Source: Palleronia aestuarii
GTDB taxonomy: Bacteria > Pseudomonadota > Alphaproteobacteria > Rhodobacterales > Rhodobacteraceae
Length of the DNA stretch: 64,000 bases
Assembly: GCF_003253995.1 (NCBI RefSeq)
Contig: NZ_QKZL01000001.1
Span: forward strand, 310,001-374,000
Reading direction: 5' to 3'
How positions within the stretch are numbered: the first letter of the stretch is position 1; every line of letters begins with the position of its first letter. A program made the position numbers and the translations under genes. Below the pieces are notes generated by a model. The model ran no database searches. It was not told the origin of the DNA and was given only the letters and a program-made list of their open reading frames with translations. Shown piece by piece: positions 1 through 64,000 of this stretch.

Positions 1-474
1 CTGCAGACCACGCGGCTCGCGGGTGACGAACTGCCCTATCCCGGCGGCTTCGACGCGGAGGGACGACTGACCTCCGATCCCGGCGCGATCGAGGCGACGC
101 GGCGCATTCTGCCGACCGGATACTGGAAGGGTTCCGGTCTCGCGATCCTGCTCGACGTGCTGGCCGCGGCGCTGTCGGAAGGGCTGGCGACGCATCAGAT
201 CGACGAGGTGGACCGGGGAAGTTCCACCGGATGCTCGCAGATCTTCATCTCCTTCGATCCCGAGAGGCTCGGCACCGCAGAGCATGTCCAGGAAATCGTC
301 GACGGAATGGCCGCATTCGTGAACGGCTCCACGCCCGCGTCGCCTGGCCGCGGAGTGACCTATCCGGGCCAGAATACCATGCGGACACGGGAGGATCAGC
401 TTGCGAATGGCGTCCGCGTGGACGACGACATCTGGGCGGAAGTCCAGGGGCTGGCGGGTCGAATGAGCAGCTGA
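1..474 (+). CDS. Ldh-family (malate/L-lactate dehydrogenase-type) oxidoreductase, C-terminal part
   Basis: The first 157 codons of the window are open in frame 1 and match the C-terminal part of the NAD(P)H-dependent Ldh/YlbC family (malate, L-lactate, ureidoglycolate, diketogulonate and cyclic-imine amino acid reductases). The segments TGYWKGSGLAILLDVLAAAL, GSSTGCSQIFISFDP and the closing TYPGQNTMRTREDQLANGV are typical of the family. The N-terminal half lies outside the window, so substrate and start cannot be judged. It ends convergently to an amidohydrolase 320 bp away. A role in reducing a product of that cluster, for example a ketoacid or cyclic imine, is inference only. Confidence 0.85.
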   Translation: MQTTRLAGDELPYPGGFDAEGRLTSDPGAIEATRRILPTGYWKGSGLAILLDVLAAALSEGLATHQIDEVDRGSSTGCSQIFISFDPERLGTAEHVQEIVDGMAAFVNGSTPASPGRGVTYPGQNTMRTREDQLANGVRVDDDIWAEVQGLAGRMSS

Positions 475-694
475 CCGGAGGCGCCATACCGCGACGAGAG
501 CCCGTCGGTCTTCCCGCTCACTGCGAGAAACGCCACGACTGCTGGGCGCGTCGGGGAGCGCCTTGCATCACAGGGCGCTGATCGCTCGTTCCGACCACCC
601 GATCGTTGCGCGCCCATCGGCCTGGGGGTTGCCGATCGTCACGAGGAATTCGGATGAGTTCGGGCGGGGGCGGAGGCCCGTGATACGGAAACGG

Positions 695-718
695 GAGATG
701 ACGGGGTACCGTCGTCTC
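695..718. terminator. Hairpin between convergent genes, possible terminator
   Basis: The 321-bp gap at 475-795 separates the converging Ldh-type and amidohydrolase genes and has no convincing ORF. It contains a 10-bp stem (695-704 with 709-718, one G-U pair when read on the plus strand) closed by a GGTA loop. No clear T-run follows on either strand, so intrinsic termination is plausible but not shown. Confidence 0.4.
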
Positions 719-795
719 GATCTTGCCCCGTCCTCCCCTCCGACGATTTTGCAATTGCCGAGATGGTCGGGATCGATCGTCCCCGACCGCGACGA

Positions 796-2031
796 CTAGA
801 GCGAGGACGCCTTCTTCACCACGGCGCCGTCCTTCATGATGAGCGGCATGTGCGCTCCCTGTCCCGTCAGGAGATCGAGATCGGCAAGCGGATTGCCGTC
901 CACGGCGACGATATCGGCAAAGGCGCCCGGCGCGATGGTTCCGATCTGCCCCTCCATCCGAAGCACGCGCGCCGCGTCGACCGTCGCCGAGCGGATGACG
1001 GCGTCCGCGGGCAGGAAGCGGCCGCGCAGCGGGAATTCGCCCGATTGCTCGGCCTGCATCCCCCCGAGCAGGTCCGAGCCGTATCCCATGAGGACACCCG
1101 CCGCGTGCATTTTCTCCAGCCGTTCGAGCCCGGCCTCCCGCACGTCCTCGATCTTCGCCACGGATTCCGGCTGCAGGCCGAACTCCGCTCCGGACCTCGC
1201 GAGGACGTCGTAGGTGATGTTGGTCGGCACAACGGGAATGCCCTTCCTCGCCACCCGGGCGATCGTCGCGTCCGACATGAGGTTGCCGTGCTCGATGCAC
1301 TCGAAACCGCAATCGAGCGCCCGCACGATCGCCTCGTCGGCATAGAGATGGCCGGAAGCGTAAGTGCCGAAGCCGCGGGCGATCTCAACCATCGCCTTGA
1401 GTTCCTCGACGGAGAAGACGAGGTAGCCGACCGGATCGGACGGCGAGGACACGCCGCCATCGGCCATCGCCTTCACGAACTGAGCGCCGTTCTTCAGTTC
1501 CTCACGCACCGCGCGCTGCACCTCTGGCACGCCGTCGCATATCCGACCCATCGAGCCCAGGCTCTGGGCATACCAGCCGACGTCGCGGCTGTCGTAAGGG
1601 CCGCGATAATCGGTGTGCCCGCCGCTCTGCGACAGGGCCTTTCCACAGATCACCAGGCGGGGTCCGAGGAATGCTCCTTCTTCCACGGCGATCTGCAATC
1701 CGCGATCTGCGCCTCCGAGATCGCGAACGGTGGTGAACCCGCGCATGAGCATGTCGCGCATCAGGAGACTGCTGCGTGCCGCGACCAGCGAGGATGGAAG
1801 CGCCGCGTTCAGCCCCAGATTGGCGGTCGTCGCGATGACATGGACATGACAATCGATGAGGCCTGGCATCACCGTCAACCCGTCCATATCCAGCACGTCG
1901 GCCTCCGCGATGCCGGCATCCGGTCCGACATCGCGGATCCGCCCGTCCTCGATCACGATGGTGACCGGATCGGTCGGCTCCGGGGCGGTTCCGTCCACGA
2001 TGCGGGCATTTTTCAACAATGTGACGGGCAT
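796..2031 (-). CDS. Metal-dependent amidohydrolase, prolidase-like
   Basis: 411 aa, amidohydrolase superfamily, of the group containing imidazolonepropionase-like and Zn-dependent Xaa-Arg/Xaa-Pro dipeptidases. The metal ligand set is visible: H62-x-H64 in GLIDCHVHV, a Lys in FVKAMADGG, a His in SGHLYADEA, a His in CIEHGN, and the Asp in GYGSDLLG. The start is placed at ATG 2031 because MPVTLLKNARIVDG is the normal beginning of the beta-sandwich; the reading frame continues upstream, but that part is Arg/Pro-rich and looks non-coding. It lacks the CPCC insert of its two paralogues at 12140-14637. Substrate unknown; a small amide or dipeptide is likely. Confidence 0.85.
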   Translation of the reverse strand: MPVTLLKNARIVDGTAPEPTDPVTIVIEDGRIRDVGPDAGIAEADVLDMDGLTVMPGLIDCHVHVIATTANLGLNAALPSSLVAARSSLLMRDMLMRGFTTVRDLGGADRGLQIAVEEGAFLGPRLVICGKALSQSGGHTDYRGPYDSRDVGWYAQSLGSMGRICDGVPEVQRAVREELKNGAQFVKAMADGGVSSPSDPVGYLVFSVEELKAMVEIARGFGTYASGHLYADEAIVRALDCGFECIEHGNLMSDATIARVARKGIPVVPTNITYDVLARSGAEFGLQPESVAKIEDVREAGLERLEKMHAAGVLMGYGSDLLGGMQAEQSGEFPLRGRFLPADAVIRSATVDAARVLRMEGQIGTIAPGAFADIVAVDGNPLADLDLLTGQGAHMPLIMKDGAVVKKASSL

Positions 2032-2180
2032 ATCGTCTGTCCTTCTTCGCGAGCCCGCTCCGGCCCCGCTCTGCTTCGTTCGCGACGGTGGCGCGGAACC
2101 TGCCGATTGTCGAGCGCGCACCCCGCGGGCCCGTGGCGTTTTTCGTTCGACGGCACGACGGCCGGGGCTATAAGGCGGAC

Positions 2181-2660
2181 ATGACAAACGATTTCATCTC
2201 GGCCCTGGCGCTGGGCGACGATCAGCCGGACGCGACGTTCGCGGGCCTCCAGTCTCTCGCGGCGAATATAGTGGGGTTTCGGCTCTTCACCCTCCTGAAG
2301 GTCGATACCGAGGCGCGTCTCGTCCGGCGGATCCATAGCAACGAGCCGGACGCCTATCCCACCTCGGGAACCAAGCCGATCCTCGACAACGACTGGACGG
2401 CGCGGGTTCTCGATCATGGCGAGACGGCGGTGATGAACGATGCGGCCGAGGTCGCCGAAGTGTTCTCGGACCACGAGCTGATCGCCTCACTCGGCTGCGC
2501 GTCCTGCATCAACGTGCCGGTCGTGGTCGGGGGCCGGGTTCTCGGTCTCGTCAACTGCCTTCACGAGGCGGGGCATTACACGCCCGAACGCGTTCGCGCG
2601 AGCGAGGAATTGAAGCTTCCGGGGGCGGCGGCGTTCCTTTTCGAGGCGTTGAGATCCTGA
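2181..2660 (+). CDS. GAF domain protein
   Basis: 159 aa forming essentially one GAF domain. The core includes GFRLFTLLKVD near the N terminus, then LGCASCINVPVVVGGRVLGLVN at the characteristic beta-strand pair, ending with an amphipathic helix. Start ATG 2181 was chosen over the frame's earlier ATG (2088) because the domain begins there. It lies head-to-head with the amidohydrolase gene (150 bp apart) and 92 bp before the Liv-type transporter operon. There is no DNA-binding or output domain. Three cysteines occur around residues 113-133, which could be redox or metal sites (inference). The ligand is unknown. Confidence 0.7.
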   Translation: MTNDFISALALGDDQPDATFAGLQSLAANIVGFRLFTLLKVDTEARLVRRIHSNEPDAYPTSGTKPILDNDWTARVLDHGETAVMNDAAEVAEVFSDHELIASLGCASCINVPVVVGGRVLGLVNCLHEAGHYTPERVRASEELKLPGAAAFLFEALRS

Positions 2661-2752
2661 TCGTCGCCGCGGCCGGATTGGAGTTGCCAAGCCCGAGGCG
2701 CTGTTAGAGGCTCGGGCGGGGAACTCTCTCACGACATGACGATGGCGCGGCC

Positions 2753-3520
2753 ATGAAAACTGAACTGCTGAAGGTCCGTGACGTCGCGCGCAGCTTCTAC
2801 GGGGTTCACGCCCTCAATGGGGCCGGTTTCGATGTCCGCGCCGGCAGCATCACGGGATTGATCGGTCCCAACGGGGCCGGTAAGACCACGATGTTCAACT
2901 GCATCTCCGGCGTCATTCCTCCGGAATCGGGCAGGATCGAATTCGACGGGACAGATATCACGGGCTGGTCGCCCGACGCGATCAGCCGCCGGGGTCTCGT
3001 TCGTACCTTCCAGATCGCGCGCGGCTTTCCAAAACTGACGGTGCTCGAGACGCTTCTGCTGCATGGCGACGACCAGCCCGGCGAGCGCCTCGGCATCGCG
3101 CTTCTGCGGCCGGGCCGGGCGCGCGAGCGCGAGCAGGAGCTGACGGATCGCGCACATGACATCGCGAGGCGATTGAAGCTCGATCACGTGATCGGCAATC
3201 TGTCCGCCGATCTGTCGGGCGGTCAGAAGAAGCTCCTCGAGATCGGCCGCGCGCTCATGGGGCGTCCCAAGCTCGTGCTGCTCGACGAGCCGGTGGCCGG
3301 CGTGAACCCGAGCCTCGGGCGTGATATCGCGGACCGTATCCGCGAACTCGCGGGGCCGGATCTGAGCTTTCTCGTGGTCGAGCACGACATGGAGATCGTG
3401 GCCCAGCTTTGCGACCGCGTCATCGTCATGGCGGCGGGCAGGCATCTGACCGAGGGGACGTTCGACGAGATCATGCAGGACCGGACGGTGCAGGACGCCT
3501 ATCTGGGACGCACCGCATGA
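2753..3520 (+). CDS. Branched-chain-amino-acid-type ABC transporter ATP-binding protein (LivG family)
   Basis: 255 aa cytoplasmic ATPase, first gene of a six-gene plus-strand operon. It has Walker A GPNGAGKTT at about residue 38, the HAAT-family motif RTFQIARGFPKLTVLE, ABC signature LSGGQKK, Walker B LVLLDEP and the switch His in VVEHDME. This is the LivG half of the usual LivG/LivF pair that powers import through the two permeases encoded downstream. Its stop overlaps the start of the second ATPase (ATGA at 3517-3520), indicating translational coupling. HAAT transporters carry amino acids, amides, urea or aromatic acids; which one applies here cannot be read from the ATPase. Confidence 0.92.
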   Translation: MKTELLKVRDVARSFYGVHALNGAGFDVRAGSITGLIGPNGAGKTTMFNCISGVIPPESGRIEFDGTDITGWSPDAISRRGLVRTFQIARGFPKLTVLETLLLHGDDQPGERLGIALLRPGRAREREQELTDRAHDIARRLKLDHVIGNLSADLSGGQKKLLEIGRALMGRPKLVLLDEPVAGVNPSLGRDIADRIRELAGPDLSFLVVEHDMEIVAQLCDRVIVMAAGRHLTEGTFDEIMQDRTVQDAYLGRTA

Positions 3521-4245
3521 GCCTTTTCGAGGCGCGCGATGTCGTCGCGGGCTACAGCCCCACCGACATGATCCTGAAGGGCGTGACGGTGACCGCGGCG
3601 GTTGGCGAGATCGTCGCGATCATCGGCCCGAACGGCGCGGGCAAGTCCACCCTCCTGAAATCCGCGGCCGGACAGGTCCACGTCGCCAAGGGCGATATCT
3701 CGATCGACGGGCGCAAGATCACTGGCCTGCGCCCGCGTGACGTCGCCGCGGCGGGCGTGGCCTACGTGCCGCAGGAGCAGAACGTCTTCACGACGATGAC
3801 CGTGCGGGAGAACCTAGAGATCGGCGGCTATGTCGATGCCGCGGGCAGTCGCGACCGGATCGACGCCGCGCTCCGACGCTTTCCCGTTCTGGGTGAAAAG
3901 GCCCGCGACGCGGCACGGACCCTGTCGGGCGGGCAGCGACAGCTCCTCGCGATGGCCATTGCGATGATGGTCGCGCCGCGGGTCCTGCTTCTCGACGAGC
4001 CGTCGGCGGGATTGTCGCCGGTGGCCGCGCGGGACATGTTCGCGACCATTCGCGAGATCGCGGATGGCGGCGTGGCCGTGGTCCTCGTGGAGCAGAACGC
4101 CCTCGATGCGCTCGATCTCGCGGACCGCGCCTACATCCTTGCCGCGGGACAGAACCATACCGAAGGGACGGGGGCCGATCTGGCCGCCGATCCCGATATC
4201 CGCCGCACCTTCCTGGGCGGCCGCCAAACGGGAGACCAGCGATGA
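3517..4245 (+). CDS. Branched-chain-amino-acid-type ABC transporter ATP-binding protein (LivF family)
   Basis: 242 aa. It begins MSLFEARDVVAGY at the ATGA overlap with the preceding ATPase, which decides the start over the longer frame from 3409. Walker A GPNGAGKST, the LivF-type YVPQEQNVFTTMTVREN, signature LSGGQRQ and Walker B LLLDEPSAGL are all present, so it should be catalytically competent. It forms a heterodimer with the LivG-type subunit on the cytoplasmic side of the importer. The end overlaps the start of the binding-protein gene at 4242, again with the ATGA arrangement. Confidence 0.92.
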   Translation: MSLFEARDVVAGYSPTDMILKGVTVTAAVGEIVAIIGPNGAGKSTLLKSAAGQVHVAKGDISIDGRKITGLRPRDVAAAGVAYVPQEQNVFTTMTVRENLEIGGYVDAAGSRDRIDAALRRFPVLGEKARDAARTLSGGQRQLLAMAIAMMVAPRVLLLDEPSAGLSPVAARDMFATIREIADGGVAVVLVEQNALDALDLADRAYILAAGQNHTEGTGADLAADPDIRRTFLGGRQTGDQR

Positions 4246-5432
4246 TTGGCACTTGCAGACCGACCCGCCGCGCCGCGCTTGCGGGGCTTGCCGCCGCGCT
4301 CGCCGCGCCTTCGATCGTCCGCGCGCAGGAGGGGGCCATCCGGTTCGGGACGCTCACGCCGCTGACCGGCACCGGCGGCACCTACGGACCGGCCATGCGT
4401 GATGCCGTCATCGGCGCGGTGAGGGCGGTGAACGCGAATGGCGGCCTGCTCGGTCGTCAGATCCAGATCGTCTCCGAGGATACGCAGACATCGCCCGAAG
4501 CCGCGGTGCGGGCCGCGCGCAAGCTCATCGATGTCGACGGGGTCGCGGCGATCATGGGCACGTGGGCCTCTTCGGTGACGACCGCCGTCGCGCCGTTATG
4601 CTGGGAGAGCAAAACGATGCTCTTCACCGTCTCGGGCGCGGACAGCATCACCCAGCTTCCCCACCAAGGCTTCATCGCGAGGACCCAACCGAACTCACAG
4701 TTGCAGATCGAGGTCGCGAGCCGGTTCATGGTCGATCAGGGCGGGACCTCCTTCGCGTGGATCGGACCGCAGACGCCCTTCGCCCAGAGTTCGATCGACA
4801 TCCTCACCGCGGTCGCGGCGGAGGCCGGCATCGAGGTCGAGAGCCTGATCTACGAGGCGGAGAAGAGCACGTATCGCTCCGAGGTCGACACGATCCTGCG
4901 CAGCGATCCCGATTTCATCCAGCTTGGCGGTTACGCGGCCGACAGCACGGTTTTGCTGCGCGATCTCTGGCAGGCGGGCTACGAGGGCATGATCATCGGC
5001 CCGGCCTACGCGGTCAACGATTCCGTCGTCGAGGCTTTGCCGGCCGAGGTGCTGGAGGGCGTCTTCACCTGGGAAGGCGCGCCCGCCATCGACAGCGAAG
5101 CCTATGCCAACGTGCAGCAAATCCTCGGCGTCGAGACCGTGGACCCATATTCGGCCCAGACCTACGATCATGCCAACCTCGCCATGCTCGCCATCGGCAA
5201 GGCGGGAGCGTCATCGGGGCAGGCGATCCACGACCACCTGCGCGAGATCAGCCAGGGCAGCGGCCAGGCCACGGGAAGCGCCGTGAGCGGACTGGGCGTC
5301 CTGCCCGGCGACGTAAACTACGACGGGGCGAGCGGACCCTGCGATTTCGACGAAATCGGCGACATCACCGGCACTCAGTTCCTCTTCAAGCGTTTCGAGA
5401 ACGGCGCACCGGTGGAGTTCGAGCGGGTCTGA
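4242..5432 (+). CDS. Periplasmic substrate-binding protein of the Liv-type importer
   Basis: 396 aa of the periplasmic binding protein type I, Leu/Ile/Val-binding (HAAT) family. The N terminus has a twin-arginine-like start (TRRAALAGLAAALAAPSIVRAQ), so export by Tat or Sec to the periplasm is expected. The mature part opens with IRFGTLTPLTGTGGTYGPAMRDAV and contains AIMGTWASSVTTAVAPLCWE, the typical ligand-lobe segment. Placement between the ATPases and permeases, with overlapping start and stop codons on both sides, makes it the dedicated receptor. Relatives bind amino acids, amides or short peptides; specificity is not readable. Confidence 0.9.
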   Translation: MIGTCRPTRRAALAGLAAALAAPSIVRAQEGAIRFGTLTPLTGTGGTYGPAMRDAVIGAVRAVNANGGLLGRQIQIVSEDTQTSPEAAVRAARKLIDVDGVAAIMGTWASSVTTAVAPLCWESKTMLFTVSGADSITQLPHQGFIARTQPNSQLQIEVASRFMVDQGGTSFAWIGPQTPFAQSSIDILTAVAAEAGIEVESLIYEAEKSTYRSEVDTILRSDPDFIQLGGYAADSTVLLRDLWQAGYEGMIIGPAYAVNDSVVEALPAEVLEGVFTWEGAPAIDSEAYANVQQILGVETVDPYSAQTYDHANLAMLAIGKAGASSGQAIHDHLREISQGSGQATGSAVSGLGVLPGDVNYDGASGPCDFDEIGDITGTQFLFKRFENGAPVEFERV

Positions 5433-6298
5433 TGCTCGATATCCTGCCGCAACTCCTGGTCAACGGGATCATCACCGGCACCCTGCTGGCGATCCCGGCG
5501 ATCGGTTTCACCGCAATCTTCGCCGTGCTGCGGTTCCCGAATTTCGCCGTCGCCTCTCATGCGACGATCGGTGCGTTCGCGGGTTACGCGGCGAATGTCT
5601 GGTTGGGTCTGCCGGCAGAGCTGTCGCTCGTCGCGGCGTTCCTCGTCGCGGGCCTCGTGGGCGTCGTCTCGGACGAGATCGCGTTGCGGCCGCTCCGTCC
5701 CTACGGGGCGCTGACGACGGCGATCGCGTCGATCGCGCTGACGATCGTGCTCGAGAACGTCGTCCGGCTGATCTTCGGGAACGGTTTGCGGGGCTACGAT
5801 CTACCGCTGGTGCGGGACTGGCGGGTCTGGGACATCCGGATCGGCCCGCAGCAGATCGAGAACTTCGCTCTCGCGCTGATCCTGATGGCCGTCGTCTTCG
5901 CCGCCCTCCGCTTCAGCCGGATCGGCAAGGCGATGCGGGCCGTGGCCGACAATCCCGCTCTGGCCGAATTGAAGGGGATCGACCCGGTCCGCATCGGGCG
6001 CCTGACCGCGTTCTTCGGCATGGGCCTCGTCGGCGCGGGCGGCATGCTCCTGGGGCTCGGCACCTCGATCGATCCGCTAACCGGATTCCGCTTCATCCTG
6101 CCGATCTTCGCCGCCGCGGTCGTGGGCGGGCTCGGTTCGATCCCCGGCGCGGCGCTCGGCGCGATGGTGGTCGGCCTTGGCGAGGAGGTCGCGCTCCTGG
6201 TTCTTTCGCCCGCCTACAAGAGCGCCGTGGGCTTCATGGCCATCGTCCTCGTCCTCACCTTCCGGCCCCGCGGGCTTCTGGGCGAAAGGGCCTATTGA
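5432..6298 (+). CDS. ABC transporter permease, LivH family
   Basis: 288 aa integral membrane protein. It starts MLDILPQLLVNGIITGTLLAIPAIG, with the ATG overlapping the TGA of the binding-protein gene (TGATG at 5430-5434). Multiple hydrophobic helices are evident, and the cytoplasmic coupling segment SRIGKAMRAVADNPALAELKGID matches the LivH EAA-like loop that contacts the ATPase. The C terminus KSAVGFMAIVLVLTFRPRGLLGER is typical of the family. With the LivM partner encoded next, it makes the inner-membrane pore. Confidence 0.92.
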   Translation: MLDILPQLLVNGIITGTLLAIPAIGFTAIFAVLRFPNFAVASHATIGAFAGYAANVWLGLPAELSLVAAFLVAGLVGVVSDEIALRPLRPYGALTTAIASIALTIVLENVVRLIFGNGLRGYDLPLVRDWRVWDIRIGPQQIENFALALILMAVVFAALRFSRIGKAMRAVADNPALAELKGIDPVRIGRLTAFFGMGLVGAGGMLLGLGTSIDPLTGFRFILPIFAAAVVGGLGSIPGAALGAMVVGLGEEVALLVLSPAYKSAVGFMAIVLVLTFRPRGLLGERAY

Positions 6299-7206
6299 TG
6301 CTAAGCTATCTCCTGGCCACGCTGACCTTTGCGGGCATCTACGGAATGCTGGCCCTGGGTCTGAACGTGATCTGGGGCATGACCGGGATGATCAATCTCG
6401 GATTGGCCGGATATTTCGCCGTCGGTGCCTATGCCTCGGCCCTTCTGACCACCGCGGCGGGCCTACCCATCCTGGTGGGGGCCGCGATCGGCATCGCGGC
6501 GGCCGCAGTCACCGGCGCACTGACCGCGCGGCTGACGTTGAAACTGCGCGGTGACTATCTTGCCATCGTGACGCTGGGCTTCGGCGAACTGATCCGCCTG
6601 ATCGCCGCGAACGAGATATGGCTAACAAATGGCTCGGATGGGATTCCCGGCATCCCCGGACCGTTCCGGAGTTCGCTCTCCCCGCTCGAATTCAATGCAC
6701 TCTTCGCCGCCATCACGGTCTTCGCCGTCGCGTTCTGCTGGGCCCTGACCGAGCGCCTGCGCCGTAGTCCGTACGGGCGCGCCCTGCGCGCGATCCGGGA
6801 GGACGAGACGGCCGCCGCCGTGGCCGGCAAGAAGGTGGGCGCGATGAAGGTCCAGGCCTTCGCGCTGGGCGCGGCGCTTCTGGGCCTCGCGGGCGTCCTC
6901 TACGCGCATTTCACCAGCTACATCGCGCCCGACGTGTTCCGCCCCTTGCTGACGATCTACATCTTCCTGTCGCTCACCGCGGGCGGCACGGGCAATCCGA
7001 CAGGTGCGGTGCTGGGCGCCGTCATCGTGGTGGTGATCCTGGAAGGCAGCCGCTTCGCCGAGGCGATCCTGCCCGCGATGTCCGGTGCCGGTGCCGCCGC
7101 CCTGCGCGAAATCACCATCGGCGTCCTGCTTATCGTGATCATGCGACTGCGTCCCGAGGGATTGCTGGCGGAGCGCCCGCCGAAACCGCTCGGTGCCACG
7201 CGATGA
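6298..7206 (+). CDS. ABC transporter permease, LivM family
   Basis: 302 aa. The ATG at 6298 overlaps the LivH stop; a TTG immediately before it could add one residue. It carries the LivM signatures GLNVIWGMTGMINLGLAGYFAVGAY, LTLKLRGDYLAIVTLGFGELIR and the coupling loop SPYGRALRAIREDETAAAVAGKK, and ends with RLRPEGLLAERPP. It pairs with the LivH-type subunit in the inner membrane. The stop overlaps the start of a COG0523 GTPase gene (ATGA at 7203-7206), so the GTPase is part of the transport operon. Confidence 0.92.
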   Translation: MLSYLLATLTFAGIYGMLALGLNVIWGMTGMINLGLAGYFAVGAYASALLTTAAGLPILVGAAIGIAAAAVTGALTARLTLKLRGDYLAIVTLGFGELIRLIAANEIWLTNGSDGIPGIPGPFRSSLSPLEFNALFAAITVFAVAFCWALTERLRRSPYGRALRAIREDETAAAVAGKKVGAMKVQAFALGAALLGLAGVLYAHFTSYIAPDVFRPLLTIYIFLSLTAGGTGNPTGAVLGAVIVVVILEGSRFAEAILPAMSGAGAAALREITIGVLLIVIMRLRPEGLLAERPPKPLGATR

Positions 7207-8162
7207 ACCGGACGGCGCGCGTTCCCGTCACCATCCTCACCGGCTTTCTGGGTGCCGGCAAGACGACGCTGCTGCAGCGTATCCTGGCCGATCCGCAGGG
7301 CATGCGCATCGGTGTCCTCGTCAACGATTTCGGCGCGATCAACGTCGACGCCGATCTCATTGCCGAGAGCACCGGCGAAAGCGTTTCCTTGCAGAACGGG
7401 TGCGTCTGCTGCAGCATCCGCGACGACATGATCGGGGCGATCGCCGGGCTCCTGGATCGCGAGCCCGCGCCGGACCGGATCGTGATCGAGGCGAGCGGCG
7501 TGTCGCGGCCGCTGCCGATCGCCGACGCGCTCGACGACGATGCCCTTTCGGATCGCACGGCGCTCGACGGTATCTTCTGCCTGATCGACGGCGAAGGGTT
7601 CGGGAGCCTCGACTTCGCGGCGACCGAACTCGCGATCGAGCAGGCGGCGGGTTCGGACGTCGTGCTGCTGAACAAGACCGATATCGCATCCGAGGCCGCG
7701 CTCGCGGCGATCGAGGCGACCCTTGCGGGGCCGATCCCACGATTGCGGCTGATCCGCACGATCGAGGGCGACCTGCCGCGCGCCCTACTTTTCGACACGG
7801 CCTTCGACCGAACCGACCGACCTTCGGGGCATGCCGCTCATCACCATGACCATGGCGCCCACCATGACCATGACCACGAGTTCTCGACATGGTCCTGGTC
7901 GCACGAGGGTACCGTCGATATGTCCCGCCTCCGCAGCGCCATGCGACGCCTTCCCCACGATGTGCTGCGCGTGAAGGGTATCCTACGCGCGCCGATGGGT
8001 GGACGGATCGTCCTGCAGGGGGTCGGCAAGCGTATCCGCATTACGCCGGAGGCCGACGCGGCCTTGCCGGCGCGGAGCAGCGTCGTCGCGATCGGTCGGC
8101 CGGGAACTCTCGAGGAGAACTGGCTCTCCGACCTCCTGGGCCCCTGCGGAGTCGACGCCTAG
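7203..8162 (+). CDS. COG0523 (CobW/G3E-family) GTPase, putative metallochaperone
   Basis: 319 aa. It has P-loop GFLGAGKTT (residues 14-22), the family's metal-binding CxCC motif as CVCC (C67, C69, C70), NKTD for guanine recognition, and a His/Asp-rich stretch around residues 210-226 (HHHDHGAHHDHDH) before the C-terminal CobW domain. Family members insert Zn, Co, Ni or Fe into client enzymes using GTP. Its coupling to the transporter and closeness to three metal-dependent amidohydrolases suggest it serves one of those, or a nitrile hydratase- or amidase-type client elsewhere; this is inference. The stop overlaps a convergent permease gene in the sequence CTAG. Confidence 0.85.
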   Translation: MNRTARVPVTILTGFLGAGKTTLLQRILADPQGMRIGVLVNDFGAINVDADLIAESTGESVSLQNGCVCCSIRDDMIGAIAGLLDREPAPDRIVIEASGVSRPLPIADALDDDALSDRTALDGIFCLIDGEGFGSLDFAATELAIEQAAGSDVVLLNKTDIASEAALAAIEATLAGPIPRLRLIRTIEGDLPRALLFDTAFDRTDRPSGHAAHHHDHGAHHDHDHEFSTWSWSHEGTVDMSRLRSAMRRLPHDVLRVKGILRAPMGGRIVLQGVGKRIRITPEADAALPARSSVVAIGRPGTLEENWLSDLLGPCGVDA

Positions 8163-9037
8163 CCGCGGAACGATTGTCGTGTCATCAATCCCGCGACGAC
8201 GGTCAGACCCAGCGTCGTCGCCATCAGGATGAAGGCTAGGGCGGCGGCGAGCGGCCAGTTGTTCAGTTGGAACTGGTTGTAGACCATCGGCGCCATCATC
8301 CGGAATTGCGGGCCTCCGAGCAGGACCGGCGTCGCATAGGCGTTCATCGCCAGGATGAAGCATAGGATCGTACCGGCCGCGATTCCCGGCAAGGCCAGTG
8401 GCCAGAGCACGCGACGAAACATCGTCCATGGCGGCGCGCCGAGGCTGAACGCCGCCTCTTCGAGGTTGCGGTCGATGCCTTCGAGAACGCTCTGCAAAGT
8501 CAGGACCATGTAGGGCAGGTTCACCGCGATGATGCCGATGATGACCGCCGTCTCGGTGAACATGATCTCGGTGGGCCCGTCGCGCAGCCCGAGATCCATC
8601 AGCGTGACACTCAGCAGCCCGCGGCTGCCGAAAAACGTCATCCATCCCGCGGCCCGAACGGCGTTTCCGACGAAGAGCGGAATGACGATGCCGATGATCA
8701 TCAGGTTCTTCATCCGCGATCCCGTCCGAGCCAGCAGATAGGCCAGAGGGAAGCCCAGCACGATGCAGACCGCGGTGCAGACGAACGACACCCGCAAAGT
8801 GGTGAAGAAGACGCCGAGATAGAACGGATCGCTGAAGAACGCGATGTAGTTCGCGGGCGAGAACGCCTCGATCATCAGGAGCCGCGGGTCGTAGAGATTG
8901 AGACTGTAGCGCGCCAGGAAGAGCATCGGCGCCAGTATCCCGATCGCGACAAGCAGGGTGGCCGGTCCGATCAGTGTGGACGCGCTGAACAGCGTAGAGG
9001 GCCGGTCGGCCCGGCCGCCTGCACCCGCGTCGCTCAC
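8159..9037 (-). CDS. Spermidine/putrescine-type ABC transporter permease (PotB-like)
   Basis: 292 aa, about six transmembrane helices, with the EAA loop LEEAAFSLGAPPWTMFRRVLWPLALPGI that docks onto the ATPase. It is one of two permeases of a PotABCD-like importer encoded on the minus strand from 12143 to 8159. The start is taken as GTG 9037, since no ATG lies before the first helix (LIGPATLLVAIGILAPMLFLARYSLN). No Shine-Dalgarno is visible; the bases just upstream form a strong GC hairpin. It is the last cistron and overlaps the GTPase gene by 4 bp. This transporter class carries polyamines, opines or other small cations and acids. Confidence 0.88.
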   Translation of the reverse strand: MSDAGAGGRADRPSTLFSASTLIGPATLLVAIGILAPMLFLARYSLNLYDPRLLMIEAFSPANYIAFFSDPFYLGVFFTTLRVSFVCTAVCIVLGFPLAYLLARTGSRMKNLMIIGIVIPLFVGNAVRAAGWMTFFGSRGLLSVTLMDLGLRDGPTEIMFTETAVIIGIIAVNLPYMVLTLQSVLEGIDRNLEEAAFSLGAPPWTMFRRVLWPLALPGIAAGTILCFILAMNAYATPVLLGGPQFRMMAPMVYNQFQLNNWPLAAALAFILMATTLGLTVVAGLMTRQSFRG

Positions 9038-9040
9038 CGG

Positions 9041-9061
9041 GGCGCGCGCTCGGCGCGCGCC
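9041..9061 (-). other. Intercistronic GC hairpin
   Basis: A perfect 9-bp inverted repeat (9041-9049 with 9053-9061) has a three-base loop. It lies between the binding-protein stop at 9102 and the permease start at 9037, only 3 bp from the GTG. No T-run follows, so it is more likely an mRNA-stabilising or translation-limiting structure than a terminator. Confidence 0.55.
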
Positions 9062-9101
9062 GCGTGGCGCGCGCAGTCGATCACCTGAACATCGGGCAGT
9101 C

Positions 9102-10157
9102 TCACCCCTTGAACTCCCGATCCCACCAGTTCTTCAGATCCATGTCGTTTTCCAGCATGAACTCGTAGTCCATGTCGTTGAGCTTCTCGATATCGGCCTG
9201 TGAGAAGCCGATCCGCTGGTTCAGCTCTTCGGGGATCTCTGCGTTCGTGACCGTCGGGTTGTAGCCCATGTCCTCGGCGAAGGCCTCCTGCGCCGCGGGC
9301 TCCAGCATCGCGTTGAGATAGGCATAGGCGCCTTCGGGATGCGGAGCGTTCGCGGGGATGACGAAGCCCGACACGTAGGACAGCGCCCCTTCGGAGGGCG
9401 CGACCGACTCGACGTTGATGCCGGCATCCTGCCACTGGACCGTGCGCGCCTTCCACATGATGCCGATGGAGATTTCCTCGGTCTCGAGCCCCTGCGCGAA
9501 CGCCTCGTTCGTCGGGTAGATGCGCGCGCCCGCCTCGCGGCATTTCAGCAGCAGCTCCTTGCCCGGCTCGACATCCGTGACGCCGCCGCCCGCGGCCAGC
9601 GCGGCGGCCACGATCGTGTACTGGTACTGGATGTCGATGAATCCGAGCTGGTCGCCGAAAGCCGGGTCGAACACGTCGGCATAGCTCGTCGGCGCCTCGA
9701 CCAGGTCGGGATTGTAGACCGGCACCATGCCCGAGTAGATATGCCCGATCCCGTATTCGTACTTCATCGACGGCAGCAGGTTCGCGGCGTTGGGGATCTG
9801 ATCGTAGTCGATCGCTTGGGTGATCCCCAGCTCGTAGACTTGGTACATGTTCGGCCCGTTGAGGCCCTGCAGGTCCGTCGTCCCGCGCGGCAGCCGCCGT
9901 TCCGCCAGCATCTTGGCCCGACGTTCGGGATCGCCCGCCTGGTCCTGGATGACCTCCCACCCGTTCGAGATCAGAAACGGCTGCTCGATATTCTTGTTGA
10001 GCAGTCGCGCGTAATCCCCGCCCCAGGTTCCGACGACGACCGTGCCGGCCGATTGCGCCCGCAACACCGACGGCGCCGCGAGCAGTGCCGCACCGCCGGC
10101 GGCGCCCTTCAGAAGGTTCCGCCGCCCGATCAGGGGGGTCCGATGATACTTCGTCAT
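9102..10157 (-). CDS. Extracellular solute-binding protein (PotD-like, family 1/8)
   Basis: 351 aa. The twin-arginine-type leader has IGRRNLLKGAAGGAALLAAPSVL followed by an AQS cleavage region. The mature protein starts with TVVVGTWGGDYARLL, the usual first strand of PotD/opine-binding receptors, and includes YGIGHIYSGMVPVYNPDLV and the late VSGFVIPANAPHPEGAYAYLN segment. It captures the substrate in the periplasm for the permeases encoded at 8159 and 11286. It lies 46 bp downstream of the ATPase gene stop at 10204 on the minus strand. The ligand is unknown; polyamine specificity should not be assumed from the family name. Confidence 0.88.
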   Translation of the reverse strand: MTKYHRTPLIGRRNLLKGAAGGAALLAAPSVLRAQSAGTVVVGTWGGDYARLLNKNIEQPFLISNGWEVIQDQAGDPERRAKMLAERRLPRGTTDLQGLNGPNMYQVYELGITQAIDYDQIPNAANLLPSMKYEYGIGHIYSGMVPVYNPDLVEAPTSYADVFDPAFGDQLGFIDIQYQYTIVAAALAAGGGVTDVEPGKELLLKCREAGARIYPTNEAFAQGLETEEISIGIMWKARTVQWQDAGINVESVAPSEGALSYVSGFVIPANAPHPEGAYAYLNAMLEPAAQEAFAEDMGYNPTVTNAEIPEELNQRIGFSQADIEKLNDMDYEFMLENDMDLKNWWDREFKG

Positions 10158-10203
10158 GTCGTCAACTCCTCGCTGGTATCAGGGGTTCTTCGACGCGATT
10201 GCC

Positions 10204-11280
10204 CTAACTGACCTGCGCCGTTCCCTCTTCCGTTTCCGTGTCGGCGAACGCCTTCGCGCTGGCCGACCATCCGGCATGAACGCGGTCTCCGGCCTGTGGC
10301 AGCCAGCCGCCCTCGACATTGGGCATCTGCGCGACCACGACATCCTTCGGTGACAGGCGGACGCGCACGTCGATCGAACCGCCGAGATACGATACATGCT
10401 CGACCTCGCCGGGAAAGACATTCTCCGCCGACGGCGCCTCGCGTGCGACGGTAACCCGCTCCGGGCGAATGGCCACGGCGGCCGGACCGTTCGGCCCGTC
10501 GCTGCAGCGCACCTCCAGTCCACCTTCGGTGCGCAGGATGCCGTCTGCGAGCCGGCCCCGCAGGAAGCTGCTGCGGCCTACGAAGCTCGCCACGAACCGG
10601 TCCACCGGTCGTTCGTAGAGTTCCTGCTGACTGCCGATCTGGCGGACCTCGCCCTCTTTCATCACCACCAGTCGGTCGGCCATGCTGAGCGCCTCCTCCT
10701 GGTCGTGCGTCACCATTACCGTGGTGATCCCCAGTCGTTGCTGCAGGGCCCGGATCTCGATCCGGACCTCCTCCCGCAGCTTGGCATCGAGGTTCGAGAG
10801 CGGCTCGTCGAGGAGCAGCACGTCGGGCCGCACCACCAGCGCGCGCGCCAGCGCCACGCGCTGTTGCTGTCCGCCGGAGAGTTGGCGCGGCAGCCTGTCG
10901 GCCAGATGGTCGAGCCGCACCATCGCAAGCGCGTCATGGACGCGGCGGTCGATCTCCGATTTCTCAACACGCCGCATCTCGAGGCCGAAGGCGAGGTTCC
11001 GGGCCACGGTCAGGTGCGGGAACAGGGCATAGTTCTGGAACACCAGCCCGGTGCTTCGCTTCCAGGGGGGATGCCAGGTCACATCCTCCCCGCCGATCCG
11101 GATCACGCCCTCGGACGGCTCGACGAAGCCCGCGATCATCCGCAACGTCGTGGTCTTGCCGCAGCCAGAGGGCCCGAGCAGCACCAGCATCTCGCCCTCG
11201 GCCACGTCGAGATGGATGTCGCGCGCGGCGTAGAACTCGTTGTACCGCTTGCTCAGCCCTTCGAGTTGTAGTCTCGCCAT
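10204..11280 (-). CDS. Spermidine/putrescine-type ABC transporter ATP-binding protein (PotA-like)
   Basis: 358 aa. The N-terminal ATPase domain (about 1-240) has Walker A GPSGCGKTT, QNYALFPHLTV, signature LSGGQQQR, Walker B LLLDEPLSNLD and switch VTHDQEEALSMADR. A C-terminal TOBE-type regulatory domain follows, with AAVAIRPERVTV and VEHVSYLGGSIDVRVRL. MARLQLEGLSKRYNEFYAARD is a normal beginning, and the frame upstream of ATG 11280 belongs to the neighbouring permease region, so the longer reading was rejected. It energises the Pot-type importer. Confidence 0.92.
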   Translation of the reverse strand: MARLQLEGLSKRYNEFYAARDIHLDVAEGEMLVLLGPSGCGKTTTLRMIAGFVEPSEGVIRIGGEDVTWHPPWKRSTGLVFQNYALFPHLTVARNLAFGLEMRRVEKSEIDRRVHDALAMVRLDHLADRLPRQLSGGQQQRVALARALVVRPDVLLLDEPLSNLDAKLREEVRIEIRALQQRLGITTVMVTHDQEEALSMADRLVVMKEGEVRQIGSQQELYERPVDRFVASFVGRSSFLRGRLADGILRTEGGLEVRCSDGPNGPAAVAIRPERVTVAREAPSAENVFPGEVEHVSYLGGSIDVRVRLSPKDVVVAQMPNVEGGWLPQAGDRVHAGWSASAKAFADTETEEGTAQVS

Positions 11281-11285
11281 GAGTT

Positions 11286-12143
11286 TCAGACCACCCTGCT
11301 GATCTTGACGAAACGGTCGGTCACCAGCATGGCCGCCGCGATGATCGTGATCTGCAGCACCGAGATCGCGGCGATGGTCGGATCGATCTTCCACTGGAGG
11401 TACTGAAGAATCGCGATGGGCAGCGTCGTGCGTCCCGGCCCGACGAGAAACAGGCTGACTTCGAGATTGCCGAAGGAGGACACGAAACCGAAGATCGCGC
11501 CCGCCACGATGCCGGGCAGGATCATCGGCATGGTGACCCGCCTGAACGTCGTGAGACGGTTGGCCCCGAGATTCTGCGCGGCCTCCTCCAACGTCCGGTC
11601 GAACCCTTCTAGGCTGGCGGTGATGAGACGCGTCGCCCACGGGATCACGAGCAGGACATGCCCCCAGACCAGCCCGCCGAGCGAGCCGAGAAGCGGCAGG
11701 CTGGTGGCGATCTCGATCTCCACCTGGAAGACGTAGAGCGCGAAGCCCAGGACGATGCCGGGAACGATGAGGGGAAGGAGGAGCATGTTCGCGAGCGCGC
11801 CCCGCCCCCGGAAACGCAGCCGCGTGATGCCGAGCGCGGCGGGAAGGGCGACGGCCAGGCCGATCGCCGTCGAGATCACGCCAAGCTGGATACTCACCAG
11901 GAAGGCGTCGATGAAACGTTCGTTCGCGGCCGCGGCGCCGTACCATCGGAGCGAATAGCCCTCCGGCGGGTAGGACGGGATCTCCTGCCGATAGAAGGAA
12001 AGCCACGTGACGAAGATGAGCGGCACGAGGATGTAGAGGAACGCGAAGCCGCCGGTGGCCAGCATGGCTGCGCGTCCAAGGCGGCGGCGATCCATCAGGG
12101 CGCGGCCCCGTCGGCCCGACTGTGAGGCGATCGCCTTCGTCAT
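11286..12143 (-). CDS. Spermidine/putrescine-type ABC transporter permease (PotC-like)
   Basis: 285 aa. It starts MTKAIASQSGRRGRALMDRRR, then a first helix AAMLATGGFAFLYILVPLIFVTWLSF, and has the coupling loop LEEAAQNLGANRLTTFRRVTMPMILPGI. It partners the permease at 8159. The start ATG at 12143 overlaps the stop of the upstream amidohydrolase gene (ATGA), so the importer is translationally coupled to the amidohydrolases. This suggests they act on the imported compound. Confidence 0.9.
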   Translation of the reverse strand: MTKAIASQSGRRGRALMDRRRLGRAAMLATGGFAFLYILVPLIFVTWLSFYRQEIPSYPPEGYSLRWYGAAAANERFIDAFLVSIQLGVISTAIGLAVALPAALGITRLRFRGRGALANMLLLPLIVPGIVLGFALYVFQVEIEIATSLPLLGSLGGLVWGHVLLVIPWATRLITASLEGFDRTLEEAAQNLGANRLTTFRRVTMPMILPGIVAGAIFGFVSSFGNLEVSLFLVGPGRTTLPIAILQYLQWKIDPTIAAISVLQITIIAAAMLVTDRFVKISRVV

Positions 12144-13387
12144 GCGGCGTGATCGAGGAAGTTCTTGTGGAAGCGTCCGCCCTGAACGATCGCCGACAGG
12201 TGGCGGCCCTGACCCTCCAGGAGCGTGATGTCCTCCAGCGGATTGCCGTCCACGACGATGAGGTCGGCCCAGGCGTCGGCGGCGATGGTGCCGAGGCGAC
12301 CCGGCCGGCGGATGACCTCGGCGGCGATGGTGGTCGCCGCCCGAATGACCTCGATGGCGGGCTGCACCTCGGCGCGGATCGCGAATTCCCGGCTCTGCTC
12401 CTCGGCGAGCGGGCCGAGGAGGTCGGACCCGTAGGCGACCTTCACGCCTGCGTCGCGGCAGATCTCGAGCGAACGGTACCCGCCCTCGAGCACGGCCGCG
12501 TTCTTCTCGAGCATGGCGGGCGGCATGCCGAACTCGGCCGCGCGCTCGGCCATCGCAACGTAGGTGACGAGGTTGGCCACGAGATACGCGCCGCGTTCGG
12601 CCATCAGTGCGGCGGCGTCGGTGTCGATGAGATTGCCGTGCTCGATCGTGCGCACGCCGCATTCCACCGCGCGGGTGATCGCCGGTGCGGAATAGGCGTG
12701 GGCACAGACATAGCGGCCGAAATTCTCGGCTTCTTCGACCGCCGCGTCGATCTCGGCCACGCAGAACTGCATCGAATCCAGCGGATCGTTCGGCGAGGCG
12801 ACGCCGCCCGATACCATGATCTTTACGTGGTCGCAGCCCTGGCGCATCTGCTCACGCACAGCCTTGCGCACCTCGTCCTCACCATCGACCACGACGCGCA
12901 GGAAGGCCTGGCCGTTGCAGCAGGGGCAGGCATAGTCGGGATTCGTGCGCGACCGCGCATCGCTGTGACCGCCGGTGGGCCCGATCGAACGGCCGGCGAT
13001 CAGCAGACGGGGCCCGGGGATCAGGCCGGTCTCGACCGCCTGTTTCATGCCCCAGTCGGTGCCGCCGGTGTCGCGCACGGTGGTGAAGCCGCGATCCAGC
13101 ATTTCGCGCAGGCGCCTGGCGCCGCGTGCGGCAGCCAGCGTCAGCGGTACGTCCTCCATGCGGCGCATGTAGACTTCGCTGTGCATGCAGTGGACGTGGC
13201 AGTCGATGAGGCCGGGCATCACCACGCGGCCGCCGCAATCGACAACGTCGGCCGACGGGCTGCCGATCGGCGTGTCCGAGACCTCGCGGATCCGGTCGCC
13301 CTCTACGAGGATCTCGTAGCCGTCCCGAACCTCGTCGAACGACGGCTCCAGAAGACGCAGGTTGCGGAAGAGGAGCGGGGCGCTCAC
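12140..13387 (-). CDS. Metal-dependent amidohydrolase with CPCC insert (second paralogue)
   Basis: 415 aa from GTG 13387. The GTG is chosen because it overlaps the upstream stop (GTGA) and because MSAPLLFRNLRLLEP then aligns with the start of the next paralogue; an in-frame ATG at 13417 would lie inside that gene. Metal ligands are H64 and H66, the Lys of HVKIMVSGGV, the His of CAHAYS, the His of TIEHGN, and the Asp of AYGSDLLG. ACPCCNG (C154, C156, C157) is an insertion not present in the paralogue at 796. Probably a dipeptidase- or lactonase-like hydrolase of the imidazolonepropionase-related group, encoded directly upstream of the Pot-type transporter. Substrate unknown. Confidence 0.85.
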   Translation of the reverse strand: MSAPLLFRNLRLLEPSFDEVRDGYEILVEGDRIREVSDTPIGSPSADVVDCGGRVVMPGLIDCHVHCMHSEVYMRRMEDVPLTLAAARGARRLREMLDRGFTTVRDTGGTDWGMKQAVETGLIPGPRLLIAGRSIGPTGGHSDARSRTNPDYACPCCNGQAFLRVVVDGEDEVRKAVREQMRQGCDHVKIMVSGGVASPNDPLDSMQFCVAEIDAAVEEAENFGRYVCAHAYSAPAITRAVECGVRTIEHGNLIDTDAAALMAERGAYLVANLVTYVAMAERAAEFGMPPAMLEKNAAVLEGGYRSLEICRDAGVKVAYGSDLLGPLAEEQSREFAIRAEVQPAIEVIRAATTIAAEVIRRPGRLGTIAADAWADLIVVDGNPLEDITLLEGQGRHLSAIVQGGRFHKNFLDHAA

Positions 13388-14637
13388 GCGGCCACCTTTG
13401 CGCCGTCGAGCGTGCATTTGTGCATGGTCCCGCCCTTCATGATGACGCTCATGTGCCGTCCCTGTTCCGCCAGGAGATCGAGGTTCCCAAGGGGATCGCC
13501 TTCCACGACGAGGATGTCGGCATGGGCACCGGGCTGCAGGCAGCCGAGCCTGCCCTCCTGCCGCAGGACCTTCGCGGCGATGGTCGTGGCCGACCGGATG
13601 ATCTCGATCGGAGACACCACCTCGGAGCGGATCCGGAACTCACGGCTCTGGTCGGCCTGAAGCTGGCCGAGGAGATCGCTGCCATAGGCGACGGGAACCC
13701 CCGCGCGCTGGCAGATCTCGAGAGACCGCAAGCCCCCCTCGATTACCGCGTCGTTCTTCTCCAGCATCTCGCCCGACATGCCGAACTCCGCGGCCCGTTC
13801 CTTCATCGCGTAGTAGGCGACGAGGTTGGCCACGAGGAACATGTCCTTGTCGGCCATCAGCCCTGCGGACGCCTCGTCGATCAGGTTGCCGTGCTCGATC
13901 GTGCGCACGCCCGCCTCCGCGGCCCGGGTGATCGCCTCGGGCGAATAGGCGTGCGCGCAGACGTAGCGGCCGAACGCCTCGGCCTCCTCGACGGCCGCGC
14001 GCACCTCGCCCATCGAAAATTGCAGCGAGTCCAGCGGATCGTAGGGGGAGGCGACGCCGCCCGACATCATGATCTTAACGTGGTCGCAGCCCTGTCGCAT
14101 CTCTTCCCGAACGGCCTTGCGCACCTCTGCCGTGCCATCCGCGAGCGATGTCACGAAGGACAACGCGTCGCAGCAGGGGCATCTCGTGCCGAAATCGGTG
14201 CGCCGCCGGCCATCGTTGTGCCCGCCGGTCGGCCCGACGGAACGGCCGGCGACGAAGAGGCGCGGCCCCGCGATCAGACCTTCCTCAACCGCCTGGCGGA
14301 TCCCCCAATCCGCACCGCCGGTATCGCGCACCGTCGTAAAGCCGCGATCGAGCATCGCGCGGAGCGAGACCATCGCCTTGGCCGTCATCAGGGTGAGCGG
14401 AACGGCCTCGAGCTTCGGAAGGAAGACCTCGCTCAGGACGACGTGGACGTGGCAATCGATCAGCCCCGGCATCAGCGTGCCGCCGGCGCAGTCGATCACG
14501 TTTGCCTCCGGCATCCGGATGGGGCCCTCGGAGACCTCGCGGATGACACCGTCCTCGACCAGCAACTCGTGTCCGGGAACGACCTCGTCCCGTTCGGGAT
14601 CCAGCAGGTGGAAATTGCGGAACAGGAACTGGGTCAC
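13384..14637 (-). CDS. Metal-dependent amidohydrolase with CPCC insert (third paralogue)
   Basis: 417 aa. It begins at GTG 14637 (MTQFLFRNFHLLDPE after initiator decoding); no in-frame ATG precedes the conserved start. The ligand set is complete: H63, H65, K188 (HVKIMMSGGV), H229, H249 and D321. RCPCCDA (C153, C155, C156) is shared with the downstream paralogue. The two proteins align over their whole length, indicating tandem duplication followed by divergence. The stop overlaps the start of the paralogue by GTGA. A GGAGG lies about 14 bases before the GTG, farther than usual. Probable cytoplasmic hydrolase in the same pathway as the adjacent M24 enzyme. Confidence 0.85.
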   Translation of the reverse strand: MTQFLFRNFHLLDPERDEVVPGHELLVEDGVIREVSEGPIRMPEANVIDCAGGTLMPGLIDCHVHVVLSEVFLPKLEAVPLTLMTAKAMVSLRAMLDRGFTTVRDTGGADWGIRQAVEEGLIAGPRLFVAGRSVGPTGGHNDGRRRTDFGTRCPCCDALSFVTSLADGTAEVRKAVREEMRQGCDHVKIMMSGGVASPYDPLDSLQFSMGEVRAAVEEAEAFGRYVCAHAYSPEAITRAAEAGVRTIEHGNLIDEASAGLMADKDMFLVANLVAYYAMKERAAEFGMSGEMLEKNDAVIEGGLRSLEICQRAGVPVAYGSDLLGQLQADQSREFRIRSEVVSPIEIIRSATTIAAKVLRQEGRLGCLQPGAHADILVVEGDPLGNLDLLAEQGRHMSVIMKGGTMHKCTLDGAKVAA

Positions 14638-14785
14638 TGCGACTTACCGTGCCTCCATCTGGGATCTTTGCGTGGGCCGGACCCGCGGCATGACGACAGG
14701 TTAATCGCCCAGTTCCGGCGGCCACAAGAGCTAAAGGCCGCGGGGGACCATCGGCGGGGGAGGCGCAACACGAACCGCCGGAAGA

Positions 14786-16009
14786 TTAGGCAGAGCCGAG
14801 GTTGAAGGGATCCTCGACGCTGCCGCAGGGTTCGGTGAACCAGGCCGCGCCGTTGTCGGTCATGTAGGCGCAATCCTCCAGACGGATGCCGAACTCGCCA
14901 TAGATGCATATCGTCGGTTCGATCGAGAAGCAGAAGCCCGTTTCCAGAGGCGTCGGGTTTCCCGCGACCATGTAGCGTTCCTCGTGGACCTCGAGCCCGA
15001 TCCCGTGCCCCGTGCGGTGCGGCAGGCCGGGAAGGGCGTAGGCCGGGCCGAAGCCCGCGCCCGAGATGGCGTCGCGCGCCGCCCGGTCGACATCGCCGCA
15101 GGGAGCGCCGGGAACCGCCGCCTCGAACCCGGCGCGCTGGGCGGTCCGTTCGAGTTCCCATACGTTGCGTTGCCGGGGAGAGGGGCTGCCGAACACGTAG
15201 CTGCGCGTGATGTCCGAACGATAGCCGTTCACGAACCCGCCCGCGTCGATCAGGACCATGTCGCCGTCCTCGAGCGTCTGCGGGTAGTCCACGCCATGCG
15301 GGTAGGCGGAGGCTTCGCCGAAAAGGACGAGCGGCCTGCTTCCCGGTGGCGTCGCGCCAAGTCTCGCATGCGCGGCGAGGACGAAATCCTCCACCTCGGT
15401 GCTCGTGATTCCTTCGCGCATGATGCGGGCCGCCGCCTTGTGTACCTCGAGCGTCACGGCGTTGGCATGGCGAAGCAGTTCGATTTCGGCCGGGCTCTTG
15501 ACCGAACGACATGCGGCGGTGACGGACGCGCCGTTCGTCAGCTCGAACCTGTTGCCCGCGCGGCGCATGCCGTCGACCTGGAAGAAGGGCGTGGCCGGAT
15601 CGATGGCCAGGACCCCTTGCTGCGAGGTCAGGTCCGCGACCGTCGCGATGACGAGCGACGTCGGGTCGGCATCCTCCTCCCAGACACGGATGGGCGCCTC
15701 CTTGTCGCGCAGCATCGAGCGGGTCTTAGGTTCCTCGAAGCTGGGGCTCAGATACACGATCGGACCCTCCCGAGGCAGGATCGCGCCATGCAGGCGCTCC
15801 GACGGCTTCACGCTCAGGCCGGTGAAATAGAAGAGGTTGGGCGACGCATCGAGATAGAGCGCGTCGATCCCCTGTTCCGCCATCAGCGACTGGGCCTTTT
15901 CCACGCGCCTTGCATATTCCGCGTCGTCGATGGGCCTGGCCTCCGCCGACATGACGTCCATCGCCGCCAGTTCGGCTTCCGCCGTCGATCCGCCTACACC
16001 GATCGTCAT
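14786..16009 (-). CDS. M24-family metallopeptidase (Xaa-Pro aminopeptidase/prolidase type)
   Basis: 407 aa with an N-terminal creatinase-like domain and a C-terminal pita-bread domain. The five dinuclear metal ligands are all present: D255 and D266 (LIDAGGFVNGYRSDITRS), H335 (HRTGHGIGLE), E364 (SIEPTICIY) and E378 (IRLED). ATG 16009 is preferred to ATG 16018 because AAGGA sits 8 bases before it and directly abuts the other. It should cleave peptides or amides with an imino acid; creatinase-like or other C-N hydrolysis is possible. It is first in the minus-strand series leading through two amidohydrolases to the Pot-type importer (148-bp gap to the next gene). Confidence 0.87.
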   Translation of the reverse strand: MTIGVGGSTAEAELAAMDVMSAEARPIDDAEYARRVEKAQSLMAEQGIDALYLDASPNLFYFTGLSVKPSERLHGAILPREGPIVYLSPSFEEPKTRSMLRDKEAPIRVWEEDADPTSLVIATVADLTSQQGVLAIDPATPFFQVDGMRRAGNRFELTNGASVTAACRSVKSPAEIELLRHANAVTLEVHKAAARIMREGITSTEVEDFVLAAHARLGATPPGSRPLVLFGEASAYPHGVDYPQTLEDGDMVLIDAGGFVNGYRSDITRSYVFGSPSPRQRNVWELERTAQRAGFEAAVPGAPCGDVDRAARDAISGAGFGPAYALPGLPHRTGHGIGLEVHEERYMVAGNPTPLETGFCFSIEPTICIYGEFGIRLEDCAYMTDNGAAWFTEPCGSVEDPFNLGSA

Positions 16010-16451
16010 CCCAAGCATCCTTTTTGTCGGGTCGTCCCGACTGCAACTAACGGCAGCGATCGCGGAAACGCCAGCCGCCGCGTGATCCCGGTTGGCGCGT
16101 CTTCCCTCGGCAGGCGGCGGTCCGGGTGGCGGGAAATCCGGGGCGATGTGATGGTCGAGAATTGCGATGCGGGCTCGGAGTTTGGTGGCCTGTCGGTATG
16201 TATCGTGGGCAATGTCCGCAATAAGGGCGCCCGTAGCCTCGCGCCGAGTGATTTGGCTATGGATGTCTGGTAGCACTGGCGCATCGCCGATGCGGCTGCT
16301 GTTCGATTGGTTTTAACGCCTAATGGTTAACGCCGGTGAACTCTCCACGGCGCTGGAATTTTCGTCGCCCCGTCGATCAACAAGTGAAGCTCGCGTCAGA
16401 CGCCTTTCTTGGCCTCGTCATGTTCGCTTCGAAGCCATTCGCCCTCGACGC
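16010..16451. other. 442-bp intergenic region
   Basis: No convincing gene. The minus-strand frame of the M24 gene stays open to 16276, but that stretch is low in family similarity and lacks a ribosome site. The region holds a TTAACGCC direct repeat (16313-16334). No tRNA or clear terminator is visible. Confidence 0.5.
16313..16334. repeat. Direct repeat TTAACGCC x2, overlapping a CtrA-like half-site
   Basis: TTAACGCC occurs at 16313-16320 and again at 16327-16334, a 14-bp period. Between them the minus strand reads TTAACCATTA (16321-16330), resembling the TTAACCAT half-site described for CtrA in Caulobacter. Possible operator for the M24 gene, but it is about 300 bp from that start. Confidence 0.35.
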
Positions 16452-16922
16452 TCATCTCGTGGTCCCGATCGTATAGGGGTTCGTCGAGGAAAGGGGAGCG
16501 TGGAAGAAATTGCCGACCGATCCGGCGGTCGTGCCGAAGGTGATAAGGAGAAAGCCGCCAGCGACCGCGAAGTTCTTCAGGAAATCCCACATCGTCTCGC
16601 GCCCCCTCGAGGGCCCGAGCATTCGGAAATCGGGTGCGCGCCAGAACTGCTTGAACAGGAGTGCCGTCGTCGCGCAGTAGACGGCGAGGACGAGGGCGGC
16701 GAGGCGATCCGCGACGCCGGTCAGGACGCCCAGCGACATCACGACTTCGATGAAGAGGCCTGTTAGGATCAGCGCCCTGGCGAATGCGGGACGGCTCGTC
16801 GCCTGGCTCGCCTGCTTCGTCGCGTCGTCGAAGTTCAGCACCTTGTCGAGCGCGCTGAACGGCAGGAACAGGAGAACGAGCGACAGGCGCACAAGGAAGG
16901 TGAGGACGATCTCGAATGTCAT
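16452..16922 (-). CDS. DoxX-like small membrane protein
   Basis: 156 aa with about four hydrophobic helices: MTFEIVLTFLVRLSLVLLFLPFSALDK, FARALILTGLFIEVVMSLGVLTG, LAALVLAVYCATTALLFKQFW and FAVAGGFLLITFG. This matches the DoxX/DoxX-like fold, as does the charged segment with FRMLGPSRGRETMWDFLKN before the last helix. ATG 16922 is taken because the sequence upstream of it is Pro/Arg-rich and overlaps the leader of the divergent gene. DoxX-type proteins are linked to quinone, thiol or redox systems. It is divergent from a GMC oxidoreductase gene (163 bp), a pairing that suggests a shared membrane redox process, by inference. Confidence 0.75.
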   Translation of the reverse strand: MTFEIVLTFLVRLSLVLLFLPFSALDKVLNFDDATKQASQATSRPAFARALILTGLFIEVVMSLGVLTGVADRLAALVLAVYCATTALLFKQFWRAPDFRMLGPSRGRETMWDFLKNFAVAGGFLLITFGTTAGSVGNFFHAPLSSTNPYTIGTTR

Positions 16923-17085
16923 CGCGGTCGGCGGTCCCAGTTGCACGTTCGGGTGATGAAGCGCCGGCAGCGGCAAGTGTTCCGGCCCCGCCGCGAATTC
17001 GCGCGGGCGGCGCAGGGATGGTGGAACGATCGGACGCGGATCCGCTTTGAGCCGCATTGCCACACGGAAGGGAGGCACCCCGAGG

Positions 17086-18681
17086 ATGATCGAGGATCGC
17101 TACGACGTCGTGATCGTCGGCTCGGGGCCGGGCGGTGGCACCATGGCGTGGAAGCTGGCCCAGACCGGCAAGCGCGTGCTCCTGATCGAGCGCGGCGGTT
17201 ATCTGAAGCGCGAGCGGGAAAACTGGAGTACCGAAGAGGTCTTCGCCAAGGGACGTTATCAGGCCGAGGAAACCTGGAGATCCTCCGGCGGAGAGACGTT
17301 CCGGCCGGGTTTGCATTATTACGTCGGTGGCAATTCAAAGGTCTATGGCGGGGTACTCTTGCGCCTGCGGCTGGAGGATTTCGACGCCGTGCGCCACCCC
17401 GACGGCATCGCGCCCGAATGGCCCGTCAAATACGATACGTTCGAGCCGTATTATCAGGCCGCCGAAGAGCTTTTCGAGGTGCGGGGCGTCCGCGGGGAGG
17501 ACCCGACCGAGCCGCCTTCGTCCAAGCCCTATGCACATGAGGCGATCCGCCACGAGCCGCGGATCCAGGCGCTCTCCGACGATTGGGCACGCGAGGGGCT
17601 TCATGCGTTCCATCTGCCGGTGGGCGCATTGCTCGATCAGGACGAAACGGGCGCGGCGACGCCGCATTCGCCGCTCCTGCGTTGCGATCCGTTCGACGGC
17701 TATCCGAGCCTGACCAACGGCAAGTCGGACGCGCAGGTGATCTGCGTCGATCCCGCACTCCGCGACCATTCGAACCTGACGCTCCTGACGAACGCCTATG
17801 TCGAGCGGCTCGTCACCGATGCGTCGGGCGGAAGCGTCGTTGGCATCGAGACCGTGATCGAGGGGCGACGCCATACGATCAGGGGCGATATCGTGGTCGT
17901 AGCCTGCGGGGCGCTTTCCTCGGCACTGCTCTTCCTGCGCTCGGGGAGCGACCGCCATCCGGACGGGCTCGCCAACGGTTCGGGACAGGTCGGGCGCAAC
18001 TACATGCGCCACAACAATGCGACCGTGCTCGCCATTTCCAAGGATCCCAATCCGACAGAGTTCCAGAAGACGCTCGGCCTCAACGATTTCTACCATGCGC
18101 ACGACAAGTCGCCGGCGAACCCGCACCCGTTTCCGCTCGGTCACATTCAGATGGTGGGAAAGTCCGACGGCATGCAGATCGAGGCGGAGGGCCTGCCGGA
18201 CTTCCTGCACTGGCTGCCCGAAAAGCCTTTCGACTGGATCGCGCGGCATTCCATCGACTTCTGGCTGACCTCGGAAGACCTGCCCCGGCCCAAGAACCGC
18301 ATCTTCTACCGAAACGGCGACGTGCATCTCGACCTGACGGAAACCAACATGGACGGGCATCGGGCCCTGCGCGAGATGCTGCGCACCATCTGCGACAAGG
18401 CCGCGATCCACCCGCATCTCATGGACCGCAAGCTCTATCTCGGGAAGGACACGCCAGTCGGCGGAACCGCGCACCAGGCGGGCACGCTCCGCTTCGGCGA
18501 AGATCCGGCGACGAGCGTCCTCGACCTGGATTGTCGCGCCCATGGGATCGACAATCTCTACGTCACGGATGCGAGCTTTTTCCCGTCGATCGGCGCGGTG
18601 AACCCGACCTTGACGATCATCGCCAACGCGCTGCGCGTGGCTGACCTGATCTCGAAGCGAATAGATCCGATCTCCGCCTGA
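17086..18681 (+). CDS. GMC-family FAD-dependent oxidoreductase
   Basis: 531 aa. The FAD-binding N terminus is YDVVIVGSGPGGGTMAWKLAQTGKRVLLIERGG, written as GxGxxG followed by the acidic strand end. GGNSKVYGG is the second GMC signature, and IVVVACGALSSALLFLRSG is a further FAD-domain segment. The C-terminal substrate domain includes GGTAHQAGTLRFGED and the conserved end NLYVTDASFFPSIGAVNPTLTIIANALR, which holds the usual active-site His/Asn region. GGGAGG about 10 bases upstream supports ATG 17086 over 17047. Substrates of the family are alcohols, sugars or sterols; this one is unassigned. No signal peptide, so probably cytoplasmic or membrane-associated. Confidence 0.88.
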   Translation: MIEDRYDVVIVGSGPGGGTMAWKLAQTGKRVLLIERGGYLKRERENWSTEEVFAKGRYQAEETWRSSGGETFRPGLHYYVGGNSKVYGGVLLRLRLEDFDAVRHPDGIAPEWPVKYDTFEPYYQAAEELFEVRGVRGEDPTEPPSSKPYAHEAIRHEPRIQALSDDWAREGLHAFHLPVGALLDQDETGAATPHSPLLRCDPFDGYPSLTNGKSDAQVICVDPALRDHSNLTLLTNAYVERLVTDASGGSVVGIETVIEGRRHTIRGDIVVVACGALSSALLFLRSGSDRHPDGLANGSGQVGRNYMRHNNATVLAISKDPNPTEFQKTLGLNDFYHAHDKSPANPHPFPLGHIQMVGKSDGMQIEAEGLPDFLHWLPEKPFDWIARHSIDFWLTSEDLPRPKNRIFYRNGDVHLDLTETNMDGHRALREMLRTICDKAAIHPHLMDRKLYLGKDTPVGGTAHQAGTLRFGEDPATSVLDLDCRAHGIDNLYVTDASFFPSIGAVNPTLTIIANALRVADLISKRIDPISA

Positions 18682-18967
18682 AGCGCGGCCCTTCCTCAAG
18701 CAGGTTTCCGAACTGGGGGAGGTCGTCTCGAAGCTCCGGTAAGCTCGACGTGTCGACGTTGCATGGCCGATCGGTGGCCGAGGCGGTAATATGGCGCGGA
18801 TGTGGAGGACTTACGCTACTGCGCAGACCGCCATGACGAACAGGGTCCGAGGACGCTCTGCAATTGACTAGGGAAGAGGCGACGTCGAGGTCTACCTCGC
18901 CCATACGACGAGCTTTCCCCGAGCTAACCTTCAAACGGTCGTATGACTTTCATTAGCTCAAGAGAAA

Positions 18968-19057
18968 TGGCGGAGAGACAGGGATTCGAACCCTGGGAGG
19001 GCTTGCACCCTCAACGGTTTTCGAGACCGCCCCGTTCGACCACTCCGGCACCTCTCC
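18968..19057 (-). tRNA. tRNA-Ser(CGA)
   Basis: The minus strand folds as a class II tRNA. The 7-bp acceptor begins GGAGAGG, the anticodon stem CGGT/ACCG carries loop CTCGAAA with anticodon CGA (reads UCG), a long variable arm GAGGGTGCAAGCCCTC follows, then the T-arm with GGTTCGAATCC and an encoded CCA at 18968-18970. The long variable arm fits serine. The 286 bp upstream to the GMC gene hold nothing identifiable. Confidence 0.96.
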
Positions 19058-19241
19058 GCGAAAGTGGCACGCCGCCACCTAGTCGGTGACGCCGGATTGC
19101 GCAAGCCGTTATTCGATCTGATCGCTCCGTCGACGGTCTCTTGCCCCCTCAATCGACCCGGGCTCGCCGCTTGGCAAGGCGCCGGGCCTCGCCTAGCCTA
19201 GGGGGCTGTTGCCAACGGGTTCTGCCGTGAAGGATCACCTT

Positions 19242-20063
19242 ATGCTCCGCCTTTCTTTCGCCGCCGTCGCCGCGACCGCGAGCTTCGCAATGCCGGTAGC
19301 GTCGCAGGATGCGGTCGAAGATCTCTACGACGCGCTGCGCCTCGACGACGTGATCGCCGTGATGCGGGAGGAGGGGCTCGATTATGCACGGGATCTGGAG
19401 ACGGAGCTCTTCCCCGGGCAGGGCGGGCGCGCATGGGCCTCCGTGGTCGAGGAGATCTACGGTCGCGCGGTGATGCAGGATGGGATCTCGGCCACGTTCG
19501 CGGCGGAGCTCGATGGCGCGCACGTCGAACCGCTCCTGGCATTCTTCGCATCCGAACGCGGGCGCCGGATCGTCACGCTCGAGATCGAGGCGCGCCGCGC
19601 CCTGCGCAACGAGGCGCTCGAGACGGCGGCCGAGGCGAGGGCGCGGGAGATGCGGGCGGAGGGCGATCCGCGGATCGACAGGCTCGACGCCTTCGTCGAC
19701 GCCAACGACCTCGTCGAGGAGAACGTCGTCGGTGCACTCAACTCGAACTACGCCTTCTACCAGGGCCTGATCGACGGCGGTGCCCTCGGCGACGCGCCGG
19801 CGCAGGACGAAATCGTCGCCGATGTCTGGTCGCAGGAACCCGAGATACGGGCCGACACGATCGACTGGGTCTACGGCTATCTCGCGCTTGCCTACGAACC
19901 GCTCGATGACGATGATCTCGACATTTACATCGCGCTGAGCGAAACCCCGGAGGGCGAGGCGCTGAACGACGCGCTCTTCGCGGCATTCGATACGATGTAT
20001 GCCGACATATCGCGCCAGCTCGGTCAGCGTGCCGCGGGCTTCATGATCGGCGAGGACCTCTGA
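19242..20063 (+). CDS. DUF2059-like exported protein
   Basis: 273 aa with a Sec-type signal (MLRLSFAAVAATASFAMPVASQ). Two similar helical regions follow, each with the DUF2059-like pattern: LLAFFASERGRRIVTLEIEARRAL in the first and LDIYIALSETPEGEALNDALFAAFD in the second. The protein is acidic and likely periplasmic. ATG 19242 was chosen because AAGGA lies 7 bases upstream. Function is unknown in the family. It sits alone between tRNA-Ser and the rplU promoter and is transcribed in the same direction as rplU. Confidence 0.75.
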   Translation: MLRLSFAAVAATASFAMPVASQDAVEDLYDALRLDDVIAVMREEGLDYARDLETELFPGQGGRAWASVVEEIYGRAVMQDGISATFAAELDGAHVEPLLAFFASERGRRIVTLEIEARRALRNEALETAAEARAREMRAEGDPRIDRLDAFVDANDLVEENVVGALNSNYAFYQGLIDGGALGDAPAQDEIVADVWSQEPEIRADTIDWVYGYLALAYEPLDDDDLDIYIALSETPEGEALNDALFAAFDTMYADISRQLGQRAAGFMIGEDL

Positions 20064-20092
20064 CAGGGGCCGCGCGTACCCCGCGTTCGGGC

Positions 20093-20121
20093 TTGACACA
20101 ACGCCGCCTTGCGACGATACA
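20093..20121 (+). promoter_or_regulatory. Sigma-70-type promoter for rplU-rpmA
   Basis: TTGACA (20093-20098), a 17-bp spacer and GATACA (20116-20121) make a near-consensus housekeeping promoter. The implied 5' untranslated region is about 160 nt and GC-rich with several hairpins (for example CGCCCCGGGGCG), leaving room for an L21-type autoregulatory leader, which is not proven. Confidence 0.7.
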
Positions 20122-20286
20122 CCGCCGACCCGGCGGATGCGTCCGTGCGGGATCGTCGAATCGTCGCCCCGGGGCGGCGGAATCATCGCCCTGAGACAGG
20201 GCGCGCTGTCCGAGGTGGGGCTTGGTCCCCGAGACGCGTGGCACATGGCCGCGGACCGCAGGATGCGGATAGAGAGGGAAGACAAG

Positions 20287-20973
20287 ATGTTCGCGGTTCT
20301 CAAGACCGGCGGCAAGCAGTATCGGGTCCAGTCGGGGGATGTCCTCCGCGTGGAGAAGATCGCAGCCGATGCCGGCGAAACGGTTCAATTCAACGATATC
20401 CTTATGGTGGGCTCGACGATCGGCACACCGCTCGTGGACGGGGCCGGCGTACAGGCCCAGGTGATCGAGCAGATCAAGGACAAGAAGGTCATCCACTTCG
20501 TCAAGCGCCGCCGCAAGCACGGCTCGAAGCGCACGAAGGGGCATCGCCAGCAGCTCACGCTGCTCCGGATCGGCGACATCTTGGAATCCGGCGCGGGCGA
20601 CAGCGGCGTGAAGGCCGCCATCGGCGCTGGGATCGCGGGCTACACGGGCGTGGCGGCCGACAAGGGCCAGTACGCCAAGAACCGCGACGAGAAGTCGGAG
20701 ATGAAGAAGCGCGTCGCCACCGGTGGGGCGGAGGAGAAGTCCGCGGAGACCGCGTCCGCTCCGGCATCCGGCGACGACCTCAAGAAACTGTCCGGTGTCG
20801 GACCCGCGCTCGAGAAGAAGCTTCTCGAGGCCGGGGTCACGTCCTTCGCGCAGATCGCCGCGTGGACGGAGGCCGACATCGCGGAGTGGGACGAGAAGCT
20901 GTCCTTCAAGGGCCGCATCGAGCGCGAGGGCTGGGTCGATCAGGCCAAGCAGTTCGAAGCCGAAAAGGAGTAA
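20287..20973 (+). CDS. rplU: 50S ribosomal protein L21 with C-terminal extension
   Basis: 228 aa. Residues 1 to about 102 are ordinary bacterial L21 ([24 protein letters not shown] ... [20 protein letters not shown]), which binds 23S rRNA in the 50S subunit. The rest is an extension: a variable linker to about residue 165 and then [29 protein letters not shown]...[17 protein letters not shown], a helix-hairpin-helix-like module seen appended to several Rhodobacteraceae proteins. The usual length is about 103 aa. ATG 20287 is set by the L21 start. It is in an operon with rpmA (6 bp apart). Confidence 0.95.
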
Positions 20974-20979
20974 CGAGGC

Positions 20980-21249
20980 ATGGCACATAAAAAAGCAGGC
21001 GGTTCCAGCCGCAACGGTCGCGATTCCGCCGGGCGCCGCCTCGGCGTGAAGAAGTTCGGTGGCGAGGAAGTCCTCGCAGGCAACATCATCGTCCGCCAGC
21101 GGGGGACGAAGTGGTGGCCGGGCGAAGGCGTCGGACTGGGCCGGGATCACACGATCTTCGCCACGACCGGCGGGCGCGTCACGTTCCGCAAGGGCCTGAA
21201 AGGGCGGACCTTCATCTCCGTCCTGCCGCAGGCGGACGCCGCGGAGTAA
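20980..21249 (+). CDS. rpmA: 50S ribosomal protein L27
   Basis: 89 aa, full length. It starts [29 protein letters not shown] and ends with [13 protein letters not shown]; the N-terminal tail reaches the peptidyl transferase centre. RWWPGEGV-like and GRDHTIFA segments are conserved. It is cotranscribed with rplU and followed 31 bp later by an intrinsic terminator. Confidence 0.98.
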
Positions 21250-21280
21250 GCCTCGGGCGCGATCACCGCGAGTAAATCGA

Positions 21281-21310
21281 GGGATCGGTCCAAGTGACCG
21301 GTCCCTTATT
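21281..21310 (+). terminator. Rho-independent terminator after rplU-rpmA
   Basis: Ten-base-pair stem GGGATCGGTC / GACCGGTCCC (one G-U) at 21281-21290 and 21296-21305 with a CAAGT loop, followed by TTATT and CGTTT. It ends the ribosomal operon. Confidence 0.85.
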
Positions 21311-21331
21311 CGTTTCGGAAAGGGAGGACCG

Positions 21332-21442
21332 ATGCGAATATTTCCCCTTCGTTATGGGGCGGGGCGCCCGGCACAATCGGGCGACGCCGCGATCGCCGGC
21401 CGGACCGCGCTAGAAACCGCATTGCCGGAGTCCCGCGGATGA
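21332..21442 (+). CDS. Possible 36-codon leader ORF before the GNAT gene
   Basis: ATG 21332 follows GGGAGG at 4-5 bases, and the frame runs to TGA 21440-21442, overlapping the ATG of the acetyltransferase gene in the ATGA arrangement. The product (MRIFPLRYGAGRPAQSGDAA...) resembles nothing I know, and codon use is poorer in GC3 than its neighbours. It may be a translational coupler or chance. Confidence 0.25.
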   Translation: MRIFPLRYGAGRPAQSGDAAIAGRTALETALPESRG

Positions 21443-21972
21443 TGGTCAGGAACGCGCAGGCCGTCATCAGGTCCGAACGTTTGTCGCTTAGACCGCTGCA
21501 ACGAACGGACATTCCCCATCTCGAGCGCTACATGGGCGATGCCCGCGTGGCAAAGGCGACTCAGACGATCCCGTATCCGTTGCCGCCCGGTGCGGTCGAG
21601 GCCGTCTATGCAGCGGCCCATGCGGAGGATCGCGTTACCGATTGCTGGGCGATCGACGGAACGGCGATGGGACGCCCGCCGCTCGTCGGTGTCCTGACGC
21701 TGGAGGAACTCGATCGCGGGCAATCCGAGATCGCCTATTGGACGGCGCCCGATGCCTGGGGGTTCGGGATCGCGTCGGAGGCGGTTCAAGCGCTGGTCGA
21801 TGCGAATCCCTACCGCGCGAACACGATCTTCGCCGTGGTATTCCAGGACAATCCGGCCTCCGCGCGCGTGGTCACGAATGCCGGGTTCCGCTGGCTCGGC
21901 GATGCAGAGGCGTTCTGCGTCGCGCGGGGCGTTCTGGTTCCGACTTGGACCTATTCGCTGAAACCGCGCTGA
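21439..21972 (+). CDS. GNAT-family N-acetyltransferase (RimJ/RimL type)
   Basis: 177 aa. It has the RimJ-like layout: SERLSLRPLQRTDIPHLERYMGD at the N terminus, SEIAYWTAPDAWGFGIASEAVQALV as the acetyl-CoA-binding motif A region, and NPASARVVTNAGFRWLGDAEAF as the closing motif with the usual N...A..V...GF pattern. It would transfer an acetyl group to an amine, protein N terminus or small molecule in the cytoplasm; the acceptor is unknown. It lies between rpmA and obgE. GGAG 8 bases before ATG 21439 supports this start; ATG 21442 is an equal alternative. Confidence 0.85.
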   Translation: MMVRNAQAVIRSERLSLRPLQRTDIPHLERYMGDARVAKATQTIPYPLPPGAVEAVYAAAHAEDRVTDCWAIDGTAMGRPPLVGVLTLEELDRGQSEIAYWTAPDAWGFGIASEAVQALVDANPYRANTIFAVVFQDNPASARVVTNAGFRWLGDAEAFCVARGVLVPTWTYSLKPR

Positions 21973-24200
<2,228 letters not shown>

Positions 24201-24225
24201 GGGTCATGACATGGGAGGGTTCCGC

Positions 24226-25491
24226 ATGAAGGACATGACCGACATCCCCGCGATGATGACCGAGATCGGAGAGCGCGCGCGTGCGGCCTCTCGCACTCTC
24301 GCGATCGCGCCAACGGGGGCGCGCAGCGCCTCCCTTCACGCCGCGGCCGACCGGATCGATGCACAGACCGACGCGATCGTTGCGGCGAACACCCTCGATA
24401 TGGAAGCCGGGACCGCGAAGGGTCTTTCTTCCGCAATGCTCGACCGGCTTAGGCTCGATCCCGACCGGATCCGGGGGATCGCGTCGGCCTTGCGCGCCGT
24501 GGCGGAGCAATCCGATCCCGTGGGCGAGATCCTTGCCGCGTGGTCGATGCCGTCGGGGATCGACATCGAACGGGTGCGCACGCCCATAGGCGTCGTCGGC
24601 GTGATCTACGAATCGCGACCCAACGTGACCGCCGATGCCGGGGCGCTCTGTCTGAGGTCCGGCAACGCCGTGATCCTGCGCGGGGGATCGGAGAGTTTCC
24701 ACTCGTCACGGGCGATACACGAATGCCTCGTTGCGGGTCTCGCGACGGCCGGGTTGCCGCAGGACGCGATCCAACTGGTGCCAACGCGCGATCGCGCCGC
24801 GGTCACGGAAATGCTCGGTATGACGGAATTCATCGACGTGATCGTGCCGCGCGGCGGCAAGGGGCTCGTCGGGGCGGTGCAGCGCGACGCCCGTGTGCCC
24901 GTCTTCGCCCATCTCGAGGGGATCGTTCATATCTATGTCGACCGCGCCGCCGATCCGCAAAAGGCGCTCGACGTGGTCCTGAACTCCAAGACCCGGCGCA
25001 CCGGCATCTGCGGCGCGGCCGAGTGCCTGCTGATCCATCGCGATGTGGCGGAGACGTTGGGGGCCGATCTCGTTCGCGCACTTCAGGCAGCGGGCGTGGA
25101 GGTGCGGGGCGATCCCGCCCTGCAGCAGATCGAGAATGTCCGCCCGGCGGAGGACGACGATTGGGGCCGGGAATATCTCGACAGCATCATCGCCGCCCGG
25201 ATCGTCCCCGATCTCGACGCCGCGATGGATCATATCGGGCGCCATGGATCGAACCACACCGATTGCATCCTGACGGAGGATGCCGACGCGGCCGCGCGCT
25301 TCTTCGAGGAGGTCGACAGCGCTATCGTGCTGCACAATGCGTCGACGCAATTCGCTGACGGTGGCGAATTCGGGATGGGAGCCGAGATTGGCATCGCCAC
25401 GGGACGTTTGCACGCACGCGGGCCGGTCGGGGCGGAGCAATTGACGAGCTTCAAGTACCGCGTGCGCGGAAACGGGTCGGTCCGCGCCTGA
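24226..25491 (+). CDS. proA: Gamma-glutamyl phosphate reductase
   Basis: 421 aa, NADPH-dependent second step of proline synthesis. [34 protein letters not shown] is the conserved N-terminal block. The catalytic Cys is in the segment [14 protein letters not shown], and the late [21 protein letters not shown] is also conserved. ATG 24226 was selected among four nearby ATGs because GGGAGGG lies 6 bases upstream. It follows proB after 25 bp and converges on the chpT-like gene. Confidence 0.97.
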
Positions 25492-25505
25492 TTCTCGCGC
25501 CGATG

Positions 25506-26102
25506 TCAGGCGGTCAGGACGACCCGCTTCTCGCCAAGCTCGACGTCGACCGTCCGCCCCATCGCTTCCGCGGCTTGACGCGCGAGATAGAAGTGGATTT
25601 CGGAGGCGTCCGGCAAGAGAGCGTCCGTCGTTGCAAGGTGACGCCAGAGTTCCGCCTCGTTCCGGACCCGGTCGGCAATCAGTTCGACGCGCAGATCGTC
25701 TCCGGCAAGGGCCACTGCGATCTTGCCCCCCCAGGGCAGTGCGCTTTCCCCGCAGAGCAGCAGCAGGAAGATCAGCCGGGTCATGTCACGTGGCAAGGCC
25801 TCTTCCAGTTGCCAGTCAATCTCGAGTGAGCGGGCGGAGCCGAAGGTCGAAAGAATTGTCTCGACCTCGCGTCGCGCGACCGTCTGATCGGGCTGTGCGG
25901 CGCCGAAAGCCACGCGGAAGAGGCGAATGCGTGCATTCGCGTTCTCGACGCTTTCGGTAATCAGGGACATTTCCGGGCTGTCGCCCATGCCCGACATCTG
26001 CAACAATTCGATCCCGTTGCCGATCGCGCCGAGCGGTGAGATGAGATCGTGGCAGATCCGGGAGCCGAGGAGCGCGCTGATGTCGGAAGAGCTCATGTTC
26101 AT
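25506..26102 (-). CDS. chpT: Histidine phosphotransferase ChpT-like
   Basis: 198 aa. The N-terminal helical hairpin contains LLGSRICHDLISPLGAIGNGIELL, with phospho-acceptor H18 in the ChpT-type SRICHDL motif. A degenerate ATPase-like C-terminal domain follows (about 90-198). ChpT passes phosphate from CckA to CtrA and CpdR, and CtrA is encoded 30 kb away here (55834). In Rhodobacterales this relay governs motility and gene-transfer-agent expression rather than viability (known for the group). ATG 26102 or ATG 26096 (third codon) may be used. It is divergent from a DUF3553 gene. Confidence 0.88.
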   Translation of the reverse strand: MNMSSSDISALLGSRICHDLISPLGAIGNGIELLQMSGMGDSPEMSLITESVENANARIRLFRVAFGAAQPDQTVARREVETILSTFGSARSLEIDWQLEEALPRDMTRLIFLLLLCGESALPWGGKIAVALAGDDLRVELIADRVRNEAELWRHLATTDALLPDASEIHFYLARQAAEAMGRTVDVELGEKRVVLTA

Positions 26103-26134
26103 AGGGCCTCGGTCGAATTCAGGGGAGTATTGAC

Positions 26135-26311
26135 GTGTCGGACATGAATGCCCTTCTGGAGCCTGGAATGATCGTGCGACACCCGGATCGTCCCGAATGG
26201 GGAGAGGGACAGGTCCAGTCCAATATCGGCGGCACGATCACCGTAATGTTCCGCGATGCGGGAAAGGTGGTGATCGACGGCCGTCGCGTTGATCTCATAG
26301 CGGTCTTTTGA
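26135..26311 (+). CDS. DUF3553 small protein
   Basis: 58 aa: MSDMNALLEPGMIVRHPDRP followed by EWGEGQVQSNIGGTITVMFR and a short DGRRVDL end. This matches the DUF3553 family, whose PGMxVRHPDxPxWGxGQVQS core resembles a CarD/UvrD-tail-like SH3 fold. GTG 26135 is preferred since GGGGAG lies 7 bases upstream; ATG 26144 would be 16 bases away. Function unknown; nucleic-acid or RNA polymerase contact is conceivable from the fold. It is divergent from chpT with a 32-bp gap. Confidence 0.85.
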   Translation: MSDMNALLEPGMIVRHPDRPEWGEGQVQSNIGGTITVMFRDAGKVVIDGRRVDLIAVF

Positions 26312-26434
26312 TCTCGCTCCATCGGACATCTTTCCTGCCACAACGTGAATCTTAATGGTTAAAATTGTGTCAAGCATGGGAGGTCACGGGCCGGATTTTC
26401 CGGCCCCGGCGGTATTCGGGCAGGTCGGTCGCCG

Positions 26435-27193
26435 ATGACGGCCTATTGCCTTGCGCTCGCCGCGACGCCCGATGATCTCGCCGCCGCGCAGCGCCTGCGC
26501 TATTCGGTATTCGTGGAAGAGATGGGGAGCGACGGTCCGCTGGTCGATCATGCGGCGCGACGCGAAATCGACCGCTTCGACCCGTTCTTCGATCATTTGA
26601 TCCTGCGCGATACGAGCAGACCCCGCGATGAGCAGGTCATCGGCGCCTATCGCCTTGCCCGCGGAGATCAGGTCGCGCGGGCAGGGGCCTTCTATTCCGA
26701 AAGCGAGTTCGATCTCGAACCCCTGCGGGCCACGGGCCGGCGGCTGCTGGAACTCGGCCGATCGTGCCTGCATCCAGAGTACCGCGGCGGGGTCGCGCTT
26801 CACCATCTCTGGAGCGGACTTTCGGAATACATCGCGCGCCACGGGATCGAGATCCTCTTCGGCGTCGCGTCGTTTCGCGGAACCGATCCGGCACCGATCG
26901 CGCCCACGCTCTCGGTTCTGCACCACCGCCATCTCGCCCCGCCCGAGCTGCGGCCCAGGGCCCGGCCCGACGGGGCCGTTCCGATGGATGCCCTGGCCTT
27001 CGCCAAGATCGACCGCGTTTCGGCAATGCGCGCACTTCCTCCCCTCATAAAGGCGTATCTCCGCCTCGGCGCCTGGGTGGGCCAGGATGCCTATATCGAC
27101 AGGGTGTTCAACACGACGGATGTCTGCATGGTCTGCGACATCCGCGCGATCACGGAGGAGCAGCGTGCGCGGTTCGACGGACTGCGCGCGTGA
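26435..27193 (+). CDS. olsB: L-ornithine N-alpha-acyltransferase
   Basis: 252 aa GNAT-fold acyltransferase making lyso-ornithine lipid from ornithine and a 3-hydroxyacyl-ACP. Family features are LRYSVFVEEMGSDGPLVDH, RFDPFFDHLILRD, the FDLEPLRATGRRLLELGRSCLHPEYRGG block and IEILFGVASFRGTDP. It is coupled to olsA by a GTG start overlapping the stop. Ornithine lipids replace phospholipids in the outer membrane and respond to phosphate supply in many relatives. A TTAACCATTAAG motif on the minus strand (26351-26362) lies 73 bp before the start. Confidence 0.93.
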   Translation: MTAYCLALAATPDDLAAAQRLRYSVFVEEMGSDGPLVDHAARREIDRFDPFFDHLILRDTSRPRDEQVIGAYRLARGDQVARAGAFYSESEFDLEPLRATGRRLLELGRSCLHPEYRGGVALHHLWSGLSEYIARHGIEILFGVASFRGTDPAPIAPTLSVLHHRHLAPPELRPRARPDGAVPMDALAFAKIDRVSAMRALPPLIKAYLRLGAWVGQDAYIDRVFNTTDVCMVCDIRAITEEQRARFDGLRA

Positions 27194-28035
27194 CGACTTG
27201 GCATTCCGACGATCCGCCCGAAATCCCGTCCATCTCACCCCGCGACTGGCCGCGCATCGTCGTGCGTGGCGTGCCGATCGTTCTCCTCCTCGTCGCGGGC
27301 TCCCTCGCCACGTTGGTCCTCCGCCCCGTCGAGCGGGCATTCTGGGGCGATCGGCGGCCCGCGACGCCCTGGATCACCGTCTGGGTCTGCCGGGGAGCGC
27401 TGCGCCTGCTCGGTCTGCGGCGTCGGCGGCGAGGCGTGCTCGCACCCGGGTCGGGGGCCGTGGTGGCGAACCATGCCTCCTGGCTCGATATCCTCGTCCT
27501 GAATGCCGCCGGGCCGATCGTGTTCGTCTCCAAGGCGGAGGTGGCGGGCTGGCCGGGAATCGGTCTTCTCGCGCGGCTGACGGGGACGCTCTTCATCCGG
27601 CGCGAAAGCCGCGATGCGCGGGTGCAGGAAGCCGCGATCCGCGAGCGGCTCCGCTCCGGCCAGCGGCTCCTTCTCTTTCCCGAGGGCACCTCGACGGATG
27701 GAAGACGCGTACTGCCTTTCAAATCCGCGCTCTTCGCGCCGTTTCTCGGCTCCTCCCCCGACTATGGGGTCCAGCCGGTTTCTCTCGTCTATATGGCGCC
27801 GGCCGGATGCGATCCGCGGTTCTACGCCTGGTGGGGGGACATGGATCTCGCCCCGCATCTCCTCGCGGTCCTGGCCCTGAAGCAGCAGGGGGAGATCGCG
27901 GTTACCTGCCACGCGCCCCTCGACGGCGCGATCCACGGGTCGAGAAAGGCCCTTGCCAGGGAGGCGGAAGCAAGTGTGCGGTCAGGCGTACTGGAGGTGC
28001 TAGAACGCAGCGACGAGTTCCGCGAGGCGACGTGA
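27190..28035 (+). CDS. olsA: Lyso-ornithine lipid O-acyltransferase
   Basis: 281 aa from GTG 27190, overlapping the olsB stop. A hydrophobic anchor (GVPIVLLLVAGSLATLVL) precedes the PlsC-type acyltransferase domain with NHASWLD (HX4D), FIRRES, and FPEGTSTDG. It completes ornithine lipid synthesis at the inner membrane, converting lyso-ornithine lipid with acyl-ACP; such enzymes may also acylate lysophosphatidate. The last 36 bp overlap the convergent ThiE-like gene. Confidence 0.92.
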   Translation: MTTWHSDDPPEIPSISPRDWPRIVVRGVPIVLLLVAGSLATLVLRPVERAFWGDRRPATPWITVWVCRGALRLLGLRRRRRGVLAPGSGAVVANHASWLDILVLNAAGPIVFVSKAEVAGWPGIGLLARLTGTLFIRRESRDARVQEAAIRERLRSGQRLLLFPEGTSTDGRRVLPFKSALFAPFLGSSPDYGVQPVSLVYMAPAGCDPRFYAWWGDMDLAPHLLAVLALKQQGEIAVTCHAPLDGAIHGSRKALAREAEASVRSGVLEVLERSDEFREAT

Positions 28036-28614
28036 CGGATCATCCGCCATCCAGATTTCCTCTCCCAACGCGATGAAATCGGTGATGGCGGAGAGGTTGG
28101 AGATCGCGTCTGTATCGAGGCTCCCCTCCGCGACGCAGGGCAGCTCGATCATTTCGGACCACCAGGCGAACAGATCGAGATCGGCCAGGCTGCCGTCTCC
28201 GGCCGGGACACCGCCGACCGGCCCGAAGGCCACGTAGTCGGCACCGGTTTCGCCCGCATTCATCCCGTCATGGCGCGAGGTACCGCAAAAGGCTCCGACG
28301 ATCGCGTCGGTTCCGAGCGTCTTGCGCGCAGCCCGCACGTTCCGCGCCCCGTCGCGCAGATGCACGCCGTCGAGCCCTGCCCGCGACGCAATCTGCACGT
28401 GATCTGAGAGGACCAGAGCGACGTCGCGGGGTTCGGTGACGGCCCTCACCGCGTCGCAGGCCCGCAGCAGCCGGTCCTCGTCGCGCGTCGCGAGATCGAG
28501 CCGTACGCAGGCCACGGCCTGTGCGTCGAGGATACGGGCGAGCAGGTCCGGAAAGTCGGCCGGATCGAGCTGGGGCGGCGTCACGAGATAGATTTGCGGC
28601 AGGTCGTCTGGCAT
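28000..28614 (-). CDS. Thiamine-phosphate synthase-like protein
   Basis: 204 aa TIM-barrel of the ThiE family. It has DHVQIASRAGLDGVHL, a diphosphate-site motif GTSRHDGMNAGETGADYVAFGPV (GxSxH then DY..GP), and FIALGEEIW near the end. ThiE joins HMP-PP to thiazole phosphate. The sequence is divergent and stands alone with no thi gene nearby, so it could be a ThiE paralogue such as a TenI-like or other barrel enzyme. No start ambiguity: ATG 28614 begins MPDDLPQIYLVTPP. It shares a short divergent promoter region (96 bp) with trmJ. Confidence 0.75.
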   Translation of the reverse strand: MPDDLPQIYLVTPPQLDPADFPDLLARILDAQAVACVRLDLATRDEDRLLRACDAVRAVTEPRDVALVLSDHVQIASRAGLDGVHLRDGARNVRAARKTLGTDAIVGAFCGTSRHDGMNAGETGADYVAFGPVGGVPAGDGSLADLDLFAWWSEMIELPCVAEGSLDTDAISNLSAITDFIALGEEIWMADDPSRRLAELVAAF

Positions 28615-28710
28615 CGCGGCGCTCCGTCTTCGATTGCCCCGGGGCTATAGAGGCTCGGCGCCCGCTTGACCACGCTTGCGTGCCGGCAAAGCGCTGCCTA
28701 AGAGGCGGCC

Positions 28711-29460
28711 ATGCCAGAAACGACGACATCCGCCGATGCTCCGGTCATCGTTCTCGTCCGTCCGCAGATGGGGGAGAATATCGGAGCCGCGGCGCGCGCC
28801 ATGCTGAATTTCGGCCTGCAGGAGATGCGGGTGGTCGCTCCACGCGACGGGTGGCCCAATCCGCGCGCCGAAGCACTGGCCAGCGGCGCCACCCCGATCC
28901 TCGATCACGCGCGTATCACCCCCAACCTGCCCGCGGCGCTCGACGATTGCAGCTATGTGCTGGCGACGACGGCGCGGCGACGGGACATGACGAAGCCCGT
29001 TCTCGATCCCGAAGCTGCGATGGTGGAGACGCGCGCCCGGATCGCCAGGGGCGAGCGGGTCGCGATCCTCTTCGGGCCCGAGCGGGCGGGGCTCGAGAAC
29101 GACGACGTAGCGCGTGCGAACGCCATCGTGTCCGTTCCGGTCAATCCCGACTTCCCCTCGCTCAACCTCGCGCAATGCGTCCTCCTGCTGGGCTACGAAT
29201 GGCGCCGTCTTGCACCGCCCGTGCCCGGAACCGATATTCCGCCCCCCGAGACCGCGACGGCGCTTGAGGTGGAGCATCTCGCGTCACACTGGGAGCGGCA
29301 GCTCGACACGGCGGGGTTCTTCTTTCCGCCGGACAAGGCCGGGCACATGAAGCGGCTGATGCGCAATCTGTGGTCGCGGATGCCGCTCACGCGGGCCGAC
29401 GTCCAGGTTCTGCACGGGGCACTGCGGCAATTGGTTCGCCGACCGGACGGGTCGGGCTGA
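28711..29460 (+). CDS. trmJ: tRNA/rRNA methyltransferase, TrmJ family
   Basis: 249 aa SPOUT-class enzyme. VIVLVRPQMGENIGAAARAMLNFGL is the N-terminal signature. The trefoil knot SAM site includes VAILFGPERAGLENDDV and FPSLNLAQCVLLLGYEW. E. coli TrmJ makes 2'-O-methyl at tRNA position 32. A C-terminal helical region covers about 190-249. It precedes ctaA by 55 bp on the same strand. Confidence 0.92.
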   Translation: MPETTTSADAPVIVLVRPQMGENIGAAARAMLNFGLQEMRVVAPRDGWPNPRAEALASGATPILDHARITPNLPAALDDCSYVLATTARRRDMTKPVLDPEAAMVETRARIARGERVAILFGPERAGLENDDVARANAIVSVPVNPDFPSLNLAQCVLLLGYEWRRLAPPVPGTDIPPPETATALEVEHLASHWERQLDTAGFFFPPDKAGHMKRLMRNLWSRMPLTRADVQVLHGALRQLVRRPDGSG

Positions 29461-29515
29461 CTTGCAGGCCGGGGCCCGCGCCTCTAGCTTGCCGCCAAAG
29501 ACGAGAGGGGTCGCA

Positions 29516-30661
29516 ATGGCCGGAAAACGCGCGATCTTCGAGGAGGTCGGAACCGAGCGACAGGCGGCGGAGCCCCGACGCGGCGGAGCGATCGACGCGG
29601 GCCCGCGCGGCTCGCGTGGGGCGGTGAGGATCTGGCTCATGATCCTCTTCCTCCTCGTTCTCGCGATGATCGTCGTGGGCGGCCTTACGCGATTGACCGA
29701 TTCGGGCCTCGCCATCACCGAATGGGCGCCGGTCACGGGCGCGATCCCGCCCCTCAACGAGGCCGACTGGCAGGCGGAGTTCGACGCCTACCGCCAGATC
29801 CCGGAGTACCAGCTTCAAAATCGCGGGATGAGCCTCGCGGAGTTCCAGTCGCTTTACTGGTGGGAATGGGGACACCGTCAGCTCGGCCGCGTCATCGGCC
29901 TCGTCTGGGCCGTGGGCTTCGTCGCGTTCCTCGCCACGAAGCGCATCCCGCCGGGATGGACAGGCCGGCTCCTCGGCCTCGGGGTCCTGGGAGGGCTGCA
30001 GGGGGCGATCGGCTGGTGGATGGTCTCCTCCGGGCTTGAGGGCACCGTGCTCGACGTCGCGTCATACCGGCTCGCCGTCCACCTCGGGCTCGCCTTCGTG
30101 ATCCTCGGGCTCATCGCCTGGTACGTCCTGTCGCTCGGGCGGAGCGGCGCGGCGCTCTTGCAGGCCCGCCGTGCGCGGGAAGGGCGGTTCGTTCCGTGGC
30201 TGACGGGGTTGTTGGCCTTGGCGTTTGTCCAGATCCTCCTCGGCGCGCTCGTCGCGGGGATCGATGCGGGGCGCAACTATACCGACTGGCCACTGATGGC
30301 CGGTGGGATCCTGCCGCCCGGCCCGTTCGAGATCACGCCGCTCTGGCGCAACTTCTTCGAGAATGACGGGCTCGTGCAATTCATGCATCGGATGGCGGGC
30401 TACCTCCTCTTCATCGCGGGAATCGTCGTATTCTTCCGCGCGCGTCGGTCGGCCTTCGTAGCCACACGCGGCGCGATGGGGGCAGTCCTCGGGATGATGG
30501 TGCTGCAGATGGCCCTCGGCATCGTGACGGTGATGCACTCGGCCCCGCTCTCGCTCGCGATCCTGCACCAGCTTGGTGCGGTCGTGCTCTGGGTTCTGAT
30601 CATCCGGGCGCGCCACCAGAGCGTCTTTCCCCGTGCGCAATCGCTGAGGGGAGCGGCATGA
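29516..30661 (+). CDS. ctaA: Heme A synthase
   Basis: 381 aa, eight predicted helices, Cox15/CtaA family. It oxidises the heme O methyl group to a formyl, giving heme A for aa3 oxidase. Conserved elements: VVGGLTRLTDSGLAITEWAPVTGAIPPL, EFQSLYWWEWGHRQLGRVIGL, YRLAVHLGLAFVIL, FMHRMAGYLLF and HQLGAVVLW, the histidines being heme ligands. Start ATG 29516 follows GAGAGGGG. The stop overlaps the ATG of the next gene. It fits functionally with the SCO1-type gene at 40493. Confidence 0.96.
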   Translation: MAGKRAIFEEVGTERQAAEPRRGGAIDAGPRGSRGAVRIWLMILFLLVLAMIVVGGLTRLTDSGLAITEWAPVTGAIPPLNEADWQAEFDAYRQIPEYQLQNRGMSLAEFQSLYWWEWGHRQLGRVIGLVWAVGFVAFLATKRIPPGWTGRLLGLGVLGGLQGAIGWWMVSSGLEGTVLDVASYRLAVHLGLAFVILGLIAWYVLSLGRSGAALLQARRAREGRFVPWLTGLLALAFVQILLGALVAGIDAGRNYTDWPLMAGGILPPGPFEITPLWRNFFENDGLVQFMHRMAGYLLFIAGIVVFFRARRSAFVATRGAMGAVLGMMVLQMALGIVTVMHSAPLSLAILHQLGAVVLWVLIIRARHQSVFPRAQSLRGAA

Positions 30662-32127
30662 GTGCCTACGACGACCTGATGGCGTTCCAGCGCGAGACGG
30701 AAGCGCTCGGCGAGGTTGCGGGACGCCTCGGCTGGGACCAGGAGACGGTGATGCCGCTCGGCGCGGCGGAGCAGCGCGCCGACGAGATCGCGGCGCTCGA
30801 GGGTGTACTCCATGCGCGACGCGTCGATCCGCGGATCGGCGAATGGCTCGAAGCGGCGAAACCGGAGGGAGAGGTGGCGGCCGCGCAATTGCGCCACATC
30901 CGCCGGGTCTATGAGCGGACGGCCCGTGTTCCCGCCCGACTGGCCGCGGAACTCGCACGGGTGACGAGCGTCTCGCAGGGCCAGTGGGCAAGAGCGCGGG
31001 CGACGGACGATTTTGCGGCTTTCGCCCCCGTGCTCGAGAACGTCGTCGCCTTGAAGCGGGAAGAGGCCGATTGTCTCGCGGCGGGGGGCGATCCCTACGA
31101 TGCGCTCCTCGATGATTTCGAGCCGGGTGCGACGGCGGCGAACCTTTCCGAGATGTTCGGCGCGCTCCGCCCGCGGCTCGTGGCCCTGCGCGATGCCGCG
31201 CTGGCGTCACCGGTGCAGCCCGCGGCGCTGGAGGGCGAGTTCCCGGAGACGGGCCAACTCGAGATCAGCCGCAGACTCGCGATCGCCTTCGGCTACGATT
31301 TCACGCGCGGCCGTATAGACAAGGCCGTCCACCCGTTCAGTTCCGGCTCGGGCAACGACGTGCGGATCACGACGCGCACCGCGCCGCTTGATCCGTTCAA
31401 CTGCTTCTATTCCACCGTCCACGAGGTCGGTCATGCCGCCTACGAGCAGGGCGTCGATCCCGCCTATGCGCTCACCCCGCTCGGGCGCGGCGTCTCCATG
31501 GGCGTCCATGAGAGCCAGAGCCGGATCTACGAAAATCAGCTTGGCCGTTCGCAGGCATTCACTGGATGGCTCCACTCGCAGATGAGCGATGTCTTCGGCG
31601 ATCTCGACCTGGGGGCGGGGGCGTTCTACGGCGCGGTGAACCGGCTGCATCGCGGTTTCATCCGAACGGAATCGGACGAGGTGCAGTACAATCTCCACGT
31701 GCTGCTGCGGTTCGATCTGGAACGCCAGCTTATCGCCGGAAGCCTCGCCGTGGGAGACCTCGAGGAGGCCTGGAACGCGCGCTTCGAGGCTGATTTCGGC
31801 TACCCGGTCGAGCGAGCCTCCCAAGGCGTGCTGCAGGACGTGCATTGGTCGGTGGGGCTATTCGGCTACTTCCCGACCTACACGCTCGGCAACGTTTACG
31901 CCGGATGCCTCTACCGGGCCCTCCGCGAGGCGGTGCCGGATCTTGAGGCGGACCTATCGCAGGGAGAGACGGCTGCGGCAACCGGTTGGCTCAGGGAGCA
32001 TCTGCAACGCCACGGCGGCCTCTACCCCCCTCGGGAGACGGTGGAACGCGCCTGCGGCTTCGCGCCGAACGAGGAACCGCTCCTCGATTATCTCGAGGAG
32101 AAGTTCGGCGCGATCTACGGGTTGTAA
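30658..32127 (+). CDS. M32-family carboxypeptidase
   Basis: 489 aa, close to the usual ~500 for thermostable carboxypeptidase Taq-type enzymes. The metal motif HEVGH (TVHEVGHAAYEQG, near residue 256) and the downstream MGVHESQSRIYENQLGRS supply the Zn/Co ligands. FIRTESDEVQYNLHVLLRFDLE and VHWSVGLFGYFPTYTLGNVYA are further family blocks. It removes C-terminal residues from peptides in the cytoplasm. It is coupled to ctaA (ATGA) and ends 3 bp from the convergent CorC-like gene. Confidence 0.93.
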   Translation: MSAYDDLMAFQRETEALGEVAGRLGWDQETVMPLGAAEQRADEIAALEGVLHARRVDPRIGEWLEAAKPEGEVAAAQLRHIRRVYERTARVPARLAAELARVTSVSQGQWARARATDDFAAFAPVLENVVALKREEADCLAAGGDPYDALLDDFEPGATAANLSEMFGALRPRLVALRDAALASPVQPAALEGEFPETGQLEISRRLAIAFGYDFTRGRIDKAVHPFSSGSGNDVRITTRTAPLDPFNCFYSTVHEVGHAAYEQGVDPAYALTPLGRGVSMGVHESQSRIYENQLGRSQAFTGWLHSQMSDVFGDLDLGAGAFYGAVNRLHRGFIRTESDEVQYNLHVLLRFDLERQLIAGSLAVGDLEEAWNARFEADFGYPVERASQGVLQDVHWSVGLFGYFPTYTLGNVYAGCLYRALREAVPDLEADLSQGETAAATGWLREHLQRHGGLYPPRETVERACGFAPNEEPLLDYLEEKFGAIYGL

Positions 32128-32130
32128 AGT

Positions 32131-33420
32131 TCAAAGCTCCCGGATGCGGAGCCGTGTGATGCGGTTGTCGATCCGCTGCATTACTTCGAACCGGAAGCCG
32201 TGGAAGTTGAAGACCTGTCCTTGGGTGGGGATCGTCTGCGCCTCGTGAATGACGAGGCCCGCGATCGTGTTGGCCTCCTCGTCGGGGAGCTGCCATTCCG
32301 CCGCGCGGTTGAGATCGCGGATCGTCATGCCGCCGTCGACGATGTAGTCGCCCGCATCCGTCCGCCGGAGCGGATGTTCCTGGTCGAGGTCGAATTCGTC
32401 GGTGATCTCGCCCACGATTTCCTCGAGGATGTCCTCGAGCGTGATGAGACCCTGCAGCGCGCCGTATTCGTCGACGACCAGCGCGAAGTGCGTGTGGCGT
32501 CGCAGGAATTGCCGCATCTGCTCGTCGAGCGGGGTCGTCTCCGGCACGAAATAGGCGGGCATCGCGACCTCGGTGATGTCGAAGTCATCCAGCGCGCCGC
32601 CTGATTCGTTCGCGGCGGCGCGGCGGGCGTACATGGCGCGAAGCAGGTCCTTCGCGTGGATCACACCGATGATGTTCTCGTGTTTCTCGCGATAGACGGG
32701 CAGCCGCGTGTGAGGCGATTCGAGGCATTGGCGAAGCAGATCACCCGCGGGCTCGTCGGCGTTCAGCATCTCGATCTTGGAACGGTGGAGCATGATCTCC
32801 TCCACCGTTCGTTCGGCCAGGTCGAGCGCTCCGAGGATGCGGTCGCGATCTTCCTTCTCCACCACACCTTCCGAATGACCCAAGTTGAGCGCGCCCTCGA
32901 TCTCTTCGCGGACGGCGAGAACCTGGCTGTCGGGATCGATCTGCACGCCGAATAGGCGCAGAACGAGACGGACGAAGATCCGGACGGCCGAGACGATCGG
33001 CGCGAAGACTTTTACGACAATGGCGATCGGGCGGCTGACCCCGGCGGCGGCCGTCTCCGCGTTGGTGATCGCGTAGGTCTTCGGCAGCACCTCCGCGAAG
33101 ATCAGAACGAGCAGCGTCATGATCAGCGTAGCAAGCGCGACGCCGCCGTCGCCGAAGACCCGTGTGAAGAGCGCGGTCGCGAGCGATGTCGCAAGGATAT
33201 TGACGAGGTTGTTGCCCAGGAGGACGGAGCCGATCAGGCGTTCGTTGTCCTCGGTGATCTCGAGGGCACGCTTCGCCCCGACCGATCCCTTGTCGGCCTT
33301 GGCCCTGAGCTTTCCCCGGGAGGAGGCGGTGAGGGCCGTCTCCGATCCGGAGAAGAAAGCGGAGAGCACAAGAAGTCCAAGGATCGACGCAGAGGTGATC
33401 CAGAAGGCGGTGTCCAGCAT
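32131..33420 (-). CDS. CNNM/CBS-domain protein, CorC/HlyC family
   Basis: 429 aa. An N-terminal CNNM membrane domain has about three to four helices (TAFWITSASILGLLVLSAFFSGSETALTA). It is followed by two CBS repeats (EIMLHRSKIEMLNADEPAGD...; VPETTPLDEQMRQFLRRHTHFALVVDEYGALQGLITLEDILEEIVGEI) and a C-terminal CorC_HlyC FAD-like domain. Relatives are implicated in Mg/Co efflux or resistance. Start ATG 33420 is used because the frame upstream has no domain character. Confidence 0.92.
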   Translation of the reverse strand: MLDTAFWITSASILGLLVLSAFFSGSETALTASSRGKLRAKADKGSVGAKRALEITEDNERLIGSVLLGNNLVNILATSLATALFTRVFGDGGVALATLIMTLLVLIFAEVLPKTYAITNAETAAAGVSRPIAIVVKVFAPIVSAVRIFVRLVLRLFGVQIDPDSQVLAVREEIEGALNLGHSEGVVEKEDRDRILGALDLAERTVEEIMLHRSKIEMLNADEPAGDLLRQCLESPHTRLPVYREKHENIIGVIHAKDLLRAMYARRAAANESGGALDDFDITEVAMPAYFVPETTPLDEQMRQFLRRHTHFALVVDEYGALQGLITLEDILEEIVGEITDEFDLDQEHPLRRTDAGDYIVDGGMTIRDLNRAAEWQLPDEEANTIAGLVIHEAQTIPTQGQVFNFHGFRFEVMQRIDNRITRLRIREL

Positions 33421-33481
33421 CGAACAAGGGATCCGTGATGTCAGGGTCTTCCCGCTTATATGCGGCGACGCGCGGCGGGCA

Positions 33482-34426
33482 TCAAGTTCGCGCTGGCCCG
33501 GGTTTCCGGGCAAGCGGGTGGTGGCTCAGTACGAGCTCGGTCAGGTTGGCATCGAGGACATGCGTATAGATCTCCGTCGTTCCGACATCGGCATGCCCGA
33601 GCAGGGCTTGGATCGACATCAGATCGGCACCGTTGGCGAGGAGGTGGGTCGCGAAAGCGTGACGAAGCGTGTGCGGGGTAACAAGTGCGGGATCGATCCC
33701 GGCCCGGACCGCCAGATCCTTGATCAGGGTAAAAAACCAGTGCCGCGTGAGATGGCCGGACTTGCCGCGCGACGGAAAGAGATAGCGGGACGCGGGTGCG
33801 CTATTGGCCGTTCTTATTTCCTCTAGACGGTCTCTGGCCTCGAGCCAGCGTGCGAGCGTCTCCCGCGCCGGGGCCGAAAGCGGCACGAGCCGCTCCTTGC
33901 CGCCCTTGCCGGAGACGAGCAGCATCCTGGGGCGGCCGCGCGCCGCGGCGACGGGAAGCGAGACGAGTTCGGTCACCCGCATGCCGGTGGCGTAGAGCAA
34001 TTCCATGAGGCACTGGTTCCGCAGCCGGTCCTCGGGCTTGCGGCCGATCTCCTCCGCCGCGGCGATGAGGCGCTCGACCTCCGCCACGTCGAGTGTCTTG
34101 GGGAGCCTTCGCGCGCGGCCGGGACCCTTGATCTGGATCGCGGGATTGTCGGCTCGCCACCCTTCCTCGAAGGCGAAACGGTAATATTGCCGGATCGCGG
34201 ACAATCGTCGCGCGCGGGTCGCCACCGACAATCCGCGATCGGCGAGGGAGATCAGGTACGTCTCGATCATCTCGCGCGTGGCGCCGGCAAAATCGCGATC
34301 CTCCGCGCGAAGCCAATCGGCGAAATCGCGCAGATCACGGGCATAGGCGAGCTGCGTGTTCGTCGCGGCGGCGAGTTCGGCAGATTGCGCCTCGAGAAAG
34401 GTCGCGATCTGCATTTCCATGCTCAT
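33482..34426 (-). CDS. xerD: Site-specific tyrosine recombinase XerD
   Basis: 314 aa. A core-binding domain (1-110) precedes the catalytic domain with all active-site residues: R150 (ATGMRVTEL), K174 (VSGKGGKERLVPL), H252 and R255 (HTLRHAFATHLL), H278 (LLGHADVGTTEIYTH) and nucleophile Y288. With XerC it resolves chromosome dimers at dif. No phage or integron genes are nearby and the neighbours are housekeeping, so it is chromosomal XerD. The start overlaps the stop of the upstream hypothetical gene. Confidence 0.94.
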   Translation of the reverse strand: MSMEMQIATFLEAQSAELAAATNTQLAYARDLRDFADWLRAEDRDFAGATREMIETYLISLADRGLSVATRARRLSAIRQYYRFAFEEGWRADNPAIQIKGPGRARRLPKTLDVAEVERLIAAAEEIGRKPEDRLRNQCLMELLYATGMRVTELVSLPVAAARGRPRMLLVSGKGGKERLVPLSAPARETLARWLEARDRLEEIRTANSAPASRYLFPSRGKSGHLTRHWFFTLIKDLAVRAGIDPALVTPHTLRHAFATHLLANGADLMSIQALLGHADVGTTEIYTHVLDANLTELVLSHHPLARKPGPART

Positions 34427-35934
34427 TGGTGCCGCTCCAGGATCAGGAGTTCGAGTGCCGCCTCGACCGCCCGGGCCTTCTGCCCCGCCGCGTTCAGGAT
34501 CGCGAGCCCGTCACGCGTCGAATCGAGATTGCCCGAGGCCGCCTCGTCGAGTGCGGCCGTAGCCAGAAGCAAGGCTTCGCCGATGCGATCCTGGTCTATC
34601 AGCTTCTGCGCGGCCGCAGGTGGGTTTGACGAAAATCCGTCGGCCAGGCTGGATTCCAGTGGCGTCCGGGCGAGATCGGATTGCGGCTTTCCGGCCGCGA
34701 CCGATCCGAGGAAATCGGACGCCGTGGCTTGGGGCGCGGGCGTGGTGCCGGCGAGAAGCGATATCCGCCGCGCGATCTCCGCCGCGCGCCCGTCGAGGAC
34801 AAGCCCGTCGAGATCTCCGGCGTAGCGTTCCGCCAGAACCGTCGCCAGTCCGGCGTCGCGCATCGCCTCCCAGGCCGCGGGCAGGTCGGCCGAGATGGCG
34901 TCCGGTTCACCGCCCTGCACGACACGATCGAAGTCCTGCATCGTCCCGACCCGGTCCCAGAGCGTTCCCGACGCGGCAGGTTCACGCTCCAGATAGACCT
35001 CCCAGAGCTTGGAGGGCGGGATTGCGCCGAAGCGTGCCAGCCGTTCCGCCGCCTCGATCCGCGCCTTCCAGCCCGTATTGTGTCGCAGATCGGCATGGGA
35101 GAAGGCGAGGGGGAGCGTGGTCGTGGCAAGCGGTTCTCCGATCGCCTCGAGAATCGCGAAATCGAGGGGCGATGGCCGCGCGGGCGGCGCGATCTCGCCG
35201 CCTTCCGCATGATCGTCGAGAAACCGGGTCAGCCGCTCGGTCTCGTCCTCGTCTATGACGTCGAGAGCCTTGGCGGAATCGAGTGTCAGCGCGGCCGCCA
35301 TCCAGTCGCCGCCCCGCGCGAGGCAGAATATCCGCGCCGGATAGGTCGGTGTGACCTCGGGCATGGCACGCATCCGCTCGCAGGCCCGGTTTTCCTGTCC
35401 GGTCAGCAGCGCGATGTCGAACCAGCGGCGGAAATTCTCCGGCGTCTCTTCTTCCTCCGCGCGATCGAGCAGCGCCCGCGCGGCCTGGAGTTGCCCGATC
35501 GCGAGAAGCGCGTCGATCCGGGCGAGAAACACCTCCGTCCCGTTCGCGCTGCCCTGCGGTGGGGTCGATCGGGCGGAGAGCATGTCCACGAGCAGACGTT
35601 GTGCCGCGCGCAGATGCGGCACCTCGACACGGGCGAGGCCCGTCGCGACATCCGACGCCTGCGAGGCGGACCAGAGGTCGTCGGGCAATCTCCTGTCCTG
35701 CGGCTCGAACAGGCCCTGCGCATCGGCGGGCAACTCGTCGAGCGGCTCGACCGTGATCGGGTCGGCCCGCGCATCCTCGGTGACGCCCGGTTCGAGCGGA
35801 CGTTCGGGTCGGGGGGCGGCCTCCGGGACGGAAATGCTGTCCGACAGCCAGTCGATCGCGGAAAGCGGGGGAGATTGTGCCTCGACCTGCGTCGCCAAAC
35901 TCCCCGCAAGGAGAAGCAGCGTTCTAATTCGCAT
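34423..35934 (-). CDS. Exported hypothetical protein (helical repeat-like)
   Basis: 503 aa with a Sec signal (MRIRTLLLLAGSLATQVEAQ). A Pro/Glu-rich linker of about 70 residues follows, then a long alpha-helical, Ala/Leu-rich region with TPR/Sel1-like spacing (LARIDALLAIGQLQAARALLDRAEEEETPENF..., EALLLATAALDEAASGNLD). I do not recognise a named family. Probably periplasmic. It sits between a small membrane protein gene (11-bp overlap) and xerD (4-bp overlap) in one operon, so its expression is tied to XerD though no functional link is evident. Confidence 0.75.
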   Translation of the reverse strand: MRIRTLLLLAGSLATQVEAQSPPLSAIDWLSDSISVPEAAPRPERPLEPGVTEDARADPITVEPLDELPADAQGLFEPQDRRLPDDLWSASQASDVATGLARVEVPHLRAAQRLLVDMLSARSTPPQGSANGTEVFLARIDALLAIGQLQAARALLDRAEEEETPENFRRWFDIALLTGQENRACERMRAMPEVTPTYPARIFCLARGGDWMAAALTLDSAKALDVIDEDETERLTRFLDDHAEGGEIAPPARPSPLDFAILEAIGEPLATTTLPLAFSHADLRHNTGWKARIEAAERLARFGAIPPSKLWEVYLEREPAASGTLWDRVGTMQDFDRVVQGGEPDAISADLPAAWEAMRDAGLATVLAERYAGDLDGLVLDGRAAEIARRISLLAGTTPAPQATASDFLGSVAAGKPQSDLARTPLESSLADGFSSNPPAAAQKLIDQDRIGEALLLATAALDEAASGNLDSTRDGLAILNAAGQKARAVEAALELLILERHQ

Positions 35935-36058
35935 CGAGCGTCACTGGGATTTCTCGTTCCGTCCGGGCCGGATCGAGATCGCCGAGATACGCGAAGCCGA
36001 CGAGGCCCAGGAACCCGACGAGCAACAGGAAAACGATAAATTTCAGAAGTCTGAACAC
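35924..36058 (-). CDS. Small single-pass membrane protein (44 aa)
   Basis: GTG 36058 starts a 44-aa frame: a short basic N terminus (FRLLKF), one hydrophobic helix IVFLLLVGFLGLVGFAYLGD, then the polar tail LDPARTEREIPVTLDAN. AGGAAG-type purine runs lie about 7 bases upstream. The end overlaps the start of the exported hypothetical gene by 11 bp, supporting genuine translation. The layout (one helix followed by YLGDL and a short charged tail) resembles short hypothetical proteins I associate with this position in Rhodobacteraceae, but I cannot name a family. Function unknown. Confidence 0.7.
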   Translation of the reverse strand: MFRLLKFIVFLLLVGFLGLVGFAYLGDLDPARTEREIPVTLDAN

Positions 36059-36173
36059 GATCGGGCTTCCGTCTTCCTGCCATTCACGGGTCCCGCGTCT
36101 CGCGCGCGGGTCTCGTGTTTATAGCTGGCCTTTCGACCGAGTTCACGCCATTCAGGCCCGGCGCAGGGATAAA

Positions 36174-36743
36174 ATGTCAAGGTGCTGCCATTTGAGCGCG
36201 GGATTGCATAAGACGGTCGTCATGGTGGGGATGATGGGTGCGGGAAAAACAGCCGTCGGGACGGCCGTGTCCCGTCTTCTCCGCGTACCTTTCGTCGATT
36301 CCGATGCCGAGATCGAGGAGGCCTCGAACCTTCGGATTGCGGAGATCTTCGAACGCCACGGGGAGGAATTCTTCCGGTTGAAGGAGACGCAGGTCCTGGC
36401 GCGGCTCCTCGACGGGCCGCCGTCGATCCTGTCGACGGGCGGCGGGGCCTGGCTCTCCGCGCAGAACCGCGACCTTGTGCGGGAGAGGGGCATCGCCGTG
36501 TGGCTTCGGGCAGAGCTCGAGGTGCTGTGGGCGCGTGTCCGTCACAAATCGACCCGGCCCCTGCTCAGGACGGCCAATCCCAAGGGCACGCTGAAGGCTC
36601 TTTGCGAAGCACGCGAGCCCGCCTATGCGCTGGCCGATCTCACCGTGTGTTCCAAGTCCGACCTGAGCGTCGAGCAGATGGCCACGCGCGTGGTCGAGGC
36701 ACTTGCGGGGCGGCCCGATGTCCTCGAAAGGCGCCGGGCATGA
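36174..36743 (+). CDS. aroK: Shikimate kinase
   Basis: 189 aa P-loop kinase phosphorylating shikimate in the aromatic amino acid pathway. TVVMVGMMGAGKTAVGTAVSRLL is Walker A. FVDSDAEIEEASNLRIAEIFERHGEEFFRLKE binds shikimate, STGGGAWL is the Walker B-like motif, and RPLLRTANP marks the lid region. ATG 36174 gives a slightly long N terminus. The stop overlaps aroB (ATGA). Confidence 0.95.
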   Translation: MSRCCHLSAGLHKTVVMVGMMGAGKTAVGTAVSRLLRVPFVDSDAEIEEASNLRIAEIFERHGEEFFRLKETQVLARLLDGPPSILSTGGGAWLSAQNRDLVRERGIAVWLRAELEVLWARVRHKSTRPLLRTANPKGTLKALCEAREPAYALADLTVCSKSDLSVEQMATRVVEALAGRPDVLERRRA

Positions 36744-37867
36744 CGGAAACCGTTCGCATCGATCTCGGCGAGCGCGGATATGACGTGGTGGTGGGGTCCG
36801 GTCTCATCGCCAAGGCCGCGCCGCATCTCAAGCCGCATCTCGCACGTCAGAGGGTGGCGATCCTCACCGACGAGAACGTCGCGCGCCTCCATCTCGCTGA
36901 ACTCGAGGACGGACTTCTCGCGGCCGGTATCGAGACGACGGCTTTGACCCTTCCTCCGGGGGAGGCGTCGAAATCCTGGGCCGCCCTTGCGCGGGCAACC
37001 GATTGGCTGCTCGATCAGAAGATCGAACGCCGCGACATCGTGATCGCGCTCGGCGGCGGCGTCATCGGCGACCTCGCGGGGTTCGCGGCGGCGATCCTGC
37101 GCCGGGGCGTGCGGTTCGTGCAGATCCCGACCTCGCTCCTTGCTCAGGTCGACAGCTCCGTGGGCGGCAAGACGGGGATCAACACGAAGGCCGGCAAGAA
37201 CCTCGTCGGCGCATTTCATCAGCCGAGCCTCGTCCTGGCCGATATCGACGTCCTCGACACGCTGCCGCCGCGGGACTTCCGCGCGGGCTACGGCGAAGTC
37301 GTGAAATACGGGCTCTTGGGAGACGCGGAGTACTTCTACTGGCTCGAGGCGAACGGCCCCCGCATCGCGGCGGGCGATGCAGCGCTCCGTGCGGAGGCGG
37401 TCCGTCGCGCCGTCGAGATGAAGGCCGAGATCGTGATCCGCGACGAAAAGGAGGCGGGCGACCGCGCGCTTCTCAACCTCGGACACACGTTCTGCCATGC
37501 GCTCGAGGCGGCGACGGGGTATTCCGACCGGCTCCTCCATGGCGAAGGTGTCGCGATCGGCTGCGCGCTCGCCTTCGAGCTCTCCGCCCGGCTGGGGCTC
37601 TGCGCGCAGGAGGAACCGGGGCGCGTGCGGGCGCACCTGCGCGAGATGGGAATGTGCACGGAATTGTCGGACATCCCGGGCGAGCTTCCTTCCGCGGACG
37701 CGCTCATCGATCTGATGGCGCAGGACAAGAAGGTGGTCGACGGCCGCCTGCGGCTCATCCTGGCACGCGGTATCGGGGCGGCCTTCGTCACCGACGACGT
37801 GCCGCCCGACCTGCTGAGAAACGTGCTCGACGACGCGCTCTCCGTTCGGAGGGATGCGGCGCCCTAA
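36740..37867 (+). CDS. aroB: 3-dehydroquinate synthase
   Basis: 375 aa NAD- and Zn-dependent enzyme of the shikimate pathway. Conserved blocks are [76 protein letters not shown] and [12 protein letters not shown], which include the metal-binding Glu and His residues. It is coupled to aroK, a common alphaproteobacterial pair. The stop overlaps that of convergent ssb by 4 bp (CTAA). Confidence 0.96.
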
Positions 37868-38358
37868 AACGGAATCTCGTCGTCCATGTCGGACGCCGGC
37901 GGCCCGCCGTAGCCGCCACCCCCGGAGCCGCCGCTGCCGCTGCCGCCCCCGCCATAGCCGCGGTCGTCGTCGGGATAGCCTCCGCCGCCGCCGCCTCCGC
38001 CACCGTCGCGCCCGTCGAGCATCGTGAGCTCGCTGCGATAGGGGCGCAGGACGACCTCGGTGGAATAGCGGTCCTGTCCCGACTGATCCTGCCATTTGCG
38101 GGTTTCAAGCTGGCCCTCGATATAGACCTTCGAGCCCTTGCGCAGGTATTGCTCCGCCACGCGGGCGAGCGGTTCGGAGAAGATCGCGACGGAATGCCAT
38201 TCCGTCCGCTCGCGCCGCTCGCCGGAATTGCGGTCCTTCCAGGTCTCGGACGTGGCGATACGCAGGTTGCAGACCTTGCCGCCGTTCGAGAAGGTCCGCA
38301 CCTCCGGGTCGCGACCGAGATTTCCGATCAGGATGACCTTGTTCACCGATCCTGCCAT
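37864..38358 (-). CDS. ssb: Single-stranded DNA-binding protein
   Basis: 164 aa. The OB-fold is residues 1 to about 112 ([40 protein letters not shown]...[38 protein letters not shown]). A Gly-rich flexible linker follows, and the conserved acidic C-terminal tip MDDEIPF recruits replication and repair partners. The Gly-rich linker comes from GC-rich simple repeats, not a separate element. Divergent from the transglycosylase gene across 171 bp. Confidence 0.97.
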
Positions 38359-38529
38359 GCGTCGTTCTCCCGTGATTCCCGTCCGTTCGCCGGACGCTAT
38401 ACACGCTTTGCGGGGTGATTGAACCCAGCCGATCCTGTGCAGGAAATTGCCGCGTGGTCGTTTCCCCGAAGGGTTCTCAGTGGCGATCGATCGGGTATAG
38501 TCGCGGCGCGAAAAGCGGATGGGGGTCGC

Positions 38530-39123
38530 ATGAGATATCTGGGAATCGCGATACTGGCGATGCTGCTTCCGTCCGGCCTCTCGGCCCAGAACGTCAACGT
38601 GTCGAGCAAGAACAGGCAATCGCTCTTCGCCTCGCAGTTGGGGGTGCTCGATAATCGCGCGGCCCAGCAGTACAACGGCTCCGCGCGGCTGCAGCCGAAC
38701 GTGGCGCGGGTGCCGACCCGCGCGCTCGAAGGCGCCGTTCCGCGCTTCACCGGACGCTATGCCGGACCCTATCTCGACATGGCCCGCCAGGCCGCCCGCA
38801 AGCATTCCATCCCCGAAGATCTCTTTCTGCGGCTCGTGCAGCGCGAATCGGGTTGGAACGCGCGGGCGAAATCGCACAAGGGCGCGCTCGGCCTCGCGCA
38901 ATTGATGCCGGAGACGGCGCGGCGGCTGAAGGTGAACCCGCTCGTTCCCGAGGAGAACCTCGACGGCGGTGCGCGCTATCTTCGCCGCCAGTACGAAGCG
39001 TTCGGCGATTGGCGCCTTGCGCTCGCGGCCTACAACGCCGGCCCCGGCGCGGTGCAGAAGCACGGGGGCGTGCCGCCCTACCGCGAGACGATGACCTATG
39101 TGCAGGTCATCCTCGGCGACTAG
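38530..39123 (+). CDS. Lytic transglycosylase (SLT domain)
   Basis: 197 aa with signal peptide [20 protein letters not shown]. The C-terminal Slt domain has catalytic Glu in [34 protein letters not shown], then [45 protein letters not shown]. It cleaves peptidoglycan glycan strands in the periplasm. The size is that of small LT/conjugation-type transglycosylases, but no secretion genes are nearby. The stop overlaps the convergent DUF1206 gene in CTAG. Confidence 0.92.
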
Positions 39124-39959
39124 GACGCCTTCTCCTTGAACTTCGCCGCAAGCGTTTCGATGTCGTCCCCGGCGGCCTTCGGGATGTTGCGGTAGCCTGC
39201 GTTCACGGCGCAGAAGAGCGCGAAGCCCAAGAGCCCGACGCAGAGCAGCCCGACGAGGATGCGCCCGTAGGGCTGGTCGTGCAGCCATTCGAAGGCCTTG
39301 CCCATCCCGCCCGCCTCGTCGCCGGAATGCATGATCGCCGCGTAGAGGATGAAGGCGCCGATCACGCCGACGACGAAGCCTTGGGAGGCGACGCCGCCGC
39401 GCAGGGCGGGATCGAAATTGCGTGTGAAGGGATTGCCGACGAGGTTCTCGCGATATTCGCGCTTCCATGCCTTCTTGAGATAGTAGCCGGCCGCCCCAAT
39501 CGTCACGATCCCGACCAGCCCGACGATCCATTGCCCGCCGGGCCAGGACATGACCGTGTCGGCGGCCTTCGAGATCGACGAATCTCCGCCGCCGCCCGAC
39601 GCGGTGAAGACGATGATCAACGCACCGATCCCGATCGCGAAGTGGATGAGGCCGGTCACGACCATTCCGAGTCGCGCCACCGTCCCTTCACCGTCGCTGC
39701 CGTAATCCTCGAGATCGTAGGCGGCGTCGATCACGCGCCAGACGGCATAGCTCAGCATTCCGATAAAGATGACGACGAGGACGGCCTTGCCCCAGGCGGC
39801 CGATTCGAGCGTGGAGAAAGCTGAACTCGTGCCCTGCGCTTCCTGTCCGTGCCAGACGGCCCAGAGCGAGATGCCCGCGACCACGATGTAGACGAGTGCC
39901 CGCCCGGCATACCCCGCGCGCATGATCGGGATCGCCCAGCCAAAATCGTTGTCCGACAT
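39120..39959 (-). CDS. DUF1206 membrane protein
   Basis: 279 aa with three repeats of a two-helix unit: [22 protein letters not shown]...[48 protein letters not shown]...[24 protein letters not shown] and [20 protein letters not shown]...[27 protein letters not shown]. This is the DUF1206 architecture. ATG 39959 is supported by GAGGAG 7 bases upstream. Function unknown; inner membrane. Confidence 0.9.
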
Positions 39960-40349
39960 CCGTAAGCTCCTCGCTACCATTCGATCGACGATGCGTTACC
40001 ACCATCCTGACGACAAGCAACTTCGCCCCGGAATTCACAATGCCGGCTCTGCACCACGCGGATTTGAGGCGGCGGTCGCGGTTCCTCCGTTACACCCTGC
40101 ACGGAAATCCTTATACGGACAGGTATGACGCGACGCCTCGTATCTGCACGCTTCTTAGGCCTGCCCCGGATGAGCGATGAGCCACCGGGGTCCGCTTGGG
40201 CCGGCCTGTCGAGACGTCCAGGGCAATGCGTTCCCGTCTCGATCCCGACCTTGCCCCGTCAGCGACCGGTGTCGCGGCGACCGGGCACCCCGATGCCTCG
40301 CGACGCGTCGCACCGCGATGCCGCGCCCGATCCGATCAAAGGAAATTCG
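39960..40349. other. 390-bp intergenic region without a confirmed gene
   Basis: No reading frame here looks protein-like; a 123-codon frame from 40125 is Arg/Pro-rich and typical of chance ORFs in GC-rich DNA. I found no tmRNA, RNase P or SRP signature. It may contain the promoter and 5' leader of the SCO1-type gene. Confidence 0.5.
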
Positions 40350-40496
40350 ATGCCTTTCGAAACCATCACTTGGACCAATTCTACCCGCATGAGTCCACCT
40401 CCGACCGACTGCGTGTCCTTTGACGCCGTCGCTTGCGTATTTTGCAAAACGTATCGGCCGTTCTCCCGTCGCTCGGCCGGGCGTGTCGCGCGATGA
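40350..40496 (+). CDS. Possible cysteine-containing leader peptide of the SCO1 gene (48 aa)
   Basis: ATG 40350 has AAAGGA 6 bases upstream, and the frame ends with TGA 40494-40496 overlapping the SCO1 ATG (ATGATG). The product starts MPFETITWTN and holds three cysteines as DCVSFDAVACVFC (C21, C29, C32). Codon GC3 is lower than in flanking genes and I know no homologue. Cys-containing upstream ORFs control copper genes in some Proteobacteria, so a translation-coupled copper-sensing leader is a reasonable hypothesis, unproven. Confidence 0.35.
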   Translation: MPFETITWTNSTRMSPPPTDCVSFDAVACVFCKTYRPFSRRSAGRVAR

Positions 40497-41098
40497 TGCG
40501 GGGAGCGTCGCCCCTGCGGCTTGTCGCCATCGGTCTGTGGGTACTGGTCCTTCTCGCCCTCGTGGCCATCGTCTGGTTCCGCGTGATCGCCCCGCGCTTC
40601 ACCGAACAGGTGTCCGACACGCTTGGTCAGGGCAAATACGAGCTCGTGACGACGGAGGGTGCGCCGTTCACCGCCGACACGCTCGCGGAGGGACCGGCAG
40701 CGGTGTTCTTCGGATTCACGCATTGCCCGGATGTCTGTCCGACGACGCTCGGTGACATCGCGACGTGGAAGGAGGCGCTCGGAGCCGAGGGTGACGATCT
40801 GAATGTCTATTTCGTCACCGTCGATCCGGAGCGCGACACGGCCGATGTCCTCGGGGATTATGTCTCCTGGTCGCCCGGCGTCATCGGCGTGACCGGATCG
40901 CCCGAGGAGATCGAGGCAGCGACCCGCGCTTTCCGCATCTATGCCCAGAAGGTCCCGCTCGATGACGGGGGCTACACGATGGATCATTCCGCGCTCGTCC
41001 TTCTCTTCGACGAGGACGGACATTTCTTCGAGCCGATCGGCTACCAAGAAGGCGACGAGCGCGCGCTCGCGAAACTCCGGCGCCTCCTCGCAAGCTAG
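40493..41098 (+). CDS. SCO1/SenC/PrrC-family copper chaperone
   Basis: 201 aa from ATG 40493 (ATG 40496 is equally possible). A single N-terminal membrane anchor ([22 protein letters not shown]) is followed by a periplasmic thioredoxin-like domain. The copper site is complete: C78 and C82 in [17 protein letters not shown] and H164 in [12 protein letters not shown] proteins load CuA of cytochrome c oxidase. The stop overlaps miaA in CTAG. Confidence 0.93.
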
Positions 41099-41982
41099 AA
41101 CGGGGCGACTGTCTCGGGCGTGATCCACGCCCAGTCCCGCATCCGACCGCGAAACCAGGTGCGCTGTCGCTTCGCATAGCGGCGGGTGGCGACGATGGCC
41201 CGGTCGCGGGCCGTCTCGAGATCGATTTCCCCCCGCAGATACGCGGCGAGTTCGGACGCACCGATGGCCCGGTCGCCAGGTCGCCCCGGATCGTAATCGT
41301 CGAGGTTCGCCGCGACCTCGTCCAAGGCACCTTCCGCGAGCATCCTGTCGAACCGCGCGGCAAGGCGGGGTGTCAGGACGTCGGGCGGCGCGGACAGCAC
41401 GAGGCGGAGGGCGTCGCCCCGTGGCAGGAGGGCCTCGGTCGGATCGTCCTGCCATGCGGCGAGCCCGCGTCCGGTTGCCTGGACCACCTCCCAGGCGCGC
41501 TGCACCCGCGCCCGGTTCCGGATGTCGATCCGCGCCCGCGTCGCCGCATCGAGCCCCGCGGTCAGCCGCTCGAGCGACAGCGCATCGGCTTCGAGACGGA
41601 TCTCGGCAGGTACGGCCGGAATCTTGGCCAGACCCTCCGTCAGCGCGGTGAGGTAGAGCCCGGTTCCGCCGACGATGATCGGCCGGGCACCAGCGAGAAG
41701 CGGCGCGCATTCCTCGAGCCAGCGGCCGACGGAATAGGATTCGTGTCGCGAAACATGCCCATAGAGCGCATGTTCTACGCGCGCGGTCTCTACGGGGGAG
41801 GGGCGTGCGGTCAGGATGCGCCATTCCGCGTAGACCTGCAGGGCGTCGGCATTAATGATTATGCCGCCATGCGCCTCCGCGAGGGCCAGGGCGAGCGCCG
41901 ATTTGCCGCTACCCGTGGGTCCTGCGATGACGATCGCCCGACGCGTGTCTCGCGCCGCATCTTTCACCTCCGCGATCCGCAT
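41095..41982 (-). CDS. miaA: tRNA dimethylallyltransferase
   Basis: 295 aa. [67 protein letters not shown]-type (here [20 protein letters not shown]) and [13 protein letters not shown] are hallmarks. It adds a dimethylallyl group to A37 of tRNAs reading UNN codons. ATG 41982 gives a normal N terminus; the frame upstream is not conserved. Divergent from pyrH by 76 bp. Confidence 0.95.
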
Positions 41983-42058
41983 TTCGCCATCCGTGAATGT
42001 TGTGCCGCTCCCGCTTTTGCGACATCTACGCCGCGAGCGCAAAATCCCGGAGGACGGC

Positions 42059-42790
42059 ATGGATCGAACTGGTGAGAAGCGGCGATACGACCGCGTGCTT
42101 CTGAAGATCTCCGGCGAGGCCTTGATGGGCGATCAGGGCTACGGCCTCAATCCGCCGACGGTGCAAAGGATCGCGGCCGAGGTGAAATCGGTCCACGATC
42201 TCGGCGTCGAGATCTGCATGGTGATCGGCGGCGGCAACATCTTCCGCGGATTGCAGGGCTCGGCGCAGGGGATGGAGCGGACCACCGCCGATTACATGGG
42301 GATGCTCGCTACCGTGATGAACGCGCTCGCCATGCAATCCTCGCTCGAGGAGCTCGGCATCCATACCCGCGTGATCTCGGCGATCCCGATGGATCAGGTC
42401 TGCGAGCCCTATATCCGCCGCCGTGCGGTGCGCCACCTCGAGAAGAAGCGGGTCTGCATCTTCGCCGCGGGAACCGGCAATCCCTACTTCACCACCGATA
42501 CTGCCGCGACGCTTCGCGCCAACGAGATGTCGTGCCAGGCGATCTTCAAGGGCACCAAGGTCGACGGCGTCTACGATCGCGATCCGAAGATCGATCCCGA
42601 AGCCCGGCGCTACGCGGAGGTGAGCTACGACGAAGTCCTGCAGAAGCATCTCGGCGTGATGGACGCGTCGGCGATCGCGCTTGCCCGCGACAACGATCTG
42701 CCGATCATCGTGTTCTCCCTCGACGAGCCGGGTGGGTTCCGGGGCATCCTCGCGGGGGAGGGGACGTTCACCATCGTCCGGGACGCCTAG
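42059..42790 (+). CDS. pyrH: UMP kinase
   Basis: 243 aa amino acid kinase-fold enzyme converting UMP to [56 protein letters not shown] and [19 protein letters not shown] are conserved. GGAGG lies 6 bases before ATG 42059. First gene of the pyrH-frr-uppS-cdsA-dxr-rseP series. Confidence 0.97.
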
Positions 42791-42935
42791 GTCACGACCT
42801 TTCGCGCAGGCAAGAACGATTTCTTGGTATTTTGGGTTCACTTGCACATCTGCAAAACGCAAGTCCGCGGCACGCCGCTGGAAATAGCCGCAGGCGACCG
42901 CTATAGGGGCCTTGAGTTACAGAACGGACGGGACG

Positions 42936-43499
42936 ATGGCAGAAGACATCGAGATCGATACTGACGACCTGCAAAGACGGATGGACGGGGCGATGACGTC
43001 CCTGCGGCAGGAATTCGCCTCGCTCAGGACGGGACGTGCCTCGGCATCGATGGTCGAGCCGATCGTGGTGGATGCCTATGGCGCGCCCACCCCGATCAAC
43101 CAGGTGGGCACGGTCAACGTGCCGGAGCCGCGTATGGTGACGATCACGATCTGGGACAAGTCGCTCGTCGGCAAGGCGGAGCGTGCGATCCGGGAATCCG
43201 GGATCGGCATCAATCCGGTGATCGACGGCATGACGATCCGCCTGCCGATCCCCGAGCTCAACGAAGAGCGTCGGCGCGATCTCGCCAAGGTCGCGGGGGG
43301 GTATGCCGAGAATGCGCGCGTGGCCATCCGCAACATCCGCCGTGACGGCATGGACCAGTTGAAGAAGGCCAAGGGGTCGGGCATGCCGGAGGACGATCAG
43401 AAGATCTGGCAATCCGAGATCCAGGAGATGACGGACGCCGCGATCAAGCGCATCGACGATGCGCTGGAGACGAAGCAGGAAGAGATCATGCAGGTCTGA
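42936..43499 (+). CDS. frr: Ribosome recycling factor
   Basis: 187 aa, full length. Conserved [38 protein letters not shown] and the C-terminal three-helix bundle segments ([26 protein letters not shown]). It splits post-termination ribosomes with EF-G. ATG 42936 matches the family start. A 145-bp gap follows pyrH, the longest in this cluster before rseP, so a separate promoter is possible. Confidence 0.97.
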
Positions 43500-43564
43500 C
43501 GCATTCGCGTCCTGACCGATGGCCCCGTTCGCGCGGGGCGCGCGCGACGATAGGAGGGCCGTGG

Positions 43565-44290
43565 ATGGCCAGAGACGAGCAGATGGGCGCTGTCCCCCGC
43601 CATGTCGCCTGCATCATGGACGGCAATGGCCGCTGGGCCACGCAGCGCGGCAAGCCGCGACTCTTCGGCCACCATGCCGGCGCGCGGCGGGTGAAGGAGA
43701 TTGTGCGGGCCTGCCCGAATTTCGGGGTGAAGTACCTGACAATATTCGCGTTCTCCACGGAGAACTGGAAACGGACACAGACCGAGGTGGCGGGGCTCAT
43801 GAAGCTCTTCCGCCGCTACATCCAGCGCGAGGCGCGCGACCTGCTCGCGGAGGGCGTGCGGGTCCGCTTCATCGGCGACCGCGTCCGGCTCGACCCGAAA
43901 CTCGTACGGATGATGGACGAGCTCGAACTCCTGACCTCGCAGAACGATCTGGTCCATCTCACCGTCGCGCTCAATTACGGCGGCCGTGACGAGCTCGGTC
44001 GGGCGACGAAGCGGCTGGCGAACGAGGTTCAGGCCGGGCGGCTCGATCCGGCTGATGTGGACGAGACAACGCTCGCGCGGTTCCTCGACACCCATGTCCT
44101 GCCCGATCCCGACCTGGTCATCCGCACGTCGGGGGAGGCACGGATCTCGAATTTCCTCCTCTGGCAATCGGCCTATGCGGAATACGAGTTCATCGACACG
44201 CTCTGGCCCGATTTCACCTCCGAAATCTTCGGGGACATTCTCGCATCCTACGCACAGAGGGACCGTCGCTTCGGAGCCGTCCTTGCCTGA
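43565..44290 (+). CDS. uppS: Undecaprenyl diphosphate synthase
   Basis: 241 aa cis-prenyltransferase making the C55 carrier for peptidoglycan. The catalytic Asp is D19 in HVACIMDGNGRWATQRG; GHHAGARRVKEIV, LTIFAFSTENWKR, RTSGEARISNFLLWQSAYAEY and WPDF are conserved. The 3' end overlaps the TTG start of cdsA. Confidence 0.97.
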   Translation: MARDEQMGAVPRHVACIMDGNGRWATQRGKPRLFGHHAGARRVKEIVRACPNFGVKYLTIFAFSTENWKRTQTEVAGLMKLFRRYIQREARDLLAEGVRVRFIGDRVRLDPKLVRMMDELELLTSQNDLVHLTVALNYGGRDELGRATKRLANEVQAGRLDPADVDETTLARFLDTHVLPDPDLVIRTSGEARISNFLLWQSAYAEYEFIDTLWPDFTSEIFGDILASYAQRDRRFGAVLA

Positions 44291-45089
44291 AAAGGCCGCC
44301 TCGCGCCGCTCCCGCTGGGCCGATCTCGGCCCGAGGCTCGGTGTCGGAGCCGTCATCGCCATCGTGGGTCTTTTCGTCGTCTGGATCGGCGGCGTGATCT
44401 TTGCATTGATGATGGTCGGCATCTGCTCCGTCATGGTCTGGGAACTCGTTCGGATGCTCGACCCCAAGGCGCCGGCCGTGGCCCTCGCCGCCACGGCGGG
44501 GGCGGCACTCGCGATCCTGCTGGCGCTTCCGTCGGGCTACGGCCTGCCGCTTCTTATCGCGCCGATCTTCATCGGCATCAGCCAGCTGACGCAGCGCCGG
44601 ACGGTCTATTCGCTTTTCACCCTGATGATCCTGCTTGCCGGGTTTGGGATGTTCTTCCTCCGTGCGCAGTTCGGCTGGCCATGGCTCATGTGGCTCGCGC
44701 TCGTCGTGATCGCGTCCGATGTGTGTGGGTACTTCGTGGGGCGCTTCGTCGGCGGGCCGAAGATGTGGCCTCGGGTCAGTCCGAAGAAGACTTGGTCGGG
44801 GACCATCGCAGGCTGGATCGGCGCCGTGATCGTGGCGCTTCTGTTCATCTGGACGACGCCCGCCTCCGGGCAGCTCGTGGGCATTTCGGTGGCGCTTGCG
44901 ATGGCCGCTCAGCTCGGCGACATCGCGGAATCCGCCGTCAAGCGACGCGCCGGTGTCAAGGACAGCTCCTCGCTTCTGCCGGGCCATGGCGGGCTTTTCG
45001 ACCGGTTCGACGGGATGCTCGGCGCATCCGTGTTCTTCCTGCTGATCGAACCTGTCGTGTCCTTTCCGTCCTACGCCCTGCCCAATTGA
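44283..45089 (+). CDS. cdsA: Phosphatidate cytidylyltransferase
   Basis: 268 aa from TTG 44283 (GGAG 6 bases upstream; no ATG precedes the first helix). Seven to eight helices; the conserved C-terminal signature is KRRAGVKDSSSLLPGHGGLFDRFDGMLGAS, preceded by VASDVCGYFVGR-like ALVVIASDVCGYFVGRFVGG and SPKKTWSG. It makes CDP-diacylglycerol. It overlaps both uppS (8 bp) and dxr (TGATG). Confidence 0.95.
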   Translation: MPEKAASRRSRWADLGPRLGVGAVIAIVGLFVVWIGGVIFALMMVGICSVMVWELVRMLDPKAPAVALAATAGAALAILLALPSGYGLPLLIAPIFIGISQLTQRRTVYSLFTLMILLAGFGMFFLRAQFGWPWLMWLALVVIASDVCGYFVGRFVGGPKMWPRVSPKKTWSGTIAGWIGAVIVALLFIWTTPASGQLVGISVALAMAAQLGDIAESAVKRRAGVKDSSSLLPGHGGLFDRFDGMLGASVFFLLIEPVVSFPSYALPN

Positions 45090-46264
45090 TGCGGCGCGTC
45101 ACGGTCTTCGGCGCCACCGGCTCGATCGGCGGTAACACGCTCGACCTGATCGCCCGTGCGCCGGACGAGTACCACGTCGTGGCGCTCACGGGCGGGCGGA
45201 ATATCGATCGCCTGGCCGCTCTGGCCCGCGCGCATCGTGCGGAACTCGCCGTTACGGGTCATCCGGAACTTCTGGACGATCTGCGCGGGGCGCTCGCGGG
45301 CAGCGGCGTGGAGGCGGCCGCGGGGGAGGCCGCGCTTCTCGACGCGGCGGCGCGCCCGGCGGACTGGACCATGTCGGCCATCGTGGGCATTGCGGGGCTC
45401 GCGCCCGGTCTGAAGGCGCTCGAGCAGGGCGGGACGCTGGCGCTCGCCAACAAGGAGTCGCTCGTCGCGGCGGGACCCTTGCTGCTCGAGACCGCGAGGC
45501 GTCACGGCGCGACGATCCTGCCCGTCGACAGCGAGCATTCCGCGGTCTTCCAGGCACTCGTGGGGGAGGACATCGAGGCCGTCGAGCGGGTGATCATCAC
45601 GGCGTCCGGGGGCGCTTTCCGCGACCTCGACGCGCGCGATCTCGCCCGCGTCACGCCGGAGCAGGCGTCGTCTCATCCGAATTGGGACATGGGTCAGCGG
45701 ATCACGATCGATTCCGCGAGCCTCTTCAACAAGGCGCTGGAACTGATCGAGACGCATGAGTTCTTCGGGATCGCCCCGGAGAGGATCGAGGCGATCGTGC
45801 ATCCCGAATCCCTCATCCACGCGCTCGTCGGCTTCAACGACGGCGCCCTGATGGCGCATCTCGGGCCCCCCGACATGCGCCACGCGATCGGCTATGCGCT
45901 GCACTGGCCCGAGCGCCGGCACCTCCCCGTCGAGCGGCTCGACTTCGCGGCGATCGGTGCGATGACCTTCCGTGCGCCGGACGAGGCGAAGTATCCCGCA
46001 TTGAGGATCGCGCGCGAGGTGATGAAGGCGGGGGGGCATGCGGGCGCCGTGATGAACGGCGCCAAGGAACGCGCACTCGACGCCTTCATAGCGAGGGAAT
46101 GCAGCTTCCTCGAAATGGCCGAACTGGTGGACAGAACCCTCGACAAGTTGACCGCCGAAAGCCTTGGAAAGGACACGATGACGCTAGATAGCGTGCAGCA
46201 CGCGGACAGGCGTGCCCGGCAGGTCGTCGAGGACGCGCTCGATCTTACGGCATCTGCCGGCTGA
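45089..46264 (+). CDS. dxr: 1-deoxy-D-xylulose-5-phosphate reductoisomerase
   Basis: 391 aa, MEP isoprenoid pathway. VTVFGATGSIGGNTLDLI is the NADPH site, and ALANKESLVAAGPLLL, PVDSEHSAVFQAL, TASGGAFRD, HPNWDMGQRITIDSASLFNKALELIE and VHPESLIHALV carry the metal and substrate ligands. It provides isoprenoid precursors for the adjacent uppS reaction. ATG 45089 overlaps the cdsA stop. Confidence 0.97.
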   Translation: MRRVTVFGATGSIGGNTLDLIARAPDEYHVVALTGGRNIDRLAALARAHRAELAVTGHPELLDDLRGALAGSGVEAAAGEAALLDAAARPADWTMSAIVGIAGLAPGLKALEQGGTLALANKESLVAAGPLLLETARRHGATILPVDSEHSAVFQALVGEDIEAVERVIITASGGAFRDLDARDLARVTPEQASSHPNWDMGQRITIDSASLFNKALELIETHEFFGIAPERIEAIVHPESLIHALVGFNDGALMAHLGPPDMRHAIGYALHWPERRHLPVERLDFAAIGAMTFRAPDEAKYPALRIAREVMKAGGHAGAVMNGAKERALDAFIARECSFLEMAELVDRTLDKLTAESLGKDTMTLDSVQHADRRARQVVEDALDLTASAG

Positions 46265-46277
46265 CGGAGACTATTAT

Positions 46278-47633
46278 ATGGACCTCATCGGGCTGATCCC
46301 GTCTTTCGGGTCGGTACTTTACACCGTGGCGGCTTTCGTCGTGGCGTTGAGCGTGATCGTGGCGATCCACGAATACGGTCACTACATCGTCGGACGGTGG
46401 TCGGGGATCCATGCTGAAGTTTTCTCGATCGGATTCGGCCCGGTTCTCTTCTCCCGCCGCGACAAGCGTGGGACGCTCTGGCAGGTCGCGGCGCTGCCGC
46501 TCGGGGGGTACGTCAAGTTTCTGGGTGATGCCGATGCGTCCTCCGTCGGTCGAAGCGACACGGCCGCGCTCGATGCCGCTGCGGCGAGGCGGACCATGCA
46601 CGGCGCACCGCTCTGGGCGCGCGCCGCGACGGTCGCGGCCGGCCCGATCTTCAATTTCATCCTGTCTATCCTCGTCTTTGCGGCCGTCCTGCTTTGGCGC
46701 GGGGTGGCGAGCGATCCCCTCACCGTCGATAGCGTCGCGCCGCTTCCGGGTATCTCGCAGGAGGTGCAGCAGGGCGACGAGGTGGTGGCGATCGCCGGGC
46801 GCGAGACGCCCGATCTCGCCGGGATCGACGCCTTCATCCAAGAGCTCCCGATGGAGCCCGAACTCGATTACGACGTTCTCCGCGACGGCGACACGCTGAC
46901 CGTCCTCGGTCCCTATCCCTATCCGCCGCTCGTGGGATCGGTTACCCCGCAATCCGCCGCGATGGCGGCCGGACTTCGAAGCGGCGACGTCATCACCGCG
47001 ATCAACGGATCGGAGATTTTCGCCTTCGATCAACTGCGCGACATCGTAGGGGAATCCGACGGGGCGCCCCTGGACCTCACCGTGTGGCGGCCGTCCGGCG
47101 ATGACAATCTCGAGGGCGCGACGCGCGAGGTGACGCTGGCCCCGAAGCGGATGGACCTTCCCCTGTCGGAAGGTGGGTTCGAGACGCGCTGGCTCATCGG
47201 CATTACCGGAGGGCTCTACTTCACGCCCCAGACGACCTCGCCGGGACCGTTCACCGCCTTGGGCTACGGGGTGGACCAGACGCTCTTCATCATCCGCTCC
47301 TCGTTGTCCGGGCTCTACAACATGGCCGTCGGCGCGATCTCGAGCTGCAACCTCTCGGGACCGATCGGCATCGCACAGACGAGCGGCGCGGCGGCGAGCC
47401 AGGGATTGGCGAGCTTCGTCTGGTTCGTCGCGGTCCTCTCGACTGCGGTGGGGCTTCTGAACCTCTTTCCGATCCCCGTCCTCGATGGCGGCCATCTCGT
47501 CTTCCACGGCTACGAGGCTATCACCGGTAAGCCGCCGGGGGAGCGCGCGCTCAACGTGCTGATGGCGGTGGGCCTTGCGCTCTTGGGAACGCTCATGGTC
47601 TTCGCGATCGGCAACGATCTGTTCTGTCCGTAA
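46278..47633 (+). CDS. rseP: RIP metalloprotease RseP
   Basis: 451 aa site-2 protease. HEYGH at residues 31-35 (VIVAIHEYGHYIVGR) and the C-terminal NLFPIPVLDGGHLVF give the Zn ligands in the membrane. Two PDZ-type regions lie between (about 130-300), the second with SAAMAAGLRSGDVITAINGSEI. It releases envelope-stress sigma factors by cleaving anti-sigma proteins. Positioned before bamA as usual. Confidence 0.96.
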   Translation: MDLIGLIPSFGSVLYTVAAFVVALSVIVAIHEYGHYIVGRWSGIHAEVFSIGFGPVLFSRRDKRGTLWQVAALPLGGYVKFLGDADASSVGRSDTAALDAAAARRTMHGAPLWARAATVAAGPIFNFILSILVFAAVLLWRGVASDPLTVDSVAPLPGISQEVQQGDEVVAIAGRETPDLAGIDAFIQELPMEPELDYDVLRDGDTLTVLGPYPYPPLVGSVTPQSAAMAAGLRSGDVITAINGSEIFAFDQLRDIVGESDGAPLDLTVWRPSGDDNLEGATREVTLAPKRMDLPLSEGGFETRWLIGITGGLYFTPQTTSPGPFTALGYGVDQTLFIIRSSLSGLYNMAVGAISSCNLSGPIGIAQTSGAAASQGLASFVWFVAVLSTAVGLLNLFPIPVLDGGHLVFHGYEAITGKPPGERALNVLMAVGLALLGTLMVFAIGNDLFCP

Positions 47634-47741
47634 CGGATCGGCGCGACGGGCGGGTCGCATCTCGGTCGCGCGCGCGCCACATTTACGTCAGCAAGTCATG
47701 CAATACCGCAGTCCTGACGCGGTTGGCGGAAGGAGGTCGTG

Positions 47742-47867
47742 ATGGATACGATCGATGGAGACATCAGAGGATTGACGCTTGTCTGCCGGCTTTGGGCCGG
47801 GCGTCTCGTCTGTCCCGGCGCAGTCGCGCTCTGCCTCGCGATGCTAACCTATCTGGGCACGCCCTGA
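47742..47867 (+). CDS. Small hydrophobic protein (41 aa) with strong Shine-Dalgarno
   Basis: AAGGAGGT lies 4 bases before ATG 47742, the best ribosome site seen in the window. The product starts MDTIDGDIRGLTLVCRLWAG and continues into a hydrophobic stretch with two more cysteines, LVCPGAVALCLAMLTYLGTP, able to span a membrane. It fills the otherwise empty 343 bp between rseP and bamA. I recognise no family; translation is likely, function unknown. Confidence 0.5.
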   Translation: MDTIDGDIRGLTLVCRLWAGRLVCPGAVALCLAMLTYLGTP

Positions 47868-47930
47868 CGTCATCATGTGACCGCCGGGATCCAGTTTGTC
47901 TGCGACCGCTTGGCGTGCATTGATCGCGTT

Positions 47931-47959
47931 TTGACATGCCCCGACAATCCCGATACTGC
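47931..47959 (+). promoter_or_regulatory. Candidate sigma-70 promoter for bamA
   Basis: TTGACA (47931-47936), 17-bp spacer, TACTGC (47954-47959). Good -35, weak -10. It would start transcription just before bamA. Confidence 0.45.
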
Positions 47960-47976
47960 CCGATCAAGGGGCAGAC

Positions 47977-50358
47977 TTGAAGTGGATCGGACCAATGCGC
48001 GACGTGGGGGCCCGGCGGTTTCGCCGGATCGGTATGGGCGCGGTTCTCCGCATCACGGCTTCCTGCCTGGCCATTCCGGGCGCGGCGATCCTCGCTGCGG
48101 ATCCGGCCATTGCGCAGAACTTCCAGTTCTCCGATATCCGGATCGAGGGCAATCGAAGGGTCGACAGTGCGAGCATCCTCAATGCCGCCGGTGTCGCACC
48201 CGGACAGGCGCTGAGCGCCGGCGCCCTGAATGCCGCCTACCAGAATGTCGTGAATACCGGTCTCTTCGAGACGGTGGAGATCGTGCCCGCCGGCAACGTC
48301 CTCGTGATCCGCGTCAGCGAATGGCCGACCGTCAATCAGATCAGCATCGAGGGCAATCGCCGGATCTCCGATGAGGAAATCCAGGAAGTCATCGGTTCCG
48401 TGCCGCGGCGCGTCTACTCGCCCGCGCAAGCCGAGGCTGATGCGGCCGCCATCGCCGAGGCCTACGGAGCCGGCGGGCGCCTGTCGGCGAGTGTGACCCC
48501 GCGCATCATCCGCCGCTCGGACAACCGCGTCGATCTTGTCTTCGAGATCGTGGAGGGGCGCGTCACCGAGATCGAGCGTCTGTCCTTTGTCGGCAATCGC
48601 GCCTATTCCGACCGGCGTTTGCGTCGCGTGCTGCAGACACGGCAGGCGGGATTGCTCCGGACCTTCATCGGCGGCGACACCTTCGTGGCCGAGCGTATCG
48701 ATCTCGACCGGCAATTGCTGACCGACTTCTACAATTCCCGCGGCTTCATCGATTTCCAGATTCACAGCGTGAACAACGAGTTCGCGCGCGACCGCAACGC
48801 GTTCTTCGTGCAGTTCAATGTCCAGGAGGGGCTGCAATACGATTTCGGCCGCATCACCGCGTCGTCCAGCCTGCCGGGCGTGAATGCGCAGGACTTCCTC
48901 GGTGTCTCCACGATCCGCTCCGGCGGGACATACACACCGCGCGCCATCGAGGAGACCGTCGCGCGCATGGAACGGCTGGCGCTCGCACGAGGGCTGAACT
49001 TCGTACGCGCTACTCCGCAGGTCACCCGCGACCCGCGCAACCAGCGTCTCGACGTCAACTTCCTGCTCGAGCAGGGGCCACGCATCTTCGTGGAGCGGAT
49101 CGATATCGAGGGCAATGCCACCACCCTCGACCGCGTCATCCGGCAGCAATTCAACATCGTCGAAGGTGATCCCTTCAATCCGCGGGAGATCGCGGCGAGT
49201 GCCGAACGGATCCGCGCCCTGGGGTTCTTCGCCGACGCGGCCGTCGAGGCGCGTGACGGCACGGGTCCGGGGCAGGTGATCGTCGATGTCGATGTCGAGG
49301 AGCAGCCCACGGGCTCCCTCAGCTTCGGCGGCAGCTACTCCACCGATACCGGCTTCGGTCTCAATCTCGGCTATCAGGAACGCAATTTCCTCGGCCGGGG
49401 GCAGACGCTCGCCTTCAACATCGTGACCGCCACGAATTCCCAATCGTCGCGCTTCACCTTCGTCGAGCCGTTCTTCTTCGGCCGCGATCTCGCCTTCCGG
49501 TTCGACGCCTTCTACAACACCGACGATTTCGACGAGGCGGACTACAACACCCGAGTCGTCGGTTTCAGTCCGTCCATAACCTTCCCGATCAGCCTCAACG
49601 GACGTCTCGGCCTGCGCTATCGCCTCTCGAAGGATACGATCCTCGACGTGGATACGGGCGATCCCGACAATCCCCTCGACGATGGCAGCTCGCCGATAAT
49701 CCAGTCGGAGGAGGGGTCACTCTATACGTCGTCGGTCGGCTACACCTACAGCTACGATACGCGCCGGACAGGCCTCGATCCGAATGCCGGCATCCTCTTC
49801 CGGTTCTCGCAGGACCTCGCGGGGCTCGGCGGCGACAGTGAATACATTAAGACCGAAGCGCTGCTCCTGGGACAGCGGCAGGTCTTCGGGGAGGAGATCA
49901 CGCTCCGCGCGACCCTCGAGGGCGGCGCGATCAACGCCCTTGGCGATACCGAGACGCGCGTGACCGACCGCTTCTTCCTCGGCAGCCGGCAATTGCGCGG
50001 CTTCGAGCCACTGGGCGTCGGTCCGCGCGACCTCAACGCAACGAACGAGGACGCGCTCGGGGGCAATGCCTATGCCGCCGCGCGGCTCGAGGCGGAGTTC
50101 CCGATCGGGCTGCCGGAGGAATACGGGATCTCCGGTGGGGTCTTCCTCGACGCGGGCTCCGTCTGGTCACTCGAGGACACGACCGGGGCCGGGGGAGTGG
50201 AGGTCGACGATTCCTTCCACCTCCGCTCCTCGATCGGCGTGTCGATCTTCTGGACGACGCCGTTCGGACCGTTGCGCTTCAACTTCTCCGAGCCGCTTCA
50301 GGCGGAAGATTACGACAACACCCGCAGCTTCAATGTCACCGTCTCGACGGAGTTCTAG
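47977..50358 (+). CDS. bamA: Outer membrane protein assembly factor BamA
   Basis: 793 aa. A signal peptide ending in AADPAIAQ is followed by five POTRA domains (from NFQFSDIRIEGNRRVDSASILNAAGV to about residue 430, e.g. IFVERIDIEGNATTLDRVIRQQF). The Omp85 barrel follows with RFFLGSRQLRGFEPLGVGPRD, GGNAYAAARLEAEFPIG and terminal VSTEF, ending in Phe as barrels do. TTG 47977 has AAGGGG 5 bases upstream; ATG 47995 is the alternative. It inserts beta-barrels in the outer membrane. Confidence 0.96.
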   Translation: MKWIGPMRDVGARRFRRIGMGAVLRITASCLAIPGAAILAADPAIAQNFQFSDIRIEGNRRVDSASILNAAGVAPGQALSAGALNAAYQNVVNTGLFETVEIVPAGNVLVIRVSEWPTVNQISIEGNRRISDEEIQEVIGSVPRRVYSPAQAEADAAAIAEAYGAGGRLSASVTPRIIRRSDNRVDLVFEIVEGRVTEIERLSFVGNRAYSDRRLRRVLQTRQAGLLRTFIGGDTFVAERIDLDRQLLTDFYNSRGFIDFQIHSVNNEFARDRNAFFVQFNVQEGLQYDFGRITASSSLPGVNAQDFLGVSTIRSGGTYTPRAIEETVARMERLALARGLNFVRATPQVTRDPRNQRLDVNFLLEQGPRIFVERIDIEGNATTLDRVIRQQFNIVEGDPFNPREIAASAERIRALGFFADAAVEARDGTGPGQVIVDVDVEEQPTGSLSFGGSYSTDTGFGLNLGYQERNFLGRGQTLAFNIVTATNSQSSRFTFVEPFFFGRDLAFRFDAFYNTDDFDEADYNTRVVGFSPSITFPISLNGRLGLRYRLSKDTILDVDTGDPDNPLDDGSSPIIQSEEGSLYTSSVGYTYSYDTRRTGLDPNAGILFRFSQDLAGLGGDSEYIKTEALLLGQRQVFGEEITLRATLEGGAINALGDTETRVTDRFFLGSRQLRGFEPLGVGPRDLNATNEDALGGNAYAAARLEAEFPIGLPEEYGISGGVFLDAGSVWSLEDTTGAGGVEVDDSFHLRSSIGVSIFWTTPFGPLRFNFSEPLQAEDYDNTRSFNVTVSTEF

Positions 50359-50911
50359 GTTCGGCCCGGTCCTCGCGATGGCCCTGGGCCTCGCCCTGAG
50401 CCTTCCGGCCGCCGGGCAGACGCCTGATCCCTCTCCCGTCGTCGTCGTCGATCAAGACCGGCTTTTCGATGACAGCCTTTTTGGCAAGCGGATCCTCGTG
50501 GAGATCGACCGGCGCTCGGAGGAGCTCGCGGCCGAGAACCGGCGCATCGAGACGGAACTGATCGCGCAGGAGCGCGCACTCACCGATCAGCGCGATGCCC
50601 TGCCGCCTGAAGTCTTTCGCGAACGGGCCGAAGCGTTCGACAGCCGCGTCACGACCCATCGCGAGGAGCAGGACGCGAAGGCCCGCGCCCTGGGGCGGCG
50701 GCGCGACGAGGCGCGGCAGGAATTCTATGGTCAGATCACCGGCGTCCTCACCGAAATCATCGCCGAACGGGGCGCCCGCGTCCTCCTCGACCGCCGCGCG
50801 GTCCTCGCCGCGACGGAAGCCGTCGACATCACCGACACGGCGATCGAGCGCATCGACGCAGCGATCGGCGACGGCAGCGGGGATCCGTCTGCCGACACGC
50901 CACCGGACTAG
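50333..50911 (+). CDS. skp: OmpH/Skp-family periplasmic chaperone
   Basis: 192 aa. Signal peptide MSPSRRSSRFGPVLAMALGLALSLPAAG, then VVVVDQDRLFDDSLFGKRILVEIDRRSEELAAENRRIETELIAQERALTDQR..., a long charged helical hairpin typical of Skp trimers, and VLLDRRAVLAATEAVDITDTAIERIDA. It carries unfolded outer membrane proteins to BamA. ATG 50333 lies inside the end of bamA (26-bp overlap). Confidence 0.9.
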   Translation: MSPSRRSSRFGPVLAMALGLALSLPAAGQTPDPSPVVVVDQDRLFDDSLFGKRILVEIDRRSEELAAENRRIETELIAQERALTDQRDALPPEVFRERAEAFDSRVTTHREEQDAKARALGRRRDEARQEFYGQITGVLTEIIAERGARVLLDRRAVLAATEAVDITDTAIERIDAAIGDGSGDPSADTPPD

Positions 50912-50971
50912 GCATTCTTGTCAGAAGCGGGACCGCTTGCTACGGAGGCATTCCGCGTAACGGAGGAACCG

Positions 50972-51430
50972 ATGACCGAGACGACCAGCGCCGATATCGG
51001 CCTCATCCAGCGGATCATTCCGCATCGCTACCCGTTCCTCCTCGTCGATCGTGTCGAGGAAATCGATGGCTGGAACAGTGCGGTGGGCTTCAAGAACGTC
51101 ACCATGAACGAGCCGCAATTCCAGGGGCATTTCCCCGGCAATCCGATCATGCCGGGCGTGACGATCATCGAGGCGATGGCGCAGGCCGCGGCGGTGATGG
51201 TGGGCGTCGGCATGAATCTCGTCGACACTGGCTTTCTCGTCTATTTCATGTCCATCGACGGGGCGAAGTTCCGCCGGAAGGTGATCCCCGGCGACGTCCT
51301 GGCCATGCGCATCACCACGCGGCGGGGCGGCGGCAAGGTATGGAAGTTCCACGGCCGCGCCGAGGTGGGCGGAGAACTTGCCTGCGAGGCGGAGTTCTCC
51401 GCGATGATCGATCTTAACAAAGCGGCATGA
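50972..51430 (+). CDS. fabZ: 3-hydroxyacyl-ACP dehydratase FabZ
   Basis: 152 aa hot-dog enzyme. Catalytic H53 is in [14 protein letters not shown] and E67 in [24 protein letters not shown] is the usual start of the domain. GGAGG 5 bases upstream fixes ATG 50972 rather than TTG 50918. It dehydrates beta-hydroxyacyl-ACP in fatty acid synthesis, sharing the 3-hydroxyacyl-ACP pool with lpxA, which it overlaps (ATGA). Confidence 0.97.
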
Positions 51431-52224
51431 CGATCCACCCCACCGCCATCGTCCATCCATCGGCCGTCATCGACGACGGAGCCGAGATCGGTGCCGGCGC
51501 GCTCGTCGGGCCCTTTGCCACGATCGGGTCCCGCGTCACCCTCGGCGAGAGCGTGGAGGTCAAGAGCCATGCGGTCGTGACCGGGGTCACGCGGATCGGG
51601 GATGGCAGCGTGATCTTCCCCTTCGCCTGCGTGGGCGAGATCCCGCAGGATCTGAAGTTCGGGGGCGAGGAGACGCGGCTCGAGATCGGCGCGCGCTGTC
51701 GGATCCGCGAGCATGTTACGGTGAATACCGGCACGCAGGGCGGTGGAGGCGTGACGCGGGTGGGCGACGATTGCCTCCTCATGGCCGGTTCGCATGTCGC
51801 GCACGACGCGCAGGTCGGCAACCGTGTCATCCTCGTCAACAACGCGGCCCTCGCGGGCCATTGCGAGATCGGCGACGACGCGATCATCGGAGGCCTCTCC
51901 GGTGTCCATCAATGGGTGCGGATCGGGCGGGGCGCGATCATCGGCGCGGTCACGATGGTAACCAGCGATGTCATCCCCTTCGCTCTCGTGCAGGCGCCAC
52001 GGGGCGAGCTCGACGGGTTGAACCTCGTCGGCCTGAAGCGCAGGGGCGTGAGCCGCGCCGACATCACCGCGCTCCGGGCCGCGTTCGAGACGCTCAGGCA
52101 GGGCGAGGGGACGTTCCAGGACCGCGCGCGTCGTCTCGGTGCCGAGAGCGGGAGCGAGTTCGTGCGGGAGATCGCCGAGTTCGTCCTCGCGCCGTCCGAT
52201 CGCGGCTTCCTGACCCCATCGTGA
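51427..52224 (+). CDS. lpxA: UDP-N-acetylglucosamine acyltransferase
   Basis: 265 aa left-handed beta-helix with hexapeptide repeats ([32 protein letters not shown]...). The catalytic His is in the [35 protein letters not shown] stretch, and the C-terminal helical part starts near [19 protein letters not shown]. It catalyses the first step of lipid A synthesis. Overlaps both neighbours. Confidence 0.97.
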
Positions 52225-53030
52225 GCCTTTGCCTGATTGCCGGGCAGGGACGCCTGCCACGCCTGATCGCGGAGCGGCGGCCCGACGCGCATCTTGCCGC
52301 GCTAGAGGGATTCGCACCGGATGGGCTTGGCCCGGTCGAAAGCTTCCGGTTGGAGACGCTGGGCACGTTTCTCGCGGGGCTTCGGGCGCGCGGCGTCGAC
52401 ACGGTCTGCTTCGCGGGGGCGATCCAGCGGCCGTCCGTCGATCCCTCCCGCATCGATGCGGCGACCCTGCCGCTCGTCCCGCGGATCGCTGCGGCGATGG
52501 GGCAGGGCGACGATGCCGCGCTCCGCGCCGTGCTCGCCACGTTCGAGGAGGCCGGCATCGCGCCGGTCGGCGCGGACGCGATCCTGCCCGATCTCCTGCC
52601 GCCGGAGGGTGTCCTCGGCGCCATCGCGCCCGACGACACCGCGAGGAAGGACGCGGTCCGCGGTATGGAGGTCGTTTCCCGTCTCGGGGCGGCCGATATC
52701 GGACAGGGCTGCGTCGTGGCGCGGGGTCAAGTCCTCGCCGTGGAGGCCCTTCCCGGAACGGACTGGATGCTCGCGAGCCTCGCCGCCGCGCGCGGGGATG
52801 GCGCGCTCGCGCGCGACCTTCCCGCGGGCGGCACCTTCGTGAAGGCGCCAAAGCCGGGGCAGGACCGCCGCATCGACCTTCCCACGATCGGGATCGAGAC
52901 CGTCGCCGCGGCGTCCCGCGCGGGATTATCAGGCATCACGATCGCTGCCGGAGGTGTCCTCGTGCTCGACCGGGAGGCGCTCGTTGCGGAGGCCGATGCG
53001 GCCGGCCTCTTCGTCTGGATCCGGGGATGA
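52221..53030 (+). CDS. lpxI: UDP-2,3-diacylglucosamine pyrophosphatase LpxI
   Basis: 269 aa from GTG 52221 overlapping the lpxA stop. LCLIAGQGRLPRLIAERR starts the N-terminal LpxI domain. GAIAPDDTARKDAVRGMEVVSRLGAADIGQGCVVARGQVLAVEALPGTDWML and RIDLPTIGIETVAAASRAGLSGITIAAGGVLVLDRE form the C-terminal catalytic domain. LpxI is the alphaproteobacterial replacement for LpxH, in the expected position between lpxA and lpxB. Confidence 0.94.
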   Translation: MSLCLIAGQGRLPRLIAERRPDAHLAALEGFAPDGLGPVESFRLETLGTFLAGLRARGVDTVCFAGAIQRPSVDPSRIDAATLPLVPRIAAAMGQGDDAALRAVLATFEEAGIAPVGADAILPDLLPPEGVLGAIAPDDTARKDAVRGMEVVSRLGAADIGQGCVVARGQVLAVEALPGTDWMLASLAAARGDGALARDLPAGGTFVKAPKPGQDRRIDLPTIGIETVAAASRAGLSGITIAAGGVLVLDREALVAEADAAGLFVWIRG

Positions 53031-54163
53031 AAGTCTTCCTGGTCGCGGGGGAGGCCTCGGGGGACAGGCTCGGCGCCGCGCTCATGGCGGGCCTGAGAGA
53101 ACTCCGGCCGGACGTCACTTTCGCAGGTGTCGGTGGCGCGCTCATGCAGAAGCAGGGCCTGTCCTCGCTCTTTCCTATGGCGGAGCTGAGCGTCATGGGG
53201 ATCGCGGAGGTTCTGCCGAAATATCCTCATCTCAGGCGTCGGATGATCGAAACGGCGGAAGCGGTCCTTGCCGCGTCTCCCGACGTCCTGATCACGATTG
53301 ACAGCCCGGATTTCTGTCTGCGGGTCGCGGAACGGGTGCGTCGCACGCGACGGGTCCGCACGGTCCATTACGTCGCCCCCTCCGTCTGGGCATGGCGGCC
53401 GAAGCGCGCGATCCGCATGGCGCGCCATGTCGACCAGGTCCTGGCGCTCCTGCCTTTCGAGCCGCCCTACATGGAGGCGGCGGGGATGCGCTGCGATTTT
53501 GTGGGACATCCCGTGGTGGCCGAGGCCATCGCATCACCCGAAGCGGCGGCGGAACTGCGCGCCGAACTTGGCGGCGGGCCGGTCGTCCTCGCGCTTCCGG
53601 GATCGCGGCGAAGCGAGGTCACGCGGCTCGCACCCGTCTTCGGCGCCGCCTTGCGGCAGGTCTCGCGACACCATCCGGACCTCCGCGTCCTCCTGCCGGC
53701 GGCACCGGGGCTCGAGACGCTGGTCGAATACCTCTCCCGGGACTGGCCCGCCACCCGGATCGTTCCATCCGAAGAGGTGGCGCGGAAGAATGCGGCGTTC
53801 CGTGCGGCGGATGTGGCGCTCGCGGCGTCTGGCACCGTGTCACTGGAGCTTGCGGCGGCCGGGACGCCGATGGTCGTGGCCTACGACATGTCATGGCTCT
53901 CGTGGCAGATCATGTCGCGCATGGCACGGATCGATACGGTGACGCTCGTCAACCTCATCACGGACGAGAGGATCGTGCCTGAATTCCTCGGACCCGCCTG
54001 CAGACCGGACGGGGTCGCCGGGGCCCTCCTGCAGCTCCTTGTCCACCCGTCGGACCAGTTGGACGCCTTGGAGCAAACAATGAGGGCCCTCGGGCGGGAC
54101 GGACCGCCTCCCGGCCTGCGCGCGGCGGCCGCAGTCCTCGACGGTCTCGCCGTGGCCGGCTGA
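53027..54163 (+). CDS. lpxB: Lipid-A-disaccharide synthase
   Basis: 378 aa GT19 glycosyltransferase joining lipid X to UDP-2,3-diacylglucosamine. KVFLVAGEASGDRLGAALMAGLRE, DSPDFCLRVAERVR, VAPSVWAWRPKRAI, FVGHPVV, LALPGSRRSEV and AASGTVSLELAAAGTPMVVAYDM are conserved. Final gene of the lipid A block; converges on mnmA with 7 bp between. Confidence 0.97.
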   Translation: MKVFLVAGEASGDRLGAALMAGLRELRPDVTFAGVGGALMQKQGLSSLFPMAELSVMGIAEVLPKYPHLRRRMIETAEAVLAASPDVLITIDSPDFCLRVAERVRRTRRVRTVHYVAPSVWAWRPKRAIRMARHVDQVLALLPFEPPYMEAAGMRCDFVGHPVVAEAIASPEAAAELRAELGGGPVVLALPGSRRSEVTRLAPVFGAALRQVSRHHPDLRVLLPAAPGLETLVEYLSRDWPATRIVPSEEVARKNAAFRAADVALAASGTVSLELAAAGTPMVVAYDMSWLSWQIMSRMARIDTVTLVNLITDERIVPEFLGPACRPDGVAGALLQLLVHPSDQLDALEQTMRALGRDGPPPGLRAAAAVLDGLAVAG

Positions 54164-54170
54164 CGCGACC

Positions 54171-55313
54171 TCAGGCCCCGCGCCAGATCCACCCGCCGCC
54201 GAAGACGCGGCTGCCTTCGCCGGCGTAGAAGACGCAGGCCTGTCCCGGCGAGACGCCGTCCTCCGCGACGATCAGTTCCACCTCCGCCTCCGTCGGCGAG
54301 ATCGGTCGGACGATCGCCTCCCGCGGCGGTCGGGTAGAGCGCACCTTGACGCCCAGATGCCATTCGGATTGCGATGCGAAGGGCGCGTCGCCGAGCCAGT
54401 TGATCTCCCGCACCGGCACGATCCGGGTCGAGAGCATCTCCTTCGGGCCGACGATCACGCGCCGCGCCTCGACGTCGAGCTTCACGACGTAGAGCGGCTC
54501 GGAAAGCCCGCCGATGCCGAGACCCCGGCGCTGGCCCACGGTGTAGTGCAGGACGCCGGCATGGGTGCCGAGGACGCGCCCGTCGGCATGGACGATCTCT
54601 CCCGGATCAGCGGCACCGGGGCGCAACTTCTCGATCACGCTCGCATAATCGCCGTTCGGAACGAAGCAGATATCCTGGCTGTCGGGTTTCATCGCGACGG
54701 ACAGGCCGTGGCGCTCGGCAAGCGCGCGGGTGGCGGCCTTGGTCGGCAGATGGCCAAGCGGGAACCGAAGGTAGTCCAGCTGCTCCGCCGTTGTCGAGAA
54801 CAGGAAATAGCTCTGGTCGCGATCGGGATCGGCCGCGCGGTGCAATTCCGCGCGTTCAGCCCCCATCTCTCGACGGATGTAGTGCCCCGTCGCCATGCAA
54901 TCGGCGTCGAGATCCTTCGCGGTCTCGAGAAGGTCGCGAAACTTCACCCGTTCGTTGCAGCGAATGCAGGGAACGGGCGTTGCGCCCGCGAGATAGCTAT
55001 CGGCAAACTCGTCGATCACCGCGTCGCGGAACGTATTCTCATAATCGAGCACGTAATGCGGAAACCCCATCGTCTCCGCGACCCTGCGCGCGTCGTGGAT
55101 GTCGCGCCCGGCACAGCAGGCCCCCTTCTTCGCGAGGGCCGCGCCGTGATCGTAGAGTTGCAGCGTCACACCCACCACGTCGTAGCCTTCCGCCGCAAGC
55201 TCGGCCGCGACGACCGAGCTGTCGACGCCGCCCGACATGGCGACGACGACGCGGGTTTCTGCGGGCGGCTTCGCGAAGCCCAGGGAATTCACGCTGCTCG
55301 CGTCGAGGGCCAT
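54171..55313 (-). CDS. mnmA: tRNA-specific 2-thiouridylase MnmA
   Basis: 380 aa. PP-loop SGGVDSSVV (residues 27-35); catalytic Cys pair C119 ([11 protein letters not shown]) and C216 ([13 protein letters not shown]); GHYIRR and [11 protein letters not shown] follow. It makes the s2U34 modification in Lys/Glu/Gln tRNAs using persulfide from IscS. ATG 55313 is chosen since GAAGGAG lies 6 bases upstream; ATG 55328 is less well placed. Confidence 0.96.
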
Positions 55314-55452
55314 GGCAGGCTCCTTCATCAGGCACGGTCGGTAAAACACCGAGGAATATAGGAAAATTGCGGGCAATCGCAAGGTCGCGTTTCACCGCTC
55401 CTTAAGCGGCATCAAACTTAATGCCGGCACGTTTCTTGAATGGGGTGAGACG

Positions 55453-55731
55453 ATGTATCTGAAGAAAATCGACGGCCCGCGCGCCGTCACCCTGCCGGGG
55501 GGGCAGGTCATCACACGTGCCGATCTGCCCGAACCCGGCACCAAGCGCTGGGTCGCAAGCCGCAAGGCCGCGGTCGTGCGTGCCGTTGCCGCGGGGCTTC
55601 TGAAGAAGGAGGCCGCATGCAAGCTCTACAGCATCAGCGAGGAAGAGCTCGACAGTTGGTCGAACGCAGTCCTGCGCTACGGTGAAGCCGCTTTGAAGAC
55701 GACGCGGCTACAAAAGTATAGACAACTTTAA
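55453..55731 (+). CDS. sciP: CtrA inhibitor SciP (DUF1153)
   Basis: 92 aa helix-turn-helix protein. GPRAVTLPGGQVITRADLPEPGTKRWVASRKAAVVRAVAAGLLKKEAACKLYSISEEELDSW is the conserved DUF1153 core. In Caulobacter SciP binds CtrA and blocks activation of CtrA targets in G1. Immediately upstream of ctrA here, as in other alphaproteobacteria. TTAA motifs at 55401 and 55417 lie in its promoter region but are 12 bp apart, not the 7 bp of a full CtrA box. Confidence 0.94.
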   Translation: MYLKKIDGPRAVTLPGGQVITRADLPEPGTKRWVASRKAAVVRAVAAGLLKKEAACKLYSISEEELDSWSNAVLRYGEAALKTTRLQKYRQL

Positions 55732-55793
55732 GTTGATGTGCTGTGGTGGGGCACAGCTGGGTACAACCGGGTAACCAGCCGTTAATCTATCTC

Positions 55794-55812
55794 GTTCACG
55801 TTAACCGTGAAC
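55794..55812 (+). promoter_or_regulatory. Perfect palindrome upstream of ctrA
   Basis: GTTCACG-TTAAC-CGTGAAC: 7-bp arms at 55794-55800 and 55806-55812, ending 21 bp before the ctrA ATG. The centre with the right arm reads TTAACCGT, close to a CtrA half-site. It may be an operator for CtrA autoregulation or another dimeric regulator, or a 5'-UTR hairpin. Confidence 0.55.
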
Positions 55813-55833
55813 GGGATGTTATCGGAGAGAGCG

Positions 55834-56547
55834 ATGCGTGTACTCTTGGTAGAGGACGACCCCACTACATCGCGCAGCATCGAGCTGATGCTGACGCATG
55901 CCAACCTCAACGTGTACTGCACGGACATGGGCGAAGAGGGGATCGATCTCGCCAAGCTCTACGACTACGATCTGATCCTTCTCGACCTGCACCTGCCTGA
56001 CATGCACGGGCACGACGTGTTGCGAAAACTGCGCCTCGCGCGGGTCAACACGCCGATCCTGATCCTGACCGGTGCCGACGATACCGAGACCAAAATCAAG
56101 GGTTTCGGTTTTGGCGCGGACGATTATCTGACGAAGCCGTTCCACCGCGAGGAACTCGTCGCGCGGATCCATGCGATCATCCGCCGCTCCAAGGGGCATT
56201 CGCAGTCCCTGATCCATACCGGGCGGGTCGTCGTCAACCTCGACGCGAAATCCGTGGAAGTCGACGGCAAGTCGGTGCATCTGACCGGCAAGGAATACCA
56301 GATGCTCGAACTTCTGAGCCTGCGGAAGGGCACGACGCTGACGAAGGAGATGTTTCTCAACCATCTCTACGGCGGCATGGACGAACCTGAACTGAAGATC
56401 ATCGACGTCTTCATCTGCAAGTTGCGCAAGAAGCTTAGCCAGGCGACGGGCGGCGACAATTACATCGAGACGGTCTGGGGCCGCGGCTACGTCCTGCGCG
56501 ATCCCGAGCCAGTCGAGGAGCCGAAACGCGTCGCCGCAGCCGGCTAG
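55834..56547 (+). CDS. ctrA: Cell-cycle response regulator CtrA
   Basis: 237 aa OmpR-type regulator. Receiver domain 1-120 has acidic pocket E7-D8-D9, phospho-acceptor D51 ([13 protein letters not shown]) and K101 (DDYLTKPF). The winged-helix domain 124-225 contains [55 protein letters not shown] and [13 protein letters not shown], nearly identical to other CtrA proteins. The ChpT-like protein at 25506 is the expected phosphodonor. In Rhodobacterales it activates flagellar and gene-transfer-agent genes. Start ATG 55834 follows GGAGAGAG. Confidence 0.97.
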
Positions 56548-56594
56548 AAGCCCGGGCTGGCCGTCCCCCTCGACGGGACGGCTGGACGGGCTTC
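56547..56594 (+). other. Nested hairpin directly after ctrA
   Basis: Outer arms GAAGCCCG/CGGGCTTC (56547-56554, 56587-56594) enclose inner arms GCCGTCCC/GGGACGGC (56560-56567, 56575-56582) with a 7-base loop. The outer stem starts at the last base of the ctrA stop. No T-run follows, so it may protect the ctrA 3' end or attenuate read-through into ligA. Confidence 0.55.
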
Positions 56595-56608
56595 GTCCGG
56601 CGGCATAG

Positions 56609-60987
<4,379 letters not shown>

Positions 60988-61003
60988 CCCCGCCCACCGG
61001 AAT

Positions 61004-61018
61004 GTTCTCATAAAGTTC
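61004..61018 (+). promoter_or_regulatory. LexA/SOS box GTTC-N7-GTTC
   Basis: GTTCTCATAAAGTTC is an exact match to the alphaproteobacterial LexA operator GTTC-N7-GTTC. It lies 59 bp before the start of a 39-codon ORF, in a 89-bp gap after recG; a GAAC occurs at 61042-61045. Confidence 0.75.
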
Positions 61019-61076
61019 TTGCGAATCAATGCTCATAGTGAGAACAAATAGACAACATTCCACGAGGAGAACGCTC

Positions 61077-61196
61077 ATGATGACCGATTTCGTCGCTGCG
61101 CTGTCGCGGTCCGACACGCTTCTGGAAGATTTCGCTGGGGCCTCCGCGATCGCCGCCCTGCTCGTGGCAGGTCTCTACCTGCCGGGACTTGTCTGA
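61077..61196 (+). CDS. SOS-controlled small membrane protein (39 aa)
   Basis: MMTDFVAALSRSDTLLEDFA followed by a hydrophobic C terminus (GASAIAALLVAGLYLPGLV), so an amphipathic/acidic N-terminal part and one likely membrane helix. GAGGAG lies about 6 bases before ATG 61077, a LexA box lies upstream and an intrinsic terminator downstream, making a self-contained unit. By architecture it resembles Caulobacter SidA, a LexA-controlled membrane peptide inhibiting division, but I see no clear sequence similarity. Function is inferred only. Confidence 0.65.
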   Translation: MMTDFVAALSRSDTLLEDFAGASAIAALLVAGLYLPGLV

Positions 61197-61330
61197 CCCG
61201 GGGGATTTCTTTCTGCCTGCGTACCGGTCGCACCGGTCCCATCTTTTGCCTCCCCAGGTTCGACGGGACGCAAGCGCCTTCCGATCCGGGGTCCGTCTCG
61301 CCCCGACAGGAGGTTTCCGGTACGCCCCTG

Positions 61331-61366
61331 CCGCCGCCATCCGCCCGGATGCGCGGCGGTTTTTTT
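61331..61366 (+). terminator. Rho-independent terminator
   Basis: CCGCCGC/GCGGCGG outer stem (61331-61337, 61353-61359) with inner CATCC/GGATG pairing and a run of seven T (61360-61366). It ends the plus-strand unit of the SOS-box ORF, leaving about 134 nt of 3' untranslated RNA. It lies just beyond the 3' end of the minus-strand NifU-like gene. Confidence 0.88.
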
Positions 61367-61381
61367 ATTAAAGTATTGCGG

Positions 61382-61831
61382 TCAGGCGCCGGTCGTCTCT
61401 TCCGCCTTGGCAAAGGCTTCCGCGGTCGCCTCGATCGTCAGGAGGATGGAGGCGTGTCGGTTCTTGTAGTCCCGCGCCGGTTCCAGCACCTCGAACCCGT
61501 CGAAGGGGGCCTCGGGGACCGGACCACCGGATTTCAGCATCGCGCGGAGTTCGTCGCGGGCCCGTTCGATCTCGGCCTGCGTGCGGCCCAGAACGGAGCG
61601 TCCGACGATCGCCGCGGCGGCCTGACCGAGCGCACAGGCTTTTACGTCCTGCGCGAAGGCCGAGACGCGGCCGTCCTCTACCCCGAGATCGACGATGACC
61701 GACGAGCCGCAGAGAGGCGAGCGGCGCTTCACCGTCGCGGCCGGCGCGTCGAGCCGCCCCGTCATCGGAATGTCGGCCGCGAGTTCGAGGATGCGCCCGG
61801 AATAGAGTTTGATCATGTCGCTGTCGGCCAT
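61382..61831 (-). CDS. NifU-like iron-sulfur cluster scaffold-type protein
   Basis: 149 aa of the IscU/SufU/NifU-N fold. RRSPLCGSSVIVDLGVEDGRVSAFAQDVKACALGQAAAAIVG has the LCGS and CALGQA motifs carrying two of the scaffold cysteines. The third canonical Cys is not obvious in the C-terminal half, so Fe-S scaffolding is uncertain and a sulfur-transfer or Zn role is possible. ATG 61831 matches the family start. Divergent from hisI by 65 bp. Confidence 0.82.
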   Translation of the reverse strand: MADSDMIKLYSGRILELAADIPMTGRLDAPAATVKRRSPLCGSSVIVDLGVEDGRVSAFAQDVKACALGQAAAAIVGRSVLGRTQAEIERARDELRAMLKSGGPVPEAPFDGFEVLEPARDYKNRHASILLTIEATAEAFAKAEETTGA

Positions 61832-61896
61832 GGGTTTCCCTCGCTCAATCGGACTTCTAGATAGGCCGTCATCTGCTCCGCGCAAAGGAGGTTCCG

Positions 61897-62256
61897 ATGA
61901 GCTTCGATCCCGCGACACTGACTTTCGACGCCCGCGGCCTGTTGCCGGCGGTGGCGCAGGACCATGCCACGGGCGAGGTGCTGATGCTCGCCTGGATGAA
62001 CGCGGAGGCGGTGACACGAACGCTCGAATCCGGTCGCGTGACCTATTGGAGCCGGTCGAGAAACGCGTTCTGGGTCAAGGGCGAGACGAGCGGACATCTC
62101 CAGCACCTCGTTGAGATGCGCGTGGATTGCGATCGCGACTGTCTCCTTCTTCTCGTCCGGCAGGAGGGTCCCGCCTGCCATACCGGGCGGCGAAGCTGCT
62201 TTTATACCGCGCTTCGCGATGGTGAAGAGGTCGAGATCCTGTCGCCCGAAACCTAG
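61897..62256 (+). CDS. hisI: Phosphoribosyl-AMP cyclohydrolase
   Basis: 119 aa, stand-alone HisI (no HisE fusion). [82 protein letters not shown] contains the Mg Asp cluster (DCDRD) and Zn cysteines. It opens the PR-AMP ring in histidine synthesis. The stop overlaps gluQ in CTAG. Confidence 0.97.
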
Positions 62257-63155
62257 GCGCCGGGCAGGGGCGGCAACATCGCGCGAATATCCTCGGGTGT
62301 CGCGCCCTCCGCGCGATAGCGCGAGATCGCCTTCGACAGGTCGACTTTCGCGAGCCTGCGGCCCGACGCGTCCCGGATGAGGTCATGGTGATGGTAGCGC
62401 GGGATCGGCCATCCGAAGATGGATTGCAACAGGACGTGGATCGGGGTGGCGTGCCACAGATCCGCGCCACGGATCACGTGCGTCACGCCCTGGAGCGCAT
62501 CGTCGTGCGGGCAGGCGAGGTGATAGGCGATATCGCCGCTTCCGCGGCGTTTCAGCACCGGGTCGCCGATCCGATCGAGAAGGAGAGAGACGTCGAGGCG
62601 ATGCGTTCCCGCATGGAGCGGTCCGTCTTCCTCGTAGGCAGGCGAGCCCGGGATCTCGGAAAGCGCACGGCGCAGGTTGAGCCGCAGCGCATCGCCAGGC
62701 CGGAGGCTCCGCATCGGGCGTTTGCGGCACGTCCCGGGATAGACGAAACCGTCGAGTCCGGCCTTCGCCCCGGCATCGATGATGTCGCGTCGCGTGCAGG
62801 AGCAGGGATAGAGGAGGCCCCGTGCGCCGAGTGTCCGAAGGGCCTCGTCGTAGGCGTCCAGATGTTCGGATTGTCGCCTTACGGGCCCCTCCCATGAGAT
62901 GCCGAGCCAGGTAAGGTCATCGACGATGTCCGCGGCATGCTCCACCCGCGAGCGCGTCGTGTCGGTGTCCTCGATCCGGAGGAGCATCGTCTGGCCCGCC
63001 GACAGCCGGCGGATCAGCAGGGCGGAGTAGGCATGACCCAGGTGCAGTTTGCCGGTGGGCGAGGGTGCGAAGCGGGTGATCAGGGCGGACGACCTTCCCC
63101 CGGATGGGCGCGCTATTCCGCCGCGACGGAACGGTGCAGATCGGCCGCGAGCCAC
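62253..63155 (-). CDS. gluQ: Glutamyl-queuosine tRNA(Asp) synthetase
   Basis: 300 aa GluRS-like catalytic core without anticodon-binding domain. [21 protein letters not shown] has the HIGH-like motif, [10 protein letters not shown]...YPGTCR the Zn site, and [13 protein letters not shown] replaces KMSKS. It glutamylates queuosine-34 of tRNA(Asp). The core would naturally begin near TRFAPSPTG, but no ATG, GTG or TTG is close, so ATG 63155 is used; this overlaps trmFO by 43 bp and gives an unusual Arg-rich N terminus. Confidence 0.92.
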
Positions 63156-64000
63156 TCGTTCCAGTCGGCCTTGGCGCGATCCGTATAGGCCTTGTAGCGC
63201 GCGGGGCGGTTGCGGCGGCCGCCTTTCAGATCGACCGGGGGGAAGAGCCCGAAATTCACGTTCATCGGCTGAAACGTCTTCGCGTCGGCACCGCCGGTGA
63301 TGTGGGTGACGAGCGCGCCCACCGCTGTCGTGGACGGCACCGGCGGCAGGCGCCGCCCGGTGATCTCGGCCACGGCGAGACGTCCGGCCAGAAGACCCAT
63401 CGCGGCGGATTCGACGTAGCCCTCGACCCCCGTGATCTGCCCGGCGAACCGGATATTCGGCTTCGACCGCAGCCTGAGCTCGGAATCCAGAAGCGTGGGC
63501 GCGTTCAGAAAGGTATTACGGTGGATGCCGCCCAGCCGTGCGAAACGGGCGTTCACCAGCCCCGGGATCATCCGCAGGACATCGGCTTGCGCGCCGTACT
63601 TCATCTTCGTCTGGAAACCCACGATGTTGTAGAGCGTGCCCAACGCATTGTCGCGGCGCAGCTGTACGACCGCGTAGGGTTTCACGTCGGGCGCGTGCGG
63701 ATTGGTGAGGCCCACGGGCTTCATCGGGCCGTGGCGGAGTGTCTCGCGGCCGCGTTCGGCCATGACCTCGATAGGGAGGCAGCCGTCGAAATACTTCGCG
63801 GTCTCGCCCTCGTGGAACTCCGTCCTCGACGAGGCGAGGAGAGCGTCGATGAAGGCCTCGTAAGTCTCCCGGTCCATCGGGCAGTTGAGATAGGCGGTCC
63901 GCTCCTCCTCCGTCTCGCCCTTGTCGTAGCGCGACTGCATCCAGGCCTTCGACATGTCGATGCTGTCGTGGTGGACGATCGGCGCGATGGCGTCGAAGAA
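63113..64000 (-). CDS. trmFO: Folate-dependent tRNA(m5U54) methyltransferase TrmFO, 5'-truncated by window edge
   Basis: The last 295 codons of a protein entering from beyond 64000 on the minus strand. [73 protein letters not shown], the catalytic-region [14 protein letters not shown] and [23 protein letters not shown] (FAD C-terminal block) identify TrmFO. It methylates U54 using methylene-THF and FADH2. The N-terminal FAD GxGxxG is outside the window. The frame is open to the edge. Confidence 0.95.

What the first reader, a model, noticed from the sequence alone, without database searches (positions are those of the whole stretch)
61004..61366. Self-contained SOS-box / 39-aa membrane peptide / terminator unit
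An exact GTTC-N7-GTTC LexA operator (61004-61018), a good Shine-Dalgarno, a 39-codon ORF ending in one hydrophobic segment, and a strong intrinsic terminator lie in order just after recG. LexA-controlled single-helix peptides that stop division are known (SidA in Caulobacter, SulA-independent), but this one is not recognisably SidA. It is a good candidate for a DNA-damage checkpoint peptide in Rhodobacterales, or a dual mRNA/sRNA.
Basis: partly seen in the sequence, partly recalled or inferred. Interest (0 to 1): 0.72.

Follow-up and report, generated by a model that had tools for sequence, protein, structure and literature searches.

The report
DNA-damage switch: peptide plus RNA
Most sampled genera of one large bacterial family carry, just behind the repair gene recG, a damage-response switch that makes a tiny membrane protein and, where examined, an unusual folded RNA from one message; both may help stop cell division until DNA is repaired.

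Summary
Window 61004-61366 holds a LexA operator, a 39-codon membrane-peptide gene and a terminator after recG. Added here: (1) The peptide is a family-restricted core gene: its profile matches 342 of 394 sampled family genomes and 0 of 285 other alphaproteobacteria. It is under purifying selection. (2) The promoter has a second, inverted operator at fixed spacing (55 of 56 loci). (3) The 3' untranslated region (61206-61366) is a conserved structured RNA with compensatory changes and largely unpaired C-rich motifs (CUGCCUG, CUGUCCC); nothing in Rfam reaches threshold. The peptide probably restrains the divisome as SidA does (inferred). The RNA motifs are complementary to the ftsZ ribosome-binding site in 25 of 26 genomes. 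This is only suggestive: 72 of 1385 other leaders do as well, and duplex energies do not single ftsZ out. Induction, LexA binding and phenotype were not testable.

The parts
58903..60987 (+). recG, the conserved upstream neighbour (synteny anchor, not part of the transcript unit proper)
   Evidence: Pfam RecG wedge, DEAD, Helicase_C and RecG_dom3_C; recG directly upstream in 115 of 118 promoter-pattern loci
61004..61018 (+). LexA operator 1, GTTC-N7-GTTC
   Evidence: exact match; present in 30 of 30 protein-found loci; lexA and recA of the same genome carry the same box; binding not tested
61019..61024 (+). -35-like element TTGCGA (TTTACA in most relatives read) abutting operator 1
   Evidence: TTTACA in 40 of 56 protein-found loci; promoter function inferred
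61042..61056 (-). LexA operator 2, inverted and imperfect: GAAC-N7-CAAC (exact GAAC-N7-GAAC in 3 of 56)
   Evidence: GAAC-N7-(G/C)AAC in 55 of 56 protein-found loci, in 54 exactly 23 nt after operator 1; operator function inferred
61064..61069 (+). Shine-Dalgarno GAGGAG
   Evidence: sequence
61077..61196 (+). 39-codon ORF: short N-terminal helix plus one transmembrane-like helix; D18, G21, L33, P36 invariant in 30 members
   Evidence: alignment A1; profile matches in 342 of 394 family genomes; pN below pS; AlphaFold2 helices 2-11 and 13-38, mean pLDDT 88, pTM 0.47
61206..61366 (+). conserved structured 3' RNA: closing stem P1 around three hairpins, then terminator
   Evidence: covariance model R1, 57.1 bits, E 2.9e-14, window not in the seed; covariation on 88 rows; alignment-free P1 and folding tests
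61213..61219 (+). CUGCCUG motif at the 5' foot of P1 (proposed seed; its last two bases pair in P1)
   Evidence: CTGCCTG in 121 of 147 trimmed 3'UTRs, 0.033 per UTR expected from mononucleotide shuffles
61219..61227 (+). P1 5' arm GCGTACCGG
   Evidence: exact reverse complement of 61317-61325
61317..61325 (+). P1 3' arm CCGGTACGC
   Evidence: exact reverse complement of 61219-61227
61331..61366 (+). intrinsic terminator stem-loop and U7 tail
   Evidence: sequence; helix 11 of the consensus, 95.6% of cells paired

Best explanation
A LexA-repressed dual-function gene. In undamaged cells LexA holds two inverted operators that flank the promoter. After DNA damage LexA is cleaved and one short transcript is made. 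Its 5' half is translated into a 39-40 aa inner-membrane peptide that probably binds and restrains a late division protein, as SidA does in Caulobacter. Its 3' half is a P1-closed, three-hairpin RNA ending in the terminator. It exposes repeated CUGCCUG/CUGUCCC motifs and probably acts, attached or processed, as a base-pairing RNA on messages with complementary ribosome-binding sites. ftsZ (ACAGGCGGACAG before AUG) is the leading candidate. Shown by computation: conserved operators, ORF under selection, RNA structure, synteny, family restriction at the sensitivity used. Inferred: LexA binding and induction, membrane location, the divisome target, RNA processing and target.
For: Box in 30 of 30 loci; second operator in 55 of 56; lexA and recA of this genome carry the box. 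Peptide profile in 342 of 394 family genomes, two matches in four of them, one in the rest; pN/pS about 0.23. RNA: 42 of 45 non-seed protein-found loci at E up to 1e-3, and 87 of the 100 promoter-scan loci given to the call (of 118). Covariation score 0.406 against 0.120 shuffled and 0.045-0.076 slid. P1 arms pair better with their own partner (mean -25.4 kcal/mol) than with arms of other genomes (-17.0). ftsZ ribosome-binding site: at least 8 contiguous complementary bases in 25 of 26 genomes against 7 of 221 control leaders, 72 of 1385 leaders and at most 25% in any of 19 ortholog groups; the peptide's own site in 0 of 161. Precedents: SidA (PMC4211646, passages read) and the LexA-controlled 3'UTR sRNA DinR that represses ftsZ in Klebsiella (PMC10907235, passages read).
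Against: No expression, binding or phenotype data. Duplex energy does not single out ftsZ: 6.8%, 11.3% and 26.7% of 221 control leaders pair as well as the ftsZ median with the three motifs, and ftsZ is sixth of 13 genes of its region. Because the ftsZ site is conserved, 25 of 26 is close to one observation with a background chance of 3-5%, and run length was scored only after the energy test had failed. Co-change of RNA and ftsZ site was not tested formally; in L062 and L084 the 5' motif has changed while the ftsZ sites of the same genomes (L300, L286) keep CAGGCGGACAG. The window's own RNA is a divergent member (57 bits against up to 191), and its ftsZ leader lacks GGACAG. Own P1 arms beat all 60 sampled foreign arms in only 33 of 133 genomes. 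The RNA could instead be a stability or protein-binding element.
Confidence: 0.45

Rival explanations
1. The peptide alone matters (a SidA-like division inhibitor); the 3' RNA only stabilises or times the message and has no target in trans.
For: The ORF seems to outlast the RNA: of 21 recG loci from genomes with no or weak peptide-profile hits, 14 have box and hydrophobic small ORF, but 7 of the 21 give an RNA match across the whole model at E up to 1e-3, three of these only about 90-107 nt long; an eighth matches in the terminator only.
Against: Outside the terminator, among the most conserved RNA letters are C-rich motifs that are largely unpaired in the consensus (CTGCCTG in 121 of 147, TGTCCC in 117 of 147), which a plain stability stem would not need.
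Confidence: 0.3
2. An SOS-induced type I toxin-like peptide of the TisB/DinQ kind that lowers membrane potential and promotes dormancy; the RNA modulates toxin translation.
For: LexA control and a small single-helix membrane peptide are shared features (DinQ PMC3567139 and TisB PMC8145889: search listings with abstract starts).
Against: Present in 342 of 394 family genomes, one match in nearly all, and behind recG in nearly all loci read; promoter pattern absent from the viral contigs; no PHROG match. The RNA lies on the same strand, so it is not a classical antisense antitoxin, and its motifs show no excess pairing with the peptide's own ribosome-binding site (0 of 161 with 8 or more).
Confidence: 0.15
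3. RNA alone: the ORF is only a leader and the functional product is an SOS-induced sRNA.
For: Strong covariation and conserved motifs.
Against: Coding selection (23 of 24 independent pairs with pN below pS), invariant residues, and an ORF kept where the RNA has drifted.
Confidence: 0.07
4. Ordinary recG 3' flank: a chance LexA-like box, a chance ORF and the recG terminator.
For: One box per 64 kb is expected by chance.
Against: Conservation of box, second operator, ORF and RNA structure across the family.
Confidence: 0.01

Closest known systems
SidA of Caulobacter crescentus (29 aa, LexA-controlled, binds FtsW and FtsN in two-hybrid)
   Same: LexA control, GTTC-N7-GTTC operator, very small inner-membrane peptide of an alphaproteobacterium (PMC4211646 and PMC12700426, passages read)
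   Different: Here 39-40 aa with an N-terminal helix before the membrane helix, a place after recG, and a structured RNA on the same transcript. The profile found none of 285 sampled alphaproteobacteria outside the family. Sequence comparison with SidA was not possible.
DinR sRNA of Klebsiella pneumoniae
   Same: sRNA from the 3' end of a LexA-controlled small-protein mRNA; represses ftsZ near its ribosome-binding site (PMC10907235, passages read)
   Different: DinR is described there as Klebsiella-specific and comes from dinI; the RNA here is widespread in another family, multi-hairpin and in another place. Its ftsZ link is only a complementarity.
dicBF operon of E. coli (DicB peptide and DicF sRNA)
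   Same: One operon giving a small protein and an sRNA that both regulate host cell division (PMC10448788, abstract start in a search listing)
   Different: In a cryptic prophage there; here a locus kept at one place across a family, behind LexA operators.
TisB / DinQ SOS toxins of E. coli
   Same: SOS-regulated small membrane peptides (search listings and abstract starts only)
   Different: Those have antisense RNAs; no sign of that was found here, though antisense transcription could not be tested.
UdsC of Rhodobacter sphaeroides
   Same: 3'UTR-derived sRNA of a small-protein mRNA in the same family (PMC9779115 and PMC8625941, passages read)
   Different: 67 nt, RpoHII-dependent promoter, from RSP_7527; the word LexA does not occur in PMC9779115. 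Judged a different RNA on length and regulation; sequences were not compared.

Membership tests
LexA (SOS) regulon of an alphaproteobacterium | GTTC-N7-GTTC operator at the promoter, conserved in relatives | tested here: met
   30 of 30 protein-found loci; lexA and recA of the genome carry it
LexA (SOS) regulon of an alphaproteobacterium | LexA binding and damage induction | not testable with these tools
   needs EMSA/ChIP and RNA-seq
SidA | LexA-controlled very small single-pass membrane peptide | tested here: met
   box; one hydrophobic C-terminal helix; membrane location and LexA control themselves inferred
SidA | sequence homology to Caulobacter SidA | not tested
   no SidA sequence at hand; profile A1 matched none of 285 genomes outside the family
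SidA | blocks division through FtsW/FtsN | not testable with these tools
   needs overexpression and two-hybrid
DinR-like SOS 3'UTR sRNA | conserved RNA in the 3'UTR of a small-protein mRNA behind a LexA operator | tested here: met
DinR-like SOS 3'UTR sRNA | base-pairs with the ftsZ ribosome-binding site | tested here: inconclusive
   8 or more complementary bases in 25 of 26, but background 3-5% and energies not exceptional
Known RNA families (Rfam 15) | match at the gathering score | tested here: not met
   only a tRNA elsewhere in the window; five sub-threshold matches at 61073-61366, best hya on the minus strand, 21.4 bits against a gathering score of 56.8
Known protein families (Pfam, NCBIfam, PHROGs, PDB) | significant profile match | tested here: not met
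   weak only: Pfam PsbI E 0.13 in one of 3 proteins, NCBIfam YgaH E 0.0063 in 1 of 30 members
Type I toxin-antitoxin (TisB/DinQ) | antisense RNA antitoxin | tested here: inconclusive
   no Rfam match at threshold; RNA motifs do not pair with the own ribosome-binding site; antisense transcription not testable

The most novel reading that the evidence does not exclude
A two-tier division checkpoint on one SOS transcript, core to a whole family: a membrane peptide that stalls the assembled divisome and a new family of multi-hairpin RNA whose repeated CUGCCUG/CUGUCC motifs shut off FtsZ synthesis. Protein and RNA arms evolved together behind recG, as the family's own division checkpoint.
Probability: 0.22. 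Interest if true: 0.92.

Novelty: new variant of a known kind. Interest (0 to 1): 0.78.

Why it matters
None of the listings (titles and abstract starts) of ten searches of an open-access library showed this unit or another SOS division inhibitor of Rhodobacteraceae; subscription papers are mostly not in that library. Here is one small, widespread locus, usually with a single match per genome, whose anatomy can be deleted, split into its peptide and RNA halves and tested. It also offers a conserved structured RNA and a conserved micro-protein absent from the family libraries searched (Rfam, Pfam, NCBIfam, PHROGs). It would be a rare case of a bacterial stress message whose coding part and 3' part are both kept by selection: the peptide in hundreds of genera (341 of 393), the RNA in more than 100 loci read.

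Tried and rejected
The box alone as evidence: rejected, since one per window is expected by chance. Rfam homology of the RNA: none at threshold. RNAalifold on a MAFFT alignment of 50 diverse 3'UTRs recovered only the terminator; a seed of 16 closer sequences, then a covariance model, resolved the rest. RNA outside the family: six of 240 class genomes matched at E up to 1e-3; three were family members, and the other three (four matches) were on reading terminators without box. That search used strict filters and scored 10 candidates a genome, so weak relatives could be missed. UdsC as the same RNA: rejected on length and regulation. Self-regulation through the peptide's own ribosome-binding site: no signal. 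ftsZ targeting by duplex energy: not supported; by contiguous complementarity: suggestive. ftsZ was chosen as target before its leaders were fetched and is the only target tested. The motif strings were taken from the RNA consensus but typed after the leaders had been read, and run-length scoring was chosen after the energy test had failed to separate ftsZ. The control leaders come from a crude ORF finder. One search translated recG and the convergent gene in a wrong frame, so those identities are meaningless; recG synteny rests. One search gave one usable gene because ftsZ ran off the stretches and starts were misplaced; repaired.

Full report
Observation. The window holds, in order after recG (58903-60987), GTTCTCATAAAGTTC at 61004-61018, a GAGGAG ribosome-binding site, a 39-codon ORF (61077-61196) and a G+C-rich hairpin with seven T ending at 61366. 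A single GTTC-N7-GTTC per 64 kb is what shuffled sequence gives (mean 1.47), so comparison had to decide. In this genome lexA carries two overlapping boxes and recA one, so the box is the likely local LexA operator.

The peptide is a family core gene. A single-sequence search of 149 family genomes gave 45 matches. I read the 30 loci returned (the window's own included): 30 of 30 have the box 70-115 nt upstream of the ATG. A profile of these 30 (A1; D18, G21, L33, P36 invariant) matched 342 of 394 family genomes, with two matches in four of them, and 180 of 196 in an order-level draw, all of the same family. In a class-level draw of 289 genomes only the four family members matched, so 0 of 285 outside, at that search's sensitivity. 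Many genomes without a profile match do have a similar unit. Of 25 such genomes (22 no hit, 3 weak hit), recG was found in 21. Of these 21 loci, 14 have a box and a small ORF with a hydrophobic C-terminus (12 of the 18 no-hit ones), two have the ORF without an exact forward box (L103, L104), and five have neither (L108, L109, L111, L114, L115). Their homology rests on place and pattern. Among 161 distinct coding sequences, 24 independent close pairs have mean pN 0.094 and pS 0.404, with pN below pS in 23. No Pfam, NCBIfam, PHROG or PDB relative was found beyond two weak matches. AlphaFold2 gives helices 2-11 and 13-38, mean pLDDT 88, pTM 0.47.

The promoter is a signature. Over 56 distinct protein-found loci the consensus is GTTC-N6-GTTC-N7-GTTC-TTTACA ... 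TGAGAACAAAnnggCAACA. The inverted second box GAAC-N7-(G/C)AAC occurs in 55 of 56, in 54 exactly 23 nt after the first; it is exact GAAC-N7-GAAC in 3. A further GTTC ten bases upstream occurs in 50 of 56 (the window lacks it). 115 encode the peptide and 115 have recG just upstream. The three without peptide and two of the three without recG lie at slice edges; L220, a MAG, has the peptide but no recG within the 3 kb searched. The pattern has no exact match in the viral contigs, and 28 outgroup recG loci have no box behind recG. Some genomes occur in both the unnamed and the named sets (L045 and L185 lie on contigs of the same length), so the counts are not fully independent; the 161 coding sequences were de-duplicated by identical sequence.

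The 3' region is a structured RNA. Of 161 members, 147 have a terminator by my finder, its T run ending a median 181 nt after the stop codon (a stricter finder gave 50 of 161). CTGCCTG occurs in 121 of these 147 and TGTCCC in 117. A closing stem P1 encloses three hairpins with C-rich loops, followed by the terminator; the motifs are largely, not wholly, unpaired. A covariance model from 16 sequences (R1) finds the window at 57.1 bits, E 2.9e-14, though the window was not in the seed (the next best window match, E 0.035, is not near). At E up to 1e-3 it finds 42 of 45 further protein-found loci (the misses: L036, L039, L056) and 87 of the 100 promoter-scan loci given to it (of 118; 88 rows, L197 twice; some rows short). 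On that 88-row alignment 89.7% of cells pair; 841 cells are changed on both sides (246.5 in shuffles), and the covariation score is 0.406 against 0.120 shuffled and 0.045-0.076 slid. The alignment leans towards the model and holds the antisense L197 row, so I also ran tests that use no alignment. Own P1 arms pair at a mean of -25.4 kcal/mol, arms from different genomes at -17.0, shuffled arms at -15.5. The own partner beats all 60 sampled foreign arms in 33 of 133 genomes and is in the best 5% in 78 (133 of 147 usable). The core without terminator folds with mean z -3.06, below -2 in 60 of 70 sampled. Outside the family there is no convincing match: 28 outgroup recG loci and 19 other box loci gave best E 0.13. 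Three of 237 outside genomes gave E of 1e-4 to 1e-3, which on reading are terminators only. Rfam has no match at threshold.

What it probably does. Anatomy says: two-operator LexA control, one short message, a membrane peptide, an RNA with repeated exposed motifs, a terminator. A LexA-controlled membrane peptide of this size stops division in Caulobacter (SidA, 29 aa, PMC4211646, passages read). A LexA-controlled 3'UTR sRNA, DinR, represses ftsZ in Klebsiella (PMC10907235, passages read). I therefore chose ftsZ as the one target to test and fetched its leader from 26 family genomes. The ribosome-binding site is ACAGGCGGACAG with little change; CAGGCGGA is in 25 of 26 ftsZ leaders and 1 of 221 control leaders. 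CUGCCUG and CUGUCC are complementary to it: 25 of 26 leaders have a run of at least eight pairs with at most one G-U, against 7 of 221 controls. Among 1385 leaders 72 do, and no ortholog group of 19 exceeds 25%. The peptide's own site never does (0 of 161). Against this, hybridisation energies do not separate ftsZ from other leaders (6.8-26.7% of controls as good; sixth of 13 genes), run-length scoring was chosen after that, and a conserved site amounts to about one draw with a 3-5% background. I hold the ftsZ link at about 0.3, the peptide as division inhibitor at about 0.45, and the dual conserved unit itself at above 0.95.

Literature. Ten searches of an open-access library listed nothing whose title or abstract start describes this unit. 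A comparative study reports LexA sites for recG of some alphaproteobacteria, with Rhodobacter sphaeroides and Paracoccus denitrificans in its set (PMC3323433, passages read); that concerns the gene in front. The words recG and sidA do not occur in the main text of the Dinoroseobacter LexA study (PMC6473078, passages). Two papers likely to bear on it (the 2016 Rhodobacter capsulatus LexA study, the 2011 SidA study) are not held.

Noticed in passing
L275-L300 (ftsZ loci of 26 family genomes), 5' of ftsZ: The ftsZ ribosome-binding site is a near-invariant, atypical ACAGGCGGACAG while the bases before it vary; AGGAG is absent in all 26. It may be under selection for more than ribosome binding.
   Followed up: partly
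L220 (Pseudoprimorskyibacter MAG), about 4139-4330: Promoter and peptide are present without recG within the 3 kb searched upstream: a possible relocated copy or assembly break.
   Followed up: no
L108, L109, L111, L114, L115: Five family genomes have neither box nor hydrophobic small ORF after recG; they may be natural losses or moves that could test the ftsZ link.
   Followed up: no
L236, 1447-1472: lexA of this genome has two overlapping operators (GAAC-N7-GAAC-N7-GAAC), a tandem arrangement.
   Followed up: no
genomes G046, G215, G342, G383 and G440: Two profile matches for the peptide each, so a second copy may exist; not examined.
   Followed up: no
window 61385-61831, minus strand: The convergent downstream gene (149 aa, looks like an iron-sulfur scaffold-type protein by recall) has no Pfam match at E up to 1e-3.
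   Followed up: no
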